64,000 nt of DNA from Microtetraspora fusca (GTDB lineage Bacteria; Actinomycetota; Actinomycetes; Streptosporangiales; Streptosporangiaceae): contig NZ_BBYK01000054.1 of assembly GCF_001570365.1 (NCBI RefSeq), positions 1 to 64,000 of the forward strand, read 5' to 3'. Shown piece by piece: positions 1 through 64,000 of the stretch. A program made the position numbers and the translations under genes. Under the pieces are notes generated by a model. It saw only the letters and a list, made by a program, of their open reading frames with translations, searched no databases and was not told where the DNA came from. Numbering within the stretch: position 1 is the stretch's first letter; each line of letters begins with the position of its first letter.

Positions 1-6
1 GGTACG

Positions 7-426
7 TTGACCGTGACCATAGAGAGCTTGGACAGGCGGGTGACCGCGCTCGAAGGGCAGGTGAAGACCGTGAGCCACTTCGCGGGACTGGCACAGCGGC
101 GCTACGAGGCCACCGCGGAGTGCGTCGGCCTCGTACAGGTGGAGATCAAGGCCCTGCGCACCGAGATGAACGAGCGGTTCGACGCCCTCGGCGAGAGCGT
201 CGGCAAGCTCGAACAGCGGATGGACCGGTTCGAGGAGCGCATGGACCGGTTCGACGAGCGCGTCACCAACGTGGAGGGCCGTCTCGCGAAGGTGGAGGAC
301 CGCCTCACGAATGTCGAGAACCGCCTGGCCAGGGTCGAGCACCGGCTCGACGGGGTCGAGGTGATCCTCAAGTCCCACGGTGAGATGCTGCGGGAGATCC
401 TCCAGAGGCTCCCCTCCGCCGCGTAG
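7..426 (+). CDS. coiled-coil protein of unknown function
   Basis: A 139-residue protein dominated by heptad-like repeats. From about residue 50 to 125 the pattern of R-x-D/E-x-V/F-x-x-R-L recurs every seven residues (RMDRFEERMDRF, then RLAKVEDRLTNVENRLARVEHRL), which is typical of a long parallel coiled coil. No catalytic motif, signal peptide or membrane segment is visible. The start is uncertain: TTG at 7 and GTG at 13 are possible and the frame is open to the window edge, so the true start may lie upstream. A strong hairpin at 510-539 lies downstream. Function unknown; structural or scaffold role is only a guess. Confidence 0.65.
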   Translation: MTVTIESLDRRVTALEGQVKTVSHFAGLAQRRYEATAECVGLVQVEIKALRTEMNERFDALGESVGKLEQRMDRFEERMDRFDERVTNVEGRLAKVEDRLTNVENRLARVEHRLDGVEVILKSHGEMLREILQRLPSAA

Positions 427-509
427 GGAGCGTCGGACACGACGTGGGCTCACTGCCCGGCCGAGATCCTCAGCCGGGCGGTCGGCCGGCCGCGCGACCA
501 CGGTTCGAC

Positions 510-539
510 GACGTCCCGGGGCCCGGACCCCGGGACGTC
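510..539. terminator. hairpin between convergent genes
   Basis: Perfect 12-bp stem GACGTCCCGGGG (510-521) and CCCCGGGACGTC (528-539) with a 6-nt loop, no T tract. It lies between the coiled-coil gene and the convergent rhomboid gene and probably ends both transcripts. Confidence 0.6.
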
Positions 540-614
540 GGACGGGCCGGCTCCCGATAGGGCGGCCTCGACCCGCGACGCCGGGTGGACCGGACGAATG
601 GTCCGCCCTCGGCC

Positions 615-1307
615 TCAGAGGCCGAGGTCCTCGATCTCCTTCAGCAGCGCCGACCGTGAGTCGCCCGCGGGCCCGGGCGAGGCGCTGTCCCGGCCGCGGG
701 ACACCGCGGGCGGGCCGGAGGACGCGGCGACCCGGCGTTCGCGGAACAGGTAGCCGCCCGCGATGCCGCCCAGGAACCCGAACAGGTGCGCCTGCCAGCC
801 GATCCCCTCGGCCGGCAGAAGCCCGGTGAACTGGTACGCGAAGCAGAGCCCCATGACCACGCCGATCACGATGTCGATCAGGTGCCGGTCGAACGCGCCG
901 CGTACCAGGATGTATCCGAAGTACCCGAACACCAGGCCGCTCGCGCCCGCTCCGACGGTCGAGGGGGCAGCGGTGAACCACGCGCCGAGCCCGCTCGTGA
1001 CGGCGATCAGGGCGGTCACCCCGAAGAACTTCTTCACTCCCCGGTACGCGGCGAGGAATCCGAAGATGAAAAGAGGGCCCGAGTTGCCCTCGATGTGCCC
1101 CCAGCTCCAGTGCAGGAACGGGGCGGAGACGATGCCGGGCAGACCGTCCAGTTGCCACGACCTGATCCCGTAGCTGTAGCTGAGCCCGTAGCCGGCGGCC
1201 CAGTTGACGATCTGGACGATCCAGATGAGGCCGAGAAAGCCGACCATGACCCAGAACGCCTTCCGGGCCTCGGCGATCATGATCTCGGCGGTGCGGCCGT
1301 CGCTCAA
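615..1307 (-). CDS. rhomboid family intramembrane serine protease
   Basis: Predicted polytopic membrane protease of about 230 residues. With the TTG start, the rhomboid signature is complete: HIEGN (H71, N75) in the second membrane segment, GASG with nucleophile S123, and AHLFGFLGG with H174 as the dyad histidine. The frame stays open further upstream, but TTG at 1307 has GGGGAGG four bases before it, while upstream sequence is Arg/Pro-rich shadow; ATG at 1280 is an alternative start. The C-terminal tail of about 40 residues is polar and cytoplasmic or disordered. Substrate unknown. Confidence 0.88.
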   Translation of the reverse strand: MSDGRTAEIMIAEARKAFWVMVGFLGLIWIVQIVNWAAGYGLSYSYGIRSWQLDGLPGIVSAPFLHWSWGHIEGNSGPLFIFGFLAAYRGVKKFFGVTALIAVTSGLGAWFTAAPSTVGAGASGLVFGYFGYILVRGAFDRHLIDIVIGVVMGLCFAYQFTGLLPAEGIGWQAHLFGFLGGIAGGYLFRERRVAASSGPPAVSRGRDSASPGPAGDSRSALLKEIEDLGL

Positions 1308-1453
1308 CGAACCTCCCCGTACGCCGGATATTCCAGCCGAAACATATCCCCGGGTGGGCACGGCCGCCACCGGCGGAGCCGCACGGCCACGGCTGCCGCC
1401 GATGTTCCGCGCCCCGAGCCGGGCCGGGCGGCGGGAGGCCGCCCGGCCCTCGG

Positions 1454-1855
1454 TCACGCGCGTTCGATGACGACCACCGGGATCTCGCGTTCGGTCTTGC
1501 GCTGATAGTCGTCGTACGCGGGCCAGGTGGCGGCCATGGTGCGCCACATGTCCGGTTTCTCCTCCGGAGTGGCCGTGCGGGCCACGGCCGCGAACCGGTC
1601 ACCCTTGACCTGGAACTCCACATGCGGGTCGGCCTCGAGGTTCCGGTACCAGAGCGGCGGCTCGTCGGCGCCGCCCTTGGACGCCACCACCAGGTAGGCG
1701 TCGCCGTACTTCTGGTAGATGAGCGGGGTGCTGCGCTTGAGCCCGGACCGGCGGCCGGTGGTCGTGAGGATCGCGACCGTCGTGCCCTGCCAGTCGTGGC
1801 CCTCGCCGCCGTCGGTTTCGACGTACCGCTTCACGTGTTCCGCACCGAACAACAT
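1454..1855 (-). CDS. deazaflavin (F420)-dependent nitroreductase family protein
   Basis: A 133-residue single-domain protein of the Ddn-like, split beta-barrel family (DUF385), known in actinobacteria to bind F420. Visible family features are TTTGRRSG near residues 31-38, the P-L-I-Y strand, the VVASKGGADEPPLWYRNLEADP block and a conserved C-terminal WPAYDDYQRKTEREIPVVV-type segment. ATG at 1855 is preceded by GGGAGGG. Monocistronic, minus strand, between the rhomboid and TetR genes. Likely reduces a small hydrophobic substrate; the substrate cannot be read from sequence. Confidence 0.85.
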   Translation of the reverse strand: MLFGAEHVKRYVETDGGEGHDWQGTTVAILTTTGRRSGLKRSTPLIYQKYGDAYLVVASKGGADEPPLWYRNLEADPHVEFQVKGDRFAAVARTATPEEKPDMWRTMAATWPAYDDYQRKTEREIPVVVIERA

Positions 1856-2051
1856 GTCGCCCTCCCGTTGTGATTGGTTGTCGAGTCGATCTGCTCTCCG
1901 ACCCGGGGAGACGTGGATGAGGGCCCGTCCGTGACGGGCCGGAGTCGTCCGGAGCGCGCCACGTCCACGTCCACGGGTGACGCGTGATCACACGCTCATC
2001 CTTATACACCCGCGCCCAGATCGGGTTTCTGCCAGCGTGTCGTGGTGTGGG

Positions 2052-2633
2052 TCAGCTTTCCTCTCGCGCGGGGCACTCTTCCGCCGAGTCGATCAGTTCC
2101 AGCGCGAGCTGGAGCGCGGCCTCGATCCGCTCCTCGTCGCTCACCTTCTCGTCGCGCAGCACGAACCAGACCGCGTGCATGGTGAAGATCGACATGGAGC
2201 GCCGCAGCTTGACGGTGATCGGGTCGTCGGCGTCGCAGAGGACGGAGAGGAGGGCCGTCATCCGCTCGCGCATCATCATGACCTTGCTGTGCTGCTGGAG
2301 CGCGGTCTGGTTGCGCTCCAGGAAGCGCATGACCTCGTGGTCGCGCCCGCGGGTCATGTCCTCCGAGTAGCGGCGGATCAGCTGTCGGCGCGTCTCCGCG
2401 GTGCGCGGCTGCTCTTGCGCCCAGGCGACCAACGCGTCCAGGGACTTGATCCGGTCCTCGGTGAGGCTCGCGATGATGTCGTCCTTGGTTTTGAAGTGGT
2501 AGTAAAGGGCGGCTTTGGTGACGTTGAGAGCTTCGGCGATCTCGCGCAGCGAGGTCGCCTCGTACCCCTGCTCCGTGAAGAGCCGAAGCGCGACCTCCTG
2601 GATTCGGCTCCGCGTGTCGGTCTGAGCACCCAT
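2052..2633 (-). CDS. TetR family regulator of the adjacent efflux pump
   Basis: A 193-residue repressor. The N-terminal HTH is clear (TSLREIAEALNVTKAALYYHFKTKDD, about residues 27-52); the C-terminal ligand domain is helical and typical of regulators that sense drugs. It is divergent from the DHA2 transporter at 2744 with 110 bp between starts. Two related 18-bp palindromes lie in that gap (2658-2675 and 2701-2718), one over each presumed promoter, so autoregulation and repression of the pump are likely. Ligand unknown. Confidence 0.9.
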   Translation of the reverse strand: MGAQTDTRSRIQEVALRLFTEQGYEATSLREIAEALNVTKAALYYHFKTKDDIIASLTEDRIKSLDALVAWAQEQPRTAETRRQLIRRYSEDMTRGRDHEVMRFLERNQTALQQHSKVMMMRERMTALLSVLCDADDPITVKLRRSMSIFTMHAVWFVLRDEKVSDEERIEAALQLALELIDSAEECPAREES

Positions 2634-2657
2634 TGCCTTGCTTTACCCCTTTATTTA

Positions 2658-2675
2658 ACTTGACGGCCGGTAAGC
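2658..2675. promoter_or_regulatory. imperfect TetR operator
   Basis: ACTTGACGGCCGGTAAGC, an imperfect copy of the perfect palindrome at 2701-2718 (same arms with single substitutions). It lies 24 bp upstream of the tetR start codon and is the likely autoregulatory site. Confidence 0.55.
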
Positions 2676-2700
2676 AGGGAGCCTACCGTATCCCTCTGCC

Positions 2701-2718
2701 ACTTGCCGGTCGGCAAGT
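2701..2718. promoter_or_regulatory. palindromic TetR operator for the MFS gene
   Basis: ACTTGCCGGTCGGCAAGT has perfect 8-bp arms around a 2-bp centre, 25 bp before the transporter ATG. The related site at 2658 makes binding by the divergent TetR protein likely. Confidence 0.65.
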
Positions 2719-2743
2719 AAGTGACAGTTCAAGGGGGACATAA

Positions 2744-4336
2744 ATGACGGAATCCGCCGCACCGCCAGGCAGGTCCAAAGAGGTCATGATGGTGCTGCCG
2801 GGCCTCATGCTCGCGATCATGCTGGCGATGCTCGACAACATGATCGTCGGTACGGCCATGCCGCGCATCGTCGGCGAGCTGAACGGCCTGGAGTACTTCA
2901 CGTGGGTGACCACAGCCTATGTGCTCGGGACGACGGTCTCGACGCCGATCTGGGGCAAACTGGGTGACCTTTACGGACGTAAGAGCATCTTCCTGGCGTC
3001 GATCGTCATCTTCCTTGTGGGATCCGCGCTCTGCGGCATGGCGGGTTCGTCGCTCTTCGGCGGGACCGAGGACGGCATGATCGAGCTCATCGCCTTCCGT
3101 GCGGTCCAGGGCCTCGGCGCCGGTGGCCTCATGGTGAACGCGATGGCGATCGTCGGCGACCTCGTGCCGCCCCGCGAGCGCGGGCAGTACCAGGGCATCA
3201 TGGCCGCGATCATGTCGCTGGCCATGATCGCGGGGCCGCTGGTCGGCGGCTTCATCACCGACCACCTGAACTGGCGCTGGGCCTTCTACGTGAACCTGCC
3301 CATCGGCGGCGTCGCGCTGCTCTGGCTGATCCTCAAGCTGCACCTGCCCAAGCACCGCACCGAGCACCGCATCGACTGGCTGGGCGCGGCCGTCCTCACC
3401 GTCGGCATCACCGCCATCGTGCTGATCACGTCCTGGGGCGGGCAGCAGCACGGCTACCCGTGGGGCTCCTGGCAGATCCTCAGCCTGGCCGCCCTCGCCG
3501 TGGTCTCACTGGCGATCTTCCTGCCGATCGAGAAGCGCGCGGCGGAGCCGATCATGCCGCTGCACGTGTTCGCCAACCGCAACTTCAGCCTGATCTCGGC
3601 GCTCGGCTTCCTGCTGGGGTTCGCGATGTTCGGCGCGATCAGCTTCCTGCCGCTGTTCCAGCAGACCGTGCAGGGCGCGACCGCCACCAACTCCGGCCTG
3701 CTCCTGCTGCCGATGATGGGCGCGTCGATGATCGTGTCGCTGTTCGTCGGCCGCGCGATCACCAAGACCGGGAAGTACAAGATCTACCCGGTCGTCGGCG
3801 GCGCGATCATGGCCGTCGGCGCCTGGCTGCTCTCCCTGCAGGACGCGAAGACCAGCACGCTGACGACCGGCGTGTACATCGCGGTCCTCGGCCTCGGCAT
3901 GGGCTTCCTGATGCAGACCACCATGCTCATCGCGCAGAACAGCGTCGAGCAGAAGGACCTCGGCGTCGCGAGCAGCGCCTCCACGTTCTTCCGCTCGATC
4001 GGCGGCTCGTTCGGCATCTCACTGTTCGGGGCCATCTTCAACAACAAGCTGACCGAGCAGCTCACCGCCAAGCTCGGGCCCGAGATGGCCGACAAGGTGG
4101 CGTCCAGCGGCGGCCGGATGAACCCCGCCCAGCTCGCCCAGCTTCCTCCGCAGATGAAGGACGGCATCCTGGGCGCGCTCGCCGACTCCATCAGCGGGGT
4201 CTTCGGGTGGTCCGTCCTGTTCGCCGTGCTCGTCCCGGTGATCGCGATCTTCATCAAGGAGGTCCCCCTCCGCAGCGGCGCCTCCGCGCCCGGATCGGCG
4301 GAGGAGAAGGCCGAGGCCGTCCCGGTCTTCGAATAG
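2744..4336 (+). CDS. DHA2-family (14-TM) drug:proton antiporter, MFS
   Basis: A 530-residue major facilitator of the EmrB/QacA type. The sequence shows motif D1 (LDNMIVGTAMPRI), motif A (GKLGDLYGRKS) and motif C with the antiporter signature (GPLVGGFITDHLNWRWAFYVNLPIG spread over about residues 165-190). Hydrophobicity supports 14 segments. ATG at 2744 follows AGGGGG. It should export a toxic compound from the cytoplasm in exchange for protons. Controlled by the divergent TetR gene; a strong intrinsic terminator follows at 4360-4406. Substrate unknown. Confidence 0.92.
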   Translation: MTESAAPPGRSKEVMMVLPGLMLAIMLAMLDNMIVGTAMPRIVGELNGLEYFTWVTTAYVLGTTVSTPIWGKLGDLYGRKSIFLASIVIFLVGSALCGMAGSSLFGGTEDGMIELIAFRAVQGLGAGGLMVNAMAIVGDLVPPRERGQYQGIMAAIMSLAMIAGPLVGGFITDHLNWRWAFYVNLPIGGVALLWLILKLHLPKHRTEHRIDWLGAAVLTVGITAIVLITSWGGQQHGYPWGSWQILSLAALAVVSLAIFLPIEKRAAEPIMPLHVFANRNFSLISALGFLLGFAMFGAISFLPLFQQTVQGATATNSGLLLLPMMGASMIVSLFVGRAITKTGKYKIYPVVGGAIMAVGAWLLSLQDAKTSTLTTGVYIAVLGLGMGFLMQTTMLIAQNSVEQKDLGVASSASTFFRSIGGSFGISLFGAIFNNKLTEQLTAKLGPEMADKVASSGGRMNPAQLAQLPPQMKDGILGALADSISGVFGWSVLFAVLVPVIAIFIKEVPLRSGASAPGSAEEKAEAVPVFE

Positions 4337-4359
4337 ACCGGGACGCCCGCGGTCCACGT

Positions 4360-4406
4360 GGTACGGCCCGCACCCCTCGCCGGGGTGCGGGCCGTACCGC
4401 GTTTTT
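4360..4406 (+). terminator. intrinsic terminator after MFS gene
   Basis: A perfect 17-bp stem (4360-4376 with 4382-4398), 5-nt loop, then a T5 run at 4402-4406. It serves the transporter gene and separates it from convergent gnd. Confidence 0.9.
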
Positions 4407-4439
4407 CCAGAGCTTCCGTGTTTTTCCAGAGCTTCCGTG
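4402..4439 (+). repeat. 19-nt tandem duplication of terminator tail
   Basis: Two exact adjacent copies of a 19-nt unit starting TTTTTCCAGAGC (4402-4420, 4421-4439). The first copy contains the T tract of the terminator, so the duplication adds a second T5 run. Probably replication slippage. Confidence 0.9.
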
Positions 4440-4447
4440 AGCCCCGG

Positions 4448-5869
4448 TCAGGCGGGCCGTTCCCGCCGGTCGCCGGACCAGTCGGTGTGGAACGCGCCCG
4501 CCTGGTCCACCCGGCGGTAGGTGTGCGCGCCGAAGAAGTCACGCAGGCCCTGGACGAGCGCGGCCGGGAGCCGGTCGCGGCGCAGCCCGTCGTAGTACGC
4601 GAGCGCGGACGAGAAGCCGGGCGTCGGAACGCCGATCGTCGCCGCCGTGGCGACCACCCGGCGCCAGGAGTCCTGCGCGTCGGCCAGCGCGGCGGCGAAC
4701 GCCGGGGCCGCGAGCAGTGTCGGCAGGGCGGGATCGGCCTCGTAGGCCGCGCGGATGCGGTCGAGGAACCTGGCCCGGATGATGCAGCCGCCCCGCCAGA
4801 TCGTGGCCATGGCGCCCCGGTCCACGTTCCAGCCGTACTCCTCGCCCGCGGCGGTGATCTGATCGAACCCCTGCGCGTACGCGACGATCTTGGAGGCGTA
4901 GAGCGCGCGCCGCACGTCGTCGACGAGCTCGGCCCCGGGCGCGGTGCCGTTCGGCCCGGTGAGGGAGCGGGCGGCGGCGCGCTGGCCGGGATGGCCGGAC
5001 AACGCACGCGCGAACACCGCTTCGGCGATGCCGGTGACCGGGACGCCGAGTTCGAGGGCGCTCTGCACGGTCCAGCGGCCGGTGCCCTTCTGCTCCGCCT
5101 GGTCGAGCACCACGTCCACGAACGGCCGGCCGGTGGCGAGGTCGGTGTGCCCGAGCACCTCGGCGGTGATCTCGATGAGGTAGGACTCCAGCTCGCCCCG
5201 GTTCCACTCGCGGAAGACGTCCGCCAGCTCGCCCGGCGACAGCCCGAGCGCCTGCCGCAGCAGGTCGTAGGACTCGGCGATGAGCTGCATGTCGGCGTAC
5301 TCGATGCCGTTGTGGACCATCTTCACGAAGTGCCCGGCGCCGTCCGGCCCGACGTGGACGCAGCACGGGGTGCCGTCCACCTTGGCGGCGATGTCCTCCA
5401 GCAGCGGCCCCAGCGTCTCGTACGCCTCGGCGGCGCCGCCCGGCATGATGCTGGGCCCGTTCAGCGCGCCCTCCTCGCCCCCGGAGATGCCCGTGCCGAC
5501 GAAGTGCAGGCCGCGCTCCCGGAGGGCGGCCTCCCTGCGGCGGGTGTCCAGGAAGTGCGCGTTGCCACCGTCGATGATCATGTCGCCCGGCTCCATGTAC
5601 CCGGCGAGTTCCTCGATCACGGCGTCCGTGGACGGGCCCGCCTTGACCATGATGATCGCCTTGCGCGGCCGCTGGAGCGAGGAGACGAACTCCTCCACTG
5701 AGGAGGACGGGACGAAGGCGCCCTCGTCGCCGTGCTCCTCCATGAGCTGCTTGGTGCGGCTCTCGGTCCGGTTGTGGACGGCGACCACGTGACCGTGGCG
5801 GGCGAAGTTCCGCGCGAGGTTGCGGCCCATGGTGGCCAGCCCCGTCACTCCGATGTCTGCTGTGCGCAT
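4448..5869 (-). CDS. gnd: 6-phosphogluconate dehydrogenase, decarboxylating
   Basis: A 473-residue enzyme of the oxidative pentose phosphate pathway, converting 6-phosphogluconate to ribulose 5-phosphate and CO2 with NADP. Signatures: Rossmann start (GVTGLATMGRNLARNFARHG), NRT at the cofactor ribose, GISGGEEGALNGPSIMPGG, the catalytic Lys region HFVKMVHNGIEY and DQAEQKGTGRWT. The frame is open 25 codons upstream, but ATG at 5869 (MRTADIGVTG) matches the family start. Length is normal for the long dimeric form. Monocistronic. Confidence 0.95.
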   Translation of the reverse strand: MRTADIGVTGLATMGRNLARNFARHGHVVAVHNRTESRTKQLMEEHGDEGAFVPSSSVEEFVSSLQRPRKAIIMVKAGPSTDAVIEELAGYMEPGDMIIDGGNAHFLDTRRREAALRERGLHFVGTGISGGEEGALNGPSIMPGGAAEAYETLGPLLEDIAAKVDGTPCCVHVGPDGAGHFVKMVHNGIEYADMQLIAESYDLLRQALGLSPGELADVFREWNRGELESYLIEITAEVLGHTDLATGRPFVDVVLDQAEQKGTGRWTVQSALELGVPVTGIAEAVFARALSGHPGQRAAARSLTGPNGTAPGAELVDDVRRALYASKIVAYAQGFDQITAAGEEYGWNVDRGAMATIWRGGCIIRARFLDRIRAAYEADPALPTLLAAPAFAAALADAQDSWRRVVATAATIGVPTPGFSSALAYYDGLRRDRLPAALVQGLRDFFGAHTYRRVDQAGAFHTDWSGDRRERPA

Positions 5870-6099
5870 GGTCCCAGTCTTATCCCATGGCCTCGGCGCG
5901 CGAACGCGGCCGGTGGAGTGACCAGCGCGGACCGTCAAAACCAATCAAACAGATGGGTATTGTGTAATTATCTCGCGGCGTCGCGCCGGAAACCCCGCCG
6001 GCTTTCCGCGTATAAGGGTGCCGTGCAGCCGTGGCGGGGTCGGCCCCGCCGTACTCCGGCCGCCCTCGCCCGCCCACGTGACCCAACGGAGAGATTGAC

Positions 6100-6984
6100 G
6101 TGTTCATACCGCAGCCGGACCGTTCCGTCGTCGCCGTCTTCCCGCCCGGGGACGGTCCCGGATTCTGGGCGGGCGCGCCCAGCGCCGTCCACCGGGACGG
6201 CTCGATCTATCTCGCGTACCGGCTGCGGCGGCCCCTCGGTGAGGGGAGGGGGTACGCGGTCGCCGTCGCCAGGTCCGCGGACGGCGAGCGGTTCGAGACG
6301 CTCCTCACGATCACGAAGGAGCGGATGGACGCCGAGTCGCTGGAGCGGCCCACCCTCGTGGCGACGCCCGACGGCGGCTGGCGGCTCTACCTGAGCTGCG
6401 CGACGCACGGAACCAAGCACTGGCGGGTGGAGGTGATCGAGGCCGCCGACCCCGCGTCCTTCGACCCCGCCACGTCGCGGGTCGTCCTGCCCGGCGACCC
6501 CAAGACGGGCGTCAAGGACCCGGTGATCGTCCGCCATGACGGCCTGTGGCACCTGTGGGCGTCCTCCCATCCGCTGGAGGACCCCGACGAGGCCGACCAG
6601 ATGGTCACCGACTACGCCACGAGCCACGACGGCCTGGAGTGGACCTGGCAGGGCACCGCGCTCGACCGCCGTCCCGGCTCCTGGGACTCCCGTGGCGTAC
6701 GGGTGAGCGCGGTGCGCTTCGACGGGGACGGCGCGGTCACGGCCTACTACGACGGCAGGGCCTCGGCCGAGGAGAACTACGAGGAGCGGACCGGCGTCGC
6801 GACCGGTCCCGGCCCCTCGACGCTGACGGCGGACGGCTCGGTCCCCGCCGCGCGCTCCCCGTACGCCGGGGGAGGGCTGCGCTATGTCGACATCGTCCCC
6901 GTCCCCGGCGGGCACCGGCTGTACTACGAGTTCACCCGGGCCGACGGAGCGCACGAGCTGCGCACCGAACTCCGGCCGAGCTGA
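6100..6984 (+). CDS. five-bladed beta-propeller, glycoside hydrolase-like protein
   Basis: A 294-residue protein with repeated propeller-blade patterns: VHRDGSIYLAYR, VARSADGERFE, PDGGWRLYLSC, VKDPVIVRHDGLWHLWAS, ATSHDGLEWTW and RYVDIVPVPGGHRLYYE. Such K/D-x-P-V/I and S-x-D-G/G-x-W motifs resemble GH43, GH130 and related propeller glycosidases. Putative acidic residues exist (for example in VKDPV), but no family can be fixed by eye. No signal peptide, so cytoplasmic. GTG at 6100 is preceded by GGAGAG. TATAAG at 6011-6016 is a possible -10 element. Confidence 0.65.
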   Translation: MFIPQPDRSVVAVFPPGDGPGFWAGAPSAVHRDGSIYLAYRLRRPLGEGRGYAVAVARSADGERFETLLTITKERMDAESLERPTLVATPDGGWRLYLSCATHGTKHWRVEVIEAADPASFDPATSRVVLPGDPKTGVKDPVIVRHDGLWHLWASSHPLEDPDEADQMVTDYATSHDGLEWTWQGTALDRRPGSWDSRGVRVSAVRFDGDGAVTAYYDGRASAEENYEERTGVATGPGPSTLTADGSVPAARSPYAGGGLRYVDIVPVPGGHRLYYEFTRADGAHELRTELRPS

Positions 6985-6999
6985 CCCGCTTCCGGTGAT

Positions 7000-7022
7000 C
7001 CCCGCCGCGGCGCGCGGCGGGG
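7000..7022. terminator. hairpin between convergent genes
   Basis: CCCCGCCGC (7000-7008) pairs with GCGGCGGGG (7014-7022) around a 5-nt loop. It lies between the propeller gene and the convergent sulfotransferase gene. Confidence 0.55.
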
Positions 7023-7076
7023 AAACGGTGGCGCTTTCCGGAGAGTGCGCTCCGTCGTGGTCCGTGGCTTGTGGCG

Positions 7077-8045
7077 TCAGAGGGCCTTGGGACGGCCGTT
7101 CCTTGCCTGCCGCTGCCCGGTGGGCCGGACGCCCACCAGCCCGCCCGACCGCTCCTTCGGCCGCAGCCAGTCGCTGAAGTCGTCCCCTGTCACGTCCTGC
7201 AGGAGCGCGATGTCGGCCGTGAAGTACGACAGCAGCTCCTGTCGCTGCACCCAGGTCAGCGGCTCGCGCGCCCGGCCCTTGTGCTGCAGCACGCGCTCCA
7301 GGGGGGCCGTCAGCGCCTGGCCCGCCACCCGGTCGCCGAGCCGTACGAGCTGGGACAGCAGCCGGTGCCGGAGCGTCTCCGGCGGGTGGGCCGTGACGTT
7401 CTCGCGCGGCACCTCCGCGATGATCCCCTGCTCGACGCCCAGGAACGCGCAGATGCGGTCGAGGGCGACGTCCGGCCGGTCCACCAGATCGCGGTAGCGG
7501 AACACCAGGACCTGCTCGTGGGGGAACAGCGTGTACAGGTGCCGCAACTGCCGGCCGTACCGGCCGAGTCCGACGTAGTGCCAGAACGGTGACCATCCGG
7601 CCGCCACTCGGCGGTCCTCCTCGGCGCAGGCACGCACGACGTCGTCGATCGGCTCCAGGCCGGCGGACCAGAGGTGCGTCCAGTTCGAGTGTGCCCGCTC
7701 TACCGGATCGCGCAGGACGACGATCAGCCTCGCGCCCGGGATCAGCGCCCGGATGCGCCGCTGGGCGGCGAAGTCGTACAGGTAGAACGGGGTGGACTCC
7801 CCGCGCAGCGCGCCCGGGGGAGCGCCGTCGAACAACGCCTCGTAGTCCGCACGCCGCCACACGTGCTCGCGGTACGTCTGCGCGTCTCCGGGGCCGCCGC
7901 GTCTCGGCGGCGGGCCGTCCGTCAAGAAGAACTTCGGCTCCTTGACGGCCGACATGTGCAGCCGGGGATGGTGGGCCAGGGCGCTGTGCAGGGCCGTCGT
8001 CGCGGCCTTGGGCGCCCCGATCACCAGGAAGTCCGGCAGGGTCAT
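7077..8045 (-). CDS. sulfotransferase family protein
   Basis: A 322-residue PAPS-dependent sulfotransferase. The 5'-phosphosulfate loop is FLVIGAPKAATTAL near the N-terminus and the 3'-phosphate binding segment is RLIVVLRDPVERAHSNW near residue 110. It resembles the heparan-sulfate/deacetylase type domain common in bacteria. GGAGGAGG lies five bases before ATG 8045 (GTG 8048 is one codon upstream). Promoter region has an AT-rich inverted repeat TTTTCC/GGAAAA (8063-8068, 8082-8087) that stands out in this GC-rich DNA. Acceptor unknown; no biosynthetic cluster adjoins. Confidence 0.88.
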   Translation of the reverse strand: MTLPDFLVIGAPKAATTALHSALAHHPRLHMSAVKEPKFFLTDGPPPRRGGPGDAQTYREHVWRRADYEALFDGAPPGALRGESTPFYLYDFAAQRRIRALIPGARLIVVLRDPVERAHSNWTHLWSAGLEPIDDVVRACAEEDRRVAAGWSPFWHYVGLGRYGRQLRHLYTLFPHEQVLVFRYRDLVDRPDVALDRICAFLGVEQGIIAEVPRENVTAHPPETLRHRLLSQLVRLGDRVAGQALTAPLERVLQHKGRAREPLTWVQRQELLSYFTADIALLQDVTGDDFSDWLRPKERSGGLVGVRPTGQRQARNGRPKAL

Positions 8046-8062
8046 CACCGCCTCCTCCAGGG

Positions 8063-8087
8063 TTTTCCTACAAATTTAGTTGGAAAA
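8063..8087. promoter_or_regulatory. AT-rich inverted repeat upstream of sulfotransferase
   Basis: TTTTCC (8063-8068) and GGAAAA (8082-8087) flank a 13-nt AT-rich spacer just upstream of the sulfotransferase ribosome site. It could be an operator or leader hairpin. No cognate regulator is adjacent. Confidence 0.35.
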
Positions 8088-8373
8088 TCTGATCCTGTGG
8101 AGAAGGCGGCGTCGCGCGTTGATCCGGCGCCGCGCCCGCCGGTGAACGCGCCGGTACGCGGCCATCCTTCCCGAGTGCCCATCACACCGCCGAACATGTC
8201 CCCGCGCCCGCGACGGCCCCGCTCGGCGGGGTGAGTGCGCCGGACGCGGGGGTATGGGCAGCGAAGTCGTCCATGTCGGACGCCCCTTCCGGATCGCGCC
8301 GGACGCCGTCTCCCGACGACCGCCGGGAGCGGCGTCCGGCGCGCGTCCCGGAGCGAAGGCCGAGGTGGCAGAC

Positions 8374-8952
8374 ATGAAACGCACGACACCCGCGAGCGCC
8401 CCCGCGCCGCCCGCGTACGCGCCGGAGCGTCCCGAGGAGCGGAAGACGGCGGTGACCCGGGAGCGGGCCCGGGGGAAGGCGGGGAGGAAGCCGATCCTGC
8501 GCGCGGCGGTACGCGGCGCGATCGGCGCCATGGCGATGTCCGGCTTCCGGCAGGCCATGGTCGCGCTGAGCGCGATCGAGAGGGTCCCTCCGGAGTCGAT
8601 GCTCCGGCGCGTCGTCCCCAGCCTGTTCCACCGCGTCCCCTCCCGCCGGCGGCCCGCCCTGGTCGAGTTCGCCCACTGGGCGTACGGCGCCGCCGGGGGC
8701 GCGGCCTTCGGGTTGCTGCCGCGCGCCGTCCGGGAACGGCCGTGGGCGGGCCCGCTGTACGGCGTGCTGATCTGGGGGGCGTTCGAGGGCGGCCTCGCGC
8801 CCGTGGTCGGCCTGACCGAGGAGAAGAGCCACGACCCGGTCGAGCGGCTGGTGTTCCTGGTCGACCATCTGCTGTACGGCGTCGTCGTCGCGGCCTCGCC
8901 CTGGCCGCACCACGACATACCGGTCGCGGAGGACGACCGGCGGGGGCGCTGA
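8374..8952 (+). CDS. putative membrane protein of unknown function
   Basis: A 192-residue protein. The frame is open from 8254, but ATG 8374 (MKRTTPAS) has GAGGTGG six bases before it. The N-terminal 40 residues are Pro/Ala/Arg-rich. Later segments have moderately hydrophobic, Gly/Ala-rich stretches (AAVRGAIGAMAMSGF, WAYGAAGGAAFGLLP, LYGVLIWGAFEGGLAPVVGL, LVFLVDHLLYGVVVAASPWP), suggesting four membrane segments. The layout recalls small YagU/DUF1440-like membrane proteins, but I cannot assign a family. Monocistronic. Confidence 0.7.
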   Translation: MKRTTPASAPAPPAYAPERPEERKTAVTRERARGKAGRKPILRAAVRGAIGAMAMSGFRQAMVALSAIERVPPESMLRRVVPSLFHRVPSRRRPALVEFAHWAYGAAGGAAFGLLPRAVRERPWAGPLYGVLIWGAFEGGLAPVVGLTEEKSHDPVERLVFLVDHLLYGVVVAASPWPHHDIPVAEDDRRGR

Positions 8953-9185
8953 TCCGCGCCCGCTCCCCGATCGGCGGGCGCAAACCGCACGCCCGCTCGC
9001 CGGACCGGCGGGGCGCCGACCGCATCCCGCTCACTCGATCGGCCATACCCGCCGGGCCGGTCGGCGCCGTTGGACAGCCGGATTTTCCACGGCGAATCCG
9101 GGCGCGGAGGTGCCGGACGGACCGGGGAGCCCCGGGCATCCGCGAGAATGGATGACCGGGATTTCACAGAAAGGGTGCGTCGATC

Positions 9186-10895
9186 GTGGCTGGAAGCTCC
9201 GAGACCGACTGGGTCTCCCGTTTCGCTGACGAGGTCATCGCCGAGGCGGAGCGTCGCGCGCCCGGAAAAGCCATCGTCTGCGCATCTGGCCTCAGTCCGT
9301 CAGGGCCCATCCACCTGGGGAACCTGCGTGAGGTCATGACGCCGCATCTCGTCGCCGACGAGATCCGCCGTCGCGGGTACGAATGCGTGCACATCATCTC
9401 CTGGGACGACTACGACCGATTCCGCAAGGTCCCGGCCGGCATCGACCCGGCGTGGGCCGAGCACATCGGCAAGCCGCTGACCTCCGTGCCCGCGCCCCAG
9501 GGCAGCCCCTACGCGAACTGGGCCGAGCACTTCAAGGCCCCGATGATCGCGGCGCTCGCCGAGATGGGCATCGAGTTCCACGGCATCAGCCAGACCGAGC
9601 AGTACACCTCGGGCGCCTACCGTGAGCAGATCCTCTTCGCGATGCGCGAGCGGGAGCGGATCGACGCGATCCTCGCTCAGTACCGGACCAAGAAGCCGGC
9701 CGCCGGTCAGGGCGGGCAGCGGCAGGTCGACGAGGCGGAAGCCGCCGCCATCGAGGGATCCGGCGCGGCGACCGAGGACGACGGCAGCGCCGCCGCCGGC
9801 TATTTCCCGTACAAGCCCTACTGCTCGGCCTGCGAGCGCGACCTGACCACGGTCACCTCCTACGACGACGAGACGACCGAGCTCGCCTACACCTGCGTCT
9901 GTGGCTTCTCCGAGGTCGTGCGGCTGTCCGAGCACAACCGGGGCAAGCTGGTGTGGAAGGTCGACTGGCCGATGCGCTGGAAGTACGAGGGGGTCGTCTT
10001 CGAGCCGTCGGGGGTCGACCACTCCTCGCCGGGCTCCTCGTTCGTCGTCGGCGGGCAGATCGTCAGGGACGTGTTCGGCGGTGATCAGCCGATCGGTCCC
10101 ATGTACGCCTTCGTGGGCATCAGCGGCATGGCCAAGATGAGCAGCTCCAAGGGCGGCGTGCCCACGCCCGCCGACGCCCTGGAGATCATGGAGGCGCCGC
10201 TGCTGCGCTGGCTGTACGCCCGGCGCAAGCCCAACCAGTCCTTCAAGATCGCCTTTGACCAGGAGATCCAGCGCCTCTACGACGAGTGGGACGCGCTGGC
10301 GCGCAAGGTCGCGGACGGCACGGCGCTGCCCGCCGACCTCGCGGCGCACGCCCGGGCGATCGGCACCGCCGCCGGCCCGCTGCCGACGACGCCGCGGCCG
10401 GTGTCGTACCGGACGCTCGCCTCAGTGGTGGACGTCTCGGCGGGCGATTCCGAGCAGACGCTGCGCATCCTGCGGGACCTCGACCCGGCCGACCCGATCG
10501 CGTCTCTGGACGAGACCCGGCCCCGCCTCGACCGCGCCGCCCACTGGGTCACCACCCAGGTGCCGCTCGAGCAGCGCACCCGCGTGCGCGACGAGCCCGA
10601 CGCGGAGCTGCTGGAGTCGCTCGGCGACGCCGAGCGGGAGTCGCTGCGGCTGCTGCTGGACGGGCTCGACGAGCACTGGTCGCTGGACGCGCTGACCACC
10701 CTCGTCTACAGCGTGCCCAAGCTCCAGGCGGGCCTGCCGGCCGACGCCAAGCCGACGCCGGAGCTGAAGGTCGCGCAGCGCGGGTTCTTCGCCCTGCTGT
10801 ACCGGCTGCTGGTCGGGCGCGACACCGGCCCGCGCCTGCCGACGCTGCTTCTCGCGGTCGGCGCCGGCCGGGTGCGCAAGCTGCTCGGCGCCTGA
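9186..10895 (+). CDS. lysS: lysine--tRNA ligase, class I (archaeal type)
   Basis: A 569-residue class I lysyl-tRNA synthetase, which charges tRNA-Lys using a Rossmann-fold catalytic core. HIGH-type motif SGPIHLGN (about residues 39-46) and KMSSS (in GMAKMSSSKG) are present, with a Cys-rich insertion (CSACERDLTTV ... CVCGF) and a helical anticodon-binding C-terminus. GTG start at 9186. Most bacteria use the unrelated class II LysRS; some actinomycetes carry both, so a second gene probably exists elsewhere. A Glu/Ala-rich insert at about residues 175-200 precedes the Cys cluster. Confidence 0.95.
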   Translation: MAGSSETDWVSRFADEVIAEAERRAPGKAIVCASGLSPSGPIHLGNLREVMTPHLVADEIRRRGYECVHIISWDDYDRFRKVPAGIDPAWAEHIGKPLTSVPAPQGSPYANWAEHFKAPMIAALAEMGIEFHGISQTEQYTSGAYREQILFAMRERERIDAILAQYRTKKPAAGQGGQRQVDEAEAAAIEGSGAATEDDGSAAAGYFPYKPYCSACERDLTTVTSYDDETTELAYTCVCGFSEVVRLSEHNRGKLVWKVDWPMRWKYEGVVFEPSGVDHSSPGSSFVVGGQIVRDVFGGDQPIGPMYAFVGISGMAKMSSSKGGVPTPADALEIMEAPLLRWLYARRKPNQSFKIAFDQEIQRLYDEWDALARKVADGTALPADLAAHARAIGTAAGPLPTTPRPVSYRTLASVVDVSAGDSEQTLRILRDLDPADPIASLDETRPRLDRAAHWVTTQVPLEQRTRVRDEPDAELLESLGDAERESLRLLLDGLDEHWSLDALTTLVYSVPKLQAGLPADAKPTPELKVAQRGFFALLYRLLVGRDTGPRLPTLLLAVGAGRVRKLLGA

Positions 10896-10907
10896 CGCCG
10901 CCGCCTC

Positions 10908-10939
10908 ACGGCCCGGGATGGCCTCGCCTCCCGGGCCGT
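10908..10939 (+). terminator. hairpin after class I lysS
   Basis: ACGGCCCGGGA (10908-10918) and TCCCGGGCCGT (10929-10939) form an 11-bp stem with a 10-nt loop, 13 bp past the stop codon. Confidence 0.6.
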
Positions 10940-11049
10940 CGGCATACCACGGTCAAGGTGGGGCCATCGCGCCCCGCTGACGTAGGCCGCCTCACCGCCG
11001 CCCGCGTCCCTGATCTCGCGGACCTCCGCCGGTTGCCCGAGATTTTCGC

Positions 11050-11076
11050 TTGACTGTGCCATCAATTGAATATAGA
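11050..11076 (+). promoter_or_regulatory. promoter of the TetR-glycosyltransferase operon
   Basis: TTGACT (11050-11055) and TATAGA (11071-11076) have a 15-bp spacer, shorter than ideal. The downstream ATG at 11086 is about one helical turn from the -10, so the transcript is probably leaderless; no Shine-Dalgarno sequence is visible before it. Confidence 0.5.
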
Positions 11077-11085
11077 CACGACTCC

Positions 11086-11688
11086 ATGGAAAGTGAGGCC
11101 AGGCGTCCGTACCGGATGGGTGCCCGTGCCGCCGCCGTGGAGGCCACGCGCGCGCGCATCCTCGAAGCCGCGGCCGCGCTGTGGACGCGGCGGTGGTACG
11201 ACGACGTCACGCTGCAGCACATCGCCGACGAGGCGGGCGTGTCGGTGCAGACCATCGTCAACCATTTCGAGGGCAAGGACGGGCTCGCCGATGTCCTCGC
11301 CGACCGGCTGGCATCTCAAACGGCGGTCGTCCGTCAGGCGCCGACCGGTGAGGTACAGGCGATCGTGGCCGTGCTGTTCGACGACTACGAACGCCACGGC
11401 GACGCCAACGTGCTCTGGACCGCGCAGGTCGACCGTGTCCCGGCGATCGCCCGCGCGGCCGCCCACGCGCGCAGCCAGCATCGGGCGTGGTTGGAGCAGG
11501 TCTTCGCCGACCGCCTTCCGGCCCCGGGCCCCGCACGCGAGCACGAACTGGCCCTGCACTACGCCGCCACGGACATCTACCTCTGGAAACTGTGGCGGCG
11601 CGACCTCGGGCTGTCGCGCGTGGACGCCGAACGTGCCATGTGCGACCTGCTGACCTCGATCGATCCGCGAAAGAGAAACCATGAGTAA
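11086..11688 (+). CDS. TetR family regulator
   Basis: A 200-residue regulator with an N-terminal HTH (VTLQHIADEAGVSVQTIVNHFEGKDGL, about residues 45-70). The frame is open to 11050, but that region contains the -35/-10 elements, so ATG 11086 (MESEARRPYR) is chosen as a leaderless start. Its last codons overlap the glycosyltransferase start by 8 nt, so the two are co-transcribed and translationally coupled. It probably controls the operon in response to a glycosylated or toxic small molecule. Confidence 0.85.
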   Translation: MESEARRPYRMGARAAAVEATRARILEAAAALWTRRWYDDVTLQHIADEAGVSVQTIVNHFEGKDGLADVLADRLASQTAVVRQAPTGEVQAIVAVLFDDYERHGDANVLWTAQVDRVPAIARAAAHARSQHRAWLEQVFADRLPAPGPAREHELALHYAATDIYLWKLWRRDLGLSRVDAERAMCDLLTSIDPRKRNHE

Positions 11689-13006
11689 GAGTTTCCTGTT
11701 CGCCACCTGGTCCGGCGGCGGAGCGGTGCCGCCCACACTCTCGGTCGCGCGTGCGCTGCGTGAACGCGGCCACGATGTCCGGGTGCTGGCCGACAGGTCG
11801 CTGCACGACGAGGTCGCCGCCGGCGGCGCGGAGCCGATCGCCTGGACGACGGCGCCCCAGGGCGACACCAGCGATCCGGCCAAGGAGGTCCTCAAGGACT
11901 TCGAGGCCCGCACGCCGCTGGGCGCGTTCGCGCGGCTGCGGGACCGCATCGTCTGCGGACCCGCGGCCGACTATGCCCAGGACACCCTGGCCGAGCTGCG
12001 CGCCCGTCCGGCCGACGTGCTGGTCGCCGACTTCTCGCTGCTCGGCACACTCACCGCCGGCGAGGCCGCCGGGATCCCCGTGGCCTCGCTCGGGACGACC
12101 GTCTATCCGCTCCCCAGCCCAGGAGCGCCACCGTTCGGTCCGGGATTCGCGCCGGCCATCGGCATGCTGGGGCGCCTCCGCGACCGGATCCTGACGGGGC
12201 TGATGATCAAACCGTGGGTGAAGGGACTGCCGGCGCTCAACGCCGCCCGCGCCGCCAACGGCCTATCGCCGGTGGGCTCGGTCATCGACGCATTCGGCCG
12301 TGTCGACCGGTTCCTCGTGCTGTCTCCCCGCGCGCTCGACTACCCCGGCCGACGCTTCCCCGCCTACGTGCGCCACGTCGGCCCACGGCTGGACGACCCC
12401 GCCTGGGCCGGGGAGCTGGAGCTGCCCGAGGGTGACGCACCGCTGGTGCTGGTCAGCCTGAGCTCGACGTTCATGAAGCAGCGCATGGTGCTCGAGCGCA
12501 TCGCCGAAGCCCTCGGCACGCTGCCGGTGCGTGGGCTGCTGACGACCGGCCCGGCGGTGGATCCGGCGACGGTCCGCGCGCCCGGCAATGTCCTCGTCAC
12601 CGGGTCGGCGCCGCACAGCGCGGCGCTGCGCCACGCCGCGGTGACGATCACGCACGCCGGCCACGGGACGGTCGTCAAGTCCCTGGCCGCAGGTGTTCCC
12701 CTGGTCTGCGTGCCGCTGGGGCGGGACCAGGGCGAGGTGGCGCGGCGCGTCGAACTGGCCGGCGCCGGGATCACCATGAGCAAGGGCGCCTCGCCCCGCG
12801 CGATCGCACAGGCGGTCGACCGAGTCCTCCATGACCCGTCCTACCAGCGCGAAGCGCAGCGGCTGGCCACCGAGATCGCCGCCGAGACGGCCACCGACCG
12901 AGCGGTCGCCGAACTCGAGGCCCTCGCCGAGCGGACGACCGGCAGGGACGAGGGCACTCCTGGGCACGACACGGCCGAACGATCCGGACTCAACAGCGTT
13001 GGTTGA
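11681..13006 (+). CDS. MGT/UGT-type glycosyltransferase (GT1)
   Basis: A 441-residue GT-B enzyme related to macrolide and other natural-product glycosyltransferases. The N-terminal acceptor domain starts TWSGGGAVPPTLSVARALRERGHDV; the C-terminal donor domain has the conserved HAGHGTVVKSLAAGVPLVCVPLGRDQGEVARRV segment that binds nucleotide sugar. It overlaps the upstream TetR gene. The pair suggests inactivation of an antibiotic by glycosylation, or tailoring of a metabolite. About 20 residues at the C-terminus are low-complexity. Confidence 0.88.
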   Translation: MSKSFLFATWSGGGAVPPTLSVARALRERGHDVRVLADRSLHDEVAAGGAEPIAWTTAPQGDTSDPAKEVLKDFEARTPLGAFARLRDRIVCGPAADYAQDTLAELRARPADVLVADFSLLGTLTAGEAAGIPVASLGTTVYPLPSPGAPPFGPGFAPAIGMLGRLRDRILTGLMIKPWVKGLPALNAARAANGLSPVGSVIDAFGRVDRFLVLSPRALDYPGRRFPAYVRHVGPRLDDPAWAGELELPEGDAPLVLVSLSSTFMKQRMVLERIAEALGTLPVRGLLTTGPAVDPATVRAPGNVLVTGSAPHSAALRHAAVTITHAGHGTVVKSLAAGVPLVCVPLGRDQGEVARRVELAGAGITMSKGASPRAIAQAVDRVLHDPSYQREAQRLATEIAAETATDRAVAELEALAERTTGRDEGTPGHDTAERSGLNSVG

Positions 13007-13075
13007 TCAGGGCGGCAGCACGGGAGCTCGGATGTCGGGTCGGAGATCCGGCTGTCGGCGCTCCGGACGGACCCG

Positions 13076-13603
13076 TCAGCCGGTCAGTTCCTCGGCCAGC
13101 AGGTCCATGAGGAGGCCGTCGTGCCAGGTGCCGTCCGGGCCGCGCTCGTAGCGCCGCATGACGCCGACCGGGCGGAAGCCCACCTTCCCGTAACACCGGA
13201 TGGCGGCCGTGTTGTCCGCGGCCGGGTCGATCGTCAGCCGATGGTGGCCCCGGTCGACGGTCAGATGCCGGGCCAGCGTGCGTATGGCGTCGGCGCCGAT
13301 GCCCCGGCCGTGCACCGCCGGATCGAGGAAGACGTCGATGCTCGCGTGGCGGTAGTCGGGCTCCTCCTCCGCCGCCCACTGGATCTGGCCGACCACGCGG
13401 CTGTCGTACACGATCGCGAGGACGGCGGTGTCCGGGTCGCTCAGGTCGCGGGCCACCTCCGCCGCCAGGTCCTCCCCGCCCCGCCACCACCGGTACACCT
13501 CGGGAGTGGCCCGGATGGCGGCGAGCGCCGGGATGTCGGTCTCCGTGGCGGGCCGCAAGGTCACCGCCGTGCCGTACAGAGTCGGATGTGGATCAAGGGA
13601 CAT
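13076..13603 (-). CDS. GNAT family N-acetyltransferase
   Basis: A 175-residue acetyl-CoA-dependent N-acetyltransferase. Acetyl-CoA motif A is present as VHGRGIGADAIRTLARHL (about residues 97-114), followed by a motif B-like NTAAIRCYGKVGFRPVGVMRRYER. The arrangement and length resemble AAC(6')-like and ribosomal-protein acetyltransferases. Start ATG 13603. Monocistronic; the substrate (aminoglycoside, protein or metabolite) is not evident. Confidence 0.85.
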   Translation of the reverse strand: MSLDPHPTLYGTAVTLRPATETDIPALAAIRATPEVYRWWRGGEDLAAEVARDLSDPDTAVLAIVYDSRVVGQIQWAAEEEPDYRHASIDVFLDPAVHGRGIGADAIRTLARHLTVDRGHHRLTIDPAADNTAAIRCYGKVGFRPVGVMRRYERGPDGTWHDGLLMDLLAEELTG

Positions 13604-13715
13604 GTCCGGACGCTACCTCAGCGTCCCCGCCGGTGCGGCGAAATGTCCGCGGCCCCTGGGGGAGTGCGCGGCTCCGCCCAGAGCCCCTCGCACACCACGC
13701 CGGCCGCTCGGTGAG

Positions 13716-14060
13716 CTGCTCCGTACGAGGGGAAATCGGGGCCGTTACGCCGAGGAGAGCGTGCGGCGCGTGGTGGACGACTCCGCACGCCATGGGCTGC
13801 TCCGGGGGAACGAGCGGATCCTCTTCACCACCGCCTACTTCCACGACCCCGACGAGATCCTCGGCGAGTTCGGCGACGCGGGCCTCCGGGAGGCCCGGCG
13901 ATACGCCCTCGAAGGCGTGTTCGGCCTGTACGCCGACATCGACGAGTGGCTGGACGACCCGGAACGCCGCGACATGCTGCTTGACGTGGCCCGGCGATCC
14001 GAGGGCGAACCCACCCTGCTCGGCGTCGCCGGCCACATGCTCACCGTCGCCCAGGCGTGA
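13716..14060 (+). pseudogene. C-terminal remnant of a class I SAM-dependent methyltransferase
   Basis: The translated segment contains SARHGLLRGNERILFTTAYF, then HDPDEILGEFGDAGLREARRY, VFGLYADIDEWLDDPERRDM and SEGEPTLLGVAGHMLTVA. This matches, in order, the C-terminal third of common actinobacterial class I methyltransferases (FTTAYFHxPxEL, then EGxxWLLxDLDxWxxDPxRR, then EPSLLGVSxHLL). The SAM-binding half is missing: upstream sequence in frame is antisense to the GNAT gene and Arg/Ser-rich. Its stop overlaps the convergent adenylate ligase gene by 20 nt. I read it as a 5'-truncated relic; GTG 13761 could still drive a short product. Confidence 0.65.
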
Positions 14061-15774
14061 CTCCCATTCCCACCACCGGCGTCGCCCCCACGGCGATCCG
14101 CCCGGCGATGTCCGCCCGCAGCGCCTTCTTGTCGACCTTCCCGACCTTGGTCAGGACCAGGTCCTCGACGAGCACGAGGCGCTCGGGGAGTTTGAAGCGG
14201 GCCACGCCCACCTGGTCCATCACTGCGCGGACCTGTTCCAGCGTGACCGTCTCGCCGGGCTTCGGCACCACGTAGAGGCACACCCGCTCGCCGAGGACGG
14301 GGTCCGGCATGGCCACCGCGGCGACCTGGCTCACGGAGGGGAGCCGGTAGACGAGGTTCTCCACCTCCTCGGCGGAGATCTTCTCCCCGCCCCGGTTGAT
14401 CATGTCCTTGTCGCGGCCCTCGACCACCAGGTTGCCCTCCGGCGTACGGCGGCAGATGTCGCCGGAGCGGTACCAGCCGTCGGCGGTGAAGGCACGGGCG
14501 TTCTGCTCCGCGGCCCGGTAGTAGCCGCGCGGGGTGTACGGGCCCCGGGTGAGCAGCAGGCCGGGTTCCCCCTCCGGCAGGTCCTGATCCAGTTCGTCCA
14601 CGATGCGCACTTCGTCGTCGGGGGAGATCGGCCTGCCCTGGGTGGTGCACACGACGTCCTCCGGGTCGTCGAGGCGGGTGACGTTCAGCAGCCCCTCGGC
14701 CATCCCGAAGACCTGCTGAAGCGCGGCCCCGAGCACCGGCCGCACCCGGTACGCCAGCTCGTCGGGCAGCCGGGCGCCGCCGACCTGGAGGACCCGTAGC
14801 GTGGCGAGCCGTCCCGCGCCGTGTTCGGTGGCGTGCTCCAGCCACCGCCCGGCGACGGCGGGAACGACGGCGGTGTGCGTGACGCCCTCGGCCTCGACGG
14901 TGGCGAAGACGCGGCCGGGCTCCGGGGACGGCAGGGTGACCACCCGGCCGCCGGCCAGCAGCGTGCCCAGGATCCCCGGGCAGGCCAGGGGGAAGTTGTG
15001 CCCGGCGGGCAGGCTCACCAGGTAGACCGTGTCGGGCCCGGCCGCGACGAGTTCGGCGCTGGCCCGCGCGTTGTAGGCGTAGTCGTCGTGGGTGCGCGCG
15101 ATGAGCTTGGGCAGCCCGGTCGTGCCGCCGGAGAGCAGGAAGACCGCCACGTCCCCGGCCGCGGGGGCGACGGCGTCGAGCCGGGCCCGGTCGGCCGCCG
15201 CCTCGGTGGCCGGGCCGCACAGTGCGCGCAGGTCCACGCCGCCGGAGGCGACGTCGTCCCCGGCGACCAGGACGTGCCAGTCCGCGCCGGTGGCGGCGCG
15301 TGCCTCGGCGGCGATGTCGTGGCCGAGCCGCTGGTGGTCGAAGTCGCGCATCCGGTCGGGCACGGCGATGGCGACCGCCTCGGCGTGGACGGCCAGGTGG
15401 GTCAGCTCGGCCCTGCGGTGCGCGGGCAGGGCCATGACCGGCACGATCCCGGCGCGCAGGCAGGCCAGGGTGAGCACGACGAACTCCCAGGAGTTGCCCA
15501 GCTGCACGACGATCCGGTCGCCCCTGGCGATGCCGAGGCGGAGCAGCCGTACGGCGGCGGCGTCGGCCCGTTCGGCGAGTTCCGCGTGGGTGAGCCGGAC
15601 CCCGGCCCCGCCGTGGGCCACCGGATCGACGAGGGCGGGGGCGTCCGGGGTGCGGTCGGCCACCGCGCGGAGCAGGGTGCCGATCGGGACCCCGGCCCAG
15701 TGGCCCGCCGTGACGTAGCGCTCGGCGTACGGCGCGGGCCAGGGCACGGTGTGCTCATTGATCGGGGTGGGCAT
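14041..15774 (-). CDS. aryl-acid AMP/CoA ligase, salicylyl-CoA ligase (SdgA)-like
   Basis: A 577-residue ANL-family adenylating enzyme resembling 2,3-dihydroxybenzoate-AMP ligases (EntE/DhbE). Motifs: P-loop SGGTTGLPKLIARTHDDY, motif near VQLGNSWEFVV, AEGLLNVTRLDDPEDV, and the hinge YRSGDICRRTPEGNLVVEGRDKDMINRGGEKIS; the C-terminal K-V-G-K lysine is in VLTKVGKVDKKALR. In Streptomyces WA46, SdgA with this kind of sequence acts as a salicylyl-CoA ligase. No carrier-protein gene adjoins here and an SdgC-like hydroxylase does, so aryl-CoA formation is favoured over siderophore assembly. ATG 15774 has AGGAAGG upstream and overlaps the preceding gene by 20 nt. Confidence 0.88.
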   Translation of the reverse strand: MPTPINEHTVPWPAPYAERYVTAGHWAGVPIGTLLRAVADRTPDAPALVDPVAHGGAGVRLTHAELAERADAAAVRLLRLGIARGDRIVVQLGNSWEFVVLTLACLRAGIVPVMALPAHRRAELTHLAVHAEAVAIAVPDRMRDFDHQRLGHDIAAEARAATGADWHVLVAGDDVASGGVDLRALCGPATEAAADRARLDAVAPAAGDVAVFLLSGGTTGLPKLIARTHDDYAYNARASAELVAAGPDTVYLVSLPAGHNFPLACPGILGTLLAGGRVVTLPSPEPGRVFATVEAEGVTHTAVVPAVAGRWLEHATEHGAGRLATLRVLQVGGARLPDELAYRVRPVLGAALQQVFGMAEGLLNVTRLDDPEDVVCTTQGRPISPDDEVRIVDELDQDLPEGEPGLLLTRGPYTPRGYYRAAEQNARAFTADGWYRSGDICRRTPEGNLVVEGRDKDMINRGGEKISAEEVENLVYRLPSVSQVAAVAMPDPVLGERVCLYVVPKPGETVTLEQVRAVMDQVGVARFKLPERLVLVEDLVLTKVGKVDKKALRADIAGRIAVGATPVVGMGVTPGRR

Positions 15775-17839
15775 CGTCGGCCTTCCTCGTGAGGATGACG
15801 GCGTCGAGTGCGACCAGGCCTTCGTGGCCGAGTCGCAGGGGGTTGATCTCGATCTCGTCGAGGAGCGGGTTGGCGGTGAGCAGGTCGCCGAGCGCGGCGA
15901 CGATCCGGCCCAGCTCCGCGACGTCGAGGACCGGGCCGCCGCGCCAGCCGGTGAGCAGGGCGCGCCCGGAGAGTTCCGCGGGCATCGCGGCGGCCTCCTC
16001 CGGGGCCAGCGGGCCGAGCCTGACGGTGACGTCGGCCAGCGCCTCCGCGACGGTGCCGCCCAGCCCGACCAGGACGACGGGCCCGAAGACCGGGTCGCGG
16101 CGGGCGCCGACCACCAGGTCGATCCCGGCGGGCGCCATCGACTCGACCAGGTAGCGGCGGGCCCCGGCCGCGTCGAGCCGGTCGAGCGCCGCGTCGAGCC
16201 GGTCGAGCGCCGCGTCGAGGTCGTCGCCGGTCACGACGCCGAGGTGGACCCCGCCGATCTCGGTCTTGTGCAGGACCGAGGCGTCGAGCAGTTTGACCGC
16301 CACCGGCCCGCCCAGTTCGGCGAGGGCGGCGCGCGCGGCGGCCCGGTCGGCGCAGGCGCGGCGTGGCATGGTCGCCACGCCGAGACGGCCGAGCAGGTCC
16401 TTGGCCTCGTGCTCGTCGTACGCGCCGGTGACGTCACGGGGCACCCCGGCGGGTACGGAGGGCACGAAAGGCACCTGGGCCGCCGCTCTGGCGCGGGCGT
16501 CGGACAGCAGTGCGGCGGTGGCGGCGGCCACGCCTCGGGGGTCGGCGGCCACGGCGATCCCGGCGTCCCGCAACGCCGCCCGGTTGCGGGCGACCTCCTC
16601 GCCCGTCCCGCCGAGGCCGAGCACCATGGGGACCCCGGCCGTACGACCCTGCCGGGCGGCGGCGACGACGTCCACGGCGTCCGGTTCGTGCAGGACGTAA
16701 CCGGCGATCAGGTCGACGCCCGGGTCGGCGCCGACGGCGGCGAGCACGGCGCCCAGTTCGGGGCCGGGGCGGCCGGTGTCCACCGGGTTGAGCTGGTAGG
16801 TCAGCGGCGGCAGCAGCCCGGACAGGGTCCGCCGGGTGCCGGAGGTCAGCTCCGGCACCCGTGCCCCGCGGCCACGCAGATCGTCCAGGAGCAGCAGCCC
16901 GGGGCCCGCCTGGGCGGTGACCAGGCCGACGCCGGGCTCGGCGCACGGTGGCATCCGGGTCACCGACAGCGCGCCGACCGCGTCGACCAGCTCACGCTCG
17001 TCGCCGACGAGTACGGCTCCCGCCTGGGCGAGCGCGGCCCTGGTGGTCCGCCAGGAGGTGGCCAGCGCCCCGGTGTGCGAGGCGGCGAACGCGCCGACGT
17101 CGTGGCGGCCGACGACGAGCGCGACGACCGGGCGGCGCGCGGCGAGCCGGCGCACGCTCTCGACCAGCCGGGGGCCGTCCGCCACCGACTCGATGTGGAG
17201 CGCCACCGCCGCCGTGCCCAGGTCCTCGGCCAGGTGGTCCAGCACGTCGGGGGCGGTCACGTCCGCGCCGTTGCCGAGCCCGACCGCGAGGCTGACGCCG
17301 TACCCGGCCTCGGTCAGCGCGAACGCCAGGGCGTGGTTGACGCCGCCGCTCGCCGCGACGACGGCCACGGAGCCGGGCCGCACCCGGGCGGCGCCGGGGA
17401 CGAAGCTGGCGGTCACCCCAGTGGCCGGGGCCAGGAAGCCGCTGGTGTTCGGGCCGAGCAGCCGGATGCCGGTGTCGCGGACGACCTCGCGCAGCGCGCG
17501 CTGGTGCGCCACGCCCGGCCCGCCCGCCTCGGCGAACCCGCCGCCGCAGACGACGGCGGCCCGCACTCCCGCGGCGGCGGCCTCGGCGAGCACGCCGGGG
17601 CAGGCCGCGGCCGGGACGCAGATCACCGCGAGGTCCACCGGCCCGGACTGCGCCGCGGCGCGGATCGAGGGGTGCATGGAGTCGTCGCGGGCGTTGACGA
17701 GTGCCAGGTGGCCGCCCGCCTCGGCGAACGCCGACAGCGACCGCGCCATGACCGCGCCGAGCTTGGCCGGGTCGCGGGACGCGCCGACGACGGCGACGCC
17801 GCGCGGCGCGAACATCGGGGTCAGGCCGCGCGCGGTCAT
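15755..17839 (-). CDS. ADP-forming acyl-CoA synthetase (fused subunits)
   Basis: A 694-residue protein of the NDP-forming acyl-CoA synthetase family. Order: CoA-binding Rossmann domain (MFAPRGVAVVGASRDPAKLG), succinyl-CoA-ligase-like domains with the phosphohistidine segment AASHTGALATSW, and a C-terminal ATP-grasp domain (DEHEAKDLLGRLGVATMPRR ... GGPVAVKLLDASVLHKTEIGGV ... NPLLDEIEINPLRL). ATG 17839 overlaps the stop of the flavoprotein gene (ATGA). A 21-nt tandem repeat at 16170-16211 duplicates LDAALDR. It probably activates or recycles an acyl-CoA for the same pathway. Confidence 0.88.
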   Translation of the reverse strand: MTARGLTPMFAPRGVAVVGASRDPAKLGAVMARSLSAFAEAGGHLALVNARDDSMHPSIRAAAQSGPVDLAVICVPAAACPGVLAEAAAAGVRAAVVCGGGFAEAGGPGVAHQRALREVVRDTGIRLLGPNTSGFLAPATGVTASFVPGAARVRPGSVAVVAASGGVNHALAFALTEAGYGVSLAVGLGNGADVTAPDVLDHLAEDLGTAAVALHIESVADGPRLVESVRRLAARRPVVALVVGRHDVGAFAASHTGALATSWRTTRAALAQAGAVLVGDERELVDAVGALSVTRMPPCAEPGVGLVTAQAGPGLLLLDDLRGRGARVPELTSGTRRTLSGLLPPLTYQLNPVDTGRPGPELGAVLAAVGADPGVDLIAGYVLHEPDAVDVVAAARQGRTAGVPMVLGLGGTGEEVARNRAALRDAGIAVAADPRGVAAATAALLSDARARAAAQVPFVPSVPAGVPRDVTGAYDEHEAKDLLGRLGVATMPRRACADRAAARAALAELGGPVAVKLLDASVLHKTEIGGVHLGVVTGDDLDAALDRLDAALDRLDAAGARRYLVESMAPAGIDLVVGARRDPVFGPVVLVGLGGTVAEALADVTVRLGPLAPEEAAAMPAELSGRALLTGWRGGPVLDVAELGRIVAALGDLLTANPLLDEIEINPLRLGHEGLVALDAVILTRKADDAHPDQ
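16170..16211 (-). repeat. 21-nt in-frame tandem repeat in acyl-CoA synthetase gene
   Basis: Two exact 21-nt copies (16170-16190, 16191-16211) plus a 9-nt third partial copy. On the coding strand they encode repeated LDAALDR in a surface helix of the ATP-grasp region. The length keeps the frame, consistent with slippage. Confidence 0.85.
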
Positions 17840-19407
17840 CGGGGCACCCCCACCAGGTCGGCGCGGCCGGACAGCACCGTGGTCAGCGCCCGGTCGAGGT
17901 CGTGGTCCGGCTCGACCGTCAGGGCGGGCAGCCCCTCCTGTAGCCTCGCCCGCTCGCAGAGCAGGGCGCGGGTCAGCGGGGTGCCCCCGTGTACGGCGAC
18001 CAGCACGGGGGCGTCCTGCCCGGTCAGCCCGGCGAGCCGGTCGAACGACGCGGGCAGGCCCGCCTCGGTGTCCGGCGCGGCCAGCAGCGCCCCCCACGTC
18101 CCAGGTGCCGGCCGCCCGGACAGGGACAGGTCGCCGGTGCCGCGTACCGCGACGGGCAGGCCGTCCGGGCCGGTGACGATGTCCACGAGGCGGCCGGGCG
18201 CGGACCAGCGGGGCGTGCGGAACGGGGTGTCGAGCGGCTGGGCGCCGTGCTCCTCGCGCCACCTGCGGTGCGCGCCGGCGACGTAGTCCGGCGCGCGCCG
18301 GGCCAGCCGGGCGTCGGTGATGCTGCGGGTCAGGAAGTGGTAGGCGAACTGCCACGGCTCGAACGCCTCGTGGTAGCCGCCGAAGTTCTCCCACCAGGCC
18401 AGGCTGGGCCGCGCGGAGTCCTGGATGTGCCGCACCGGCGGCTGGGCGGCCCGCTCGTAGGCGGCCAGGGCGGCGGGCAGGTCACCGGGGTGCGCGACCA
18501 GCGCCCCGGCGAGGGCGACGGCGTCCTCCATCGCCATCTTGGTGCCGGATCCCACTGAGAAGTGCGCGGTGTGCGCGGCGTCGCCGAGCAGGGCGACCGG
18601 GACCGGGCTCAGGGTGTGCCACCGGCGGGTCCGGCGGGTGCGGAAGTTCGCCCACCGGGAGTTGTTCGTCAGCAGCCGCCCGCCGTCGATCTGGTCGGCG
18701 AAGAGCCGCTCCAGGTACTCCTTGGACCGCATGTCGCTCGGTCCGGGCGGCTGGGTCACGTCGAACGCGTCGAGCCGGGCCCGCCGCCACGACGCCTCGT
18801 CGGTCTCGACGATGAACGTCGACACCGTGTCGGAGATCGGGTAGCCGTGCACCGCGAAGACGCCGTCCGGGCCGCTCTCGTGGATGAACGTGAGCCCGTC
18901 GAAGAGGTGGTCGGTGCCGAACCAGATGAACTTGGCGCCGGCCGTCTCCACCTCCACGCCCAGGCCGGGGCCGAGGGCGTCGCGGATCCTGGATCCGGTG
19001 CCGTCCGCGGCCACGACGAGGTCGTAGCCCGTCAGGTCGTCCAGGGTCACCTCGGTGGAGAACCGCAGCGTGGCTCCCATGTCGCGGGCGCGATCCTGGA
19101 GCAGCAGGAGCAGGGTGCGCCGGGCGACGGCGGCCATGCCGTTGCCGCCGCAGCGGATCCGCTCGCCCTTCAGTCGTACCTCGATCTCGTCCCAGTGCCG
19201 CCCGTGCTCGACCAGCGCCCGGCGCAGCACCGGGTCGGCCCGGTGGATCGCCTCCAGGGTGCGGTCCGAGAAGACGACGCCGAAGCCGAACGTGTCGTCG
19301 GCGCGGTTGCGCTCGAACACGGTGACCTCGGCCGTGGGGTCCGCCTGCCTGACCAGCGCGGCCAGGAACAGCCCGCCCGGCCCACCGCCCGCCACTGCGA
19401 CACGCAT
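17836..19407 (-). CDS. salicylyl-CoA 5-hydroxylase-like FAD monooxygenase, shortened
   Basis: A 523-residue flavoprotein. The N-terminal FAD domain has GGGPGGLFLAALVRQADPTAEVTVFERN and the GDAAHTAHFSVGSGTKMAMEDAVALAGAL motif of class A hydroxylases acting on aryl-CoA (SdgC, anthraniloyl-CoA monooxygenase). Bifunctional relatives are about 780 residues with a C-terminal old-yellow-enzyme barrel. Here only scraps resembling that domain remain (PFRTPRW near its start, LSGRADLVGVPR near its end). ATG 19407 follows GGGGAGGG. It should hydroxylate an aryl-CoA made by the adjacent ligases. Confidence 0.82.
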   Translation of the reverse strand: MRVAVAGGGPGGLFLAALVRQADPTAEVTVFERNRADDTFGFGVVFSDRTLEAIHRADPVLRRALVEHGRHWDEIEVRLKGERIRCGGNGMAAVARRTLLLLLQDRARDMGATLRFSTEVTLDDLTGYDLVVAADGTGSRIRDALGPGLGVEVETAGAKFIWFGTDHLFDGLTFIHESGPDGVFAVHGYPISDTVSTFIVETDEASWRRARLDAFDVTQPPGPSDMRSKEYLERLFADQIDGGRLLTNNSRWANFRTRRTRRWHTLSPVPVALLGDAAHTAHFSVGSGTKMAMEDAVALAGALVAHPGDLPAALAAYERAAQPPVRHIQDSARPSLAWWENFGGYHEAFEPWQFAYHFLTRSITDARLARRAPDYVAGAHRRWREEHGAQPLDTPFRTPRWSAPGRLVDIVTGPDGLPVAVRGTGDLSLSGRPAPGTWGALLAAPDTEAGLPASFDRLAGLTGQDAPVLVAVHGGTPLTRALLCERARLQEGLPALTVEPDHDLDRALTTVLSGRADLVGVPR

Positions 19408-19412
19408 CGCGA

Positions 19413-19547
19413 TCAGCCCTCCCCGGCCATGACGTCGCGGTTCTCGCCGACGCCCTCGGCCCGGGTGACCGGACGCGCGCCCGCGGCCAGGTGGCGCGGG
19501 TGTTCGCCGACACGGACCGCCGCGGTGCTGATCGTCGCGATTTTCAC
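19413..19547 (-). CDS. possible 44-residue open frame
   Basis: GTG at 19547 opens a 44-codon frame (VKIATISTAAVRVGEHPR...) ending 5 bp before the hydroxylase start. The first residues resemble the beginning of many enzymes (MKIATIxT), then similarity is lost, so it may be the head of a deleted gene or a leader ORF. AGAGG lies about 11 bases upstream of the GTG. No function can be given. Confidence 0.3.
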   Translation of the reverse strand: MKIATISTAAVRVGEHPRHLAAGARPVTRAEGVGENRDVMAGEG

Positions 19548-19656
19548 TGCTGACAGCCTCTCTGGAGGTACGGACTTGAGATCTCCGGCGGAAGAACGCC
19601 CGGAGGTACGGCACGCCCGGGGCCACGCCCGCGCGGACGTGGCACCGGCGTTCCGG

Positions 19657-21429
19657 TCAGACGGCGGAGTCCGCGCGGCCGAGGATCTTCGCGAGGGCCC
19701 CGCCCAACGCGGCCTCCGGGTCCGACGGCAGGGAGGCGGCCCGCCAGCCCACCATGTGGTCGGGGCGGACCAGCAGGACGCCGTCCTCGCCTACCTCGGA
19801 AGCGGCCCGGTAGTCGCCGTAGCTGTCCTCGTAGTCGCAGCCCCGGCCGATGCCGTGCACCCGGATCGGCAGGCCGAAGCGCGCCGCGACCGCCTCGGCG
19901 GCCGCGCGCCAGGCCGCGCCGCCGATCCCGGTCAGCAGGGTGAACTCGCCCCTGCCGCACAGGTCGAAGGTGGACACCCGCCGCTGGTCGCGGGTCACCC
20001 ACACGTGCGGCAGGTGCCGTCCCGGGCGGGTGGTCCGGAAGTAGTAGACCTCCTCGTCACGCGGCGCGGGCACCTCGGGTGTGCCGTCCGGGACGACGGC
20101 CGCGGAGGTGTAGTGCTGGTTGGTCTCGACTCCGTGCGTGTTGAAGCACATGAGCGTGGCGTGCAGCGCGTCGTCGAACGTGCGGCGGCGCCGACCCGCC
20201 TCCGCCGTCGGCTCGGACAGCCGGTCGATCGCCTCACGCATCGTGTTCTCGTCCGGCGCGGTCGGCAGTTCGAGCGCGGCGAAGATCGGCGGCATGAGGT
20301 GCGCGCTGCGGGTGGCCCGCTGCACGATCTGCTTGGCGACGGGCGCTCGCTCGTCGCGGTAGGTCTCGATCAGCGAGGGCGCGGCCTGGCCACGAAGGAC
20401 CAGCGCGAGCTTCCAGCACAGGTTGTAGCTGTCCTGCATGGAGGTGTTGGAGCCGAGGCCGTTCATGGGCGAGTGCCGGTGCACGGCGTCACCCACGCAG
20501 ATGACCCGGCCCCGCATGTTGTCCGTCGCGTACACGTCGTTGACGGCCCAGGTGGAGATCGACAGCACCTTCACCGGGACGGTGTCGTCGCCGATGAGCT
20601 GGTGCGCGATCCGGATGCCGTCCTCCTCGGTGAACGTGGGCGTGCCCTGCGACTCGTCGTAGCCCCACACGCCGACCCACCGGGTCCACGGGCGGACCAT
20701 GCGCAGGACGCCGATGCCGTTGCCGTCATGGCCGACCCCGGGCTGTACCAGCCAGTACATGTCGCCCGGCCGGTGTTCCACGAACCGGGTGAGGTCCGCC
20801 TCGAACACCACGTTGATCGAGCCGCCGGTGCCCATCTCACCGACCATCGGCAGGCCGAGCTTCTCGGCGACGACGGACCTGCCGCCGTCCGCGCCGATCA
20901 GGTACTTGCCGCGGATGCCGTACTCCTGGCCGGTCAGCCGGTCGCGGACCAGGGCGGTCACGCCGTCCTCGTCCTGGGTGAACGTCACCAGTTCGGTGTT
21001 GAACCGTACGGAGGAGCCACGCGAGGACGCGGCGTCCACCAGGATCGGCTCCAGAATGTGCTGCGGCAGGTCGCACACCGAGCAGGGGCTGGCGAGGTCG
21101 TGCTCGGCCTTGAAGTGCGGGTGCGTGTACCAGGTCCGCAGCCGCCCCAGCTCGCGACCGCTGAGGCTGGTCGCGTAGACGTGCTCGCCCATCAGGTGCT
21201 GCGGCGTCGCGCCTGCGATCACCTGCTGCTCCAGGCCGAGGTCGCGCAGCACCTCGACACCGCGCTGGTTGGTGATGTGCGCGCGGGGCGTGTTCGAGAC
21301 CCCGGCGTACTTGTTGATCATCACGTTCCGGATGCCGTACGTCGCGAGCAGCGCCGCGGCGGTGGCGCCGGCGGGCCCGGCGCCGACGATGAGGACTTCG
21401 GTCTCCAGGACGGGGGTGAGGTTGTCCAT
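19657..21429 (-). CDS. TfdB/PheA-like phenol 2-monooxygenase (FAD)
   Basis: A 590-residue group A flavin hydroxylase. It shows the FAD fingerprint VLIVGAGPAGATAAALLATYG, the DG motif (IGADGGRSVV), and the second GD motif in the form seen in 2,4-dichlorophenol 6-monooxygenase, GDAVHRHSPMNGLGSNTSMQ, then DSYNLCWKLALVLRG. A thioredoxin-like C-terminal domain is present. It should ortho-hydroxylate a phenol to a catechol with NADPH and O2, giving the substrate for the extradiol dioxygenase encoded next upstream in the operon. Confidence 0.9.
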   Translation of the reverse strand: MDNLTPVLETEVLIVGAGPAGATAAALLATYGIRNVMINKYAGVSNTPRAHITNQRGVEVLRDLGLEQQVIAGATPQHLMGEHVYATSLSGRELGRLRTWYTHPHFKAEHDLASPCSVCDLPQHILEPILVDAASSRGSSVRFNTELVTFTQDEDGVTALVRDRLTGQEYGIRGKYLIGADGGRSVVAEKLGLPMVGEMGTGGSINVVFEADLTRFVEHRPGDMYWLVQPGVGHDGNGIGVLRMVRPWTRWVGVWGYDESQGTPTFTEEDGIRIAHQLIGDDTVPVKVLSISTWAVNDVYATDNMRGRVICVGDAVHRHSPMNGLGSNTSMQDSYNLCWKLALVLRGQAAPSLIETYRDERAPVAKQIVQRATRSAHLMPPIFAALELPTAPDENTMREAIDRLSEPTAEAGRRRRTFDDALHATLMCFNTHGVETNQHYTSAAVVPDGTPEVPAPRDEEVYYFRTTRPGRHLPHVWVTRDQRRVSTFDLCGRGEFTLLTGIGGAAWRAAAEAVAARFGLPIRVHGIGRGCDYEDSYGDYRAASEVGEDGVLLVRPDHMVGWRAASLPSDPEAALGGALAKILGRADSAV

Positions 21430-21526
21430 CTGCCAGTGACTCCTAGGTGTGGGGTGTCGCGACGGCCCGGCCGTACGGCGTGCCCCGGGGGCGGGGCCGG
21501 TCCGTTCCCGGGACGGCGCGGCAAGG

Positions 21527-22387
21527 TCAGTGCCGGTGGCCCCAGATGTCGGGCCCGGGGATCTCGGTGACCTGCCAGGTGGCGTCGTCGATCAGCACGC
21601 CGCCGCAGCCGAACTCGGTGTGCACCCCGACCGGTGACTCGGCGTAGAAGGAGAACATCTTGTCGTTGGTGTGCTGGCCGAGCGTCATGGTGACCGGCAC
21701 GTCGCGGTCCAGCACCAGGTCGTACGTGCGGCCGACCTGCTCCATGTCGGGGACCTCGAGCATGAAGTGGTGCAGGAAGGGGTGGTCGATGCCGAAGAAC
21801 GGGCCGTCCACGAAGGCGATGCTGTGGTGCCGCGGATTGGTGTGCAGGAACGTGGCCCCGAACGGCGCCCGCATCGTGTCGCTGATCCTGAAGCCGAGCA
21901 CGTCGGTGTAGAACGCCTGCTGCGCGGCGACGTCCGGGCTGGCCAGGACGACGTGCCCGAGGCCGAGGTCGCCGGTGATGAACCGCTCGATGTCGCGGGC
22001 GGAGGTGAACTCTCCCTCGCCCCTCGCCTGGCCGTAGTACAGCTCCACCCGGTTGCCCGCCGGGTCGAGGAAGTGCGCCATGCCCTCGACGCGCCGGATC
22101 TCCAGCTCGCGCTGCGTGGCAGGCCGGGCCCGGACGCCGTGGTCGCTCAGCTCGTCCATCGCGGCGCGCAGCGCGTCGGCGTCGGCGAGTTCCCACCCGT
22201 AGTAGGCGCCGCCGTCGCGGTCGGCCGCCTCGACGGTGACGCGGTGGTGCCGGTCGTCGATGCGGAAGTGCGTGGCGCCGTCCTCTCCCGCGACCCGCTG
22301 CATGCCGAGGACGTCCGTGGCGTAGGCGGCGAACGCCTCCGGCTCCCGGGCGTGGAGGCCGAGGTAGCCGAGCTGCTTGATGTCCAT
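21527..22387 (-). CDS. type I extradiol ring-cleavage dioxygenase (BphC/HsaC-like)
   Basis: A 286-residue two-domain VOC-fold protein. Predicted Fe(II) ligands are H145 (GLGHVVLAS), H207 (FLHHFMLEV) and E258 (GVHTEFGCGG), with a conserved Tyr at 248 (FSFYAESP). The frame is open far upstream, but ATG 22387 (MDIKQLGYLG) has AGGAGA before it and matches the family start. It should cleave a catechol adjacent to the hydroxyls (meta cleavage). Length and ligands agree with 2,3-dihydroxybiphenyl dioxygenases. Confidence 0.92.
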   Translation of the reverse strand: MDIKQLGYLGLHAREPEAFAAYATDVLGMQRVAGEDGATHFRIDDRHHRVTVEAADRDGGAYYGWELADADALRAAMDELSDHGVRARPATQRELEIRRVEGMAHFLDPAGNRVELYYGQARGEGEFTSARDIERFITGDLGLGHVVLASPDVAAQQAFYTDVLGFRISDTMRAPFGATFLHTNPRHHSIAFVDGPFFGIDHPFLHHFMLEVPDMEQVGRTYDLVLDRDVPVTMTLGQHTNDKMFSFYAESPVGVHTEFGCGGVLIDDATWQVTEIPGPDIWGHRH

Positions 22388-22419
22388 GTGTCTCCTACCT
22401 GACTGGTGGTGTCCGGCCG

Positions 22420-23268
22420 TCAGCTCGCGTCGGCGAGGAAGTGGCGGAGCAGGGCGGCGTAGTCGCGGGCGCGCTCGATCTGCACCCAGTGCCCGCAGTG
22501 CGGGAAGACGTGCAGCTCCGCGTTGGGCAGGTGCTGCTGGAGGTACACGCTGGAGTCGGGCGTGACGAACCGGTCCTCCCGGCCGTGCACGATCAGGAAC
22601 GGGTGCGGCATCCGGCGCAGCGCGGACGGCGGCACGGCCGCCTCCGCCGGGGTCGAGACCGCGGAGAAGAACCGCTCGTAGGACCGGCGGACCTCCGGGC
22701 GCATGACCTCCCGGTAACGCTGCTCGACGATCGACGAGATCGACTCGCTCAGCGCGCTCTCGTCGTGGACGAACCACCTGGTCAGGTTCTCCAGGGCGCT
22801 GATCGTCGGGTCCTTGTAGAAGGAGACCATCCGCATGACCTCGGGCGTCGGGTGCGCGCTTCCTCCCGCGCTGCCCATCAGGGAGATCCGGGCGAACCGG
22901 TCCGGCGCCGCCATGACCAGGTGCATCGCCAGGGCGCCACCCATCGAGTTGCCGACCAGGTGCGCCCGCTCGATGCCCAGCTCGTCCATCAGGGCCAGCA
23001 CCTGGTTCACCCGCAGCCGCAGCCAGCCGATGAGGGTGGGCGGCATGTCCTCCGGGTGGTCGGTACGGCCGTAGCCGACCAGGTCGGGCGCCAGGACCCG
23101 GTAGTCGCCGGAGAGCAGCGGGATGAAGTCACGCCAGTTCGACGAGGCGTTCGCGCCCGGGCCGCCGCCGTGCAGCAGGATCACAGTTTCGGAATTCTCC
23201 GCACCGCTCTCCAGAAGGAACGTAGAATAGCCATTTGTCTCGATAATTTGTTCGATTACTTGGGTCAC
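22420..23268 (-). CDS. meta-cleavage product hydrolase (BphD/HsaD-like)
   Basis: A 282-residue alpha/beta hydrolase, first gene of the catabolic operon. Oxyanion segment LLHGGGPGANASSNW, nucleophile S108 in GNSMGG, acid D232 in HGREDRF and base H260 in HCGHW form a full triad of the C-C hydrolase type. It should hydrolyse the 2-hydroxy-6-oxo-dienoate made by the dioxygenase. GTG 23268 start. The first 20 codons are unusually AT-rich compared with neighbours, probably to keep the start region unfolded. Confidence 0.9.
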   Translation of the reverse strand: MTQVIEQIIETNGYSTFLLESGAENSETVILLHGGGPGANASSNWRDFIPLLSGDYRVLAPDLVGYGRTDHPEDMPPTLIGWLRLRVNQVLALMDELGIERAHLVGNSMGGALAMHLVMAAPDRFARISLMGSAGGSAHPTPEVMRMVSFYKDPTISALENLTRWFVHDESALSESISSIVEQRYREVMRPEVRRSYERFFSAVSTPAEAAVPPSALRRMPHPFLIVHGREDRFVTPDSSVYLQQHLPNAELHVFPHCGHWVQIERARDYAALLRHFLADAS

Positions 23269-23611
23269 GCGTATCGAGTTCCTTCCTCACGTGTCGGACT
23301 GCTCGGCCGGCGTTCCGCCGGTCGCCGCCCCGGGCGGCTGGCAATCATGCCCCGCGCTGTGCCAGCATTCGTCCAGGCCCCGGGTGATTGACCGCCGATC
23401 CGGACTCGGAGATCAGGGGCCCTTTCCCGGCGACCCGGCCGCCGCGTCCCGGCATGGACGGCAGCGGCTTTCGGTCACCTTCACACGCCGTGGTGTCAGC
23501 TTGTGCGGTGTTGACTCACCGTAGCCGGGCGACGGGCGGACGCGCTTCGGACGTTCTGTCGCCGCCTGTCGGACGTGATCCGACGAAGTGTCGGAGGAGA
23601 GGACCAACCCG
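23269..23611. promoter_or_regulatory. divergent promoter region, aromatic operon and pucR-like gene
   Basis: This 343-bp gap separates the catabolic operon from its likely regulator. It contains an inverted repeat GTCGGA(23568-23573) cgtga TCCGAC(23579-23584), with another TGTCGGA at 23589-23595, just upstream of the regulator start. TTGACT near 23512 is a possible -35 toward the regulator. No gene is seen. Confidence 0.5.
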
Positions 23612-24790
23612 ATGAGCCTTGATGACACCCTTCAGGATCTGGCTGATCGTTTGGGCACCCCGCTGGTCGTGCTGGACCTCGACCTGAAGGTCGCGGCCTA
23701 CAGCATCCACGACACCGACGCGCGCCGCTCCCGGCTGGCCCGGCTGCTGGCCGGATCCCTGGCGCCGCTGACCGAGGCCCTGGTCAGGGCGCACCGGCTG
23801 CGCGCCGTCGCGCACCCGGTGCGCGTACCGGCCGATTCCCAGTGCGACGCCCGGGTCGTCATGCCGCTGCGTCACGAGCAGCACCTCCTCGGCTACGTCT
23901 ACTGCGTGGACGACCGGCCCGGCGGGGAGACGCCGGCCGACGCCATGCGGGCTTTGGAGGCCGCGGGGCCGGAGATCGGCATGCTCCTCGCGTTGCGGCT
24001 GTCGGATCTGCGCCGCAGCGTGGATCACGCGAGATCCCTGCTGTCCGCCCTGCTGGGCGACGCGCCGGACGAGCGTGAGCGGGCCGCGGAGTCCCTGCTT
24101 CGGGAAGGGCTGATCGAGGACGTCGAGCACTACTCGGTGCTGGTGTGCCGGGCCCCCGAGCCGTACCCGCGGTCCGTCACCCGGCTGGCGGTCGAGGCGA
24201 CGCTGGAGTTCACCACCCGCTCGACGACCGTCAAGATCGTCGGAGCGGTCCTCGGGGTGGAGGGCGTCGTGCTGTTCCCCCGCCCGGTCAACCCGGCCAG
24301 GCTGGACCGCGTTCTCGCCTCGCCCGGCCTGGACCACGTCACGGCCGGGGCGGGCGGCGTCAAGCGGTCGCTGACCGAGGCGGTGGAGTCCTACCACGAG
24401 GCGCGGATCGCCTACCGCGCCTCACGCGCGGACCCGCGGCGTTACGGCAGGCGGGTCTTCTGGGACGACCTGGGCCTGGACCGTCTCCTCCTGCAACTGC
24501 CGCTCGACCGGCTGACGTCCGGCCACCTGCCCGCCGGGGTGCGGCGGTTGCTGGCCTCCCCGCACAAGGCCGAACTCGTCTCGACCCTGCAGAGCTACCT
24601 GGACAGCGGCGGCGAGATCCAGCGGACCGCGCGCCGGCTGAACATCCACCGCAGCACGCTGTACTACCGGCTCGACCGGATCCGGGAGGTCACCGGCTGC
24701 GACATCTCCGACGGCGCGGTACGGCTCGACCTGCACGCCGGGCTGCGGATCGCCCGCCTCGCCGGACTCTGCTCGGACGAGCCGTCCTGA
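23612..24790 (+). CDS. PucR/CdaR-type transcriptional regulator
   Basis: A 392-residue regulator. A GAF-like sensor occupies the first 140 residues (LVVLDLDLKVAAYSIHDTD ... GYVYCVDD), and the C-terminus carries the PucR HTH_30 helix-turn-helix (ELVSTLQSYLDSGGEIQRTARRLNIHRSTLYYRLDRIREVTG). GTG 23588 is in frame, but ATG 23612 lies 9 bases after GGAGAGG. Divergent from the aromatic operon, so it most likely senses an aromatic intermediate and activates that operon. Confidence 0.88.
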   Translation: MSLDDTLQDLADRLGTPLVVLDLDLKVAAYSIHDTDARRSRLARLLAGSLAPLTEALVRAHRLRAVAHPVRVPADSQCDARVVMPLRHEQHLLGYVYCVDDRPGGETPADAMRALEAAGPEIGMLLALRLSDLRRSVDHARSLLSALLGDAPDERERAAESLLREGLIEDVEHYSVLVCRAPEPYPRSVTRLAVEATLEFTTRSTTVKIVGAVLGVEGVVLFPRPVNPARLDRVLASPGLDHVTAGAGGVKRSLTEAVESYHEARIAYRASRADPRRYGRRVFWDDLGLDRLLLQLPLDRLTSGHLPAGVRRLLASPHKAELVSTLQSYLDSGGEIQRTARRLNIHRSTLYYRLDRIREVTGCDISDGAVRLDLHAGLRIARLAGLCSDEPS

Positions 24791-24829
24791 TCTTCAGGGG
24801 CCAGCGCCCGTCAGCGGTCCGGAAACAGA

Positions 24830-24857
24830 GAACCCCAGGCCGTGGGGCCTGGGGTTC
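24830..24857. terminator. bidirectional terminator between pucR-like gene and tRNA cluster
   Basis: GAACCCCAGGCC (24830-24841) pairs with GGCCTGGGGTTC (24846-24857) around a 4-nt loop. It follows the regulator on the plus strand and the tRNA-Val gene on the minus strand. Confidence 0.75.
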
Positions 24858-24864
24858 CGAAGAG

Positions 24865-24936
24865 TGGACGATACTGGGATTGAACCAGTGACCTCTTCCG
24901 TGTCAGGGAAGCGCTCTCCCGCTGAGCTAATCGTCC
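24865..24936 (-). tRNA. tRNA-Val(GAC)
   Basis: A 72-nt cloverleaf read on the minus strand. Acceptor GGACGAT pairs with ATCGTCC, discriminator A; the anticodon loop centre is GAC; T-arm GGTTCAATCC. No CCA encoded. Last gene of the Gly-Cys-Val cluster. Confidence 0.95.
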
Positions 24937-24951
24937 TTGGCTTGGGGCCAG

Positions 24952-25022
24952 AGGTGGAGACGGGATTTGAACCCGTGTACGCGGCTTTGCAGGCCGCTGC
25001 CTCGCCTCTCGGCCACTCCACC
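24952..25022 (-). tRNA. tRNA-Cys(GCA)
   Basis: A 71-nt tRNA on the minus strand with acceptor GGTGGAG/CTCCACC, anticodon GCA and discriminator U73, the identity base expected for Cys. T-arm GGTTCAAATCC. Confidence 0.95.
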
Positions 25023-25035
25023 ACGTAAAGCTCCG

Positions 25036-25107
25036 AGCGGAAGACGGGATTCGAACCCGCGACCCTCACCTTGGCAAGGTGATGCTCTACCACTGAGCCA
25101 CTTCCGC
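25036..25107 (-). tRNA. tRNA-Gly(GCC)
   Basis: A 72-nt tRNA on the minus strand with acceptor GCGGAAG/CTTCCGC, anticodon GCC in loop TTGCCAA, discriminator U, T-arm GGTTCGAATCC. First gene of the Gly-Cys-Val cluster. Confidence 0.95.
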
Positions 25108-25147
25108 GTGATTTCCCGCCTCCCTTGGAGGCGGCCTCACGCAGAGA

Positions 25148-25176
25148 ACTCTAGCGAATCCGCGCCGACTCCCCAA
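25148..25176 (-). promoter_or_regulatory. promoter of the tRNA cluster
   Basis: On the minus strand, TTGGGG (25176-25171) and TAGAGT (25153-25148) are spaced by 17 bp, about 40 bp upstream of tRNA-Gly. Confidence 0.5.
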
Positions 25177-25253
25177 ATCAAGCGGGAGACCCCGGGGGAT
25201 GTAAGCAGCTAACATTGCAGACGCTAGTTACGACGTGCGGGAAGAGTGGAACC

Positions 25254-26801
25254 ATGCGTGACAACGAGGTCGTGGAGATCGGGCCGGAGCCGTCGGCCTT
25301 CGACGACGTGATCAGCGTGGCCAGGTACGGTGCGCCCGTACGGCTCACGGACGACGCGATCGCGGAGATGGCCGCGTCACGGGGCCGGATCGAGGAACTG
25401 GCGGAGGGCGACACCCCCGCCTACGGCGTCTCCACCGGGTTCGGCGCCCTCGCCACCCGGCACATCGACCCGTCGATGCGCGGCCGGCTCCAGCGGAGCC
25501 TGATCCGATCGCACGCCGCCGGATCGGGACCCGAGGTGGAGACCGAGGTCACCCGGGCCATGATGTTCCTGCGCCTGCGGACCCTCGCCACCGGTCACAC
25601 CGGCGTGCGGCCCGCGACCGCGCGGGTCCTGGAGAGCCTCCTCAACGCCGGGATCACGCCCGTGGTCCACGAGTACGGCAGCCTCGGCTGCTCCGGCGAC
25701 CTCGCGCCGCTCTCCCATGTCGCGCTGACCATCATGGGGGAGGGGGTCGTCCGCGACCGCGAGGGTCGCGTCCGCCCCGCCGACGAGGCGCTCAAGGAGT
25801 ACGGCATCGAGCCGGTCGAGCTGGCGGCCAAGGAGGGCCTCGCGCTCGTCAACGGCACCGACGGGATGCTCGGCATGCTCGTTCTCGCCATCCACGACCT
25901 GGGGCGCCTGCTCAGAACGGCCGACATCAGCGCGGCGATGAGCGTCGAGGCGCTGCTCGGCACCGACCGGGTCTTCGACGCCGCGCTCCAGGCGCTGCGC
26001 CCCCACCCGGGCCAGGCGGCCGCGGCGGCCAACATGCGCGCTCTGCTGGACGGGTCGGGGATCATGGCCTCGCACCGGGACGGCTCGTGCACGCGGGTGC
26101 AGGACGCGTACTCGCTGCGCTGCGCGCCCCAGGTCGCCGGCGCCGCCCGGGACACCGTCGCACACGCGGCCACGGTCGCCGGGCGCGAACTGGCCAGCGC
26201 GATCGACAACCCGGTGGTGCTGGCCGACGGCCGGGTCGAGTCCAACGGCAACTTCCACGGCGCTCCCGTGGCGTACGTGCTGGACTTCCTGGCGATCGCG
26301 GTGGCCGATGTCGCGTCGATCGCCGAGCGGCGGACCGACCGGATGCTCGACGTGGCCCGCAGCCACGGGCTGCCCGCCTTCCTGGCGGACGACCCGGGCG
26401 TCGACTCCGGGCACATGATCGCCCAGTACACGCAGGCCGCCATCGTGTCGGAGCTCAAGCGCCTGGCCAACCCCGCCAGCGTCGACTCGATCCCGAGCTC
26501 GGCGATGCAGGAGGACCACGTGTCGATGGGCTGGTCGGCCGGGCGCAAGCTGCGCCGCGCGGTCGACGGCCTGAGCCGGGTGCTCGCCGTCGAACTGCTC
26601 ACCGCCGCCCGGGCCATCGACCTGCGCGCGCCGCACGCCCCGGCTCCCGCGACGGGGGCGGTGACCGCGCTGATCAGGGAGTCGGTCGCCGGCCCGGGCG
26701 CGGACCGCTTCCTCGCGCCGGAGATCGAAGCGGTCGTACGGCTCGTCGCCGAGGGAGCCGTCGTCGCCGCCGCGGAGTCGGTGACGGGCCCGCTGGCCTG
26801 A
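25254..26801 (+). CDS. hutH: histidine ammonia-lyase
   Basis: A 515-residue MIO enzyme that deaminates histidine to urocanate. The catalytic Tyr is in YGVSTGFG (Y57), the His-type substrate residue in RSHAAG (H87), and the MIO-forming triad lies in GSLGCSGDLAPLSH. The triad reads Cys-Ser-Gly (146-148) rather than Ala-Ser-Gly. TTG 25215 is in frame, but ATG 25254 follows GGAAGAG. No hutU, hutI or hutG adjoins, so it is an orphan hut gene or has a different amino acid substrate (tyrosine lyase is the main alternative). Confidence 0.88.
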   Translation: MRDNEVVEIGPEPSAFDDVISVARYGAPVRLTDDAIAEMAASRGRIEELAEGDTPAYGVSTGFGALATRHIDPSMRGRLQRSLIRSHAAGSGPEVETEVTRAMMFLRLRTLATGHTGVRPATARVLESLLNAGITPVVHEYGSLGCSGDLAPLSHVALTIMGEGVVRDREGRVRPADEALKEYGIEPVELAAKEGLALVNGTDGMLGMLVLAIHDLGRLLRTADISAAMSVEALLGTDRVFDAALQALRPHPGQAAAAANMRALLDGSGIMASHRDGSCTRVQDAYSLRCAPQVAGAARDTVAHAATVAGRELASAIDNPVVLADGRVESNGNFHGAPVAYVLDFLAIAVADVASIAERRTDRMLDVARSHGLPAFLADDPGVDSGHMIAQYTQAAIVSELKRLANPASVDSIPSSAMQEDHVSMGWSAGRKLRRAVDGLSRVLAVELLTAARAIDLRAPHAPAPATGAVTALIRESVAGPGADRFLAPEIEAVVRLVAEGAVVAAAESVTGPLA

Positions 26802-26838
26802 CGTCACGTGTCGCCGCCCGGCGCGCGACGCCGCGAGG

Positions 26839-28089
26839 TCAGGGGATCGCCGCGATCACCTCGACCTCCAGCAGCGCGCCGGGTAGGAAGAGGCGGGAGA
26901 CCTCGACGGTGGTGCTCGACGGCGGCTTCCCGGTGAGGTAGCGCGCGCGGACGTTCCCGTAGTCGGCCAGGCGTCCCATGTCGGTGACGAACGACTTGAC
27001 GTGGATCACGTCGTCGAACGAGCTTCCCTGGTCCGCCAGGATCAGGCGCAGGTTCTCGAAGATGTGCTCCGTCTGGCGGGCCATGTCGTCCTCGCCGACG
27101 ATGTGGCCGTGCTCGTCCACCGCGACCTGTCCGGAGACGAACAGCAGGTCACCGAAACGCACCGCGTGGGAGTACCGGCCGTTGGTCGGCGCGACCGTCG
27201 AGGGGTTGATCCGCACGGCGGCCTTCCCACCCCGGGCACCCTCGCCGATCGCGGCGTCGCCGGGGGCGTCCGCGGCGGAGGCCCAGCGGACGACGGCGGT
27301 GAGGTCCTGGTCGCCCAGGCCCGCCGCCTCGGCCGCCGCGAGCAGGTCCCGAGCGGCCGCCGTCACCGTCTGACCCGCCCCCACGCCGCCGGTCGCGAGT
27401 CGCAGGTCCTTCGCCGCCAGGCCGAGCGCGTACCGGGTCTCGACGGGGCCCCGGCCCGCCGCGGCGGCCGCCAGCCGGCCGGCGAGCGCGCCGAGCGGGG
27501 TGCCCGCGAGGACGTCGAGGAAGGTCGCGGGGGCGATGCCCATTCGCTCCGCGTACGCGAGGTTCTCGGCGAGCATCACCTGGGCGGGGACGAGCGCGCT
27601 CATGACGGCCAGCTTCAGCGCGGCGCCCGATCCGGGGCCGCCCACCTCGCGTACCGTCCCGAAGACGGCGAGCACGTCGCGGCAGCGCGCCAGGTCCTCG
27701 GGCGAACCGCCGGCCAGGACGACCAGTTCCCCGGCCTTCGCGGGCTCCAGGCTGCCGAGCACCGGCGCGTCCACCAGCCCGGCCCCCGGGGGCAGCGTCC
27801 GCCGGAGCCGCGCGACGGCGTCCGGGCCGATCGTCGACATCTCCACGACCACGACGTCGGCGCGCAGGCCGGGCAGCGCGGCGCGCACGACGGCGTCGAC
27901 CGCGTCCGGATCGGCCAGCATCGTGACGACCAACTCGGCGTCCGCGACGGCCTCCGCGGGGGTCGCCGCCACCGCCGCCCCCGGAATCTCCTTACGCGTG
28001 CGGTTCCATACGGTCACCTGGTGTCCGGCGTCCACGAGCCGCCGGGCCATGAGGGCGCCCATCCGCCCCAGTCCGAGAAAAGCGATCAT
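26839..28089 (-). CDS. beta-hydroxyacid dehydrogenase-RidA fusion protein
   Basis: A 416-residue two-domain protein. Residues 1-275 are a 3-hydroxyisobutyrate dehydrogenase-like domain: FLGLGRMGALMARRL (NAD(P) loop), VWNRT, the substrate loop DAPVLGSLEPAKAGELVVLAGG and catalytic-type K159 in SGAALKL. Residues 290-416 are a YjgF/RidA domain (GDLLFVSGQVAVDEHGHIVG ... TVEVSRLFLPGALLEVEVIA). The Arg of the RidA active site (normally in PxRxxVEV) is Ser here (PPSSTTVEV). ATG 28089; 12 earlier codons are unlikely. Divergent from a LysR gene. Probably handles an imine or enamine intermediate. Confidence 0.85.
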   Translation of the reverse strand: MIAFLGLGRMGALMARRLVDAGHQVTVWNRTRKEIPGAAVAATPAEAVADAELVVTMLADPDAVDAVVRAALPGLRADVVVVEMSTIGPDAVARLRRTLPPGAGLVDAPVLGSLEPAKAGELVVLAGGSPEDLARCRDVLAVFGTVREVGGPGSGAALKLAVMSALVPAQVMLAENLAYAERMGIAPATFLDVLAGTPLGALAGRLAAAAAGRGPVETRYALGLAAKDLRLATGGVGAGQTVTAAARDLLAAAEAAGLGDQDLTAVVRWASAADAPGDAAIGEGARGGKAAVRINPSTVAPTNGRYSHAVRFGDLLFVSGQVAVDEHGHIVGEDDMARQTEHIFENLRLILADQGSSFDDVIHVKSFVTDMGRLADYGNVRARYLTGKPPSSTTVEVSRLFLPGALLEVEVIAAIP

Positions 28090-28137
28090 GCCTCGGGACT
28101 GTAGGTCGTCCCCGACCCATTCCACCAGCGACTAAAT

Positions 28138-28154
28138 TGCATGTTATCCATGCA
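28138..28154. promoter_or_regulatory. LysR-type operator
   Basis: TGCATG (28138-28143) and CATGCA (28149-28154) flank a 5-nt AT-rich spacer in the 96-bp gap between the fusion gene and lysR. A dyad with T-N11-A geometry is typical of LysR sites. Confidence 0.6.
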
Positions 28155-28185
28155 TCCAAGTCATGGCTTGTCCTGTGGAGAGATC

Positions 28186-29103
28186 ATGTTCGGCACTGAC
28201 GGGCTCACGCTGCTCGACGCCGTGGCCCGCACCGGCTCGTTCACGGCGGCCGCCGCCGAGCTGAACTACACGCAGTCGGCCGTGTCGCGGGGGATCGCGT
28301 CGCTGGAGGCCCGGGCGGGCGGCCCGCTGTTCGAGCGGCTGCCCAGGGGCGTACGGCTCACGCCCGCCGGGCTCGCCCTGCACCGCCACGCCGTGGACGT
28401 GCTCGACCGGCTGCGCTCGGCGGCGGAGGAGCTGGCTGCCATCCACCGGGGCGTGGCCGGGAGGCTGCGCGTGGGCGCCTTCGCCACCGCCAACGCCGCG
28501 CTCGTCCCCGGCGCGCTGCGCGCGTTCCTGCGGCGCGGTCCCGACGTGGAGACCGGCATCGTCGAGGGGCCGAGCGACCGGCTCATGGAGCGTCTGGCCG
28601 ACGGCGACATCGACGTCGCCGTGGTCAGCGACTATCCCTCGGGGCTCGCCGCCGGACCCGAGAGCACGCTCACACCGCTCCTGGAGGACGAGTTCCTGGT
28701 CGCGCTGCCGAGCGGCCATCCCCTGGCCGGGCGCGCGGTGGTCGACCTGCGCGAGCTGCGGGACGAGAACTGGATCGAGGCGCCGCCGCGCGGGCACACG
28801 ACGATGCTTCTGACCGCGTGCGCGCGGGCCGGTTTCACGCCGCGGGCCGGTTTCCGCGTGGCCGAGTGGACCGGCAAGTTCGGGTACGTGGCCGCCGGTC
28901 TCGGCGTCACCCTCGTCCCGGCCATGGCGGCGGACGGCGTGCGCGGCCGTACCGACCTGGTGCTCCGCCCGCTCGGGGAGTTCGCGCCGCGCCGGTCGGT
29001 GTACGCGGCGCTGCCGTCCGCGGCGCCGCTCCCCGCCGCCGTGACGTTCCTGCGGCTGCTCCAGGACGAGGCGGCTTCTCAGGCCACATCGGGAAGGGCG
29101 TGA
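28186..29103 (+). CDS. LysR family transcriptional regulator
   Basis: A 305-residue LTTR. The HTH is near the N-terminus (TGSFTAAAAELNYTQSAVSRGIASLEARAGGPLFERLPRGVRLT spans about residues 15-58), followed by the two-lobed periplasmic-binding-like effector domain (GRLRVGAFATANAALVPGALRAF). ATG 28186 has GGAGA six bases upstream; an earlier in-frame start would overlap the operator. Divergent from the dehydrogenase-RidA gene, its probable target. Confidence 0.9.
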   Translation: MFGTDGLTLLDAVARTGSFTAAAAELNYTQSAVSRGIASLEARAGGPLFERLPRGVRLTPAGLALHRHAVDVLDRLRSAAEELAAIHRGVAGRLRVGAFATANAALVPGALRAFLRRGPDVETGIVEGPSDRLMERLADGDIDVAVVSDYPSGLAAGPESTLTPLLEDEFLVALPSGHPLAGRAVVDLRELRDENWIEAPPRGHTTMLLTACARAGFTPRAGFRVAEWTGKFGYVAAGLGVTLVPAMAADGVRGRTDLVLRPLGEFAPRRSVYAALPSAAPLPAAVTFLRLLQDEAASQATSGRA

Positions 29104-29136
29104 GAGGACGGTCGCCGGACCGGCGAAAATGGACCG

Positions 29137-30132
29137 GTGAAGGACGCTTACGCCCATGTTGGCGGCCTCCTGGCCACCGGCCTGCGCGATGTGACGACCG
29201 ATCCGGCCGCGCTCGACTCGGCCGGATGGTGGGCCGTCGTCGTGACCTACGAGGGCAAGGTCACGTGCGCGCGTTTCGCCGACGTGCGCCCCGCGCCGCT
29301 GCCCCGGCCGCGCGCGCCCTGGCCGGGACCGGCCAGGGAGGCGTGGACGAGCTCGCTCGACCGCGCGGCGTACGAGCGGGGCGTGCGCGCGATCAAGGAC
29401 CACATCGAGCGGGGCGACGTCTACCAGGCCAACCTCTGCCGGGTGCTGTCCGCCCCGCTCGCCGACGACGCCGACCCCGCGGCCCTCGCCGTACGGCTCG
29501 CCAGGGGAAACCCGGCGCCCTACGCCGCGCTGATCGACGTGCCCGGCCTGACGGTCGTGTCGGCCTCACCCGAGCTGTACCTGTCGCGCGCCGGTGACGT
29601 GGTCGAGTCCCGGCCGATCAAGGGCACCGGCGTCACCGCGGCCGACCTGCTGGAGAAGGACCACGCCGAGAACGTGATGATCGTCGATCTCGTACGGAAC
29701 GACCTGGGCCGGGTGGCCGAGGTCGGTTCCGTCTCGGTGCCCGCGCTCTGCGAGGTCGAGGAGCACCCGGGGCTCGTCCACCTCGTCTCGACCGTACGGG
29801 CCCGGCTCGCGGCCGGAGTGGGGTGGCCGGAACTGCTCGCCGCGACATTTCCGCCCGGTTCGGTTACGGGAGCGCCGAAATACACGGCCCTGCAGATCAT
29901 TAATCGGCTCGAACCACAGCCGCGCGGGCCATACTGTGGGGCAGTGGGCTGGGTCGACGCCGACCGGCGGGAAGCCGCGCTGGCGGTCGGCATCCGCACC
30001 TTCTGGGTGGAGCAGGGCATGATCCGCTTCGGCACCGGAGCGGGCATCACGTGGGGGTCCGACCCCACGCGCGAGTGGTGCGAAACCGAGTTGAAGGCGT
30101 CCCGGCTCATCGGACTCGCGTCGCGGAGCTAG
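29137..30132 (+). CDS. pabB: aminodeoxychorismate synthase component I
   Basis: A 331-residue chorismate-binding enzyme. The PIKGT motif (SRPIKGTGVTAADLLEKDHAENVMIVDLVRNDLGRV) carries the Lys that marks PabB rather than TrpE (PIAGT). FPPGSVTGAPK and the C-terminal GTGAGITWGSDP are also present. It converts chorismate plus ammonia to 4-amino-4-deoxychorismate in folate synthesis. The protein lacks about 100 N-terminal residues of long PabB forms, as in short actinobacterial versions. pabC follows 23 bp downstream; no pabA adjoins. Confidence 0.9.
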   Translation: MKDAYAHVGGLLATGLRDVTTDPAALDSAGWWAVVVTYEGKVTCARFADVRPAPLPRPRAPWPGPAREAWTSSLDRAAYERGVRAIKDHIERGDVYQANLCRVLSAPLADDADPAALAVRLARGNPAPYAALIDVPGLTVVSASPELYLSRAGDVVESRPIKGTGVTAADLLEKDHAENVMIVDLVRNDLGRVAEVGSVSVPALCEVEEHPGLVHLVSTVRARLAAGVGWPELLAATFPPGSVTGAPKYTALQIINRLEPQPRGPYCGAVGWVDADRREAALAVGIRTFWVEQGMIRFGTGAGITWGSDPTREWCETELKASRLIGLASRS

Positions 30133-30155
30133 CACGAGCAGGGATGGAGATCGAG

Positions 30156-30986
30156 ATGACCGTACCCGTATGGGTCAACGGTGAATTGCTGGACCCGGAG
30201 AAGGCCGTCGTCTCGGTCTTCGACCACGGGCTGATGGTGGGTGACGGCGTCTTCGAGACGATCAAGTTCGTACGCGGGGAGGCGTTCGCGCTCACCCGCC
30301 ACCTGGACCGGCTCGCGCTCTCGGCCAAGCGGATGGACCTGCCTGAGCCCGACCTGGCCGCCATCGCCGACGGCGTGCGGCAGTGCCTCGCCGCCGCGCC
30401 CGCCTGGCCGCTGGGCCGGATCAGGATCACGTACACCAGTGGGCCGGGGCCGCTCGGCTCCGACCGCGGGTCCGAGGGCACCAACGCGATCGTCATCGTC
30501 GCGGAGCAGAAGCCGTTCCCCGAGACGGCCGCGGTCACCGTGGTGCCCTGGCCGCGCAACGAGCGGGGCGCGCTCGCCGGGGTCAAGAGCACCTCCTACG
30601 GCGACAACGCCAAGGCCCTCGCGTACGCCAAGGAGCGCGGCGGCGCCGAGGCGATCTTCGGGAACCTGGCGGGCAACCTCTGCGAGGGCACCGGCAGCAA
30701 CATCTTCATCGTGACCGGCGGGCGGCTCGTGACGCCGACGCTGGCCTCCGGCTGCCTGGCCGGTGTGACCCGGGCGCTGGTCCTGGAGTGGTGCGGCGGC
30801 GTCGAGGAGGACGTGCCCCTCTCCGCGCTGTACGAGGCCGAGGAGGCGTTCCTCACCTCCACCACGCGGGACGTCCAGCCGATCCGGCTGGTCGACGACC
30901 GCGAGCTGCCCCAGGCCCCCGGTCCCGTGACGCTCGCGGCGATGAAGGCGTTCGCCGAGCGTTCGGCGGGCGACCTCGACCCGTGA
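30156..30986 (+). CDS. pabC: aminodeoxychorismate lyase (class IV PLP enzyme)
   Basis: A 276-residue fold-type IV PLP enzyme. N-terminal VWVNGELLDPEKAVVSVFDHGLMVGDGVFETIKF is typical; the Schiff-base Lys is in AGVKSTSYGDNAKALAYAKERG, and EGTGSNIFIV contacts the cofactor phosphate. It releases p-aminobenzoate and pyruvate from the PabB product. ATG 30156 (MTVPVWV) has GGAG six bases upstream; ATG 30144 is an alternative. Co-directional with pabB, so an operon for PABA. Confidence 0.9.
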   Translation: MTVPVWVNGELLDPEKAVVSVFDHGLMVGDGVFETIKFVRGEAFALTRHLDRLALSAKRMDLPEPDLAAIADGVRQCLAAAPAWPLGRIRITYTSGPGPLGSDRGSEGTNAIVIVAEQKPFPETAAVTVVPWPRNERGALAGVKSTSYGDNAKALAYAKERGGAEAIFGNLAGNLCEGTGSNIFIVTGGRLVTPTLASGCLAGVTRALVLEWCGGVEEDVPLSALYEAEEAFLTSTTRDVQPIRLVDDRELPQAPGPVTLAAMKAFAERSAGDLDP

Positions 30987-30993
30987 TCGGCCG

Positions 30994-32418
30994 TCAGCCG
31001 CGGTAGGGATACTGGGTCTGGGCGTTGAACTCCTTCACGGTGACGTCCTTGGCGGGGTCCGTACGCGGGTCGTCGATCCGCAGGACGTCCAGACCCTTCG
31101 TGATGTCGCTCGAATAGATGTGGCCGTTGTAGTAGTACGCGGACCACGACCCGCCCACGCGCAACCCCGGCCGCAGCGGGCCGCGCTCGAAGAAGCCGAT
31201 CTCGACGGGGTGGTCGGAGTCGGTGAAGTCCCAGACGGAGACCCCGCCCTGGTACCACGCCTGGACCATGATGTCCCGGCCCGGCACGGGGATCAGCGCG
31301 CCGTTGTGGGCCACGCAGTTCTCCTCCGGGCTCTGGACCCGAGGGATCTTGAAGTAGCCGTGCCGTACGAGCTCGCGTGAGGGCGTGATCTCGTAGACGG
31401 CGTTCGCGCCCTTGGTGTCGTTGCCCGAGGAGTCGCACGTCGCGACCATGCCGCCGCCCAGCTCGTCACCGAAGACGACCTTGGTCCCGTCGTTGTTGAA
31501 GGTGGCGGAGTGCCAGAGGGAGAAGTTCTCCCGGTCCGACTCGGTCGCGAGGACGACCGGCTTGACCGGGTCGGAGATGTCGATCAGGTAGCCGTCGCCG
31601 TAGCACGCGGCGGCGGCCAGCTTCTTCGCCGGATAGACCGTGATGTCGTGGCAGCCTCCGTAGCCCCCGCCGCCCTGACGGCCCTTGAACAGCGCGGGGG
31701 TGGCGACGACCTTGGCCGCCTTGGGATTCTTCACCGGCACCTCGACGATTGAGATGTTGTCGTGCGGCGCCGGGCAGTTCGGCGCGCCCGGGTCGGGTCC
31801 GCCCGCCGAGACGTAGACGTACAAGGTGTCCGGATCGGCCCCGGGCACGATCACGTTGGTGTGGGAGCCGCACTCGGTCGCCACCGCGGCCACGTACTCG
31901 GGTTTGGCCTTGTCCGAGATGTCGAAGATCCGGATGCCCTCCCAGCCCGATTTGGCCGAGGGGGCCATGGAGTCGCTCTCGCAGCGGTCGTCAGCCCGTG
32001 GGTCATCCACGGACACGATGAGCAGGTCGCCGGAGACGGAGACGTCGTTCTGCCCGCCCGGGCACAGCACCCGGGTGACCACCTTCGGGTGCGCCGGGTC
32101 GGAGATGTCGTGGACGGTGAAGCCGTCGTAGTTCCCCGCGAACACGTAGTCGCCCTGGAAGGCGAGATCGGTGTTCCAGGAGTGGGGGCCGTCGAACGGC
32201 GCCTCAAGGGGGACGTTGGCGATCGGCGTGATGTTGTCGCTGTGCAGGACCTCGTCGACGCCGAGATCGGCGCTGGCGCGCTTGGCGACACCGGAGGCCC
32301 CGCTCGACGCGCGGGCCGCCTCGGAGGACGGGACGGCCGCGGACGGGCCGGAGCCGGAGGAGCAGGCCGCGGCGCACAGCGCCATCGCCAGGCACGCCAT
32401 CAGGCCCGCACGCTTCAC
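30994..32418 (-). CDS. LVIVD-repeat-like beta-propeller lipoprotein
   Basis: A 474-residue exported protein. The signal peptide ends in a lipobox (LCAAAC, C19). The mature part has repeated FAGNYDGFTVHDISDPAHPKVV, IRIFDISDKAKPEYVA, YLIDISDPVKPVVLA and VSVWDFTDSDHPVEIG, each a D-I-S-D-P propeller blade as in LVIVD-repeat proteins. Likely anchored outside the membrane. Divergent by 32 bp from a DUF305 lipoprotein gene, a pairing that suggests a shared surface function. Actual role unknown. Confidence 0.82.
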   Translation of the reverse strand: MKRAGLMACLAMALCAAACSSGSGPSAAVPSSEAARASSGASGVAKRASADLGVDEVLHSDNITPIANVPLEAPFDGPHSWNTDLAFQGDYVFAGNYDGFTVHDISDPAHPKVVTRVLCPGGQNDVSVSGDLLIVSVDDPRADDRCESDSMAPSAKSGWEGIRIFDISDKAKPEYVAAVATECGSHTNVIVPGADPDTLYVYVSAGGPDPGAPNCPAPHDNISIVEVPVKNPKAAKVVATPALFKGRQGGGGYGGCHDITVYPAKKLAAAACYGDGYLIDISDPVKPVVLATESDRENFSLWHSATFNNDGTKVVFGDELGGGMVATCDSSGNDTKGANAVYEITPSRELVRHGYFKIPRVQSPEENCVAHNGALIPVPGRDIMVQAWYQGGVSVWDFTDSDHPVEIGFFERGPLRPGLRVGGSWSAYYYNGHIYSSDITKGLDVLRIDDPRTDPAKDVTVKEFNAQTQYPYRG

Positions 32419-32450
32419 TGTTCCCCCTGGATCTTGGAGACTGCCCCACT

Positions 32451-33125
32451 ATGGACGTTATGTCGGGCAGAAGCAGCGCGGGTGGCACTTTTGTAACAGT
32501 TGTGCTGGCAGTTCTGGTCGCGGGAGCGGCGGGCTGCGCCGCGGACGCTCCCGCCGACCGGCGGAACCCCTTCGTCGCGGGATCCGGCGCGCCTGTCGTC
32601 GTCCCTGACGGCCCCGGAGGGCACGCCCGTACGGCGACGCCCGGGGAGCGGCTCGGCGAGTCGGACGCGCGAACCACGGCCGCCGACGTGCGTTTCGCGG
32701 AGGCCATGATTCCCCACCACCGGCAGGCGCTGGAGATGACCGGCCTGGCCGACGGCAGGGGCGCGGGAGGCGAGGTGGCCGCGCTGGCCCGGCGGATCGC
32801 CGGGGGCCAGGGGCCCGAGATCGCGACGATGACGTCGTGGCTGGCCTCCCTCGGCCGGCCCGCCCCCGCCGTACACGATCATGCTCGCCAGAACGCGTAC
32901 GGCATGGCCACGCTGGAGGAGATGAACCGCCTGCGCGAGACGCGGGGCGCCGCCTTCGACACCCTGTTCCTGCGGTTGATGATCAGGCATCACGAGGGCG
33001 CGGTGCGGATGGCGGAGGAGGAGCTGCGCGACGGGACGGACCGGCTCATGCGGGAGATGGCCCGTGACATCGTCTCGGGGCAGCGGGCCGAGATCGGCCG
33101 GATGCGGCGGATACTCGCCGGTTAG
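32451..33125 (+). CDS. DUF305 lipoprotein
   Basis: A 224-residue exported protein. Lipobox VAGAAGC (C29) follows a hydrophobic segment. Two DUF305 repeats are visible: FAEAMIPHHRQALEMTGLA and FLRLMIRHHEGAVRMAEEEL, each with the M-I-x-H-H pattern that can bind metal. The ferritin-like helical fold is suspected to bind metal ions, with copper proposed in some relatives. The start could also be ATG 32460. Divergent from the propeller lipoprotein. Confidence 0.85.
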   Translation: MDVMSGRSSAGGTFVTVVLAVLVAGAAGCAADAPADRRNPFVAGSGAPVVVPDGPGGHARTATPGERLGESDARTTAADVRFAEAMIPHHRQALEMTGLADGRGAGGEVAALARRIAGGQGPEIATMTSWLASLGRPAPAVHDHARQNAYGMATLEEMNRLRETRGAAFDTLFLRLMIRHHEGAVRMAEEELRDGTDRLMREMARDIVSGQRAEIGRMRRILAG

Positions 33126-33150
33126 GACGCCCGATCAGGGCGCCCGGGAT

Positions 33151-33181
33151 CGGGACACCGGCCGGTCAGGGGCCGGTCCCG
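33151..33181. terminator. hairpin between DUF305 and ssgB-like genes
   Basis: CGGGA-CA-CCGGCC pairs with GGCCGG-TCCCG with a 2-nt bulge, between two convergent genes. No T tract. Confidence 0.45.
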
Positions 33182-33232
33182 CGAATGATCACTATCGCTT
33201 GTTTCAGCGCCGGTCGATCGGGACCGGTCGGA

Positions 33233-33649
33233 TCAGGAGCTCCACAGCATGTTGCTGAGCTCTTCGTCGAGGTCCATGAAGTCGGTCTCACGGCCGGCGG
33301 GAACGAGCTCGAAAGTGCGGTGCAAGAACTGCGTCAGCGGAGCCAGCGGCACTTCGAACAGGGCCTGCCCGAACGGGGAGGTGAGACTGATGTTCAAGGT
33401 GCGCTCGCCGTCGGAGCGGGCGGGCCACACCTGGACGTCGCCCTCTCCCACGCGCCGGACGATGCCGACGGTCAGCAGTTCGCGGGCGAAGATCCACTCG
33501 ACCGGTTCGTCGTTTCCCACGTGGAATGCCATGCGTATGGCGTAAGGGTCCTCGGCCGTGTAACTGAGCCCGGCGAGCAGGGGCACGGTAGTACGGTCGG
33601 GGACCACAAGCCGAAGGCCCAGCTCGGCAGTGACGGTGGTGCTGTTCAT
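33233..33649 (-). CDS. ssgB: SsgB-like sporulation and cell division protein (SALP)
   Basis: A 138-residue SsgA-like protein. The order and spacing VTAELGLRLVVPD, LSYTAEDPYAIRMAFHVG, VEWIFARELLTVGI, GDVQVWPARS, NISLTSPFGQALFEVP and DLDEELSNML fits SsgB. SsgB recruits FtsZ to division sites during sporulation-specific cytokinesis in sporulating actinomycetes. ATG 33649; AAAGG lies about 12 bases upstream. A long (about 540-bp) non-coding region upstream may hold developmental promoters. Confidence 0.88.
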   Translation of the reverse strand: MNSTTVTAELGLRLVVPDRTTVPLLAGLSYTAEDPYAIRMAFHVGNDEPVEWIFARELLTVGIVRRVGEGDVQVWPARSDGERTLNISLTSPFGQALFEVPLAPLTQFLHRTFELVPAGRETDFMDLDEELSNMLWSS

Positions 33650-34188
33650 CGTCAGCCAAACCTTTCGTGACGGGTCCCCTCACAGGGGCTTGCAACTGCT
33701 CTCACGGACTTGCTGTCGCCCGCGAAGCTATGTACGCGAACGAAGAAACCCGTAGGAGAGATTCCGCTTCCTGGGCCTTCTGTAACGCATCTCACAGGTA
33801 GACATTTGAGCATCTACCTGGTCAAACATCGCTAACAGCCGCATGTTGGCGCTGGTTTTGCGTGTCGATCCGGCTGTCATGGCGAAGTCTTGCACGGTAC
33901 AAATGATCTTAGCTCGGGGCGTATAGGGGGACTCTGGGGCATCACGATGCTATGACAACACGGCGAGGTCTCGCCGGTCCGGGGGAGAACGACGCGGCGA
34001 GGGGGCGGCCCCGCCGCCTCCGCCGAGCGCCTGGGGCGGCGCCCCCCAGCCGGCCGGAGGGTGGCCGCCCGAGCTTGCCAAGGAGCCCCGGCGGCGGGAG
34101 AGCGGCCCGGGGGATCGTTCGCTTCGCCAGGACCCCGGGAAGTGCGGTATGGTTTTCCCCGTCGGCGCCGCAAGGGGCCGATCATCCC
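33650..34188. promoter_or_regulatory. long non-coding region upstream of ssgB and tRNA-Val
   Basis: No convincing gene is seen in these 539 bp. The half near ssgB is less GC-rich and has an inverted repeat around 33676-33691 (GGGTCCCCTCACAGGGG). TATGGT at 34148-34153 may be the -10 for tRNA-Val. The region should contain the ssgB promoter on the minus strand. Confidence 0.4.
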
Positions 34189-34260
34189 GGGCGATTAGCT
34201 CAGCGGGAGAGCGCTTCGTTCACACCGAAGAGGTCACTGGTTCGATCCCAGTATCGCCCA
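34189..34260 (+). tRNA. tRNA-Val(CAC)
   Basis: A 72-nt cloverleaf, acceptor GGGCGAT/ATCGCCC, discriminator A, anticodon CAC in loop TTCACAC, T-arm GGTTCGATCC; CCA is encoded at 34261-34263. It begins an accessory stretch containing hicBA and several gene relics. Confidence 0.95.
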
Positions 34261-34371
34261 CCACGTTTGTGCAGATCAGGAGGCCGGTCCGCTACCCAGC
34301 GGACCGGCCTTTCGCTTCCCCTGAGTGACTACCGTTCCGGTGGCCCGCCATTCCATGGATCGGTTGCACCA

Positions 34372-34584
34372 TCAGTCCATCCAGTGGAACCAGACGTCGA
34401 AGATCGAATAGTGCGGCCCGTCGCCGAGGTTCGTATCGATCTTCAGGCGTGGCAAGGACGGCCGACTGAGGAGTCGAGGGCCGACGAGCGTGATGCGGTG
34501 TCGATCCAGGACCTGGGAGATCTGTTCGCAGCCTTCCTCCCATGCTGGGATCGGCATTTCGGTGACGGCATCGAGCCATGGCAT
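34372..34584 (-). CDS. small hypothetical protein
   Basis: A 70-residue frame (MPWLDAVTEMPIPAWEEGC...) with natural-looking codon use and a W/D/P-rich C-terminus ending FDVWFHWMD. No strong Shine-Dalgarno sequence precedes ATG 34584. It lies antisense to nothing known, between tRNA-Val and hicB. No family recognised; it may be the end of a larger lost gene. Confidence 0.45.
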   Translation of the reverse strand: MPWLDAVTEMPIPAWEEGCEQISQVLDRHRITLVGPRLLSRPSLPRLKIDTNLGDGPHYSIFDVWFHWMD

Positions 34585-34675
34585 GGAGTGGAACCCGCGA
34601 CCGTCGGGGAGATCACGAGGGGTGGCTTGGCCCTACTGGCGGGTCCGGCGAAGTGCGCTGGCGTACGCTAACGGC

Positions 34676-34897
34676 ATGAGCCAGACCGTCTCCTTGACCG
34701 CGACCATCACCCCCGACGAAGAGGGTTGGTACGTCGCGCGCTGCGTCCAGGTTGAGGTGGCCAGTCAGGGCCGGACGGTTGACGAGGCCCTGGCCAGCCT
34801 CCGCGACGCTCTGGAGCTTTACTTCGAGGACGAGCCTCTTCCCCAGACCCCGCAGCAGCCGATCGTGGCGCCGATCGAGATCCGTCGCTCGGCATGA
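34676..34897 (+). CDS. hicB: HicB-type antitoxin
   Basis: A 73-residue HicB: the partial RNase H-like fold LTATITPDEEGWYVARCVQVEVASQGRTVDEALASLRDALELYFED is canonical. There is no C-terminal DNA-binding domain, so this is a short form; autoregulation would need another factor. It precedes hicA and overlaps it by ATGA, the reverse of the E. coli hicA-hicB order. A decayed second copy lies at 37435-37520. Confidence 0.88.
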   Translation: MSQTVSLTATITPDEEGWYVARCVQVEVASQGRTVDEALASLRDALELYFEDEPLPQTPQQPIVAPIEIRRSA

Positions 34898-35127
34898 GCC
34901 CGCGCCAGTTTCCGGTCTGCTCCGGCACTGACGTCGTGCGCGCGCTGGAGAAGTGTGGCTTTGAGGTGGTGGCCACCAGGGGCAGCCATTGCAAGCTGCG
35001 CCAGGTCGCCGAAGACGAGAGTCGCACCGTGATCGTGCCATTGCACGACACTCTGGCCGTCGGTACGCTCGCCTCCATCGTGCGGCAGGCTGGCCTTACT
35101 TCCGAGCGTTTACGCGACCTGCTGTGA
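34894..35127 (+). CDS. hicA: HicA-type mRNA interferase toxin
   Basis: A 77-residue dsRBD-like toxin. The catalytic His is H32 in TRGSHCKLR; TVIVPLHDTLAVGTLASIVRQAGL completes the family pattern. It cleaves mRNA when free of HicB. Translation is coupled to hicB through a 4-nt overlap. The fold and key His look intact, so the toxin is probably functional. Confidence 0.9.
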   Translation: MSPRQFPVCSGTDVVRALEKCGFEVVATRGSHCKLRQVAEDESRTVIVPLHDTLAVGTLASIVRQAGLTSERLRDLL

Positions 35128-35336
35128 TCATGCGGCCGCGCCGCGTTCCGTTCGCAGCCCCTGTCACCTATGCACGATGGGACCATTGGGTGACGAACTG
35201 AGTGACAACGACCACGGGCGCCCGTAGATCCGTACGGACGTCCATGGATGGTTGGCCCAGGTGATGGCCGCTTTTTACGGCACGTCGGCGATGTGGCCGA
35301 TCTGCTTCACACCGAAGAGCGCGGTCGTTTTCGGCG

Positions 35337-35447
35337 TCATTCGCCGGGAACCTGTCGGGTGGCGTACGACTCGATCCCGTCGAGGATGCGCTCAAGTCCG
35401 AAGTCGTCTGCGAGGGCGGGGCCGGCCGCATATGGCGACCTCGTCAT
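35337..35447 (-). pseudogene. C-terminal fragment of a TetR regulator
   Basis: The minus-strand frame ending at 35337 reads ALADDFGLERILDGIESYAT then RQVPGE and stop, matching the last helix of many TetR/AcrR proteins (FxxGLxRILDGIExxV). The rest of the gene is absent: the sequence upstream (35448-35609) contains only the subtilase terminator, and 35128-35336 shows no gene. A relic left by a deletion. Confidence 0.6.
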
Positions 35448-35537
35448 GACGTTTGTCGTGTGTGGGGCCCAGCTGCTCGCGCGCCGGCGGAAAAGCGATC
35501 TTGGGTCGTCTGGTCCAACTCCTGGTCCCCGTATGGC

Positions 35538-35573
35538 GCTGGGCCCGCACCGTCATGACGGTGCGGGCCCAGC
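35538..35573 (-). terminator. terminator of the subtilase gene
   Basis: A fully self-complementary 36-nt palindrome (16-bp stem around CATG) 37 bp past the subtilase stop codon. Confidence 0.75.
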
Positions 35574-35609
35574 GTGGTGGTGTCACTTAGGTGATTGCGG
35601 GGTGTCAGC

Positions 35610-37145
35610 TCACTGGATGACCGCGAGGGCGTCGACGACACCGGCGCCGAAGAAGCTGTTGTCGTCGACGGTGCCGGTGCAGGCCGCAGTGTTCTGCGGG
35701 CACGGCTTGGACACGGCCCGTGCCTTGAGCTCGCTGATCATCTGGGCCGGCGACCAGGACGGGTGCGCCGACTTCATCTGCGCCATGACGCCGGCGACGT
35801 GCGGGCTCGCCATCGACGTACCGCTCTTGGTGCCGTAGCCGTCGGCCCCCGTCCGGGTGTTCCAGGTCGTCGAGTAGATCGACGAGCCGGGAGCCGCGAC
35901 GTCGATCTTGCCGAGGCCGTAGTTGGAGAAGGACGACCGGATGCTGTCCAGCGTGGTGCCCACGCGCTGCAGGGATGCGACCGTCACGACACCGTCGAGC
36001 TCAGCCGGGATGTCGCTGCAGCCGTTGTTGATCGTGCGCACGGTCGGCCTCGGCGCGTCGTTGGGGCTGCCCGTGTCCACGGTCTTGTTGGCGATGTCGT
36101 AGTTGGAGTTGCCCGCCGCGGCGACGTGAACGACGCCCTGCTTGGCGGACCACTCCACGGCGCGCCGGACGGCCTCCTTGCTGGCGGCCTGGTCGGGCTG
36201 GTCGTCACACCAGAACTCGAACGGGTCGACGTAGTAGGAGTTGTTCGTGACGTCCATGTGCTTCAGGCCCGCCCACACGAAGCCGCAGATGGCGTACTCC
36301 GGGTAGATGAAGCCGTCGTTGTTGACGACCTTGACGGCCGCCATGCGGACGTTCGGCGCGACACCGACGATGCCGATGTTGTTCCGGGCGGCGGCGATGG
36401 TGCCGGCGACGTGCGTACCGTGGTCGCTCGACGTCGGGCGCCAAGCCAACGGCGTCAGATCCGGACGGCCGACGTTAGTGCAGTTGACCGAGTTCGCGAC
36501 GTCGATGTTGGCCTTGAGGTCCGGGTGTGTCGGCGAGATGCCGCTGTCGAGCACCCCGACGAGGACGTTGCGGTTGCCGTCCGAGACCGCCTGCGCCTGC
36601 GGCGCCTTGATCATCTGCATGTCCCACTGGAGGCCCTCGTTGGGGTCGAGGCTCTCGCCAGGCTGCGGGTCGGACGGGATGTCACCGTTGTCCGGCTTCT
36701 TGGCACCCTTCTTGTACCCGTTGGCACCGGGGCCCCACGGCGGGGCCAGGTCGGCCGGCGTCCCCTCGGACACCCCGGCCGTGCGGGTGGCGCCGACGGA
36801 GGCGACCGCGTTGCCACCCTCGGCGGTGACGTTCGCACGGAAGGCCGCGCGGTCGGAGTGGGCGACGACCACGCCGATCTGGGGCCAGGACTGGACGACG
36901 ACACCTCCGGCGGCCCGGACCGCGCGCTCAACGAGACGAGTCTGGCCGGGGTTGGCGATCCGGGCGTTGACGACGTAGCTCATGAGCATCCCGTCGGGGA
37001 TGTCCACGTTGACCGGTGTCGATGTCGGCTCGTCGGTGGTGGCCGCGCTGGCCGAGTCGGTCACGCCTCCAAGGAAGGCGGCACCTACCATGGCGAACGC
37101 CGCGGCGGTGGCCGCGAGGCGTCGCTTGGGCAGGGCAAGTTGCAT
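35610..37145 (-). CDS. secreted S8 subtilisin-like serine protease
   Basis: A 511-residue exported protease. A signal peptide ends near SASA (residue 34), followed by an inhibitor-like propeptide to about residue 170. The catalytic domain has D200 (VGVLDSGISPTHPDL), H242 (DHGTHVAGT), oxyanion N346 (AAAGNSNYD) and S444 (GTSMASPHVAG). ATG 37145 has AAGGAG upstream; an earlier in-frame start would add 12 residues before the signal peptide. Extracellular degradative enzyme, monocistronic. Confidence 0.93.
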   Translation of the reverse strand: MQLALPKRRLAATAAAFAMVGAAFLGGVTDSASAATTDEPTSTPVNVDIPDGMLMSYVVNARIANPGQTRLVERAVRAAGGVVVQSWPQIGVVVAHSDRAAFRANVTAEGGNAVASVGATRTAGVSEGTPADLAPPWGPGANGYKKGAKKPDNGDIPSDPQPGESLDPNEGLQWDMQMIKAPQAQAVSDGNRNVLVGVLDSGISPTHPDLKANIDVANSVNCTNVGRPDLTPLAWRPTSSDHGTHVAGTIAAARNNIGIVGVAPNVRMAAVKVVNNDGFIYPEYAICGFVWAGLKHMDVTNNSYYVDPFEFWCDDQPDQAASKEAVRRAVEWSAKQGVVHVAAAGNSNYDIANKTVDTGSPNDAPRPTVRTINNGCSDIPAELDGVVTVASLQRVGTTLDSIRSSFSNYGLGKIDVAAPGSSIYSTTWNTRTGADGYGTKSGTSMASPHVAGVMAQMKSAHPSWSPAQMISELKARAVSKPCPQNTAACTGTVDDNSFFGAGVVDALAVIQ

Positions 37146-37434
37146 GCGTTGCTCCTTGAACGGTGGGGCCGCGGCACCCATGGCCGCGGTCTGGCTGGCC
37201 CCGATTCCGAAAGCCCGAAATCTCCCTGAATCCAGCCTTTCGAGTTGGTTGGTGACCGTAACAGCTCAATCATGAATTGTTCAAGAGTTCACCAAGGCGG
37301 AAGCCGAGGGCAGGATCGGGGCATGCGCCTCACCAACCCGTATCCACCGGTCGAGCAGGGCGGCGACCCGTCAACGAGGGGCCTGCCGTTCCCTACGGAT
37401 CAGAGGGCGGTTGTGTCAGAAGATCGCTTGGGGA

Positions 37435-37520
37435 AGCGACGCCCTCGAGCTCTACTTGGAGGACGAGCTCTGCCGGAGCTCCCGCAGCAGCCGATCGTCA
37501 GCCGTCGTCACGCAAGGTGA
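37435..37520 (+). pseudogene. hicB: decayed hicB antitoxin fragment
   Basis: The sequence encodes DALELYLEDE in one frame and LPELPQQPIV in the next frame, matching DALELYFEDE and LPQTPQQPIV of the intact hicB at 34676. One C is missing at the junction (GACGAGCTCTG against GACGAGCCTCT). The N-terminal half is absent and no hicA follows. The 37146-37434 stretch upstream shows no gene. Confidence 0.65.
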
Positions 37521-37528
37521 CTCCGGGG

Positions 37529-37909
37529 CTATGCACGCCGGCCCGAGTGGAGGGACCGCCACAAGGCGGCTTGGTCCAGCGTGTCGATCTGCCAGGTGCG
37601 CGACCGGAGCGTGCCGCGGTGACGGTATGCGCGCATGATCCGCACATGCGGGCGCAGCCGTACGAACGCATGGAGGTCGTCTTCGCCGCGCCACACGGAC
37701 AGCGAGCCGACCCGGTGGCCGGGGAGATCGAGCCAGAGCCACATGCCCACCGCGCCGGGCAGCTCCGGCCACAGGCGGCTCAGCGACAGGCCGTGCCGCA
37801 CGATGCCGGGCAGGTCGAGGAGGCGGTTCATCCGGTAGTCCGTCAGCGCGGCGACCAGTGGACCCGATCGGTCGGCCGCCGGGCCGGCGATCCAGCGGGA
37901 CCTCAGCAC
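37529..37909 (-). CDS. hypothetical protein, last gene of TetR-thioesterase operon
   Basis: A 126-residue protein that starts with GTG 37909, overlapping the thioesterase stop by 7 nt. It contains GHRVGSLSVWRGEDDLHAFVRLRPHVRIMRAYRHRGTLRSRTWQID, which looks like a dimeric alpha-beta-barrel (ABM/DUF3291-like) segment. I cannot assign the family with confidence. Translational coupling suggests it works with the thioesterase. Confidence 0.65.
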   Translation of the reverse strand: MLRSRWIAGPAADRSGPLVAALTDYRMNRLLDLPGIVRHGLSLSRLWPELPGAVGMWLWLDLPGHRVGSLSVWRGEDDLHAFVRLRPHVRIMRAYRHRGTLRSRTWQIDTLDQAALWRSLHSGRRA

Positions 37910-38349
37910 GCCGCCGCCGTTTGGCGGAGCAGGGGTTCGGCGGCGGTGCGCAGTTCGTCGCTGAACGGCGCGGGCCGCAGTGTGGCCGGGTCCAGGTTGA
38001 CGTTGACGCGGTAGCCCTCAGCATGCACCACCGTGCGGTCGGGGGACAGCACGCGGAAGCCGTAGACGCCGCTGCTGCGGCCCATGCGCTCCATCCAGAA
38101 GTGCACCAGCGGCTCGCCCGCCCCCGCGATGGGCACGTGGTAGGTCACCTTGAACTCACGCACCGCCAGAAACACGTCCTTGAACGCCGACCGGGCCGGA
38201 TCGGGGGCCCAGCCCAGGCGCTGCCAGTACGCGCCGATCGCCCGCTCGACCAGCAGGGCGTACCGGGAGTTGTGCAACAGGCCCATGGCGTCGAGATCGT
38301 CGAAATGCACCTGGACCGGCTCGTGCACGCCATCTTCAGTCATGATCAA
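37903..38349 (-). CDS. 4HBT-type hotdog acyl-CoA thioesterase
   Basis: A 148-residue hotdog-fold protein. The catalytic-type segment VHFDDLDAMGLLHNSRYALLVERAIGAYW contains the D-x-x-G-x-x-H/N-N-x-x-Y pattern of 4-hydroxybenzoyl-CoA thioesterase relatives. The start overlaps the upstream TetR gene by 4 nt. It should hydrolyse an acyl- or aryl-CoA. The operon is TetR, thioesterase, unknown protein. Confidence 0.87.
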   Translation of the reverse strand: MIMTEDGVHEPVQVHFDDLDAMGLLHNSRYALLVERAIGAYWQRLGWAPDPARSAFKDVFLAVREFKVTYHVPIAGAGEPLVHFWMERMGRSSGVYGFRVLSPDRTVVHAEGYRVNVNLDPATLRPAPFSDELRTAAEPLLRQTAAAC

Positions 38350-38978
38350 TCCTCCGGGAGAAGCGTCGGGTCGGGGCAGAGCGCGCGCAGGCGTTGCAGG
38401 ACGGCGCGGCGGGCGTGGACGAGCGAGACCGGCCCGTCGTGCAGCCGGGAGTGGACGACCACCATCTCGCCGAGCGCGTCGATCTCGTACGCGAGCTGGG
38501 CCGGGTCCACGCTCTCGGCCAGCTCACCCTGCGCCACGGCCTGCGCCACGTGCCGCCGGATGAACTCCTGCCACTCGCGCATGGCGCGCGCGACGCGATC
38601 GCGCACCAGGCCGGGACGATCGTCGAACTCGGCCTGGACGGTGAAGAAGAAGCACCCGCCGGGGAGCACGCCCTCGTCGTAGAACCTCAGTCGCGCCTCG
38701 TGCAGTGCGAACAGCCGCCGCACTCCGGCCGGGGCCGCCATGGCAGGCGCCACCACCCGGTCGGCCCACTGGCGGACGGCCCATTCCACGGCGTCGAGCT
38801 GCAGTTGCTCTTTGTCACGCCAATGAGCGAAGAATCCGGACTTGCTGGTGCCGGTGGCCGCCGCCAGCCGCCCCAGGGAGAGCCCGTCCAGCCCTTCGAC
38901 GGAGGCCAGGGCCACCGCCTGTTCGAGGATCGCCTCGCGGCTGCGCAACCCGCGCAGCCGCCGGCCGTCTTGCGTCAT
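38346..38978 (-). CDS. TetR family regulator
   Basis: A 210-residue repressor. HTH: LSLGRLAAATGTSKSGFFAHWRDKEQLQ (about residues 34-60); C-terminal domain of the TetR_C type (YDEGVLPGGCFFFTVQAEFDDRPGLVRD). ATG 38978 is preferred over the upstream GTG 38987. A palindrome ACCGATCGGT (39000-39009) sits just upstream, so autoregulation of the three-gene operon is likely. Confidence 0.88.
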   Translation of the reverse strand: MTQDGRRLRGLRSREAILEQAVALASVEGLDGLSLGRLAAATGTSKSGFFAHWRDKEQLQLDAVEWAVRQWADRVVAPAMAAPAGVRRLFALHEARLRFYDEGVLPGGCFFFTVQAEFDDRPGLVRDRVARAMREWQEFIRRHVAQAVAQGELAESVDPAQLAYEIDALGEMVVVHSRLHDGPVSLVHARRAVLQRLRALCPDPTLLPED

Positions 38979-38999
38979 GGGGGCCAAACTACATTAACG

Positions 39000-39009
39000 A
39001 CCGATCGGT
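39000..39009. promoter_or_regulatory. TetR operator
   Basis: ACCGATCGGT is a perfect 10-bp palindrome in an AT-rich gap, 22 bp upstream of the tetR start. It fits the common TetR core for this regulator class. Confidence 0.55.
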
Positions 39010-39197
39010 TGTATATCTGCTCGAGGCGCCGAACCGATCGCGTCATCGCTCCCGGCGGCGGGTGAGGCAGGCGAGAAGGACCTATGGATTCGCGCGTCCG
39101 GAGGGCCGAGAAAGCAGCGTTTTCGCAGATCAGTGGCGATATGTGAACAGCATGTTCGCGTGTGCCCAGGCGTTCCGCTTCCGTTAGATCTGCTGGG

Positions 39198-39481
39198 ATG
39201 CGAATTCTGGTGACCGGGGCGACCGCGGCCAGGACATCCGCCTGGAAGCGGTGACCCCGGCGAAGGCCCGCGACCTGTACCTGGCCCAGGGCGGCTTCGC
39301 GGCGGCCAACGCCGACTTTCTCACCGGTTTCCAGACCTACTCGGGAGAGGAGGCCGACTCCTCACAGGCCGAGGAGTCCGCCCCGGCGGTGTCGGCCGCG
39401 ATGCCCACATCGGAGGAGGTCACCGGCAAGCCCGCCCGAACGTTCGCCGACTGGGCCCGCGACCACGCCCGGGACTTCTGA
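39198..39481 (+). pseudogene. NmrA/NAD(P)-binding epimerase-like gene with internal deletion
   Basis: ATG 39198 begins MRILVTGATA, the Rossmann start of an NAD(P)H-binding NmrA-type protein, but this frame stops at once. A second frame from about 39228 reads DIRLEAVTPAKARDLYLAQG, then GFAAANADFLTGFQTYSG and ends VTGKPARTFADWARDHARDF, the C-terminal part of the same family. About two thirds of the gene are missing between the two parts. This is an internal deletion with frameshift. Confidence 0.7.
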
Positions 39482-39543
39482 GCCGGGCCGCCGACGGCGG
39501 TCCGGGCTCGTGCGTGCGGGGCCGTGGTCGTCCCGCACACCTT

Positions 39544-39601
39544 TCATGCTCTTGAGGGGTTGACAGCGCGGCTCATGCTCTTGAGGGGTTGACAGCGCGG
39601 C
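39544..39601 (+). repeat. 29-nt tandem repeat containing TTGACA
   Basis: Two exact adjacent 29-nt units (39544-39572, 39573-39601), each with CTTGAGGGGTTGACAGCGCG. Each holds a consensus -35 hexamer TTGACA, so the duplication places two -35 boxes 29 bp apart upstream of the esterase GTG at 39625. Confidence 0.9.
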
Positions 39602-39624
39602 CGGCGAGCGCGAAGAAAGGCGGC

Positions 39625-40578
39625 GTGAGAACTCGCCGTCTTCTCCTGGTGCTCGCATCGGCCGTCCTCCTGTCCGGATGCCGGAGTGGCGTAGCTCCGG
39701 CCGAGCCGCGGGCATCCCTTCCCGCTTCCACGCAAGGCTCCGCCAGGCTCGCGAAGGTCGTGTCGCGGGAGGTCGTGGACGAGCGGACCGACAGGCTCAC
39801 GATCGACTCGCCGGCGATCGGGGGAGTGCGGTCGGTGTGGGTGATGAGACCGACGGCCTGGAAGAAGGGCTCCAGCGGCTGGCGGGCGCTGTACATGCTG
39901 CACGGCTGCTGCGCGGGCGGCGCCTGGGACTGGCTCAAGACCGGCGAGGTCGAGCGGATGACGGCCGACCTCGACGCCGTGGTCATCGTCCCCGAGGGCG
40001 GGCCGATGGGCTGGTACACCGACTGGCACGACGGCCCGGCATGGGAGGCGTTCCACATGACCGAGTTGCCCGCCCTGATCGAGCCGATGTACGGCGTGGG
40101 CGGGCGCCGGGCCGTCGTGGGCTACTCCATGGGAGGCTTCGGCGCCTTCGGCTACGCGGCCCGGCACCCGGGCATGTTCGAGGCCGCCGCCTCACTCTCC
40201 GGCGTCCTCGACATCCGCAACGACGTGGAGGGATTCAGCGCGTTTCTGCGAAGCCACGGTGTGGACAGCGAGGACGTGTGGGGCGACCCGAGCGGCTGGG
40301 CGGCCGACAACCCGGCGGACCAGGTGGCCCGCCTCAAGGGCGTACGCCTCTATGTGTCGAGCGGCAACGGCGACCCCGGCCCGCTCGACGCGCGTACGGG
40401 CGTCGCCCGCAGCGACAGCGAGGCCGGCATCATGCGCCAGAACGAGACCTTCGCCGAGGCCGCCGAGAAGGCCGGGCTCACCATCACCAAGGACTTCTAC
40501 GGCGACGGCACCCACACCTGGCCCTACTGGATCCGCTCGTTCCGGCACGCCCTGCCCATCCTCCTGCCCCACGACTGA
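39625..40578 (+). CDS. lipoprotein alpha/beta-hydrolase esterase (antigen 85/esterase D-like)
   Basis: A 317-residue exported enzyme. Lipobox VLLSGC places the lipidated Cys at residue 19. The mature part has the esterase D/antigen 85-like fold: ALYMLHGCCAGGAWDW, nucleophile in VVGYSMGGFGAFGYAARHP, and a C-terminal His in YGDGTHTWPYWIRSF. The frame continues upstream, but GTG 39625 follows AAAGG at correct distance. Acts on the outer membrane face; substrate unknown. Confidence 0.85.
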   Translation: MRTRRLLLVLASAVLLSGCRSGVAPAEPRASLPASTQGSARLAKVVSREVVDERTDRLTIDSPAIGGVRSVWVMRPTAWKKGSSGWRALYMLHGCCAGGAWDWLKTGEVERMTADLDAVVIVPEGGPMGWYTDWHDGPAWEAFHMTELPALIEPMYGVGGRRAVVGYSMGGFGAFGYAARHPGMFEAAASLSGVLDIRNDVEGFSAFLRSHGVDSEDVWGDPSGWAADNPADQVARLKGVRLYVSSGNGDPGPLDARTGVARSDSEAGIMRQNETFAEAAEKAGLTITKDFYGDGTHTWPYWIRSFRHALPILLPHD

Positions 40579-40730
40579 CCGCACCGGGGGATCCGTGTCG
40601 TAACGGAACGGATCTCTTTCGAGCTTCCGGGCGAGTGACTCAGCGACAAGGTTCCCGGACCGTGCACAGTTCGTCCGTCCGGCGATATCCGACGGATGCG
40701 ATCGCTGTACTTTAGCCGGACAATACCTCG

Positions 40731-41801
40731 ATGGGTGACCTGGATTTCTTCGTCGATTTGATGATCACAGGCACGGTGCTGGGCTTTGACCACACCAGCG
40801 ATCTGGCTGATGTGGAGGAGACGTTCGGACATGGCCACACGTTCGAGGCGTCCTCGGGAGTGATCTCCGACTTCGGCCTGGTCGAGTTCGGCTGGTGGCG
40901 GGACCGGCCGCAGGACGAGTGGGCGGTCATCTACTTCGGTGCCCAGACTCACCGGCTGCCGTGGCTCACCAGTGATGATCAGGTTGAAAGTCCCCTTGTG
41001 GACCGCTACGGCGGTTTCCGGCCCCGGCTCGACGTCGGTGAGTTACACGCTGCCGTACAGGCGCGTGGGTTCACGCTGCAAGAGCGCCCGTCCTATAACG
41101 ACGGCTGTGTCGACTACTGGGAGCCCACATCGAGGATGGGGTTGATCGCGGTGACGGATCCCGACGAATGGGAGGAACCGTCCGGGACGGTGCTCAAAAT
41201 GCTCGGCCCGGGAGGTCGGTACGCATGGCTGTCCTTCCAGGGGAGCGAGCAGATGTTCAAGAGCTACGCCGACCACGTGCTGCCCCTGGCCGAGCCGCGA
41301 CTGGCCGCCTGGCTGGACAAACGCGAACCCGACGCGGAGCCCCGGCGAACCGACTGGTGGCACTGTCTCCGAAGCGTGGTCGCCGAGCGCACCGGCGGGC
41401 CTTCCACGGAGAGCGCACGGTGGTGGCGGCTCCGCACCGTTCTCGACCGCCACGCGGCGGAACGCGGTGTGGACCGGGAGGACGAGGCGGCCGTCAACCT
41501 GATCACCACGCTCGTCGAGGTTCGCGACTCAGATGTGGCGGACGGCTTGCCGACGATGGACGAGGCGGTAGAGGGTTGGCTGGCGGCGACGACGACCCTG
41601 GCGAATGCCGCACGCCTGTGCACCGAGCGACCTCTCCGGCCGGCCGATATTCGGTTGTCCCGCCGCCTGCGTAACCAGATCCACGCCATCCAGCCCTGCT
41701 TGCCCTATGTCGCCTCGGCCGTCCTGGCTGATGAGCTCCGGGCCTGGATCGAACTCAAACGCCCGCTGCTCCGACTGCCTGTTTCAAATGGCGCGGAATG
41801 A
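40731..41801 (+). CDS. hypothetical protein, 356 residues
   Basis: I do not recognise a family. The first 165 residues (TGTVLGFDHTSDLADVEETFG ... VEFGWWRDRPQDEWAVIYFGAQTHRLPWL) are rich in aromatic and acidic residues and resemble small immunity-type or SMI1-like domains by composition only. The second half is helical (WLAATTTLANAARLCTERP ... LRNQIHAIQPCLPYVASAVLADELRAWIEL). No signal peptide or membrane segment. GC content is lower than neighbours in the region just after it, and split ParB-like half-sites lie 145 bp downstream. Confidence 0.7.
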   Translation: MGDLDFFVDLMITGTVLGFDHTSDLADVEETFGHGHTFEASSGVISDFGLVEFGWWRDRPQDEWAVIYFGAQTHRLPWLTSDDQVESPLVDRYGGFRPRLDVGELHAAVQARGFTLQERPSYNDGCVDYWEPTSRMGLIAVTDPDEWEEPSGTVLKMLGPGGRYAWLSFQGSEQMFKSYADHVLPLAEPRLAAWLDKREPDAEPRRTDWWHCLRSVVAERTGGPSTESARWWRLRTVLDRHAAERGVDREDEAAVNLITTLVEVRDSDVADGLPTMDEAVEGWLAATTTLANAARLCTERPLRPADIRLSRRLRNQIHAIQPCLPYVASAVLADELRAWIELKRPLLRLPVSNGAE

Positions 41802-42144
41802 CCCGATGGGGAAGTGGGCGCATGCGATTTTCCCGCTGGGCCGCGCAGATACGGGGCTGATATAGCAGGCGAACGAAAAGCCACGCTTAAGAGCCCGGGT
41901 GGGCCTGGCTTGGCGTGACTGGTCGTTCCATAGCTGGTGGCAGGGTGTTTCACAGGTGGTCGCCTGTGAAACAGGTCGCCGGGCGCGGGCTGTCTTGGGC
42001 GAGGTCTGTTTCATGGGTTGGTGTAAACGGCCTGTGAAACGCACACATGAAAACGATGCCGGCGCTGTCGCGAACCGCCGCGGCCCGAGGTGTGGGCGGT
42101 CCACAAGGGTGGCGCAGGTGAAAGACGACACGGCCGGTTTCGTC
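41802..42144. other. non-coding gap with repeated GTTTCAC-type half-sites
   Basis: This 343-bp convergent gap contains no credible gene. It holds TGTTTCAC (41946-41953) and GTGAAACA (41966-41973), and a second looser pair at 42007-42016 and 42031-42040. Arms extend to GTTTCACAGG and CCTGTGAAAC with a 6-nt spacer. Confidence 0.6.
41946..41973. promoter_or_regulatory. inverted repeat made of ParB-type half-sites
   Basis: TGTTTCAC and GTGAAACA are exactly the two halves of the bacterial parS consensus, here separated by 12 bp. The extended palindrome GTTTCACAGG/CCTGTGAAAC has 10-bp arms. A canonical parS would have the halves joined, so ParB binding is doubtful; another regulator or a terminator hairpin is possible. 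Confidence 0.5.
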
Positions 42145-42927
42145 TCATGCCGTGGCCGTCGGGACGGCTGTCTGTCCGTGCTCTTGGCTCGGCTTGGCGG
42201 TGCCGTCTGAGGTCGTTTCGGTTTTGGTGTAGAGAACCTCGCGGCCCTGCTCCGCGGCGCGGATGAGGCCCTCGCTGACGAAGTCGAGGAAGCGGGCGAC
42301 GTTCTCCAGGCGAGTGGCGGCCGGGGTGCCGGGGCCGAGGATGCCGACGCCCTGCCGGGCGGCCTCGACGACCTGGTCGTTGGACCGGGCGCTGCGGATC
42401 ATCGACTGGTACCAGAGGTCGTCGTCGACGACGTAGCGCTCGCGGCGGCGTTCGTCGCGTTGCCGGCGGATGAGGTCCAGGTTCTCCAGGAACGTGATCG
42501 CTTTGGAGATGGACGCCGGGCTGACCTGGAGGCGCTGGGCGAGTTCGGAGGCGGTGAGGCTGCCGGTGTCGGTCGTGTAAAGGCAGCCCAGCACCCGGGC
42601 CATCATCTTGGGCAGGCCCGAGGTCATGAAGACGGTGGTGAGGGTCTCCTGGTAGTCGCGCACGGCCTCGGCGTCGCGTCCGTGGGGCTGCGGGGACGCC
42701 TGCGCCCCTCGGGGCGGGGCCTGCCTGCGCCGGTGGGTGCGCTGTTGGGTGGCGCGGTGGGCCAGGTCGGCGCGGTAGCCGGTGGGGCCGCCGTTCCGCG
42801 TCACCTCACGCGTGATCGTGGAGGTCGGACGGTCGAGACGGCGGGCGATCTCGGCGTAGGCGAGGCCGTCGGCCAGCCCCAGCGCGATCTGCTGGCGTTC
42901 CTGCTGGGTGAGCCTGCCTCCCGGCAT
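42145..42927 (-). CDS. IS30-type HTH plus MarR/GbsR-type winged-helix regulator
   Basis: A 260-residue chimeric regulator. The N-terminus (RLTQQERQQIALGLADGLAYAEIARRLDRPTSTITREVTRNGG) is the HTH of IS30-type transposases; the C-terminal part (LTASELAQRLQVSPASISKAITFLENLDLIRRQRDERRRERYVVDD) is a MarR/GbsR-type winged helix. No transposase catalytic core is present. ATG 42927 follows AAGGGGG. Divergent from the DUF4097 gene with repeated GCGTTxAGCTTCA and TTGCAA sites between them, so it likely controls that gene and itself. Confidence 0.85.
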   Translation of the reverse strand: MPGGRLTQQERQQIALGLADGLAYAEIARRLDRPTSTITREVTRNGGPTGYRADLAHRATQQRTHRRRQAPPRGAQASPQPHGRDAEAVRDYQETLTTVFMTSGLPKMMARVLGCLYTTDTGSLTASELAQRLQVSPASISKAITFLENLDLIRRQRDERRRERYVVDDDLWYQSMIRSARSNDQVVEAARQGVGILGPGTPAATRLENVARFLDFVSEGLIRAAEQGREVLYTKTETTSDGTAKPSQEHGQTAVPTATA

Positions 42928-42995
42928 CACGACCCCCTTCATGCCCCACGGGCGCTCCGTGGCGCTGCTCGGTGTTCCCTGACGCCTCCACCATA

Positions 42996-43064
42996 GCGTT
43001 CAGCTTCAGTGCATTGCAATGATCGGGCGATCGTCATTGCGTTAAGCTTCAAGAACGTTGCAAC
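42996..43064. promoter_or_regulatory. repeated operators between HTH regulator and DUF4097 gene
   Basis: Two related 26-nt sites, GCGTTCAGCTTCAGTGCATT.. (42996-43021) and GCGTTAAGCTTCAAGAACGT.. (43039-43064), each end in a TTGCAA-type dyad. Further TGCAAC and GTTGCA copies occur at 43101-43118 and 43131-43135. This repetition suggests cooperative binding by the divergent regulator. Confidence 0.6.
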
Positions 43065-43181
43065 AGTTTCTCGGCATCTACCTGCGTAGATGTCGATTCT
43101 ATGCAACGCCGATGTTGCAAGCTTTTGGAATGCAACGTAGCGTTTCTGGTGTCAGAAACAACGCGGCACAAGGAGCACACG

Positions 43182-43844
43182 ATGCAGAAGTTCGACACCC
43201 CCGCCCCGATCTCCGCCGTCCTCGACATCCCCGCGGGACGCGTCCAGGTCATCGCCGCCGACCGGGCCGACACCACGGTCGAGGTCCTTCCCGCGAACTC
43301 CTCCAAGAGCCGCGACGTGAAGGCGGCGGAGCAGACCACGGTCGAATACGCCGACGGCGTCCTGCGGATCGAGACCCCGGTGAAGAACCAGTACCTCGGC
43401 CCGACCGGAGCCATCGAGGTGACGGTCAAGCTGCCCGGCGGCTCCCGCGTCGAGGCCAAGACGGCCGGCGCCGAACTCCGGACCGTCGGCCGCCTCGGCG
43501 ACGTCACCTTCGAAGGCGCCTACCGCCAGATCAAGCTCGACGAGACCGCGAGCCTCCACCTCACCGCGACCGACGGCGACGTCGAGGTCGGCCGCCTGGG
43601 CGGCCCCGCGCAGATCAGCACCGCACGGGGCGACATCCGGATCACCGAGGCCACGGGCGGCAAGGTCGTGCTGCGCACCCAGTCCGGCGACATCTCGGTC
43701 GGCGCCGCCGCCGGCGTGTCGGCCTCCCTGGACGCCGGCACCACCCACGGCCGCATCACCAACGCCCTCAAGAACGACGGCACCGCGGAACTCCACATCC
43801 AGGCCACAACCTCCAACGGCGACATCGCCGCCCGCAGCCTCTGA
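43182..43844 (+). CDS. DUF4097 family beta-helix-like protein
   Basis: A 220-residue protein with repeated short beta strands (GRVQVIAADRADTTVEVLP, SRVEAKTAGAELRTVGRLGDVTFEG, DGDVEVGRLGG, RGDIRITEATGG, SGDISVGAAAG, NGDIAARSL) typical of DUF4097 adhesin-like right-handed repeats. No signal peptide, so it may stay in the cytoplasm. ATG 43182 has AAGGAG upstream. Divergent from the HTH/MarR gene and followed by a 53-codon gene after 25 bp. Function unknown. Confidence 0.85.
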   Translation: MQKFDTPAPISAVLDIPAGRVQVIAADRADTTVEVLPANSSKSRDVKAAEQTTVEYADGVLRIETPVKNQYLGPTGAIEVTVKLPGGSRVEAKTAGAELRTVGRLGDVTFEGAYRQIKLDETASLHLTATDGDVEVGRLGGPAQISTARGDIRITEATGGKVVLRTQSGDISVGAAAGVSASLDAGTTHGRITNALKNDGTAELHIQATTSNGDIAARSL

Positions 43845-43869
43845 TCAGCGGCCTTTGAGGAGCGGCATC

Positions 43870-44031
43870 ATGACGAACCCGGCCATCGCGGCGAACGGGC
43901 CGCGCAAGTCCTGCCCCGACAAGAACGGCGACAAGGACGGCGACAAGGACGGCGACAAGGACGTGCTCGACGGCGCCGGCATCGCCGCGGTCTCCTACCT
44001 CTGGACCAAGAACACCTACAACAAGGCCTGA
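43870..44031 (+). CDS. small protein with NGDKDGDKDGDKD repeat
   Basis: A 53-codon gene: ATG 43870 has GAGGAG seven bases before it and a terminator follows 16 bp after the stop. The peptide starts MTNPAIAANGPRKSC and continues with DKNGDKDGDKDGDKD, a run resembling Ca-binding D-x-N/D-G-D loops, then a hydrophobic segment (GAGIAAVSYLW). It is co-directional with the DUF4097 gene, probably the same transcript. Function unknown. Confidence 0.65.
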   Translation: MTNPAIAANGPRKSCPDKNGDKDGDKDGDKDVLDGAGIAAVSYLWTKNTYNKA

Positions 44032-44047
44032 CCATGAACCGGCCGAA

Positions 44048-44081
44048 CAGGGCCGTCAGACCAACCGGTCTGACGGCCCTG
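44048..44081 (+). terminator. terminator after the DUF4097 operon
   Basis: CAGGGCCGTCAGACC (44048-44062) pairs with GGTCTGACGGCCCTG (44067-44081), 15-bp stem and AACC loop, followed by a short T-rich stretch. Confidence 0.8.
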
Positions 44082-44285
44082 TGCCTTTCCGAGCGTCACT
44101 TCGGGGCTGGGGTCACGTTCGGGAGAACACCGGCCAGTAGCTCTGGAACGACCAGGAACGCCAAGGCAGGCCCTCTCGGGCTCATCAGCGTGACTTCTCG
44201 TTCGCCTGCTCCAGCAGACCTGATACTCGCCTGATCGACGCTCGGGTCGATACGCCACCGCTGCCGGCGGCATGGAGTGGGAAAG

Positions 44286-44323
44286 GGACGCGCGCCTTCC
44301 CGGCAGGGAGTAGGCGCGCGTCC
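44286..44323 (-). terminator. terminator after the 34-codon ORF
   Basis: GGACGCGCGCC (44286-44296) and GGCGCGCGTCC (44313-44323) form an 11-bp stem with a 16-nt loop, followed on the minus strand by CTTTCCC. It lies 6 bp past the small ORF stop. Confidence 0.55.
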
Positions 44324-44328
44324 TCGAG

Positions 44329-44433
44329 TCAGCGGCTGGAAGCGGCCAGCAGCAGCTCGGCTTCGCAATGCAGCGCCGCGATCACCAGGAACTCGAAGCG
44401 TAGTTCCTCGGCGAGGCGGTCCAGAACATCCAT
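44329..44433 (-). CDS. putative 34-residue protein
   Basis: ATG 44433 is preceded by GGGAGG at optimal distance and the frame ([20 protein letters not shown] then [14 protein letters not shown]) closes 6 bp before a terminator hairpin. The amphipathic, Leu/Ala/Glu-rich helix with one Cys has no known family. It could be a small regulator, a toxin-like peptide or a chance ORF. The 295 bp upstream (44434-44728) show no other gene. Confidence 0.45.
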
Positions 44434-44728
44434 CGGGCCTCCCAGATCGAACGACGCATCAATCGCCACATTGGTTCACATCGGGCGTATGCGGCTTATC
44501 CGACGTATTACCGCTCCTGGTGCGATCAGATTCCGGCGTACTCACGCTGTTACACGCACGGTCGCGCTGCGACGGTGTACGCCCCGGCTTCGCCCGCCGG
44601 CGGTCGGTTCGTCAGCGTCGCGTTCAACCGGGCGTTGCGAACAGCAGGTCGAGCGCGGGGCACGGCTCCGGGGCTCGGGCAATGACCTGGGACGGCCGAA
44701 GCGGTACCACGCGCTGTGGGGGAGCCGC

Positions 44729-46021
44729 TCAGGCGGACTTCTCCTGGCTCCGCCGTCCGTGGCCGGGGCGCCCGCGAGGCACGAGGGTCGGGTTGACGTT
44801 GTGGAGCACGGTTTCCCGGTCGATCACGACCCGCGCGACGTCGTCGCGGCCGGGCACCTCGTACATGACGTTGAGCAGGACCTCTTCGAGGATGGCGCGG
44901 GCTCCCCGGGCGCCGGTGCGGCGCAGCAGCGCCTGGTCGGCGATCGCGTCCACCGCGTCGGCGGTGAACTCCAGCTCGACGCCGTCGAGCTCGAAGAGCC
45001 TGCGGTACTGCTTGAGCAGCGCGTTGCGCGGCTCGGTGAGGATCCGGGTCAGCGCCGTCCGGTCCAGCGGGTGCAGGGTGGCCACGACCGGGAGCCGGCC
45101 GACGATCTCGGGGATCAGCCCGAACTTCAGCAGGTCCTGCGGCGTGACGTCGGCCGGCGCGTCGGCTCCGTCCCCCGCCTGGGCGGTGCGGAGGGCGGCG
45201 CCGAACCCCGCGCGGCCGCGGCCGACCCGCTGCTCGATGATCTGCTCCAGACCGGCGAAGGCTCCGCCGACGATGAACAGCACGTTCGTGGTGTCGATCT
45301 GGATGAACTCCTGCTGGGGGTGCTTGCGCCCGCCCTGCGGCGGCACGCTCGCCACGGTGCCCTCAATGATCTTCAGCAGGGCCTGCTGGACACCTTCGCC
45401 CGAGACGTCGCGGGTGATCGACGGGTTCTCGCTCTTGCGTGCGATCTTGTCGATCTCGTCGATGTAGACGATGCCGGTCTCGGCCTTCTTCACGTCGTGG
45501 TCGGCGGCCTGGAGCAGCTTGAGCAGGATGTTCTCGACGTCCTCGCCGACGTAGCCCGCCTCGGTGAGGGCGGTGGCGTCGGCGATCGCGAACGGGACGT
45601 CGAGCAGCCGGGCGAGCCGCTGGACGAGGTACGTCTTGCCGGAGCCGGTCGGGCCGACCAGCAGGATGTTGGACTTGCCCAGCTCCACCGGCTCCTCGCC
45701 CGCGGAGCCGCTTCTTCCGGCCGCCGCCCGTACGCGCTTGTAGTGGTTGTAGACCGCCACGGAGAGCGCCTTCTTCGCGCTGTCCTGGCCGATGACGTAC
45801 TGGTCGAGGAACGCGTGGATCTCCCGCGGTTTCGGCAGGTCGTCGCGGGTCGGGGCGGACGACTCGGCGCTCTCCTCCTCGATGAGCTCCCTGCAGAGCC
45901 GGACGCACTCGTCACAGATGCACAGCGGGGTCGGCCCGGCGATCAGCCGGCTGACCTCGTTCTGGCTCTTTCCGCAGAACGTGCATTTCAGCAGGTTGTC
46001 GCCGTTGTCGGTACGGGCCAT
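44729..46021 (-). CDS. clpX: ClpX-type AAA+ unfoldase, orphan copy
   Basis: A 430-residue unfoldase. N-terminal Zn finger: C13, C16, C36, C39 (KCTFCGK ... CDEC). AAA+ core: Walker A GPTGSGKT (residues 123-130), Walker [11 protein letters not shown], pore loop GYVGED (156-161), RKH loop (RKHPQQ). The ClpP-docking loop, IGF in canonical ClpX, reads AGF (271-273). No clpP or trigger-factor gene adjoins, unlike the usual clpX locus, so this is probably a second paralog. ATG 46021 chosen because it matches the family start; the frame is open far upstream. Confidence 0.92.
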
Positions 46022-46270
46022 TCCGGAGCGTCTCCTCAGTGGTCGAAAGGGGTCCACGTCCGAAGGCGCCCGGACCGGGGGCGCGGACGAGGCGGGGGGG
46101 GCGGGGGTCGAACCGCTCATGGCGCCTTTTCGAATGGCGACAACACATGTTCTCATCATCTGGATGGCTTCGGTACCTCGCAACCGGAGCACGTCGGCCG
46201 TCGCTCATAAAGGAGCGCTACCAGTGTCGCCCGCAGGGCTCCGGCCTTCGGCTTCCGGCCGGGGAGCGTG

Positions 46271-47653
46271 TCAACGCGGAGACGGGGCGCGTGTCACTCG
46301 GGAGTGGGGGAGTCGCACGGCGGCGGCGGTGACCACAGCGACCAGGCCGAGACCGGCCAGGGCCGTCGCCGCTCCCCGGTTCCCGGCGTCGAAGAGCGCC
46401 CCGGCGGCGAAGCTCCCCGCCAGGGCGACCACGCCGGAAAGGAAGTTGAGGAGCCCGGAATAGGCCCCGAACCGTCCGGACGGCGCGCAGCGGGTGACGG
46501 TCTGGAACAGCGCCGCCTGCGTGAGGCCGGAGGCCAGTCCATGCAGTACGGCGGCCACCACCAGCACGGTGATCCGGCCGGCCCCGGCGGGCGGAATCGC
46601 GATCAGCATCAGGTAGCCGCCGCCCGCGCAGAGCAGCCCGCTTCTGAGCAGCCAGGGGCGCTCGCCCCGGCCGGCGGCGGCGCACCACGGCTGGATCGCG
46701 GCCGTGGTCACGGCCACCACCGAGAAGAACAGGGTCGTCGTGCCGGCGTCGACTCCCCTGAGCGGGACCACGGTCGCGACCTGGGAGGTGAGCAGCGTGA
46801 TGGGGGCCGCTGCCAGAGCGAACAGGAGGAAACCCCGGTCCCGGAGCACCGCCGACACCCCGGCGACGATCCTCCGTACATCCGGCCGCGCCGCCCCGGT
46901 GCCCGTAGGCGGGGCCGCCTCCGCAACCGCCTCCATGTCCACATGTGAAGCGTCCCCATGTGAAGCGGTGTCCGTAGGTGAAGCCGGGCCGGGAGCGCGG
47001 CGGAGCAGCGTGAACAGCACGACGCCGACCGCCCACGCGCCCGCCGTCACCGCCGACAGCAGCCCGAACCCACCCGCCAGCAGGAGGAGGAGACCCACGG
47101 GCGGCCCCACCACGGCGCCGAGCTCGCCGCTGATCAGATAGGCGGCGAAGCCCCGGGAGCGGCGCGCCGGCGCCACCCCGGCGAGCAGGGACTGCGCGGC
47201 CGGGTGGAACAGCGCGCCGCCCACCGCCATGAGCACGGCCGCGCAGAGCAGTTCGCCGACTCCGCCGGTGACGCCCAGCAGTGCGAACGCCGCCATCCGC
47301 AGGGCACAGGCCAGGGCCCCCGCGCGCGCCGGGCCGATCACGTCGGTGAGCGCGCCGACGGGAAGGAACAGCATGTACTGCACCGCGACACGCACGCCGA
47401 GGACCGCGGTGACGGTCCCGGCGAGCATGCCGAGGTCGCGGTGCAGGTGCGCGACCAGGTGGGCCACCATCGCGTAGTAGCCGAGCGAGATGGCCAGGTT
47501 CGTCCCCACGACGATCGCGATCACACGGCGGTCGGGGACCGCCCGCCGCCCTTGGGGCGCGGGGGCGCGTGACGTCGCCGCGAGCCCGGTGGACGGGTGT
47601 CCGGGGGAGGCGGATTCCGTGCGCGGCGAGGTCATGGCAGCGGACTGTCTCAT
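46271..47653 (-). CDS. MFS transporter, 12 TM segments
   Basis: A 460-residue major facilitator. The N-terminal half carries a motif A-like loop (PVGALTDVIGPARAG) and the membrane segments alternate regularly; a hydrophilic central loop of about 50 residues (TDTASHGDASHVD region, with repeated ATGTGAAGCG-like DNA) joins the halves. Probable exporter of a small molecule. Adjacent to a class D beta-lactamase gene (26 bp gap, same strand), so a role in drug resistance is plausible but not shown. Confidence 0.85.
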   Translation of the reverse strand: MRQSAAMTSPRTESASPGHPSTGLAATSRAPAPQGRRAVPDRRVIAIVVGTNLAISLGYYAMVAHLVAHLHRDLGMLAGTVTAVLGVRVAVQYMLFLPVGALTDVIGPARAGALACALRMAAFALLGVTGGVGELLCAAVLMAVGGALFHPAAQSLLAGVAPARRSRGFAAYLISGELGAVVGPPVGLLLLLAGGFGLLSAVTAGAWAVGVVLFTLLRRAPGPASPTDTASHGDASHVDMEAVAEAAPPTGTGAARPDVRRIVAGVSAVLRDRGFLLFALAAAPITLLTSQVATVVPLRGVDAGTTTLFFSVVAVTTAAIQPWCAAAGRGERPWLLRSGLLCAGGGYLMLIAIPPAGAGRITVLVVAAVLHGLASGLTQAALFQTVTRCAPSGRFGAYSGLLNFLSGVVALAGSFAAGALFDAGNRGAATALAGLGLVAVVTAAAVRLPHSRVTRAPSPR

Positions 47654-47678
47654 GGGTCGCGACGTCTGTCGAACCCGG

Positions 47679-48575
47679 TCAGGCCTTCGGGAGGACTCCG
47701 AGAGCCGTCAGCAGGTCGCGGGCGAGGGGGATCCGCTTCTCGGTGTCCTTGTCGGCGTTGACGTCGATGTTGAGCGCGAAGGTGTGGAGGCTGTCGCCGC
47801 GCTCGACCCAGCCCACCCACCAGCCGATGTTGGGCGTGGTCGACATGCCCCATCCGGTCTTGGCGAACAGCGCGTAGCCGTCCTTCTCCTCGACCTTCAG
47901 CAGTTCGCGCACCGTGAGTTGGTTGCGCTTCGACGCCGGGAGCTGCTGACGGGCCAGCCGGGAGAGGAAGCGCGTCTGCTCGATCGCCGAGATCTCAAGG
48001 GGGCCGTCGAGCCAGAAGCGATCCACGACGGGGCCGATCCGCCGGTTGCCGTAGTTCAGCCGGTTCACCCACTGGTTCTCCCGCTTGAGGCCGATCCGGC
48101 GGGCGAGCGTCTGGAACACCGGGACGTTGGACACCCGCACCGCGTCGCGCAGGTTCATGTCGTGCTCCCACTCGGGGAACGGCTGCGGCTGCCCGCCGTA
48201 CGGGATCACCTCGTTCTCGTCCTTGACGGCCTTGGTCTCCAGGGCGATGAGGCTGTGCGGGATCTTGTACGTCGAGGCCGGGATCAGCCTCTTCCGCGCC
48301 CGCGCGGCGTCGACGACCGTGGTCCGCCCGCGCTTCACGTCGAAGAGCGCGAAGGTTCCGCGCACTCCCGCCTGGCGGAACAGCGCCTGCAGGTCGTCGC
48401 GGACGATCAGGCCGCCCTGGGCGACCCCTGGTGCGGCCGCGCTGTGGCCTGCCGTGTTCACGGCGTCGGTGGCGCCGTAAGCGGTGCTGCCGAACAGCGC
48501 GGAGGCGGTCAGGACGGCCGCGCCCAGCGCGGCGCGCAGCCGTGCCCCGGAAGCGAAGGTGGGGGAGTTCCGCAT
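47679..48575 (-). CDS. class D (OXA-type) beta-lactamase
   Basis: A 298-residue exported serine beta-lactamase. Signal peptide at the N-terminus (about residues 1-35). Active-site motifs: S101-T-Y-K104 (IPASTYKIPHS), S149-N-V (VSNVPVF), Y175-G-N, tryptophan in FWLDGPLEIS, and K239-T-G in AKTGWG. All class D elements are present, so the enzyme is probably active. It precedes the MFS gene on the same strand. Start is ATG 48575; an upstream AT-rich gap (48576-49087) has palindromes. Confidence 0.93.
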   Translation of the reverse strand: MRNSPTFASGARLRAALGAAVLTASALFGSTAYGATDAVNTAGHSAAAPGVAQGGLIVRDDLQALFRQAGVRGTFALFDVKRGRTTVVDAARARKRLIPASTYKIPHSLIALETKAVKDENEVIPYGGQPQPFPEWEHDMNLRDAVRVSNVPVFQTLARRIGLKRENQWVNRLNYGNRRIGPVVDRFWLDGPLEISAIEQTRFLSRLARQQLPASKRNQLTVRELLKVEEKDGYALFAKTGWGMSTTPNIGWWVGWVERGDSLHTFALNIDVNADKDTEKRIPLARDLLTALGVLPKA

Positions 48576-49087
48576 GACAAGCTCCTCACTTTGTCGATCT
48601 TCTGCGAGGAGCAGACCAGAACCGTCACATCATGTCCAATATCGATATCCCTTGACCGCCGATATCCATATGCGTATCAGGGCTGGCCGGAAGGGCCGCC
48701 GAAGGTGGGGTCGGGGTCTGATCCCGTACGACATCGACCGGACCGGCCCCGGCCAAGGTTCGTGCACACCGAGGTCGTCGCGAGCCGTTGGGACCTCTCG
48801 GTGCTCCGGAGCGTGCCTTGGAGCGGTCGCCGGAGCGGGGTTCGGTTTGGAGTTCCGGCGCCGGTTCGGCCGCGGCGTGAGAGAGATCGGCGTCCCGGGG
48901 AGAGGTGCCGAGATCGGCGATGGCCGTGGATCGGCGCGAAGCGAGGGGAAGGCCCGGCGGGCCGCCAGGTCATATGACGCCAGATCATGACGCCGGTCAT
49001 CGACAGGAAGTGTCGATATTGCGAATTCACTAACTATCCATGCATTAGAGGCGATGTACGGATGGGTGGCGCTTTACCTTTTTGCCC
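48576..49087. promoter_or_regulatory. AT-rich divergent promoter region, beta-lactamase and nuclease
   Basis: A 512-bp divergent gap without a convincing gene. Near the beta-lactamase end are ATATCGATAT and GATATCCATATG-like palindromes; near the nuclease end an inverted repeat ATCGACA(48999-49005)/TGTCGAT(49011-49017). The AT-rich patches stand out from the surroundings and may be operators. The nuclease has no obvious Shine-Dalgarno sequence. Confidence 0.45.
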
Positions 49088-51469
49088 ATGCGTGCATTGC
49101 CCCGGGCACTCGCGATCATCGCGACCGCCGGCGTCACCGCCGGCACGATCGCCGCCCTTCCCTCAACTCCCGCCGTCGCGGCGCAGAGCACCGTCGTCAT
49201 CAGCCAGGTGTACGGCGGAGGCGGAAACTCCGGCGCCCCCTTCACCAACGACTACATCGAACTCTTCAACCGCGGCGCCGCCCCCGTATCCGTTGACGGG
49301 TGGTCGGTGCAGTACACCAGCGCCAGCGGAACCGGGAACTTCTCCGCCAACAAGACGGCGCTGACCGGCACCCTGGCCCCCGGTCAGTACCACCTGGTCC
49401 AGCTCGCCGCGGGCACCACGCCCAGCGGGGCGCTGCCCACGCCCGACAACGTCGGCACCATCAACATGAGCGGTACGGCGGGCAAGGTGGCCCTGGTCAG
49501 CTCCGCCGACGGCCTGGCCTGCAACGGCTCCACCGCCCCCTGCACCGACGACCAGATGGCGCTCGTCGCCGACCTGGTCGGGTACGGCGCGGCGAACTTC
49601 TACAAGGGCAGCCCCGCGCCCGGTCTCACGAACGCCACCGCCGCGATCCGCAAGAACGGCGGCTGCGCCGACAGCGGCGACAACGGCGCCGACTTCGACG
49701 CCGGGGCCCCCGCTCCGCGCAACGCGGCCACGCCGCCCGCGCCGTGCGGCGGCGAGCCGTCCCCGTCGACCTCCCCCTCCGCCTCGCCGTCGAGCTCGCC
49801 CTCGGCCAGCCCGAGCCCCACAGCGAGCCCCACTCCGGAGGCGACGTGTGACACCCCGATCACACACCGGATCGCGCAGGTGCAGGGGAGCGGCGACGTC
49901 AGCCCGCTCGCCGGCACGGACGTCCGGGTCGAGGGCGTCGTCGTCGGCGCCTACCAGGGGGCCGGCCAGTTCGGCGGCTTCTACATCCAGGACCCGACGC
50001 CGGACGCGGACCCCGCCACGTCCGAGGGCCTGTTCGTGTACTCCTCGTCGCCGGTGAAGGTCGGTGACCGCGTGCGCGTCTCCGGCAAGGTCGTCGAGTA
50101 CAACGGCCTGACCGAGATCTCGCCGGCCACCGCGGTCAACGTGTGCGGCACCGGCGTCATCACGCCGACCAAGGTGAAGCTGCCGCTCAAGAAGGGCGTC
50201 ACCTTCGAGCGGTACGAGGGCATGCTCGTCACCTTCAAGGGCGACCTGGCGGCCTCCGAGATCTACAACCTCGGCCGGTTCGGCGAGATCACCCTCGCGG
50301 AGGGCGGCCGGCTGTGGCAGCCGACCGACCGCAAGAACGTGGACACCGAGAAGGACGCGCGGCGGACGATCCTGCTCGACGACGGGTTCAACGTCCAGAA
50401 CCCGGCGACCCTGCCGTACCACTCGACCGGGTTGAACACCGTCCGGATCGGCGACCGGGTCAAGGATCTGACCGGTGTGCTCACCTACGGCTTCGACGCC
50501 TACCGGATCCAGCCCCTCCAGCCCTTCGAGTTCGAGCCGGCGAACCCGCGTCCCGTCCAGCCGGCGAAGGTCGGCGGCGACGTCCGGGTGGCGAGCCTCA
50601 ACACGCTCAACTGGTTCACCACGCTGAAGTCCCGGGGCGCGACCACCGCGGCCGAGCGGGACAGGCAGCTCGCCAAGCTGGTCGCCAACATCACCGGGCT
50701 CGACCCCGACGTGGCCGGGCTGATGGAGGTCGAGCGCAACTCCGACGTGGCGCTGAACACCCTGGTCGACGCCCTCAACGCCAAGGCCGGCGCGGGTACG
50801 TACAAGGCGATCACCCACCCCAACCCGGGCACCGACCTGATCCAGACCGCGCTGATCTACAAGCCGGCCAAGGTCACCCCGGTGGGCCCGGCGCAGTCCT
50901 CCTCCGACCCGATCTTCAACCGGCCGCCGCTGGCCCAGACGTTCCGCAAGGCGCAGGGGAACGGCCAGACCTTCACCGTGCTGGTCAACCACTTCAAGTC
51001 CAAGGGCTGCAGCGACGTCGACGGTCCCGCCACCGGCGCCGACGCCGACCAGGGCGACGGCCAGAGCTGCTACAACGCCAAGCGGACCAAGCAGGCCCAG
51101 GCCTTGCTGTCCCTGATCGACAGCCTGAAGCTGCAGAACACGCTCGTCCTCGGCGACATCAACGCGTATGGCGAGGAGGACCCGATCCACACGCTGGAGG
51201 CGGGCGGACTGACCAGCCTGAGCAAGAAGTACGTCTCGGTGAAGGACCGCTACAGCTACGTCTTCGAGGGCCTCTCCGGCGAGCTCGACCACGCCCTGGC
51301 CGACAAGAAGCTGAGCAAGCTCGTGACCGGCGCCACCATCTGGCACATCAACAGCGACGAGGGCCGGTTCATGGACTACAACACCGAGTTCAACCCGCCG
51401 TACCTGTACGCGCCGGACGCCTACCGCTCCTCCGACCACGACCCGCTGCTGGTGGGCCTGAAGCTCTGA
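49088..51469 (+). CDS. secreted ExeM/NucH-type endonuclease
   Basis: A 793-residue exported nuclease. Signal peptide to about residue 32 (PAVAA); lamin-tail-like beta-domain (VVISQVYGGGGNSGAPFTNDYIELFNR); a Ser/Pro/Ala/Thr linker (PSASPSSSPSASPSPTASP); an OB-fold domain (GTDVRVEGVVVGAYQGAGQFGGFYIQDPTPD); and the endonuclease/exonuclease/phosphatase domain (VASLNTLNWF, DPDVAGLMEVERNSD, VLVNHFKSKGC, VLGDINAYGEED, SDHDPLLVGLKL). The order is typical of ExeM/NucH. It should degrade extracellular DNA or RNA. Confidence 0.92.
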   Translation: MRALPRALAIIATAGVTAGTIAALPSTPAVAAQSTVVISQVYGGGGNSGAPFTNDYIELFNRGAAPVSVDGWSVQYTSASGTGNFSANKTALTGTLAPGQYHLVQLAAGTTPSGALPTPDNVGTINMSGTAGKVALVSSADGLACNGSTAPCTDDQMALVADLVGYGAANFYKGSPAPGLTNATAAIRKNGGCADSGDNGADFDAGAPAPRNAATPPAPCGGEPSPSTSPSASPSSSPSASPSPTASPTPEATCDTPITHRIAQVQGSGDVSPLAGTDVRVEGVVVGAYQGAGQFGGFYIQDPTPDADPATSEGLFVYSSSPVKVGDRVRVSGKVVEYNGLTEISPATAVNVCGTGVITPTKVKLPLKKGVTFERYEGMLVTFKGDLAASEIYNLGRFGEITLAEGGRLWQPTDRKNVDTEKDARRTILLDDGFNVQNPATLPYHSTGLNTVRIGDRVKDLTGVLTYGFDAYRIQPLQPFEFEPANPRPVQPAKVGGDVRVASLNTLNWFTTLKSRGATTAAERDRQLAKLVANITGLDPDVAGLMEVERNSDVALNTLVDALNAKAGAGTYKAITHPNPGTDLIQTALIYKPAKVTPVGPAQSSSDPIFNRPPLAQTFRKAQGNGQTFTVLVNHFKSKGCSDVDGPATGADADQGDGQSCYNAKRTKQAQALLSLIDSLKLQNTLVLGDINAYGEEDPIHTLEAGGLTSLSKKYVSVKDRYSYVFEGLSGELDHALADKKLSKLVTGATIWHINSDEGRFMDYNTEFNPPYLYAPDAYRSSDHDPLLVGLKL

Positions 51470-51494
51470 CGGAGCGTTTCTCCCCGTGAGGCCC

Positions 51495-51522
51495 GGGGCG
51501 CGGCACACCCGTGCCGCGCCCC
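51495..51522 (+). terminator. terminator after the nuclease gene
   Basis: GGGGCGCGGCAC (51495-51506) pairs with GTGCCGCGCCCC (51511-51522), 12-bp stem, 4-nt loop, then GCGGTTT. It starts 25 bp past the stop. Confidence 0.7.
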
Positions 51523-51582
51523 GCGGTTTCGGCGCAAGGATGCGGAACGCGGCTCGCCGTCGGCACGCGTACAGGCGCCTGC

Positions 51583-51631
51583 AAGCGGCGTGCAGGCGGT
51601 CGCCCGCTTCCCGAAAGCGGCGTGCAGGCGG
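51583..51631 (+). repeat. 17-nt direct repeat, 32-nt spacing
   Basis: AAGCGGCGTGCAGGCGG occurs at 51583-51599 and again at 51615-51631 in the non-coding gap before the small secreted protein gene. Confidence 0.7.
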
Positions 51632-51693
51632 GTGCGCCTATCACTGAGGTGCAACCCCGGCAGCACCCGTCCTCGAATGTGGGGGGAACCGAA

Positions 51694-52215
51694 ATGCGTC
51701 GCTCCATCCGTAACCTGCTCGCTCTCTCCGCCGTCGGCGCGACCGTCGCCCTCGGTGTCCCGGCGGCCGCGACCGCCGCGAGCGCCTCCACCGCCACCAC
51801 CGCCGGCGCGGCCTCCGCCTCCGCCGGCAACAACCCCTACTGGGGCCCGTACTGGTCGAAAGGCCGTTTCGCCAAGGCCAACGGCTACATCGACGTCTAC
51901 TGGGACGACGACACCTCCAACAGCGTTCAGGTCACCGGCAAGCTGTGGGACCTCGACAGCCGCACCGAGCGCCAGGGCGGCAAGTGCGCGTACGTGAGGT
52001 TCCGCTTCCAGGACCTGGACGACGTGGACGACGTCTCGCCCAGCTTCAAGTCGTACAAGTACTGCGGGGCGGGCGGCTCCAAGAGCTTCAGCGTCCAGCG
52101 GTCCGACCTGCGGAGCGTCCAGGTCCAGGTCTGCCAGATCGGCCTGTACGGCAGGTACCCGACCAAGTGCGGCTACTGGTACTGGCTCGGCGGCGACCGC
52201 CTCTACGGCAACTGA
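51694..52215 (+). CDS. small secreted protein of unknown function
   Basis: A 173-residue exported protein. A signal peptide (MRRSIRNLLALSAVGATVAL to about residue 30) precedes a mature part rich in Tyr, Trp and acidic residues (NPYWGPYWSKGRFAKANGYIDVYWDD) with four Cys that could form two disulfides. The frame is open upstream, but ATG 51694 has GGGGGG before it. I do not recognise the family. A strong hairpin follows. Confidence 0.75.
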   Translation: MRRSIRNLLALSAVGATVALGVPAAATAASASTATTAGAASASAGNNPYWGPYWSKGRFAKANGYIDVYWDDDTSNSVQVTGKLWDLDSRTERQGGKCAYVRFRFQDLDDVDDVSPSFKSYKYCGAGGSKSFSVQRSDLRSVQVQVCQIGLYGRYPTKCGYWYWLGGDRLYGN

Positions 52216-52225
52216 TCCCCTTCAC

Positions 52226-52268
52226 GCACGCGCGGCCCGCCCCCTCGCTGGGGGCGGGCCGCGCGTGC
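52226..52268. terminator. long GC hairpin between convergent genes
   Basis: A 19-bp stem (52226-52244 with 52250-52268) and TCGCT loop between the secreted-protein gene and the convergent deacylase gene; no T tract. Confidence 0.75.
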
Positions 52269-52279
52269 GCTCGGCGGTG

Positions 52280-53758
52280 TCAGCGGCGGATCGCGCGGCC
52301 GGGCAGCGCGTCGAGGACCGGCTCGCCGTCGCGCACAACGTGCCGTCCGCCGACCAGCACGTGGGCGTAGCCGGTCGAGGGCCGGGTGCTGTCCGCGTAG
52401 GTGGCCTGGTCGCTGACGAGCTCGGGGGAGAAGACGACCAGGTCGGCGTCGCACCCCGTCTGCACCCGGCCCTTGCGCCGCATGGCGGGCACCGACTCCT
52501 CCAGCACCCGCGCGGGCAGCAGGCTGCACCGGCGCACCGCCTCGATCAGCGACAGGCGTCCCGTCTCCCGGACGTAGCGGCGCAGGACCTTGGAGAACGT
52601 GCCCGCCGTACGGGGATGGGTGACGGCCCGCGGCGGCAGCGGCCACGCCATCGGATCCGGCCGCTCGCCTCCCGTCCACGTCAGCGGCATCGCGTCGGAG
52701 CCGATCACGGTGTCCTCGCCGAGCAGCGCGCGGTCCATGACGGCCACGTCCGCCGGGACGTCCTCGTCGAGGAAATGGACGATCACCAGGCCGCCCGGGT
52801 CGGCGGCGCGCAGCTCGCGCAGCCGCGCCGCGTCGGCCACCCGTTCCCCTGTCGGGGCGTAGACGAGCGAGTCCGGCCGCATGCCCCTGTTGCCGAGCAG
52901 TTCGGGGGCGAGGAAGGTCGCGCCGATGCCGGTCATGCCCGCGCCGTACGGGTAGGCCTCGGTGGACACCCGTGCGCCCTCGGCGCGTACGTGCTCGATG
53001 AGGGCGAGCACCCGGTCGACCTGGCGCAGGGACGTGCTGTTGACGTGGCAGTAGTGCATGTGGGCCCCGGTGGCCGCCGCGGCGCGCGTCACCTCCGTCG
53101 CGCCGTCGATCGGGATGTCGGGCGTCTGCTCGACGAGGTCGCGGGCGTGCGTGTAGGTCGGCACGCCCGCCTCGGCCGCGAGCCCGGCCACGGCCAGGTA
53201 CTCCTCGGGGGCCACCCGCGGGGCGTAGCCGACGAGCAGGCCGATCCCCAGCGCTCCGGCGGCGAGGTCGGCGCGGATCAGCTCGAACAGCGCGTCGAGC
53301 CGGCGCGGGGTCGCCTCGCGCTGCCAGGCGGGGTCGCCGAGGTGGCTCAGCCCCGCGGCGAGGCCGCCGCCGGGGGGAAGGTCGCCGACGGCCGTCATCC
53401 TGGCCTGCGCCCAGGAGGCGGAGAACCCGTAGTTGAGCGGTCGCCCCTCGGCGGCGGCCGCGTCGTAGGCCTCGCCGACCGGCGCGACGCCCGCCTCCAG
53501 GTCGAGGGCCGTGGTCACGCCGTCGAGCGCCTGGAGGCGGTGACCGGCGATGGTGTGGGAGTGGCTGTGCAGGTCGATCCAGCCCGGGGCGAGCACCAGT
53601 CCGGAGACGTCGAGCGTTTCGCGTCCCTGGAGCGGGCCGGGCGACACCGCCGTGATGGTCGCGCCGGTCACCCCCACGTTCGCGACCGCGTCGTGGCCGG
53701 TTTCCGGGTCGAGCACTCTGGCTCCCGCCAGCACCAGATCATGGGTCATGACCGTCAT
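52280..53758 (-). CDS. N-acyl-D-amino-acid deacylase family amidohydrolase
   Basis: A 492-residue D-aminoacylase-type amidohydrolase. The metal site HxH lies in DLHSHSHT (H64, H66), with a later metal ligand region HYCHVNST and the catalytic Asp region in VIGSDAMPLTW. The C-terminal small beta-domain (GCDADLVVFSPELVSD) completes the fold. It removes the acyl group from N-acyl D-amino acids or a similar substrate, in the cytoplasm. ATG 53758; ATG 53749 is nearly as good. Confidence 0.88.
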   Translation of the reverse strand: MTVMTHDLVLAGARVLDPETGHDAVANVGVTGATITAVSPGPLQGRETLDVSGLVLAPGWIDLHSHSHTIAGHRLQALDGVTTALDLEAGVAPVGEAYDAAAAEGRPLNYGFSASWAQARMTAVGDLPPGGGLAAGLSHLGDPAWQREATPRRLDALFELIRADLAAGALGIGLLVGYAPRVAPEEYLAVAGLAAEAGVPTYTHARDLVEQTPDIPIDGATEVTRAAAATGAHMHYCHVNSTSLRQVDRVLALIEHVRAEGARVSTEAYPYGAGMTGIGATFLAPELLGNRGMRPDSLVYAPTGERVADAARLRELRAADPGGLVIVHFLDEDVPADVAVMDRALLGEDTVIGSDAMPLTWTGGERPDPMAWPLPPRAVTHPRTAGTFSKVLRRYVRETGRLSLIEAVRRCSLLPARVLEESVPAMRRKGRVQTGCDADLVVFSPELVSDQATYADSTRPSTGYAHVLVGGRHVVRDGEPVLDALPGRAIRR

Positions 53759-54071
53759 GCGGCGAGCCTAGGTACGGCCGGGCCGCCCGGCTTCGTCCGG
53801 AACACCGAAAAGGGGCGGGTCCTCTTGTCCGCCCGGCCCATCATGCCCCTGATCGGCGGCCGGGCGGCACGTACGGATCGTCGCCGAGAGTGAGCACCGC
53901 ACCCGGAAGTCTCGGGCCGTCCGCCGCCGCGCGAGGCCCGGTCGCACCCATCGGTGGTGCTCTTCGGCCTCGCGTCGCCGCGCCTTTGGGGCCCGCCGCA
54001 TCACCCCGGACCCGGCTCCCCGCGGCTGATTCCCGGATCTCCCGCTGTGCTGCAGATTGATCTCTTAAATA
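53759..54071. other. non-coding gap before carbamoyltransferase relic
   Basis: No gene is recognised in this 313-bp gap. Near 54055-54075 it has an AT-rich island (ATTGATCTCTTAAATAATG) that overlaps the possible ATG of the relic. Confidence 0.4.
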
Positions 54072-54738
54072 ATGCCGATCCTGGCCGAGCCGGTCGACCT
54101 GGTCGTCGAGGGCTACTCGTCGGACACCGAGATCGAGAACCTCGACGCGTACCGCGCGGAGCTGCGTGAGACGCTCCACCTCCGGCCGGAGGCGCCGATC
54201 GTCCTCGTCTCGCACCACCTCAGCCACCCGTACAGCGCCTTTCCTCCCTCGCCGGTCGAGCGTGCGGCCGGGCTCGTGGTCGACGCGCAGGGCAGCCGCG
54301 TACGCGACCTCACCGAGGAGGTGGACCTGCCGCCGGGCGCCGGCGGGCACATGCTGGAGGTCGCCTCCTTCTATCGCTGCGAGCGCGGGCGGATCGAATG
54401 CCTGGCCAAGCAGCCTCTGGGACGGCGGCTGGGCCCGCCCGGCGGGCCTGGGCTGCTTCTACGCGCGTGGGCTGCGCGCTGTACGGGCTGATCGCCTGCC
54501 TCGGGCGGCAGAGCGCGTTCCGCTGGACGGACGACTTCCTCGGGCCGGAGCCCGACCGGGCCGAGATCGAGGCGGCCGTGCGCGACCTCCCCGACGACCT
54601 CGTCGCCGAGCGGCCCGCCGACCTCGCCGCCGCGATCGTCGAACTCCTGGAGGCCGGACGGGTGGTGGGCCTGCACCAGGGACGCAGCGAGTTGGGCCCG
54701 CGCGCGCTCGGTCGCCGCCCGCAACGTCAGCAGGCCTC
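54072..54738 (+). pseudogene. frameshifted carbamoyltransferase (NodU/CmcH-like) relic
   Basis: Three frames together rebuild part of a carbamoyltransferase. Frame one: VVEGYSSDTEIENLDAY, IVLVSHHLSHPYSAFPPSPVERAAGLVVDAQGSRVRDLTEE. At about 54410 the match moves to WDGGWARPAGLGCFYARG in a second frame, and at about 54468 to ALYGLIACLG...FRWTDDFLGPEPD and VVGLHQGRSELGPRALG in a third. The N-terminal quarter and the C-terminus are missing. At least two frameshifts make it a pseudogene. Confidence 0.7.
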
Positions 54739-54983
54739 CGGCACGCGGGCTCGGCTGCTCGACATAGCCCCTGATCATCTCGTCCTCCCCGCCTCCGGGA
54801 ACGCGCCGTGACGCCGACGATCCACCCGCCCCCCGAACAGAGGGAACACGGCGTCCCGGACGCGGGTGACTCCCACCCGGGTCATTTCACGCCCACGGTT
54901 GGGCCGCCTCGGCGAGGCGCGCCGCGCCCGGAGGCGGAGCCCTGAATAGCCTCCCCGGGACTACTTCCTGTGAGGGGATGACG

Positions 54984-55019
54984 GTGTCTTCCAGGGACAA
55001 GGTGTCTTCCAGGGACAAG
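54984..55019 (+). repeat. 18-nt tandem repeat at the ccmC start
   Basis: GTGTCTTCCAGGGACAAG occurs twice in tandem (54984-55001, 55002-55019), encoding VSSRDKVSSRDK. Each copy begins with GTG, so the duplication offers two possible start codons for ccmC. Confidence 0.9.
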
Positions 55020-55736
55020 ACGAACGCGGGCGGCGCGCACCGCCGCCGCCTGCTCGGGGCGGCCGCACTGATCGCCGCGGGCCTTGCCGCGCCGCTCGGC
55101 CTGCTCGCCGCTCCCACGGACGCGGTGCAGGGCGAGGCCCAGCGCCTGATGTACGTCCACGTGCCCGCGGTGCTCACCGCGTACGCCGCCTTCGCCGTCA
55201 TGGTGGCGGCCAACGTGCTGTACCTGGCCCGCCGCGCCGAGCGGTGGGACCGGCTGGGCCGCGCGGCGGCCGAGCTGGGCGCCGGTCTCACCGCCCTCAC
55301 CATCGCGCTGGGTGTCCTGTGGGCCCGGCCCGTGTGGGGCGTCTGGTGGACCTGGGACCCGCGCCTGGTCAGCACCGCGGCGATGCTGCTGCTGGCGCTC
55401 GGCTGCCTCGCCGTACGGGCCTGGCCCGGCGAGGCGGGCGCGGGGGCTCGCCGGGCGGCGCTGGCGGGACCGCTGGTGGCCGCCGCGATGCCGGTGGTCC
55501 ACTTCTCCGTGTTGTGGTGGCGGACGCTGCACCAGCCGCCGTCGCTGCTCAAGCCGTCCGGGGCGGTGCCGATCGACCCGCCGATGCTCGTCGCGCTCCT
55601 CGCCGGGATCGCGGCCTTCCTGCTGGCCGGAGCCTGGGTGGTCGCGCGGCGGTACCGCTCTCTCGCCGCCGCGCTCGAGACCCCGACCCGGCCCCGCGAG
55701 GACGTGGAGCCCGCGCCCTTGAGGGCCGCGGCGTGA
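54984..55736 (+). CDS. ccmC: heme exporter/handling protein CcmC
   Basis: A 250-residue polytopic membrane protein of System I cytochrome c maturation. The tryptophan-rich heme-handling motif is clear (WGVWWTWDPRLVSTAAMLLLAL), with flanking His residues in YVHVPAVLTAY and VVHFSVLWWRTLHQPPS. CcmC loads heme onto CcmE. GTG 54984 has AGGGG six bases before it; ATG 54978 is too close to that site, and GTG 55002 is an alternative. It starts an operon of overlapping genes; ccmA and ccmB are not found upstream. Confidence 0.9.
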   Translation: MSSRDKVSSRDKTNAGGAHRRRLLGAAALIAAGLAAPLGLLAAPTDAVQGEAQRLMYVHVPAVLTAYAAFAVMVAANVLYLARRAERWDRLGRAAAELGAGLTALTIALGVLWARPVWGVWWTWDPRLVSTAAMLLLALGCLAVRAWPGEAGAGARRAALAGPLVAAAMPVVHFSVLWWRTLHQPPSLLKPSGAVPIDPPMLVALLAGIAAFLLAGAWVVARRYRSLAAALETPTRPREDVEPAPLRAAA

Positions 55737-55849
55737 CCGGCGTGACGGATGCGTCCGTCACGGGCGCGGGATGGGTGTGGGCGGGCTACCTGCTCACCGC
55801 CGTGACCTGGGGCTGCTACGCCGCCTGGTCCGGAAGGAGGCGGTCGTGA
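55733..55849 (+). CDS. ccmD: CcmD-like small membrane protein
   Basis: A 38-residue peptide starting with GTG that overlaps the ccmC stop by 4 nt and the ccmE start by 4 nt. Its single hydrophobic segment (GWVWAGYLLTAVTWGCYAAW) followed by an Arg-rich tail has the size and layout of CcmD, which stabilises the CcmC-CcmE complex. Sequence identity of CcmD is always low, so position supports the call more than sequence. Confidence 0.75.
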   Translation: MTGVTDASVTGAGWVWAGYLLTAVTWGCYAAWSGRRRS

Positions 55850-56244
55850 AGTTCGTGTCGTCGCGGCGCCTGCCGCTGCTGCTCGTCTTCTCCGCCGGGA
55901 TCGCGCTCACGTGCCTGGCGGTCTCCGGGCTCGGGGACGGGCTCGTCTACTACCGGACGCCCAGCGAGATCGCGCAGAGCCACGCCGCCCTGGCCCGGCG
56001 CACCCGGGTCGGGGGAGTCGTCGTGCCGGGCTCGGTCCACCGCGAGGGGAGCGTGCTGCTCTTCCTGCTCTCCGACGGCACGGCCGTCCTGCGGGTCGCC
56101 TATCAGGGCGAGCGGCCACCGGTCTTCCGTGAGGGCCAGGGAGCGGTGGTCGAGGGCATCACCGGCCCGGACGGCCTCTTCCGCTCTGACCGCCTCATGG
56201 TGAAGCACTCCAACGAGTACCGAGCCGAGGCCGCCACCCCGTGA
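55846..56244 (+). CDS. ccmE: periplasmic-type heme chaperone CcmE
   Basis: A 132-residue CcmE. An N-terminal membrane anchor (LLLVFSAGIALTCLAVSGL) is followed by an OB-fold domain and the heme-binding site H121-x-x-x-Y125 (VKHSNEY), the histidine form typical of bacterial CcmE (the cysteine variant is absent). GTG 55846 lies right after GGAGG. It receives heme from CcmC and passes it to CcmF/H on the outer face of the membrane. Confidence 0.92.
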   Translation: MKFVSSRRLPLLLVFSAGIALTCLAVSGLGDGLVYYRTPSEIAQSHAALARRTRVGGVVVPGSVHREGSVLLFLLSDGTAVLRVAYQGERPPVFREGQGAVVEGITGPDGLFRSDRLMVKHSNEYRAEAATP

Positions 56245-58205
56245 ACTGCCTGCTCGGAACCCTCGCGCTCGCCCTGGGCGCGGCGGCGTCCGCGGTGGCC
56301 GCCCTCGCCTGGCCCCGCCCGGCGAGGCGCCGTACGGCCGTCGCGGCCACGGCGGCGGCGCTCGGCTGCGCGGCGGCCGCGTTCGCCGTGCTGGAGAACG
56401 CGCTGCTCACCCGCGACTTCGGGGTCGCCTTCGTGGCCGGGCACGGGGGCCGGGACGTCTCGCCGTACTACACGGTCACCAGCCTGTGGTCCGGGCTCGA
56501 AGGCTCGATGGTGCTGTGGCTGCTCGCGCTCGCCGGCTTCGCCTGGGCGGCCGGCCGCCAGCGGGGGGAGGACCCGCGGCGGCCGGTCGCGATGACGGTG
56601 ATCACGCTGGTGTGCGGGTGCTTCTTCGCGCTCACCCTGCTGGCCGCGAACCCGTTCGAGCCGGCCGCCGCCGTACCCACTGACGGGCCCGGCCCGAACC
56701 CGCTGCTGCGCGGCCACCCGCTCATGGGGATCCACCCGCCGCTGCTCTACCTCGGGTACACCGGCCTCGTCGTGCCGTTCGCGTACGGCGTCGCCGGCCT
56801 GCTCACCGGGGACGGCGGGCGCGACGGAGTGCGGACCATACGGCGGTGGACCCTGCTCGCCTGGATCCCCCTGACCGCGGGCATCGTGCTCGGCGCCTGG
56901 TGGTCGTACGGCGTGCTCGGCTGGGGTGGTTACTGGGAGTGGGACCCGGTGGAGAACGCCTCGATCGTCCCGTGGTTCGTGACCACGGCGCTGCTGCACT
57001 CGCTGATGGTGCAGGAACGGCGCGGCGCGCTGCGGCGCTGGAACGTCTCGCTCGCGGTCGCCGCGTTCCTCCTCGTGCTGACCGGCACCTTCCTCACCCG
57101 CAGCGGGGCGGTGAGCAGCGTCCACTCCTTCACCGCCTCGGCCGTCGGCCCGGCGCTGCTCGGCCTGCTCACCGCGGCGCTGGTCGCCACCGGCGGGCTG
57201 CTCGCCCGGCACGCCGACCGGTCCGGCGCCGGGCCGGGGCTCAGGCCGGGTTTCTCCCGCGACCTGCTGTTCCTCGTCAACAACGTGCTGCTGACGACCC
57301 TCGCCTTCACGGTGCTCCTCGGCACGCTGGCCCCGCTCGTCGTGGAGGCCGTGCGGGGGACGCCGGTCACCGTCGGCCCGCCGTACTTCGACCGGATGGC
57401 GATCCCGCCCGCGCTGGCGCTGCTCGCGGCCATGGCCGCGGCCCCGCTGGTGCCCTGGGCGCGGGCGGACCGGCGCATCCTCGCCCGGCGGCTGCGCGTC
57501 CCCGTCGCGCTCGGCGCGCTGACCGTCACCCTGCTCGGCCTGACCGGCCGCCACCGGCCCCTGCCGCTGCTCGCCTTCGGCCTCGGGGCGTTCGCCCTGG
57601 CGGCGGTCGCGACCCGCGCGGCGGAGACGATCAAAAGCCGGGGCGGGACGACGCTCGCGCGCGGCGCGGTCCGCCGCCGTCTCGGCGGCCTGCTCGTCCA
57701 CGCCGGGATCGCGCTGGCCGCCGTGGCCGTGACCGGCTCGTCCGCGTACGCGCAGGAGGGCCGGGCGCGGCTCGCGACGGGGCAGGTCCTCGACGTCGGC
57801 GGCTACCGGGTGCGCATGGAGGGCACCGAGGAGGTGCGGACCGGGGACAGCCTGACCGGTACGGCCCGGGTGAGCCTGTCGCATGACGGGTGGCCGCTGG
57901 GCGTGTTCCGGCCGTCGCTGGTGCTCTATCCGGCGAGCGGCGCCCCTCCCGTGGCGAACCCCGCCATCCGCACCGGCCCGTTCGACGACGTGTACCTCAC
58001 GGTGACGGAGATCGACCCCGCCACGCGGTCGGCGGAGATCGGCGTCGCGGTGAACCCGCTGATGGTCCTCCTCTGGACGGCGGGCGGCCTGATCGTGGCG
58101 GGCGGCGTGGCCGCCGTACCGCAGGGCCGGAGGCGGCGGGCGGCCATTCCGCGTCCGCCGGACGGGGCGGCGACGACGGCGCGGGAGGAGGCCGGAACGC
58201 GATGA
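56241..58205 (+). CDS. ccmF: cytochrome c heme lyase CcmF
   Basis: A 654-residue integral membrane protein. The WWD domain reads WGGYWEWDPVENASIVPW (about residues 228-245), preceded by PNPLLRGHPLMGIHPPLLY with a conserved His (H165). Multiple membrane segments and a C-terminal periplasmic region agree with CcmF. It attaches heme to the CxxCH cysteines of apocytochromes. GTG 56241 overlaps the ccmE stop by 4 nt. Confidence 0.93.
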   Translation: MNCLLGTLALALGAAASAVAALAWPRPARRRTAVAATAAALGCAAAAFAVLENALLTRDFGVAFVAGHGGRDVSPYYTVTSLWSGLEGSMVLWLLALAGFAWAAGRQRGEDPRRPVAMTVITLVCGCFFALTLLAANPFEPAAAVPTDGPGPNPLLRGHPLMGIHPPLLYLGYTGLVVPFAYGVAGLLTGDGGRDGVRTIRRWTLLAWIPLTAGIVLGAWWSYGVLGWGGYWEWDPVENASIVPWFVTTALLHSLMVQERRGALRRWNVSLAVAAFLLVLTGTFLTRSGAVSSVHSFTASAVGPALLGLLTAALVATGGLLARHADRSGAGPGLRPGFSRDLLFLVNNVLLTTLAFTVLLGTLAPLVVEAVRGTPVTVGPPYFDRMAIPPALALLAAMAAAPLVPWARADRRILARRLRVPVALGALTVTLLGLTGRHRPLPLLAFGLGAFALAAVATRAAETIKSRGGTTLARGAVRRRLGGLLVHAGIALAAVAVTGSSAYAQEGRARLATGQVLDVGGYRVRMEGTEEVRTGDSLTGTARVSLSHDGWPLGVFRPSLVLYPASGAPPVANPAIRTGPFDDVYLTVTEIDPATRSAEIGVAVNPLMVLLWTAGGLIVAGGVAAVPQGRRRRAAIPRPPDGAATTAREEAGTR

Positions 58206-58888
58206 GCCGCACGCCGAGGGGCACGCGTACGGAGGATCGGGCCGGGGACGCGCGGGCGAAGGCCCGCACATCGCGAGCGGGGGCTCCGGCAGAGAACGCG
58301 CCGGCCGGATCCCGCGTTCGGGAGGGGGACGCGCCGAGGGGATCCCGCGTGGTGGGGGCCCTGCCCCGCGTGCGGCGGCTGCGCCCGGCCCTCGCCGTGG
58401 TACTGGCGACGATCCTCGCGGCCGTCCTCGCGTACGGCCTGGCCAGGAAGGGGAGCACGGACCCGGCCGTGATCCGGCGGACGCCGGACCTCGCGGGAAG
58501 CACCCTGGACGGGCGGGACTTCCGGCTCGCCGGGCTGCGCGGGCACGTCGTGCTGGTCAACGTCTGGGCCTCCTGGTGCGGCCCCTGCCGGGAGGAACTG
58601 CCGCTGCTGCTGGACACCGTGCGGCGATACGCCCCCCGGGGGCTGCGCGCGGTGGGCGTGGACACGCGCGACGGGCGGCCGGCGGCGCGGGCCTTCCTCG
58701 AGGAGTCCGGCGACGGCGGGTTCCCGCACCTGTTCGATCCGGACGGGCGGCTGGCGGTCGAGCTCGGCGCGTTCGGGGTGCCGGAGACCTTCCTGCTCGA
58801 CCGGAACGGCGTGATCGTCCGCCGCCGCGTCGGCCCCCTCACCGAGGAGTGGATCGAGGCGAACGTCCTGCCGGAGCTGGCCGCGTGA
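58202..58888 (+). CDS. ccmG: membrane thioredoxin CcmG (DsbE)
   Basis: A 228-residue protein with an N-terminal cytoplasmic basic tail of about 60 residues, one membrane anchor (LAVVLATILAAVLAYGL) and a thioredoxin fold with W-C126-G-P-C129 (VWASWCGPC) and the cis-Pro region GVPETFLLD. It reduces apocytochrome cysteines before heme attachment. The start overlaps the ccmF stop (ATGA). Confidence 0.9.
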   Translation: MSRTPRGTRTEDRAGDARAKARTSRAGAPAENAPAGSRVREGDAPRGSRVVGALPRVRRLRPALAVVLATILAAVLAYGLARKGSTDPAVIRRTPDLAGSTLDGRDFRLAGLRGHVVLVNVWASWCGPCREELPLLLDTVRRYAPRGLRAVGVDTRDGRPAARAFLEESGDGGFPHLFDPDGRLAVELGAFGVPETFLLDRNGVIVRRRVGPLTEEWIEANVLPELAA

Positions 58889-59988
58889 TCGCCGTCCGCC
58901 GCCGTGACCGCCCCGCCTCCGGACGCCGGCCAGCGTGCCCCACCCTGGGCCGTCCCGCACGCGGCCGTCGTCATCCTGGCCGCTCCGTTCTCGGCCGCCT
59001 CGCTCTCAGCCGTCCCAGGTTCGGGCGTCCCTTGACCGGCCGGAGCCTGGCCGCCCGTGTGGCGACCGGCGGCCTGGCCGTCCTGCTCGCGCTCGCGGCG
59101 CTGGCGGTGTGGCGGTCGGCGCAGCGGGAGCCGGCGGACCGCGCCACCGAGGTGGCCGAGATCGCCTCGGGGCTGCGCTGTCCCGACTGTGAGGGGCTGT
59201 CCGCCGCCGAGTCGTCCTCGACCATGGCCCGGGCCGTGCGCGAGGAGATCGGACGGCAGCTCGCCCAGGGGCACGATCCCGACCAGATCCGGCAGTTCTT
59301 CGCGAGCCGGTACGGCCCGGCGTTCCTGCTTTCGCCCCCGGTGTCGGGCGCGTCGGCGATCCTGTGGGCGCTGCCCGTGGTCGTGTTCGCCGTCGGCTGC
59401 GCGGCCGTCCTCGCGCTTCTCCTGCGCGGACGACGCCGCACCTGTTCCTTGCGCCGGGACCGGGAACGCGGTTCGCCCGCTCCTCGCCCGCGTCGCGCCG
59501 GGATCGCGCTGCCGGCCGCCGCCGTGGCCGCGGGCGTCCTCGCGCTGCTGCTGGCCCGGCCGGACGCGCGGGCGGCGCCACCGCCCGCACCGCGCGCGGA
59601 CGGCCCCGCCGACCTCGTCTCCCTCGGCCGGACCCTCGACTCCATGGGTGACGCCGAGGGCGCCGTACGGGCCTACCGCGAGGCCGCCGCGCTGCTCCCG
59701 GAGGACCCGCGGATCCCGCGCCTCCTCGGGCTCGCCCTGCTGAAGGCGGGCCGTCCCGCCGAGGCCGTCGCGCTGCTGCGGCCCCTGCTCGCGCGCTCCC
59801 CGGACGACGACGAGCTGCTGCTCGTCCTCGGGGCCGCCGAACTCACCGCCGATCCGCCCGCCGGGCGGCGCACGCTCCGGCGCTTCCTCCGGCTCGCCCC
59901 GCCGGGCCACCCCGCCGTCGCGCGGGTGCGCCGGCTGCTCGCCGTACGGCACGACGGAACAGGAGCCGCTGGAGCCGCCACACCGTGA
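58885..59988 (+). CDS. ccmH: CcmH-CcmI fusion
   Basis: A 367-residue protein. The CcmH-type heme lyase motif L-R-C99-P-D-C102 (SGLRCPDCEGLS) lies after an N-terminal membrane segment; after a second membrane region the C-terminal part has TPR-like helices (SLGRTLDSMGDAEGAVRAYREAAALLPEDPRI and LLKAGRPAEAVALLRPLL), the apocytochrome-binding job of CcmI. The first 55 residues are Arg/Pro-rich and odd; the start (GTG 58885, overlapping ccmG stop) could be later, for example TTG 59032. Confidence 0.85.
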   Translation: MIAVRRRDRPASGRRPACPTLGRPARGRRHPGRSVLGRLALSRPRFGRPLTGRSLAARVATGGLAVLLALAALAVWRSAQREPADRATEVAEIASGLRCPDCEGLSAAESSSTMARAVREEIGRQLAQGHDPDQIRQFFASRYGPAFLLSPPVSGASAILWALPVVVFAVGCAAVLALLLRGRRRTCSLRRDRERGSPAPRPRRAGIALPAAAVAAGVLALLLARPDARAAPPPAPRADGPADLVSLGRTLDSMGDAEGAVRAYREAAALLPEDPRIPRLLGLALLKAGRPAEAVALLRPLLARSPDDDELLLVLGAAELTADPPAGRRTLRRFLRLAPPGHPAVARVRRLLAVRHDGTGAAGAATP

Positions 59989-60250
59989 CGGCCACGGCGA
60001 GGAGCAGCGCGGCGCGGGCCGCGCGGCGGGCGACGCCGCGTCCCGTGCGCCGGCTCCGGTGCGGCGCGTCCTGGATCGGGACCCCGGCATAGGACGTGGC
60101 GGCGCTGTGGCACGCCTCCTCCCGCTCCGCGTACGCCATGTTGGCGAGCAGTCGGACCTCGGGGAAGGAGCCGTGCGCCGGGCGCACGTACTCCCAGCGC
60201 CAGTAGCCGTCCGGCTGGCGCCAGACCTCGATGCGGTCGTCCCACCTCAC
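59843..60250 (-). CDS. small protein at the end of the qcr operon
   Basis: A 135-residue protein starting with GTG 60250, which overlaps the qcrB stop by 4 nt. The N-terminal part (VRWDDRIEVWRQPDGYWRWEYVRPAHGSFPEVRLLANMAYAEREEACHSAA) is plausible and resembles short DUF1508-like strand patterns; a hydrophobic stretch follows. The C-terminal 49 codons lie antisense inside ccmH and look like a frame shadow, so the true end may be shorter or the 3' ends really overlap by 146 bp. Confidence 0.55.
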   Translation of the reverse strand: MRWDDRIEVWRQPDGYWRWEYVRPAHGSFPEVRLLANMAYAEREEACHSAATSYAGVPIQDAPHRSRRTGRGVARRAARAALLLAVAVTVWRLQRLLFRRAVRRAAGAPARRRGGPAGRAGGSAGACAARRADRR

Positions 60251-61692
60251 GCGCCGGCCCCCTCCTCCCCGGACGCGGCGGGCCGTTCCGCCCCCGCCGC
60301 ACGCCGCTCGCCGCCCTCCACATCGGGCGGCCGACGGCGGATCACGGCGGCGATCCGCCGCCACCGCAGGTCGAGCAGCGTCGCCTCCGGGTCCTCGCGC
60401 AGCGCCCGCGCCAGCACGTACGCCACGGCCCCGATCGCCACGGGGACGACCAGTACGACGATCCGCATCGTACGGACGATCCCGAAGACGGGGATCTGGA
60501 AATAGCGCGCCACCACGTCGTCCGAGGAGGCGAGCAGCAGCAGGCCGTAGAACGACGCGCCCCACGCCCAGGCGGCCACCCTGGCCGGGCTGTCCCGCGG
60601 CCGGTCGAGCACCTGGTGGCGGCCCCGGCCACGGGTGAGCCGCCGGTCCAGCCACGGCCACAGGTACAGCACGAGGAAGGTCAGCGCGGGCATGACCACG
60701 CCGGGCACGAACGGCGCCGGGACCAGATAGCCGAAGATCCGGAACTCGTACGGGGGATACAGCCGAAGCGCCCCCTCGACCCAGGCGAGGAACCAGTCCG
60801 GCTGCGCCGGGGAGGTGGCCCCGCTCGGCCGGAACGGGCCCCACACCCACACCGGGTTGATCTGGACCAGGCCGCCGAGCCCGAACGTGACGGCGAACAC
60901 GGCGCACATCAGGGCCAGCGACCGGAAGCCGTACGTCGGCCACATCTTGGAGCCCACCACGTTGTCCTGGGTGCGGCCGGGGCCGGGGAAGTGCGTGTGC
61001 TTCTGCCGGATCAGGATCGCGAGGTGCGCGCCGATCAGGGCGGCGATCGCGCCGGGCAGCAGGAGCACGTGCAGGATGTAGAGCCGGGGGATGATCGACG
61101 TCCCGGGGAACCCGCCGCCGAAGAGCAGGAAGGCCGCCCACGGCCCGACCACCGGCACCGACAGCAGCGTCGCGGCGGCGATCCTGAGCCCGGTGCCGGA
61201 CAGGAGGTCGTCGGGCACGGAATAGCCGGCGAAGCCGGTGGCGATCCCGAGGAGGAACATCGTCAGCCCGATCACCCAGTTGATCTCGCGCGGCTTGCGG
61301 AACGCGCCGGTGAGGAAGATCCGGGACAGGTGCGCGACGATCGCGGAGAGGAAGACGAGCGCCGACCAGTGGTGGGTCTGCCGCATGAGGAGGCCCGCCC
61401 GCACGTCCCAGCTCAGCGTCACGGCCGACGCGTACGCCGCGGACGCCCGCACCCCGCGCATCGGGCCGTACGCGCCGGTGTAGACGGTCTCGGCCGGGCT
61501 CGGTTCGAAGAACAACGTGAGGAAGACGCCCGTCGCGACCAGCGACACGAAGGAGTAGAGGGCGATCTCGCCCAGCATGAACGTCCAGTGGTCGGGGAAG
61601 ACCTTGGCCAGCGTCTTCCTGGTCACGGACGCGATCCGCACTCTGCCGTCCAGCCACAACAGCACGCGGCGGACGGCCCATCTGGTGATCAT
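60247..61692 (-). CDS. qcrB: bc complex cytochrome b subunit QcrB
   Basis: A 481-residue integral membrane subunit. Four heme ligands are visible as two pairs: H107 or H108 (RQTHHWSAL) and H121 (IVAHLSRIF) with H208 (LYILHVLLL) and H223 (IGAHLAIL). The quinol-site PEWY motif reads PDWF (QPDWFLAWVEG). ATG 61692 overlaps the qcrA stop. It oxidises menaquinol and passes electrons to QcrA and QcrC. About 60 residues shorter than common actinobacterial QcrB, mainly at the C-terminus. Confidence 0.92.
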   Translation of the reverse strand: MITRWAVRRVLLWLDGRVRIASVTRKTLAKVFPDHWTFMLGEIALYSFVSLVATGVFLTLFFEPSPAETVYTGAYGPMRGVRASAAYASAVTLSWDVRAGLLMRQTHHWSALVFLSAIVAHLSRIFLTGAFRKPREINWVIGLTMFLLGIATGFAGYSVPDDLLSGTGLRIAAATLLSVPVVGPWAAFLLFGGGFPGTSIIPRLYILHVLLLPGAIAALIGAHLAILIRQKHTHFPGPGRTQDNVVGSKMWPTYGFRSLALMCAVFAVTFGLGGLVQINPVWVWGPFRPSGATSPAQPDWFLAWVEGALRLYPPYEFRIFGYLVPAPFVPGVVMPALTFLVLYLWPWLDRRLTRGRGRHQVLDRPRDSPARVAAWAWGASFYGLLLLASSDDVVARYFQIPVFGIVRTMRIVVLVVPVAIGAVAYVLARALREDPEATLLDLRWRRIAAVIRRRPPDVEGGERRAAGAERPAASGEEGAGA

Positions 61693-62546
61693 GCCGACCT
61701 CCAGTAGCCCGGTCCGACCGGAGTGGGGAAGTCGCCCCGCGCGACCAGCACCCCCTCGGCGTTCACGCCGATCGGAAGCTGGGGGAGCGACCGCGCGGCG
61801 GGCCCGGCGACCGGCGAGGCGCCCTTCAGGACGTCGAACACCGACTGGTGGCACGGGCACACGAGCTGCTCGGCGGTCTGCACGTACAGCGCGACCGGGC
61901 AGCCCGCGTGCGTGCAGATCTTGGAGTAGGCGACGACGCCGTCCACCGTCCACGCCTTCCGCCCGCGCGGCAGCGCGAGCCGCGCCGGGTTGACGCGTAG
62001 CAGCACGGTCATGGCGTGGTCGTCCTTGAGGCGTCCCTCGGGGAACGCCGTCACGATCCCGCCGAGTGCGATGTCGGAGGGCCGCAGCGGCGCGCCGTCC
62101 GCGTTCACGAGCCGGACGCCGTCACGCCACGCGGTACGGCGGAGCGCCCGCCAGGGCGTGGGCCCGTGGAACAGCAGCGACCGGATCGGGAACACGAGCG
62201 CCACGCCGAGCGTGCCGAGGGCGAGCATGAGCATCCGGCGCGGCAGGGCCGCCCGGACGACCGGCTCCTGGTCCGCGTCCAACTCGGCGGTGAAGGCGCG
62301 CCGGGCCTCGGGAGGCGAGATCATCGCCTCCCGTTCCTCCACGTACGGCCCCTGCGGGAGCAGGCGTGCGGCCCACACGGCGAACCCGGCGGCCAGGCCG
62401 GCGAAGGCGAGGCACAGGGCGAGCCCGAGGAGCTGCGTCTGGTTCCCGAGGACGTAGACCGCGGCGAAGGAGACCGCGGCGAGCACGGTGAGCGCGAACG
62501 CCGCCGCGACGAGCCGCTCCGCGGTCCGGCGTCCCCGCCCGTTCAT
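61689..62546 (-). CDS. qcrA: Rieske iron-sulfur subunit QcrA
   Basis: A 285-residue subunit with three N-terminal membrane segments (about residues 12-34, 38-60, 102-124), the actinobacterial QcrA layout. The 2Fe-2S site has C211-T-H213-A-G-C216 and C230-P-C232-H233. ATG 62546 overlaps the qcrC stop by 4 nt. Electron carrier from the quinol site to cytochrome cc. Confidence 0.93.
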   Translation of the reverse strand: MNGRGRRTAERLVAAAFALTVLAAVSFAAVYVLGNQTQLLGLALCLAFAGLAAGFAVWAARLLPQGPYVEEREAMISPPEARRAFTAELDADQEPVVRAALPRRMLMLALGTLGVALVFPIRSLLFHGPTPWRALRRTAWRDGVRLVNADGAPLRPSDIALGGIVTAFPEGRLKDDHAMTVLLRVNPARLALPRGRKAWTVDGVVAYSKICTHAGCPVALYVQTAEQLVCPCHQSVFDVLKGASPVAGPAARSLPQLPIGVNAEGVLVARGDFPTPVGPGYWRSA

Positions 62547-63307
62547 CGCGCCCGCTTTCCGAGCGCCCGGATGACGAGCAGCAGCACGCCCAGGCCGAGC
62601 ACCCACGCCACGACGCCCTCGGTGACCGGGCCGACCCCGCCGAGCGGCCAGCCGCCCGCGCCGGACGTGCGCGGCAGCGTGCGGATGTACGCGATGACCG
62701 AGTTGAGCGCGCCGTCGCTGAGCGTCCCCCGGCCGAACTTCGGCATCGCCCCCGGCCCGAGTCGTACGGCCTCGGCGATCTGGACGGGCGCCGTCCCCGT
62801 CAGGGACGGGGCGTACCGCCCGGCGGGCAGCGCGCCGCCCTCGCCGGTGGAGGAGTGGCAGGCGGCGCAGTCGCGCAGGTAGATCGTCAGACCCTGCTGT
62901 ACGTTCCCCTTGCCCACGGCCGGGATGGCGGGGCCGGGCCCGAACGAGGCGACGTAGGAGACCAGGGCGTCGATGTCCCGCCGGCCGAAGGCGGGAGGGC
63001 CGTGTCTCGGCAGCGCCCGCGGGTTCGGCAGCGGCATCCGGCCGGTGGAGAGCCAGAAGTCCGCGCTCGCCGCTCCCACGCCTTTCAGGCTCGGGCCGTA
63101 CTGGGAGCCCTCGCCCCGCTGGCCGTGGCAGCTCGCGCAACTGATCCCGTACAGCTGCCGCCCCCGGACCATCGGCGACGGCGACGGCGCGGGAGCTGAA
63201 ACCGCGGCCGGACGCGGACCCGCCGCGGGCGCGGCGAAGGAGAGCAGGGGCGCGGCGAGCAGTGGCACGGTGAGCAGGGGCGCGATGATCTGTCGCTGGG
63301 TCGGCAC
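62543..63307 (-). CDS. qcrC: diheme cytochrome c subunit QcrC
   Basis: A 254-residue exported subunit. Two heme c sites: C57-A-S-C60-H61 (ISCASCHG) and C147-A-A-C150-H151 (RDCAACHS). The N-terminal hydrophobic stretch is a signal anchor and the C-terminal segment VVAWVLGLGVLLLVIRALGKRAR is a membrane anchor, as in actinobacterial cytochrome cc. GTG 63307 lies 2 bp past the stop of the preceding cytochrome gene. Its two hemes would need the Ccm machinery or a distant System II. Confidence 0.92.
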   Translation of the reverse strand: MPTQRQIIAPLLTVPLLAAPLLSFAAPAAGPRPAAVSAPAPSPSPMVRGRQLYGISCASCHGQRGEGSQYGPSLKGVGAASADFWLSTGRMPLPNPRALPRHGPPAFGRRDIDALVSYVASFGPGPAIPAVGKGNVQQGLTIYLRDCAACHSSTGEGGALPAGRYAPSLTGTAPVQIAEAVRLGPGAMPKFGRGTLSDGALNSVIAYIRTLPRTSGAGGWPLGGVGPVTEGVVAWVLGLGVLLLVIRALGKRAR

Positions 63308-63309
63308 GG

Positions 63310-63708
63310 TCAGTCCAGGGTGAAGAGGTAGGCGGCGATGTCGCGCGCGTCCTGCTCGGTCACGCCGAGGTTCGGCATGGCCGTCCCCGGCTCGATCGCG
63401 GGCGGGTTGCGGATCCAGCGCTGCAGGTTCGGCCCGCTGTTCGGCAGCTCCCCGGCGATGTAGCCGCGCCGTCCGAAGGACGTGAGCGGCGGGCCCACGA
63501 GCGCGTCCCCCTCGACGCCGGGCACGGTGTGGCAGGAGGTGCAGCCGTACCGGCTGAGGAGGAGCCGCCCCTTCGCCGGGCTGCCGTCGGGCACCTCCGG
63601 CGGCGGCTCGCCGCCCGCGCCGCAGCCTCCGGCGCACGCCGCCAGCACCGCGAGCGCGACCGCGGCGATCACGCGGCGGCCGGGGACGGCGCCGCCCCGC
63701 CGCCTCAT
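63310..63708 (-). CDS. monoheme cytochrome c lipoprotein
   Basis: A 132-residue exported cytochrome. A hydrophobic signal segment with a lipobox-like site (LAACAGGC) precedes one heme c site C56-T-S-C59-H60 (YGCTSCHTVPG) and a Met-ligand region (TAMPNLGV). It overlaps the ctaG-like stop (ATGA) and sits in front of qcrC. It may carry electrons between the bc complex and a terminal oxidase. Confidence 0.88.
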   Translation of the reverse strand: MRRRGGAVPGRRVIAAVALAVLAACAGGCGAGGEPPPEVPDGSPAKGRLLLSRYGCTSCHTVPGVEGDALVGPPLTSFGRRGYIAGELPNSGPNLQRWIRNPPAIEPGTAMPNLGVTEQDARDIAAYLFTLD

Positions 63709-64000
63709 CGGCCGGCCTCCTCCGACGAGGACGCGGGCAGCGTCATGGCGTCGTTCCCCCTTTCCGCGGTCCCCATCCAGGCGAGGAAGAAGACCACGAT
63801 CGCGGCGAAGTAGACGACGTCCGCCGGCACCCACATCACCAGGCCGGCGAGCTGCTGGTCGGCCAGCGGGTTCGCGCCGGACGCGGCCGCGGCCGCCGCC
63901 TGGGACGGGTACAGCGGAGCGGGCGCCAGCGTGAGGACGGCGCCGAGCGCCGCCGCCGGCAGCGCGGTGACGAACAGGTAGAGCGTCGCGACCGGCGGGC
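63705..64000 (-). CDS. ctaG: CtaG-type cytochrome c oxidase assembly protein (partial)
   Basis: Only the C-terminal 97 residues are inside the window; the gene continues beyond 64000. It shows membrane segment LYLFVTALPAAALGAVLTLA, then PLADQQLAGLVMWVPADVVY and FAAIVVFFLAWMGTAER, which matches the C-terminus of caa3-type CtaG (DQQLAGLxMWVPxGLVY). CtaG helps metallate cytochrome oxidase, so oxidase genes may lie beyond the edge. Part of the minus-strand qcr operon. Confidence 0.75.
   Translation of the reverse strand, partial: PPVATLYLFVTALPAAALGAVLTLAPAPLYPSQAAAAAASGANPLADQQLAGLVMWVPADVVYFAAIVVFFLAWMGTAERGNDAMTLPASSSEEAGR

Follow-up and report, generated by a model that had tools for sequence, protein, structure and literature searches.

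The role of the CcmAB ABC transporter in System I cytochrome c maturation is disputed. In two reports, CcmCD is regarded as the heme transporter or CcmAB is limited to the release of holo-CcmE (PMC12077264, PMC9616876), a contrasting view presents CcmB as the heme translocase (PMC11868835), and according to a third, CcmABCD flops heme at the CcmB-CcmC interface using ATP (PMC10457321). A naturally reduced System I, CcmABCEF of M. acetivorans, is described in PMC9084895 as keeping CcmAB and being without CcmD and CcmH. Among the matches listed in our literature search (open-licence papers, titles and abstract openings), neither a System I without CcmAB nor Ccm in these actinomycetes was reported.

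Here, we analyzed a stretch of 64,000 nucleotides (the window) from Microtetraspora fusca, a member of the Streptosporangiaceae whose nearest named relative is Microtetraspora niveoalba. The ORF coordinates reproduced the operon proposed in an earlier note, with six plus-strand genes in the order ccmC-ccmD-ccmE-ccmF-ccmG-ccmH, each stop overlapping the next start and no internal stops:

54072..54811, plus strand: carbamoyltransferase relic, outside the system; the opening ORF (54072-54491) matches a portion of a 575-aa M. niveoalba gene (locus L006) at 85% identity
54978..55736, plus strand: ccmC, WWD protein placing heme onto CcmE; PF01578, 97 bits; PDB 7f02_C, phmmer E 4.6e-25
55733..55849, plus strand: ccmD, 38 aa, single-TM-like with a GY pair; assigned by position between ccmC and ccmE
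55846..56244, plus strand: ccmE, heme chaperone with KHSNEY (H121, Y125); PF03100, 84 bits
56241..58205, plus strand: ccmF, heme lyase with four conserved His and WGGYWEWDPVEN; PF01578 and PF16327
58202..58888, plus strand: ccmG, thiol-disulfide oxidoreductase with WCGPC; AhpC-TSA/Redoxin
58885..59988, plus strand: ccmH with a TPR (CcmI-like) part and LRCPDC; PF03918, 87 bits, and TPR models

The Pfam matches of the Ccm proteins lie above cut-off, and NCBIfam named CcmC, CcmE, CcmF, CcmG and CcmH likewise, with every score under the curated cut-off (for CcmG, the best family was dsbE). A gene scan agreed that ccmA and ccmB are missing from the locus. The upstream relic was also confirmed: the 575-aa M. 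niveoalba gene bears the carbamoyltransferase domains PF02543/PF16861, and ORF 54072-54491 itself has no Pfam match.

The residues that the earlier note had called intact were all found. In a residue alignment, CcmC keeps P-His1, WWTWD and P-His2, i.e. the WWD motif with two periplasmic His, and H121 of CcmE is the His of the H(or C)-x3-Y motif expected of the heme chaperone, here in its H-x3-Y form. CcmF (Cytochrom_C_asm 121 bits, CcmF_C 176 bits) conserves the His at E. coli positions 173, 261, 303 and 491 along with its WWD motif, while CcmG and CcmH carry the thiol redox motifs of System I. Solved structures matching these proteins comprise CcmC chains, including 7f02, and CcmF 6zmq (E 9.4e-105). 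CcmD has no match among the Pfam and NCBIfam models, and its name is based on position, length, a hydrophobic stretch and the GY pair, the last two judged by eye. The GY pair characteristic of System I CcmD is also seen in the intact clade loci and in Pseudonocardia; it was matched to E. coli G16-Y17 by eye, and MAFFT placed them apart.

Central to our interpretation is the observed absence of CcmB, which extends the reduced-system claim of the earlier note from the locus to the whole genome. In the own genome, nothing was found at E<=1e-3, with a top score of 19.5 bits, while the nearest CcmB-bearing relatives score 59.6 and 71.9 bits. CcmB over cut-off was found in 0/9 Streptosporangiaceae genomes carrying ccm genes when searched at E<=10. 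Similarly, a Pseudonocardia CcmB query recovered 4/4 CcmB-bearing relatives (E 2e-14 to 9e-55) and nothing below E 0.08 in the nine carriers. The permease of the CcmABCD release complex of System I was thus not detected. For CcmA, 157 matches to the TIGR01189 model were obtained, the best at 127.4 bits and none over the cut-off of 131.6 (150/335 candidates scored). However, this cut-off misses a Pseudonocardia CcmA, which scores 118.2, and CcmA cannot be excluded by score.

These searches bear on two alternatives. First, CcmA/CcmB might be present but overlooked, owing to an assembly gap or extreme divergence. The assembly is a draft of 108 contigs (99.2% complete) and the CcmA score is not diagnostic, but CcmB is missing in all nine carriers, one of which (G169) is assembled in just four contigs, the CcmB of near relatives is readily detected, and CcmAB-like matches near ccm in the clade loci are limited to ABC genes of other pairs. 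We regard an overlooked transporter as very improbable. Second, a strongly diverged or non-homologous ABC transporter encoded elsewhere might substitute for CcmAB in trans. With the CcmA model, 157 ABC matches were obtained, which speaks for this, as does an ABC-2 pair just past coxB (contig C53, 69020-70691), whose ATPase is 39% identical to Pseudonocardia CcmA and which adjoins coxB in M. niveoalba as well. However, the permease belongs to PF01061 rather than CcmB, and its ortholog (83-100%) occurs in only 4/9 carriers (M. fusca, M. niveoalba, G204 and G118, the last of which is broken); in the remaining five, only relatives at <=38% are seen, and three loci (L007, L010, L011) have a ccm gene directly after coxB. 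The adjacent pair is therefore unsupported as a CcmAB stand-in, and substitution in trans in general appears unlikely. The best CcmA-like ATPase of the genome, on contig C51 (127.4 bits in the genome search, 124.1 as called protein), reaches a similar score (125.1) against a zinc transporter ATPase and adjoins a 505-aa permease-like protein.

Loss of the transporter may have left a trace in CcmC. In 6/7 clade CcmC sequences, TM4 and the following loop have lost more conserved columns than other helices, and only 0-2/43 non-redundant comparison sequences are equally low. For L007, 13/43 comparison sequences are as low, and for the CcmC of G785, likewise from an ABC-less locus, 20/43, so that neither indicates relaxation. 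TM4 and TM5 are the two helices described as contacting CcmB, and TM5 shows no erosion. An earlier run with 40 comparison sequences gave 0-3/40 for the six and 9/40 for L007. Counted as single columns kept, the loss in TM4 and loop is not clearly worse (5/13 vs 9/17 in TM2-3). Here, a conserved column is one whose commonest residue occurs in >=60% of relatives, with region borders placed by hand according to E. coli numbering. The sequences used for comparison are assumed to derive from CcmAB-bearing genomes, clade members are non-independent, and L008 and L078, both broken, were excluded. A relaxation of the CcmC surface facing CcmB is thus suggestive only.

Downstream of ccmH, the minus strand encodes a bc-complex and caa3 oxidase cluster:

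60247..61692, minus strand: qcrB-type cytochrome b of the bc-complex operon; NF050120 bc1_QcrB_actin, 560.6 bits (cut-off 500); syntenic in the clade
61689..62546, minus strand: Rieske protein (qcrA); PF00355, QcrA_N
62543..63310, minus strand: diheme cytochrome c with two CxxCH, likely substrate; Cytochrome_CBB3 / Cytochrom_C; start uncertain
63310..63708, minus strand: monoheme cytochrome c with one CxxCH, likely substrate; PF00034
63705..64000, minus strand: CtaG-like caa3 assembly factor, incomplete because the window stops here; PF09678

Past the window end (contig C53 to 68697) follow coxC, coxA and coxB with a cytochrome c domain (Pfam COX2 and Cytochrom_C, COX1, COX3). The monoheme cytochrome c gene is missing in N. 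wenchangensis. The ccm operon travels with this cluster: CcmE and the caa3 CoxB (65-100% identity) co-occur in the same 6/200 family genomes, and joint decay was directly observed. The eroded locus of G118 has disrupted ccm as well as cox genes, G171 retains a coxB/coxA relic alone, and in L008, the locus of G169, ccmC is interrupted by an in-frame stop and sequence is missing across the ends of ccmH and qcrB. The ccm unit is thus dispensable, since two of the nine carriers are broken.

This decay might suggest that the ccm genes are a non-functional remnant and that System II matures the cytochromes of the cluster. Indeed, a single ResB with CcsA beside it is encoded away from the ccm locus on another contig (C48:47165-48562); CcsA exceeds its NCBIfam cut-off, and ResA-like and CcdA-like genes, assigned by reading, are neighbors. 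The damage in L008 and G118 points in the same direction. However, all six genes are open in a single frame in the seven intact loci with their heme- and thiol-handling residues kept, dN/dS against M. niveoalba is 0.27-0.38 (five ccm genes; ccmD left out), a sign of constraint, ccm presence tracks the caa3 cluster across 200 genomes, and the bc/caa3 genes are damaged along with ccm in the broken copies. A decaying remnant is improbable. CcsA/ResB presumably serves housekeeping cytochromes.

Regarding distribution, nine Streptosporangiaceae genomes with ccm genes were found, seven intact and two broken, representing a small set of soil-dwelling actinomycetes; these were met in a pattern search and genome samples, and others may exist. 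The view of System I as alien to actinobacteria was not supported: CcmE occurs in 170/396 genomes of the phylum sample and is rare just in the class (10/394) and family (6/200) samples. Of the 170, 167 match CcmB (<=7 candidates scored per genome), weakly in G445 and G619. The three without CcmB are the own genome, G256 and G313, the latter two left out as further cases because their ccm-bearing contigs are 7.9 and 6.0 kb long; G213 and G223 are also without CcmB, with ccmF on 4.0 and 6.3 kb contigs. In a second family, G785 carries the same cluster with ccmC-E-F-G-H, ccmD missing nearby, and no ccmA/ccmB match within 54 kb in a locus-level search. It seems slightly favored that an ABC-transporter-free System I evolved in Actinomycetes, in which CcmC(D) alone would move heme and CcmE would be released without ATP hydrolysis by CcmAB; this would apply to at least two families, one of them also without ccmD at the locus.

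In the CcmF trees, the clade is nested among actinobacteria having CcmAB, and E. coli, the sole proteobacterium included (Deinococcus was absent), is distant. G950 joins Streptosporangiaceae and G785 with support of 100/99, and Pseudonocardia falls in the sister group, while relations within the clade and the placement of G785 (83/53) are weakly supported; the G118 entry is a truncated gene, translated from stop to stop. Of the proposed lateral acquisition of a reduced System I, the reduction stands, whereas this nesting makes a proteobacterial origin unnecessary and leaves such an import unsupported. Since the nearest CcmF relatives are actinobacteria keeping ccmAB, this looks like a System I that lost its ABC transporter. 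Transfer among actinobacteria is possible, given the patchy spread and the plasmid location of the Pseudonocardia copies.

Altogether, we favor, with a probability of roughly 0.57, a working System I apparatus that lost CcmAB, in which CcmC(D) would load CcmE and holo-CcmE would leave without CcmAB; its activity, its substrates and the route of CcmE release are what we infer here. CcmC, together with CcmD, would guide heme b to its WWD/P-His site before attaching it to His121 of CcmE. Holo-CcmE would then depart from CcmC without an ATPase stroke of CcmAB, by lower affinity or a pull from CcmF/CcmH. CcmG would keep CxxCH reduced, and CcmF/CcmH would attach heme to the linked bc-caa3 branch, namely the diheme and monoheme cytochromes c and heme-c CoxB. 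A different way of releasing CcmE, already considered in the earlier note, is the best reading. In its favor, E. coli CcmCD is reported to form holo-CcmE without CcmAB (PMC12077264, PMC9616876); against it counts that E. coli CcmA ATP-site mutants except H81A are reported to make holo-CcmE that stays unreleased, with no cytochrome c (PMC9616876). A natural System I with constrained CcmC-H and missing CcmB offers a direct test of the CcmAB requirement. If true, heme translocation by CcmB and ATP-driven release would not be intrinsic to System I, and the operon could provide a smaller kit for producing c-type cytochromes.

Compared with known systems, the order C-D-E-F-G-H is common to this operon and E. 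coli ccmABCDEFGH (MG1655 2291358-2297644), as are the WWD/P-His of CcmC, GY of CcmD, HxxxY of CcmE, the four His of CcmF and the Cys motifs of CcmG/CcmH. In contrast to E. coli, CcmB is missing genome-wide, ccmA/ccmB are missing at the locus, and System II is present alongside. The Pseudonocardia plasmid operon (NZ_CP052772.1, NZ_CP012185.1) is of the same class, with ccmC-D-E-F order, a ctaD oxidase gene nearby and identities to the clade of about 55% for CcmC and 43-53% for CcmF, but retains ccmA and ccmB upstream of ccmC. The actinomycete G950 (L153/L163) resembles the clade in CcmC (58%) and in a cupredoxin gene after ccmH; it differs in possessing ccmABCDE (CcmB 71.9 bits) and a linked molybdopterin oxidoreductase cluster. 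Relative to the M. acetivorans system, the apparatus described here has no CcmB, and no ccmA at the locus, but it retains CcmH, as well as CcmD within the family.

The genome carrying the window is a 9.02 Mb draft in 108 contigs (99.23% complete), with Microtetraspora niveoalba as the closest named relative by CcmF (88%, tblastn). The six-gene ccm operon described in an earlier note is borne out by the gene coordinates, with successive stop/start overlaps on the plus strand:

54978-55736, plus strand, ccmC, over the Pfam cut-off
55733-55849, plus strand, ccmD, no Pfam model match
55846-56244, plus strand, ccmE, over the Pfam cut-off
56241-58205, plus strand, ccmF, over the Pfam cut-off
58202-58888, plus strand, ccmG, over the Pfam cut-off
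58885-59988, plus strand, ccmH, over the Pfam cut-off

NCBIfam assigned similar names with scores under the curated cut-offs, so we regard the window proteins as diverged members. Solved relatives by sequence are E. coli CcmC for CcmC (7f02_C, E 4.6e-25) and 6zmq for CcmF (E 9.4e-105). The key residues, which the same note had called intact, are indeed kept. CcmF retains four histidines (E. coli 173, 261, 303, 491) and a WWD segment, and CcmG WCxxC and CcmH RCPDC were found in 7/7 intact loci. Alignment to E. coli showed P-His1 (H60), the WWD segment and P-His2 (H184) of CcmC and H-x3-Y of CcmE kept throughout the clade, as is the glycine-tyrosine of CcmD, paired to E. coli by eye. The choice of important CcmC, CcmD and CcmE residues follows the available parts of PMC9616876 and PMC12077264. 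Against M. niveoalba, a simple Nei-Gojobori count over aligned parts of the five genes other than ccmD gave dN/dS values of 0.275 (ccmC), 0.325 (ccmE), 0.268 (ccmF), 0.298 (ccmG) and 0.381 (ccmH). At 54072-54811 lies a carbamoyltransferase relic, whose counterpart in a like position in M. niveoalba is a 575-aa gene (L006:5344-7071).

Altogether, ccm genes were found in nine Streptosporangiaceae genomes. Every ccm gene is in a single open frame in seven of them, namely our own, M. niveoalba (L006), Sinosporangium siamense (L007), Sphaerisporangium fuscum (L009), Nonomuraea wenchangensis (L010), N. pusilla (L011) and S. pseudovulgare (L021). The other two are broken. In Streptosporangium sandarakinum (L008) ccmC is interrupted by an in-frame stop (about 8980), and the ccmH and qcrB matches end early where the genes converge (13157-13214). 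In genome G118 (locus L078) ccmC contains a stop, ccmE is split over two frames, and ccmF is truncated at residue 462, adjoining a truncated coxB. Three decay stages of the ccm-bc-caa3 unit are visible in relatives (L008, L078 and L137, about 9378-9976), the last being a coxB/coxA scrap.

A convergent operon facing ccm encodes a bc complex, with an actinobacterial-type QcrB (over the NCBIfam cut-off), a Rieske protein and a diheme c, together with a monoheme c, a CtaG-like protein and the oxidase proteins CoxC, CoxA and CoxB, the last bearing a cytochrome c domain. It lies beside ccm in the other 6/6 intact carriers, where the stored stretches cut qcrB in L011, coxB in L006 and L009 and coxA in L021; coxB of L021 was present in a CoxB search of genomes. 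The monoheme c gene is missing from the N. wenchangensis cluster. The arrangement of ccm and oxidase blocks differs between loci, ccmCDE being separate from ccmFGH in L010. CcmE occurs in 6/200 family genomes, and linked-type CoxB (65-100% identity) in the same six. Matches in the other 49 CoxB-positive family genomes stay at or below 37% and nothing more, except in G171, which combines a 37% CoxB match with a relic of linked-type coxB and coxA and has no ccm match within the surrounding 19 kb. The congener G096 has neither CcmE nor linked-type CoxB. Presence and decay thus go together for ccm and the oxidase, in counts that ignore the kinship of genomes.

The lack of the CcmA/CcmB pair, also claimed earlier, held genome-wide for CcmB: PF03379 had no match at E<=1e-3 in our genome, its best at E<=10 was 19.5 bits (cut-off 24.9), and 0/9 carrier genomes exceeded the cut-off at E<=10. 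Sensitivity was assessed by three controls. The family search recovered CcmB over the cut-off in 35/37 more distant genomes having a CcmF relative, a set from which 12 other handles, all Streptosporangiaceae and four of them duplicates, were left out. Among relatives, CcmB scored 59.6 bits in Pseudonocardia and 71.9 bits in G950, an actinomycete adjoining the ABC-less group in the tree. Finally, the Pseudonocardia CcmB query matched 4/4 CcmB-bearing relatives and 0/9 carriers below E 0.08. For CcmA (TIGR01189), none of 150 of the 335 candidates in our genome passed (best 127.4, cut-off 131.6); this score is not decisive, because Pseudonocardia CcmA itself reaches only 118.2, and the absence is less certain for CcmA than for CcmB. 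A tblastn search around ccm in the clade gave no ccmA/ccmB remnant, and the ABC ATPases matched beside the window cluster (L077, the contig stretch beyond the window), in L078 and in L137 are parts of other genes.

At the phylum level, CcmE was detected in 170/396 Actinomycetota genomes, with a CcmB match at E<=1e-3 in 167 of the 170 (165 of those at 1e-6 or better). Within the class it occurs in 10/394 genomes, two of them Streptosporangiaceae; ccmB adjoins ccmC in 7/8 of the others, the exception being G785, a 7.3 Mb genome of another family. This genome carries a caa3/bc cluster of the same type (CoxA 73%, CoxB 63%, QcrB 65%) beside ccmC-ccmE-ccmF-ccmG-ccmH, where ccmC overlaps ccmE and leaves no room for ccmD, with no ccmA/ccmB match within 54 kb. 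Streptosporangiaceae CcmF form a single clade (support 100/100 with 8 rows, 100/99 with 9), to which G785 attaches weakly (83/53). G950 is the next branch (100/99), followed further out by Pseudonocardia plasmid CcmF and the CcmF of G305, Acidimicrobiaceae, G300 and G501, each from a genome or plasmid with CcmB. The simplest reading is a single ccmAB loss preceding the G785/Streptosporangiaceae split; two separate losses are possible. The two Pseudonocardia operons viewed (L122, NZ_CP052772.1; L123, NZ_CP012185.1) are full ccmABCDEF-H-G sets with genes for cytochrome oxidase and for metal transport alongside. Both are carried by plasmids that type as mobilizable, a possible route of ccm spread within the class.

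In G950, ccmABCDE forms one block and ccmFGH with a cupredoxin gene another (L153, L163), separated by an oxidase-like gene, multiheme cytochromes and a molybdopterin oxidoreductase. A small cupredoxin-like protein (type-1 copper ligands H, C, H, M by reading) comes after ccmH in five loci:

L011:13508-13936, cupredoxin-like protein
L021:13933-14340, cupredoxin-like protein
L009 about 13424-13711, cupredoxin-like protein
L155 about 3100-3522, minus strand, cupredoxin-like protein
L163:10988-11413, cupredoxin-like protein

Of three put to Pfam, two had no match and one a weak SoxE match. N. wenchangensis has a related domain joined to the C terminus of CcmE (L010:355-1017, minus strand), and tblastn found no cupredoxin-like gene of this kind in the window, L077, L006, L007, L008, L078, L122, L154 or L156.

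A search of our genome for ccsA/resB returned a single ResB with an adjoining CcsA (over the NCBIfam cut-off), whose neighbours read as ResA-like and CcdA-like. We infer that this System II serves the ordinary bcc complex.

According to the available parts of PMC9616876 and PMC12077264, E. coli CcmCDE makes holo-CcmE without CcmAB, yet retains it until it is freed by CcmA ATP hydrolysis. A ccmC-H set without CcmB would therefore need a self-releasing CcmC-CcmE pair, a pull by CcmF/CcmH or another ATPase. Another ATPase may release CcmE, but the sole neighbouring ABC pair, the only one compared, is not common to the carriers. It comprises an ABC-2 permease and a DrrA-like ATPase, with a MarR-like regulator (by reading; 69020-71227 of contig NZ_BBYK01000054.1, L077:5017-7227). 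The set adjoins coxB in our genome and in G061, a congener taken to be M. niveoalba; the permease has orthologs at other sites in G118 and G204 and none in the other five carriers. For this reason, and because heme loading in E. coli needs no CcmAB, we favour the first two routes: the CcmC-CcmE pair might release by itself or, alternatively, CcmF/CcmH might pull CcmE off. In E. coli, CcmC docks on CcmB by TM4 and one other helix (PMC9616876, part available). Conserved TM4 residues are lost in 6/7 clade members, with no such loss in TM5, the second docking helix, or in TM4 of G785 CcmC; this erosion is no more than suggestive.

Among known systems, CcmABCEF of M. acetivorans is a streamlined System I that retains CcmAB (PMC9084895, part available). 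Judged by titles and abstract openings, none of the papers listed describes a System I without CcmAB.
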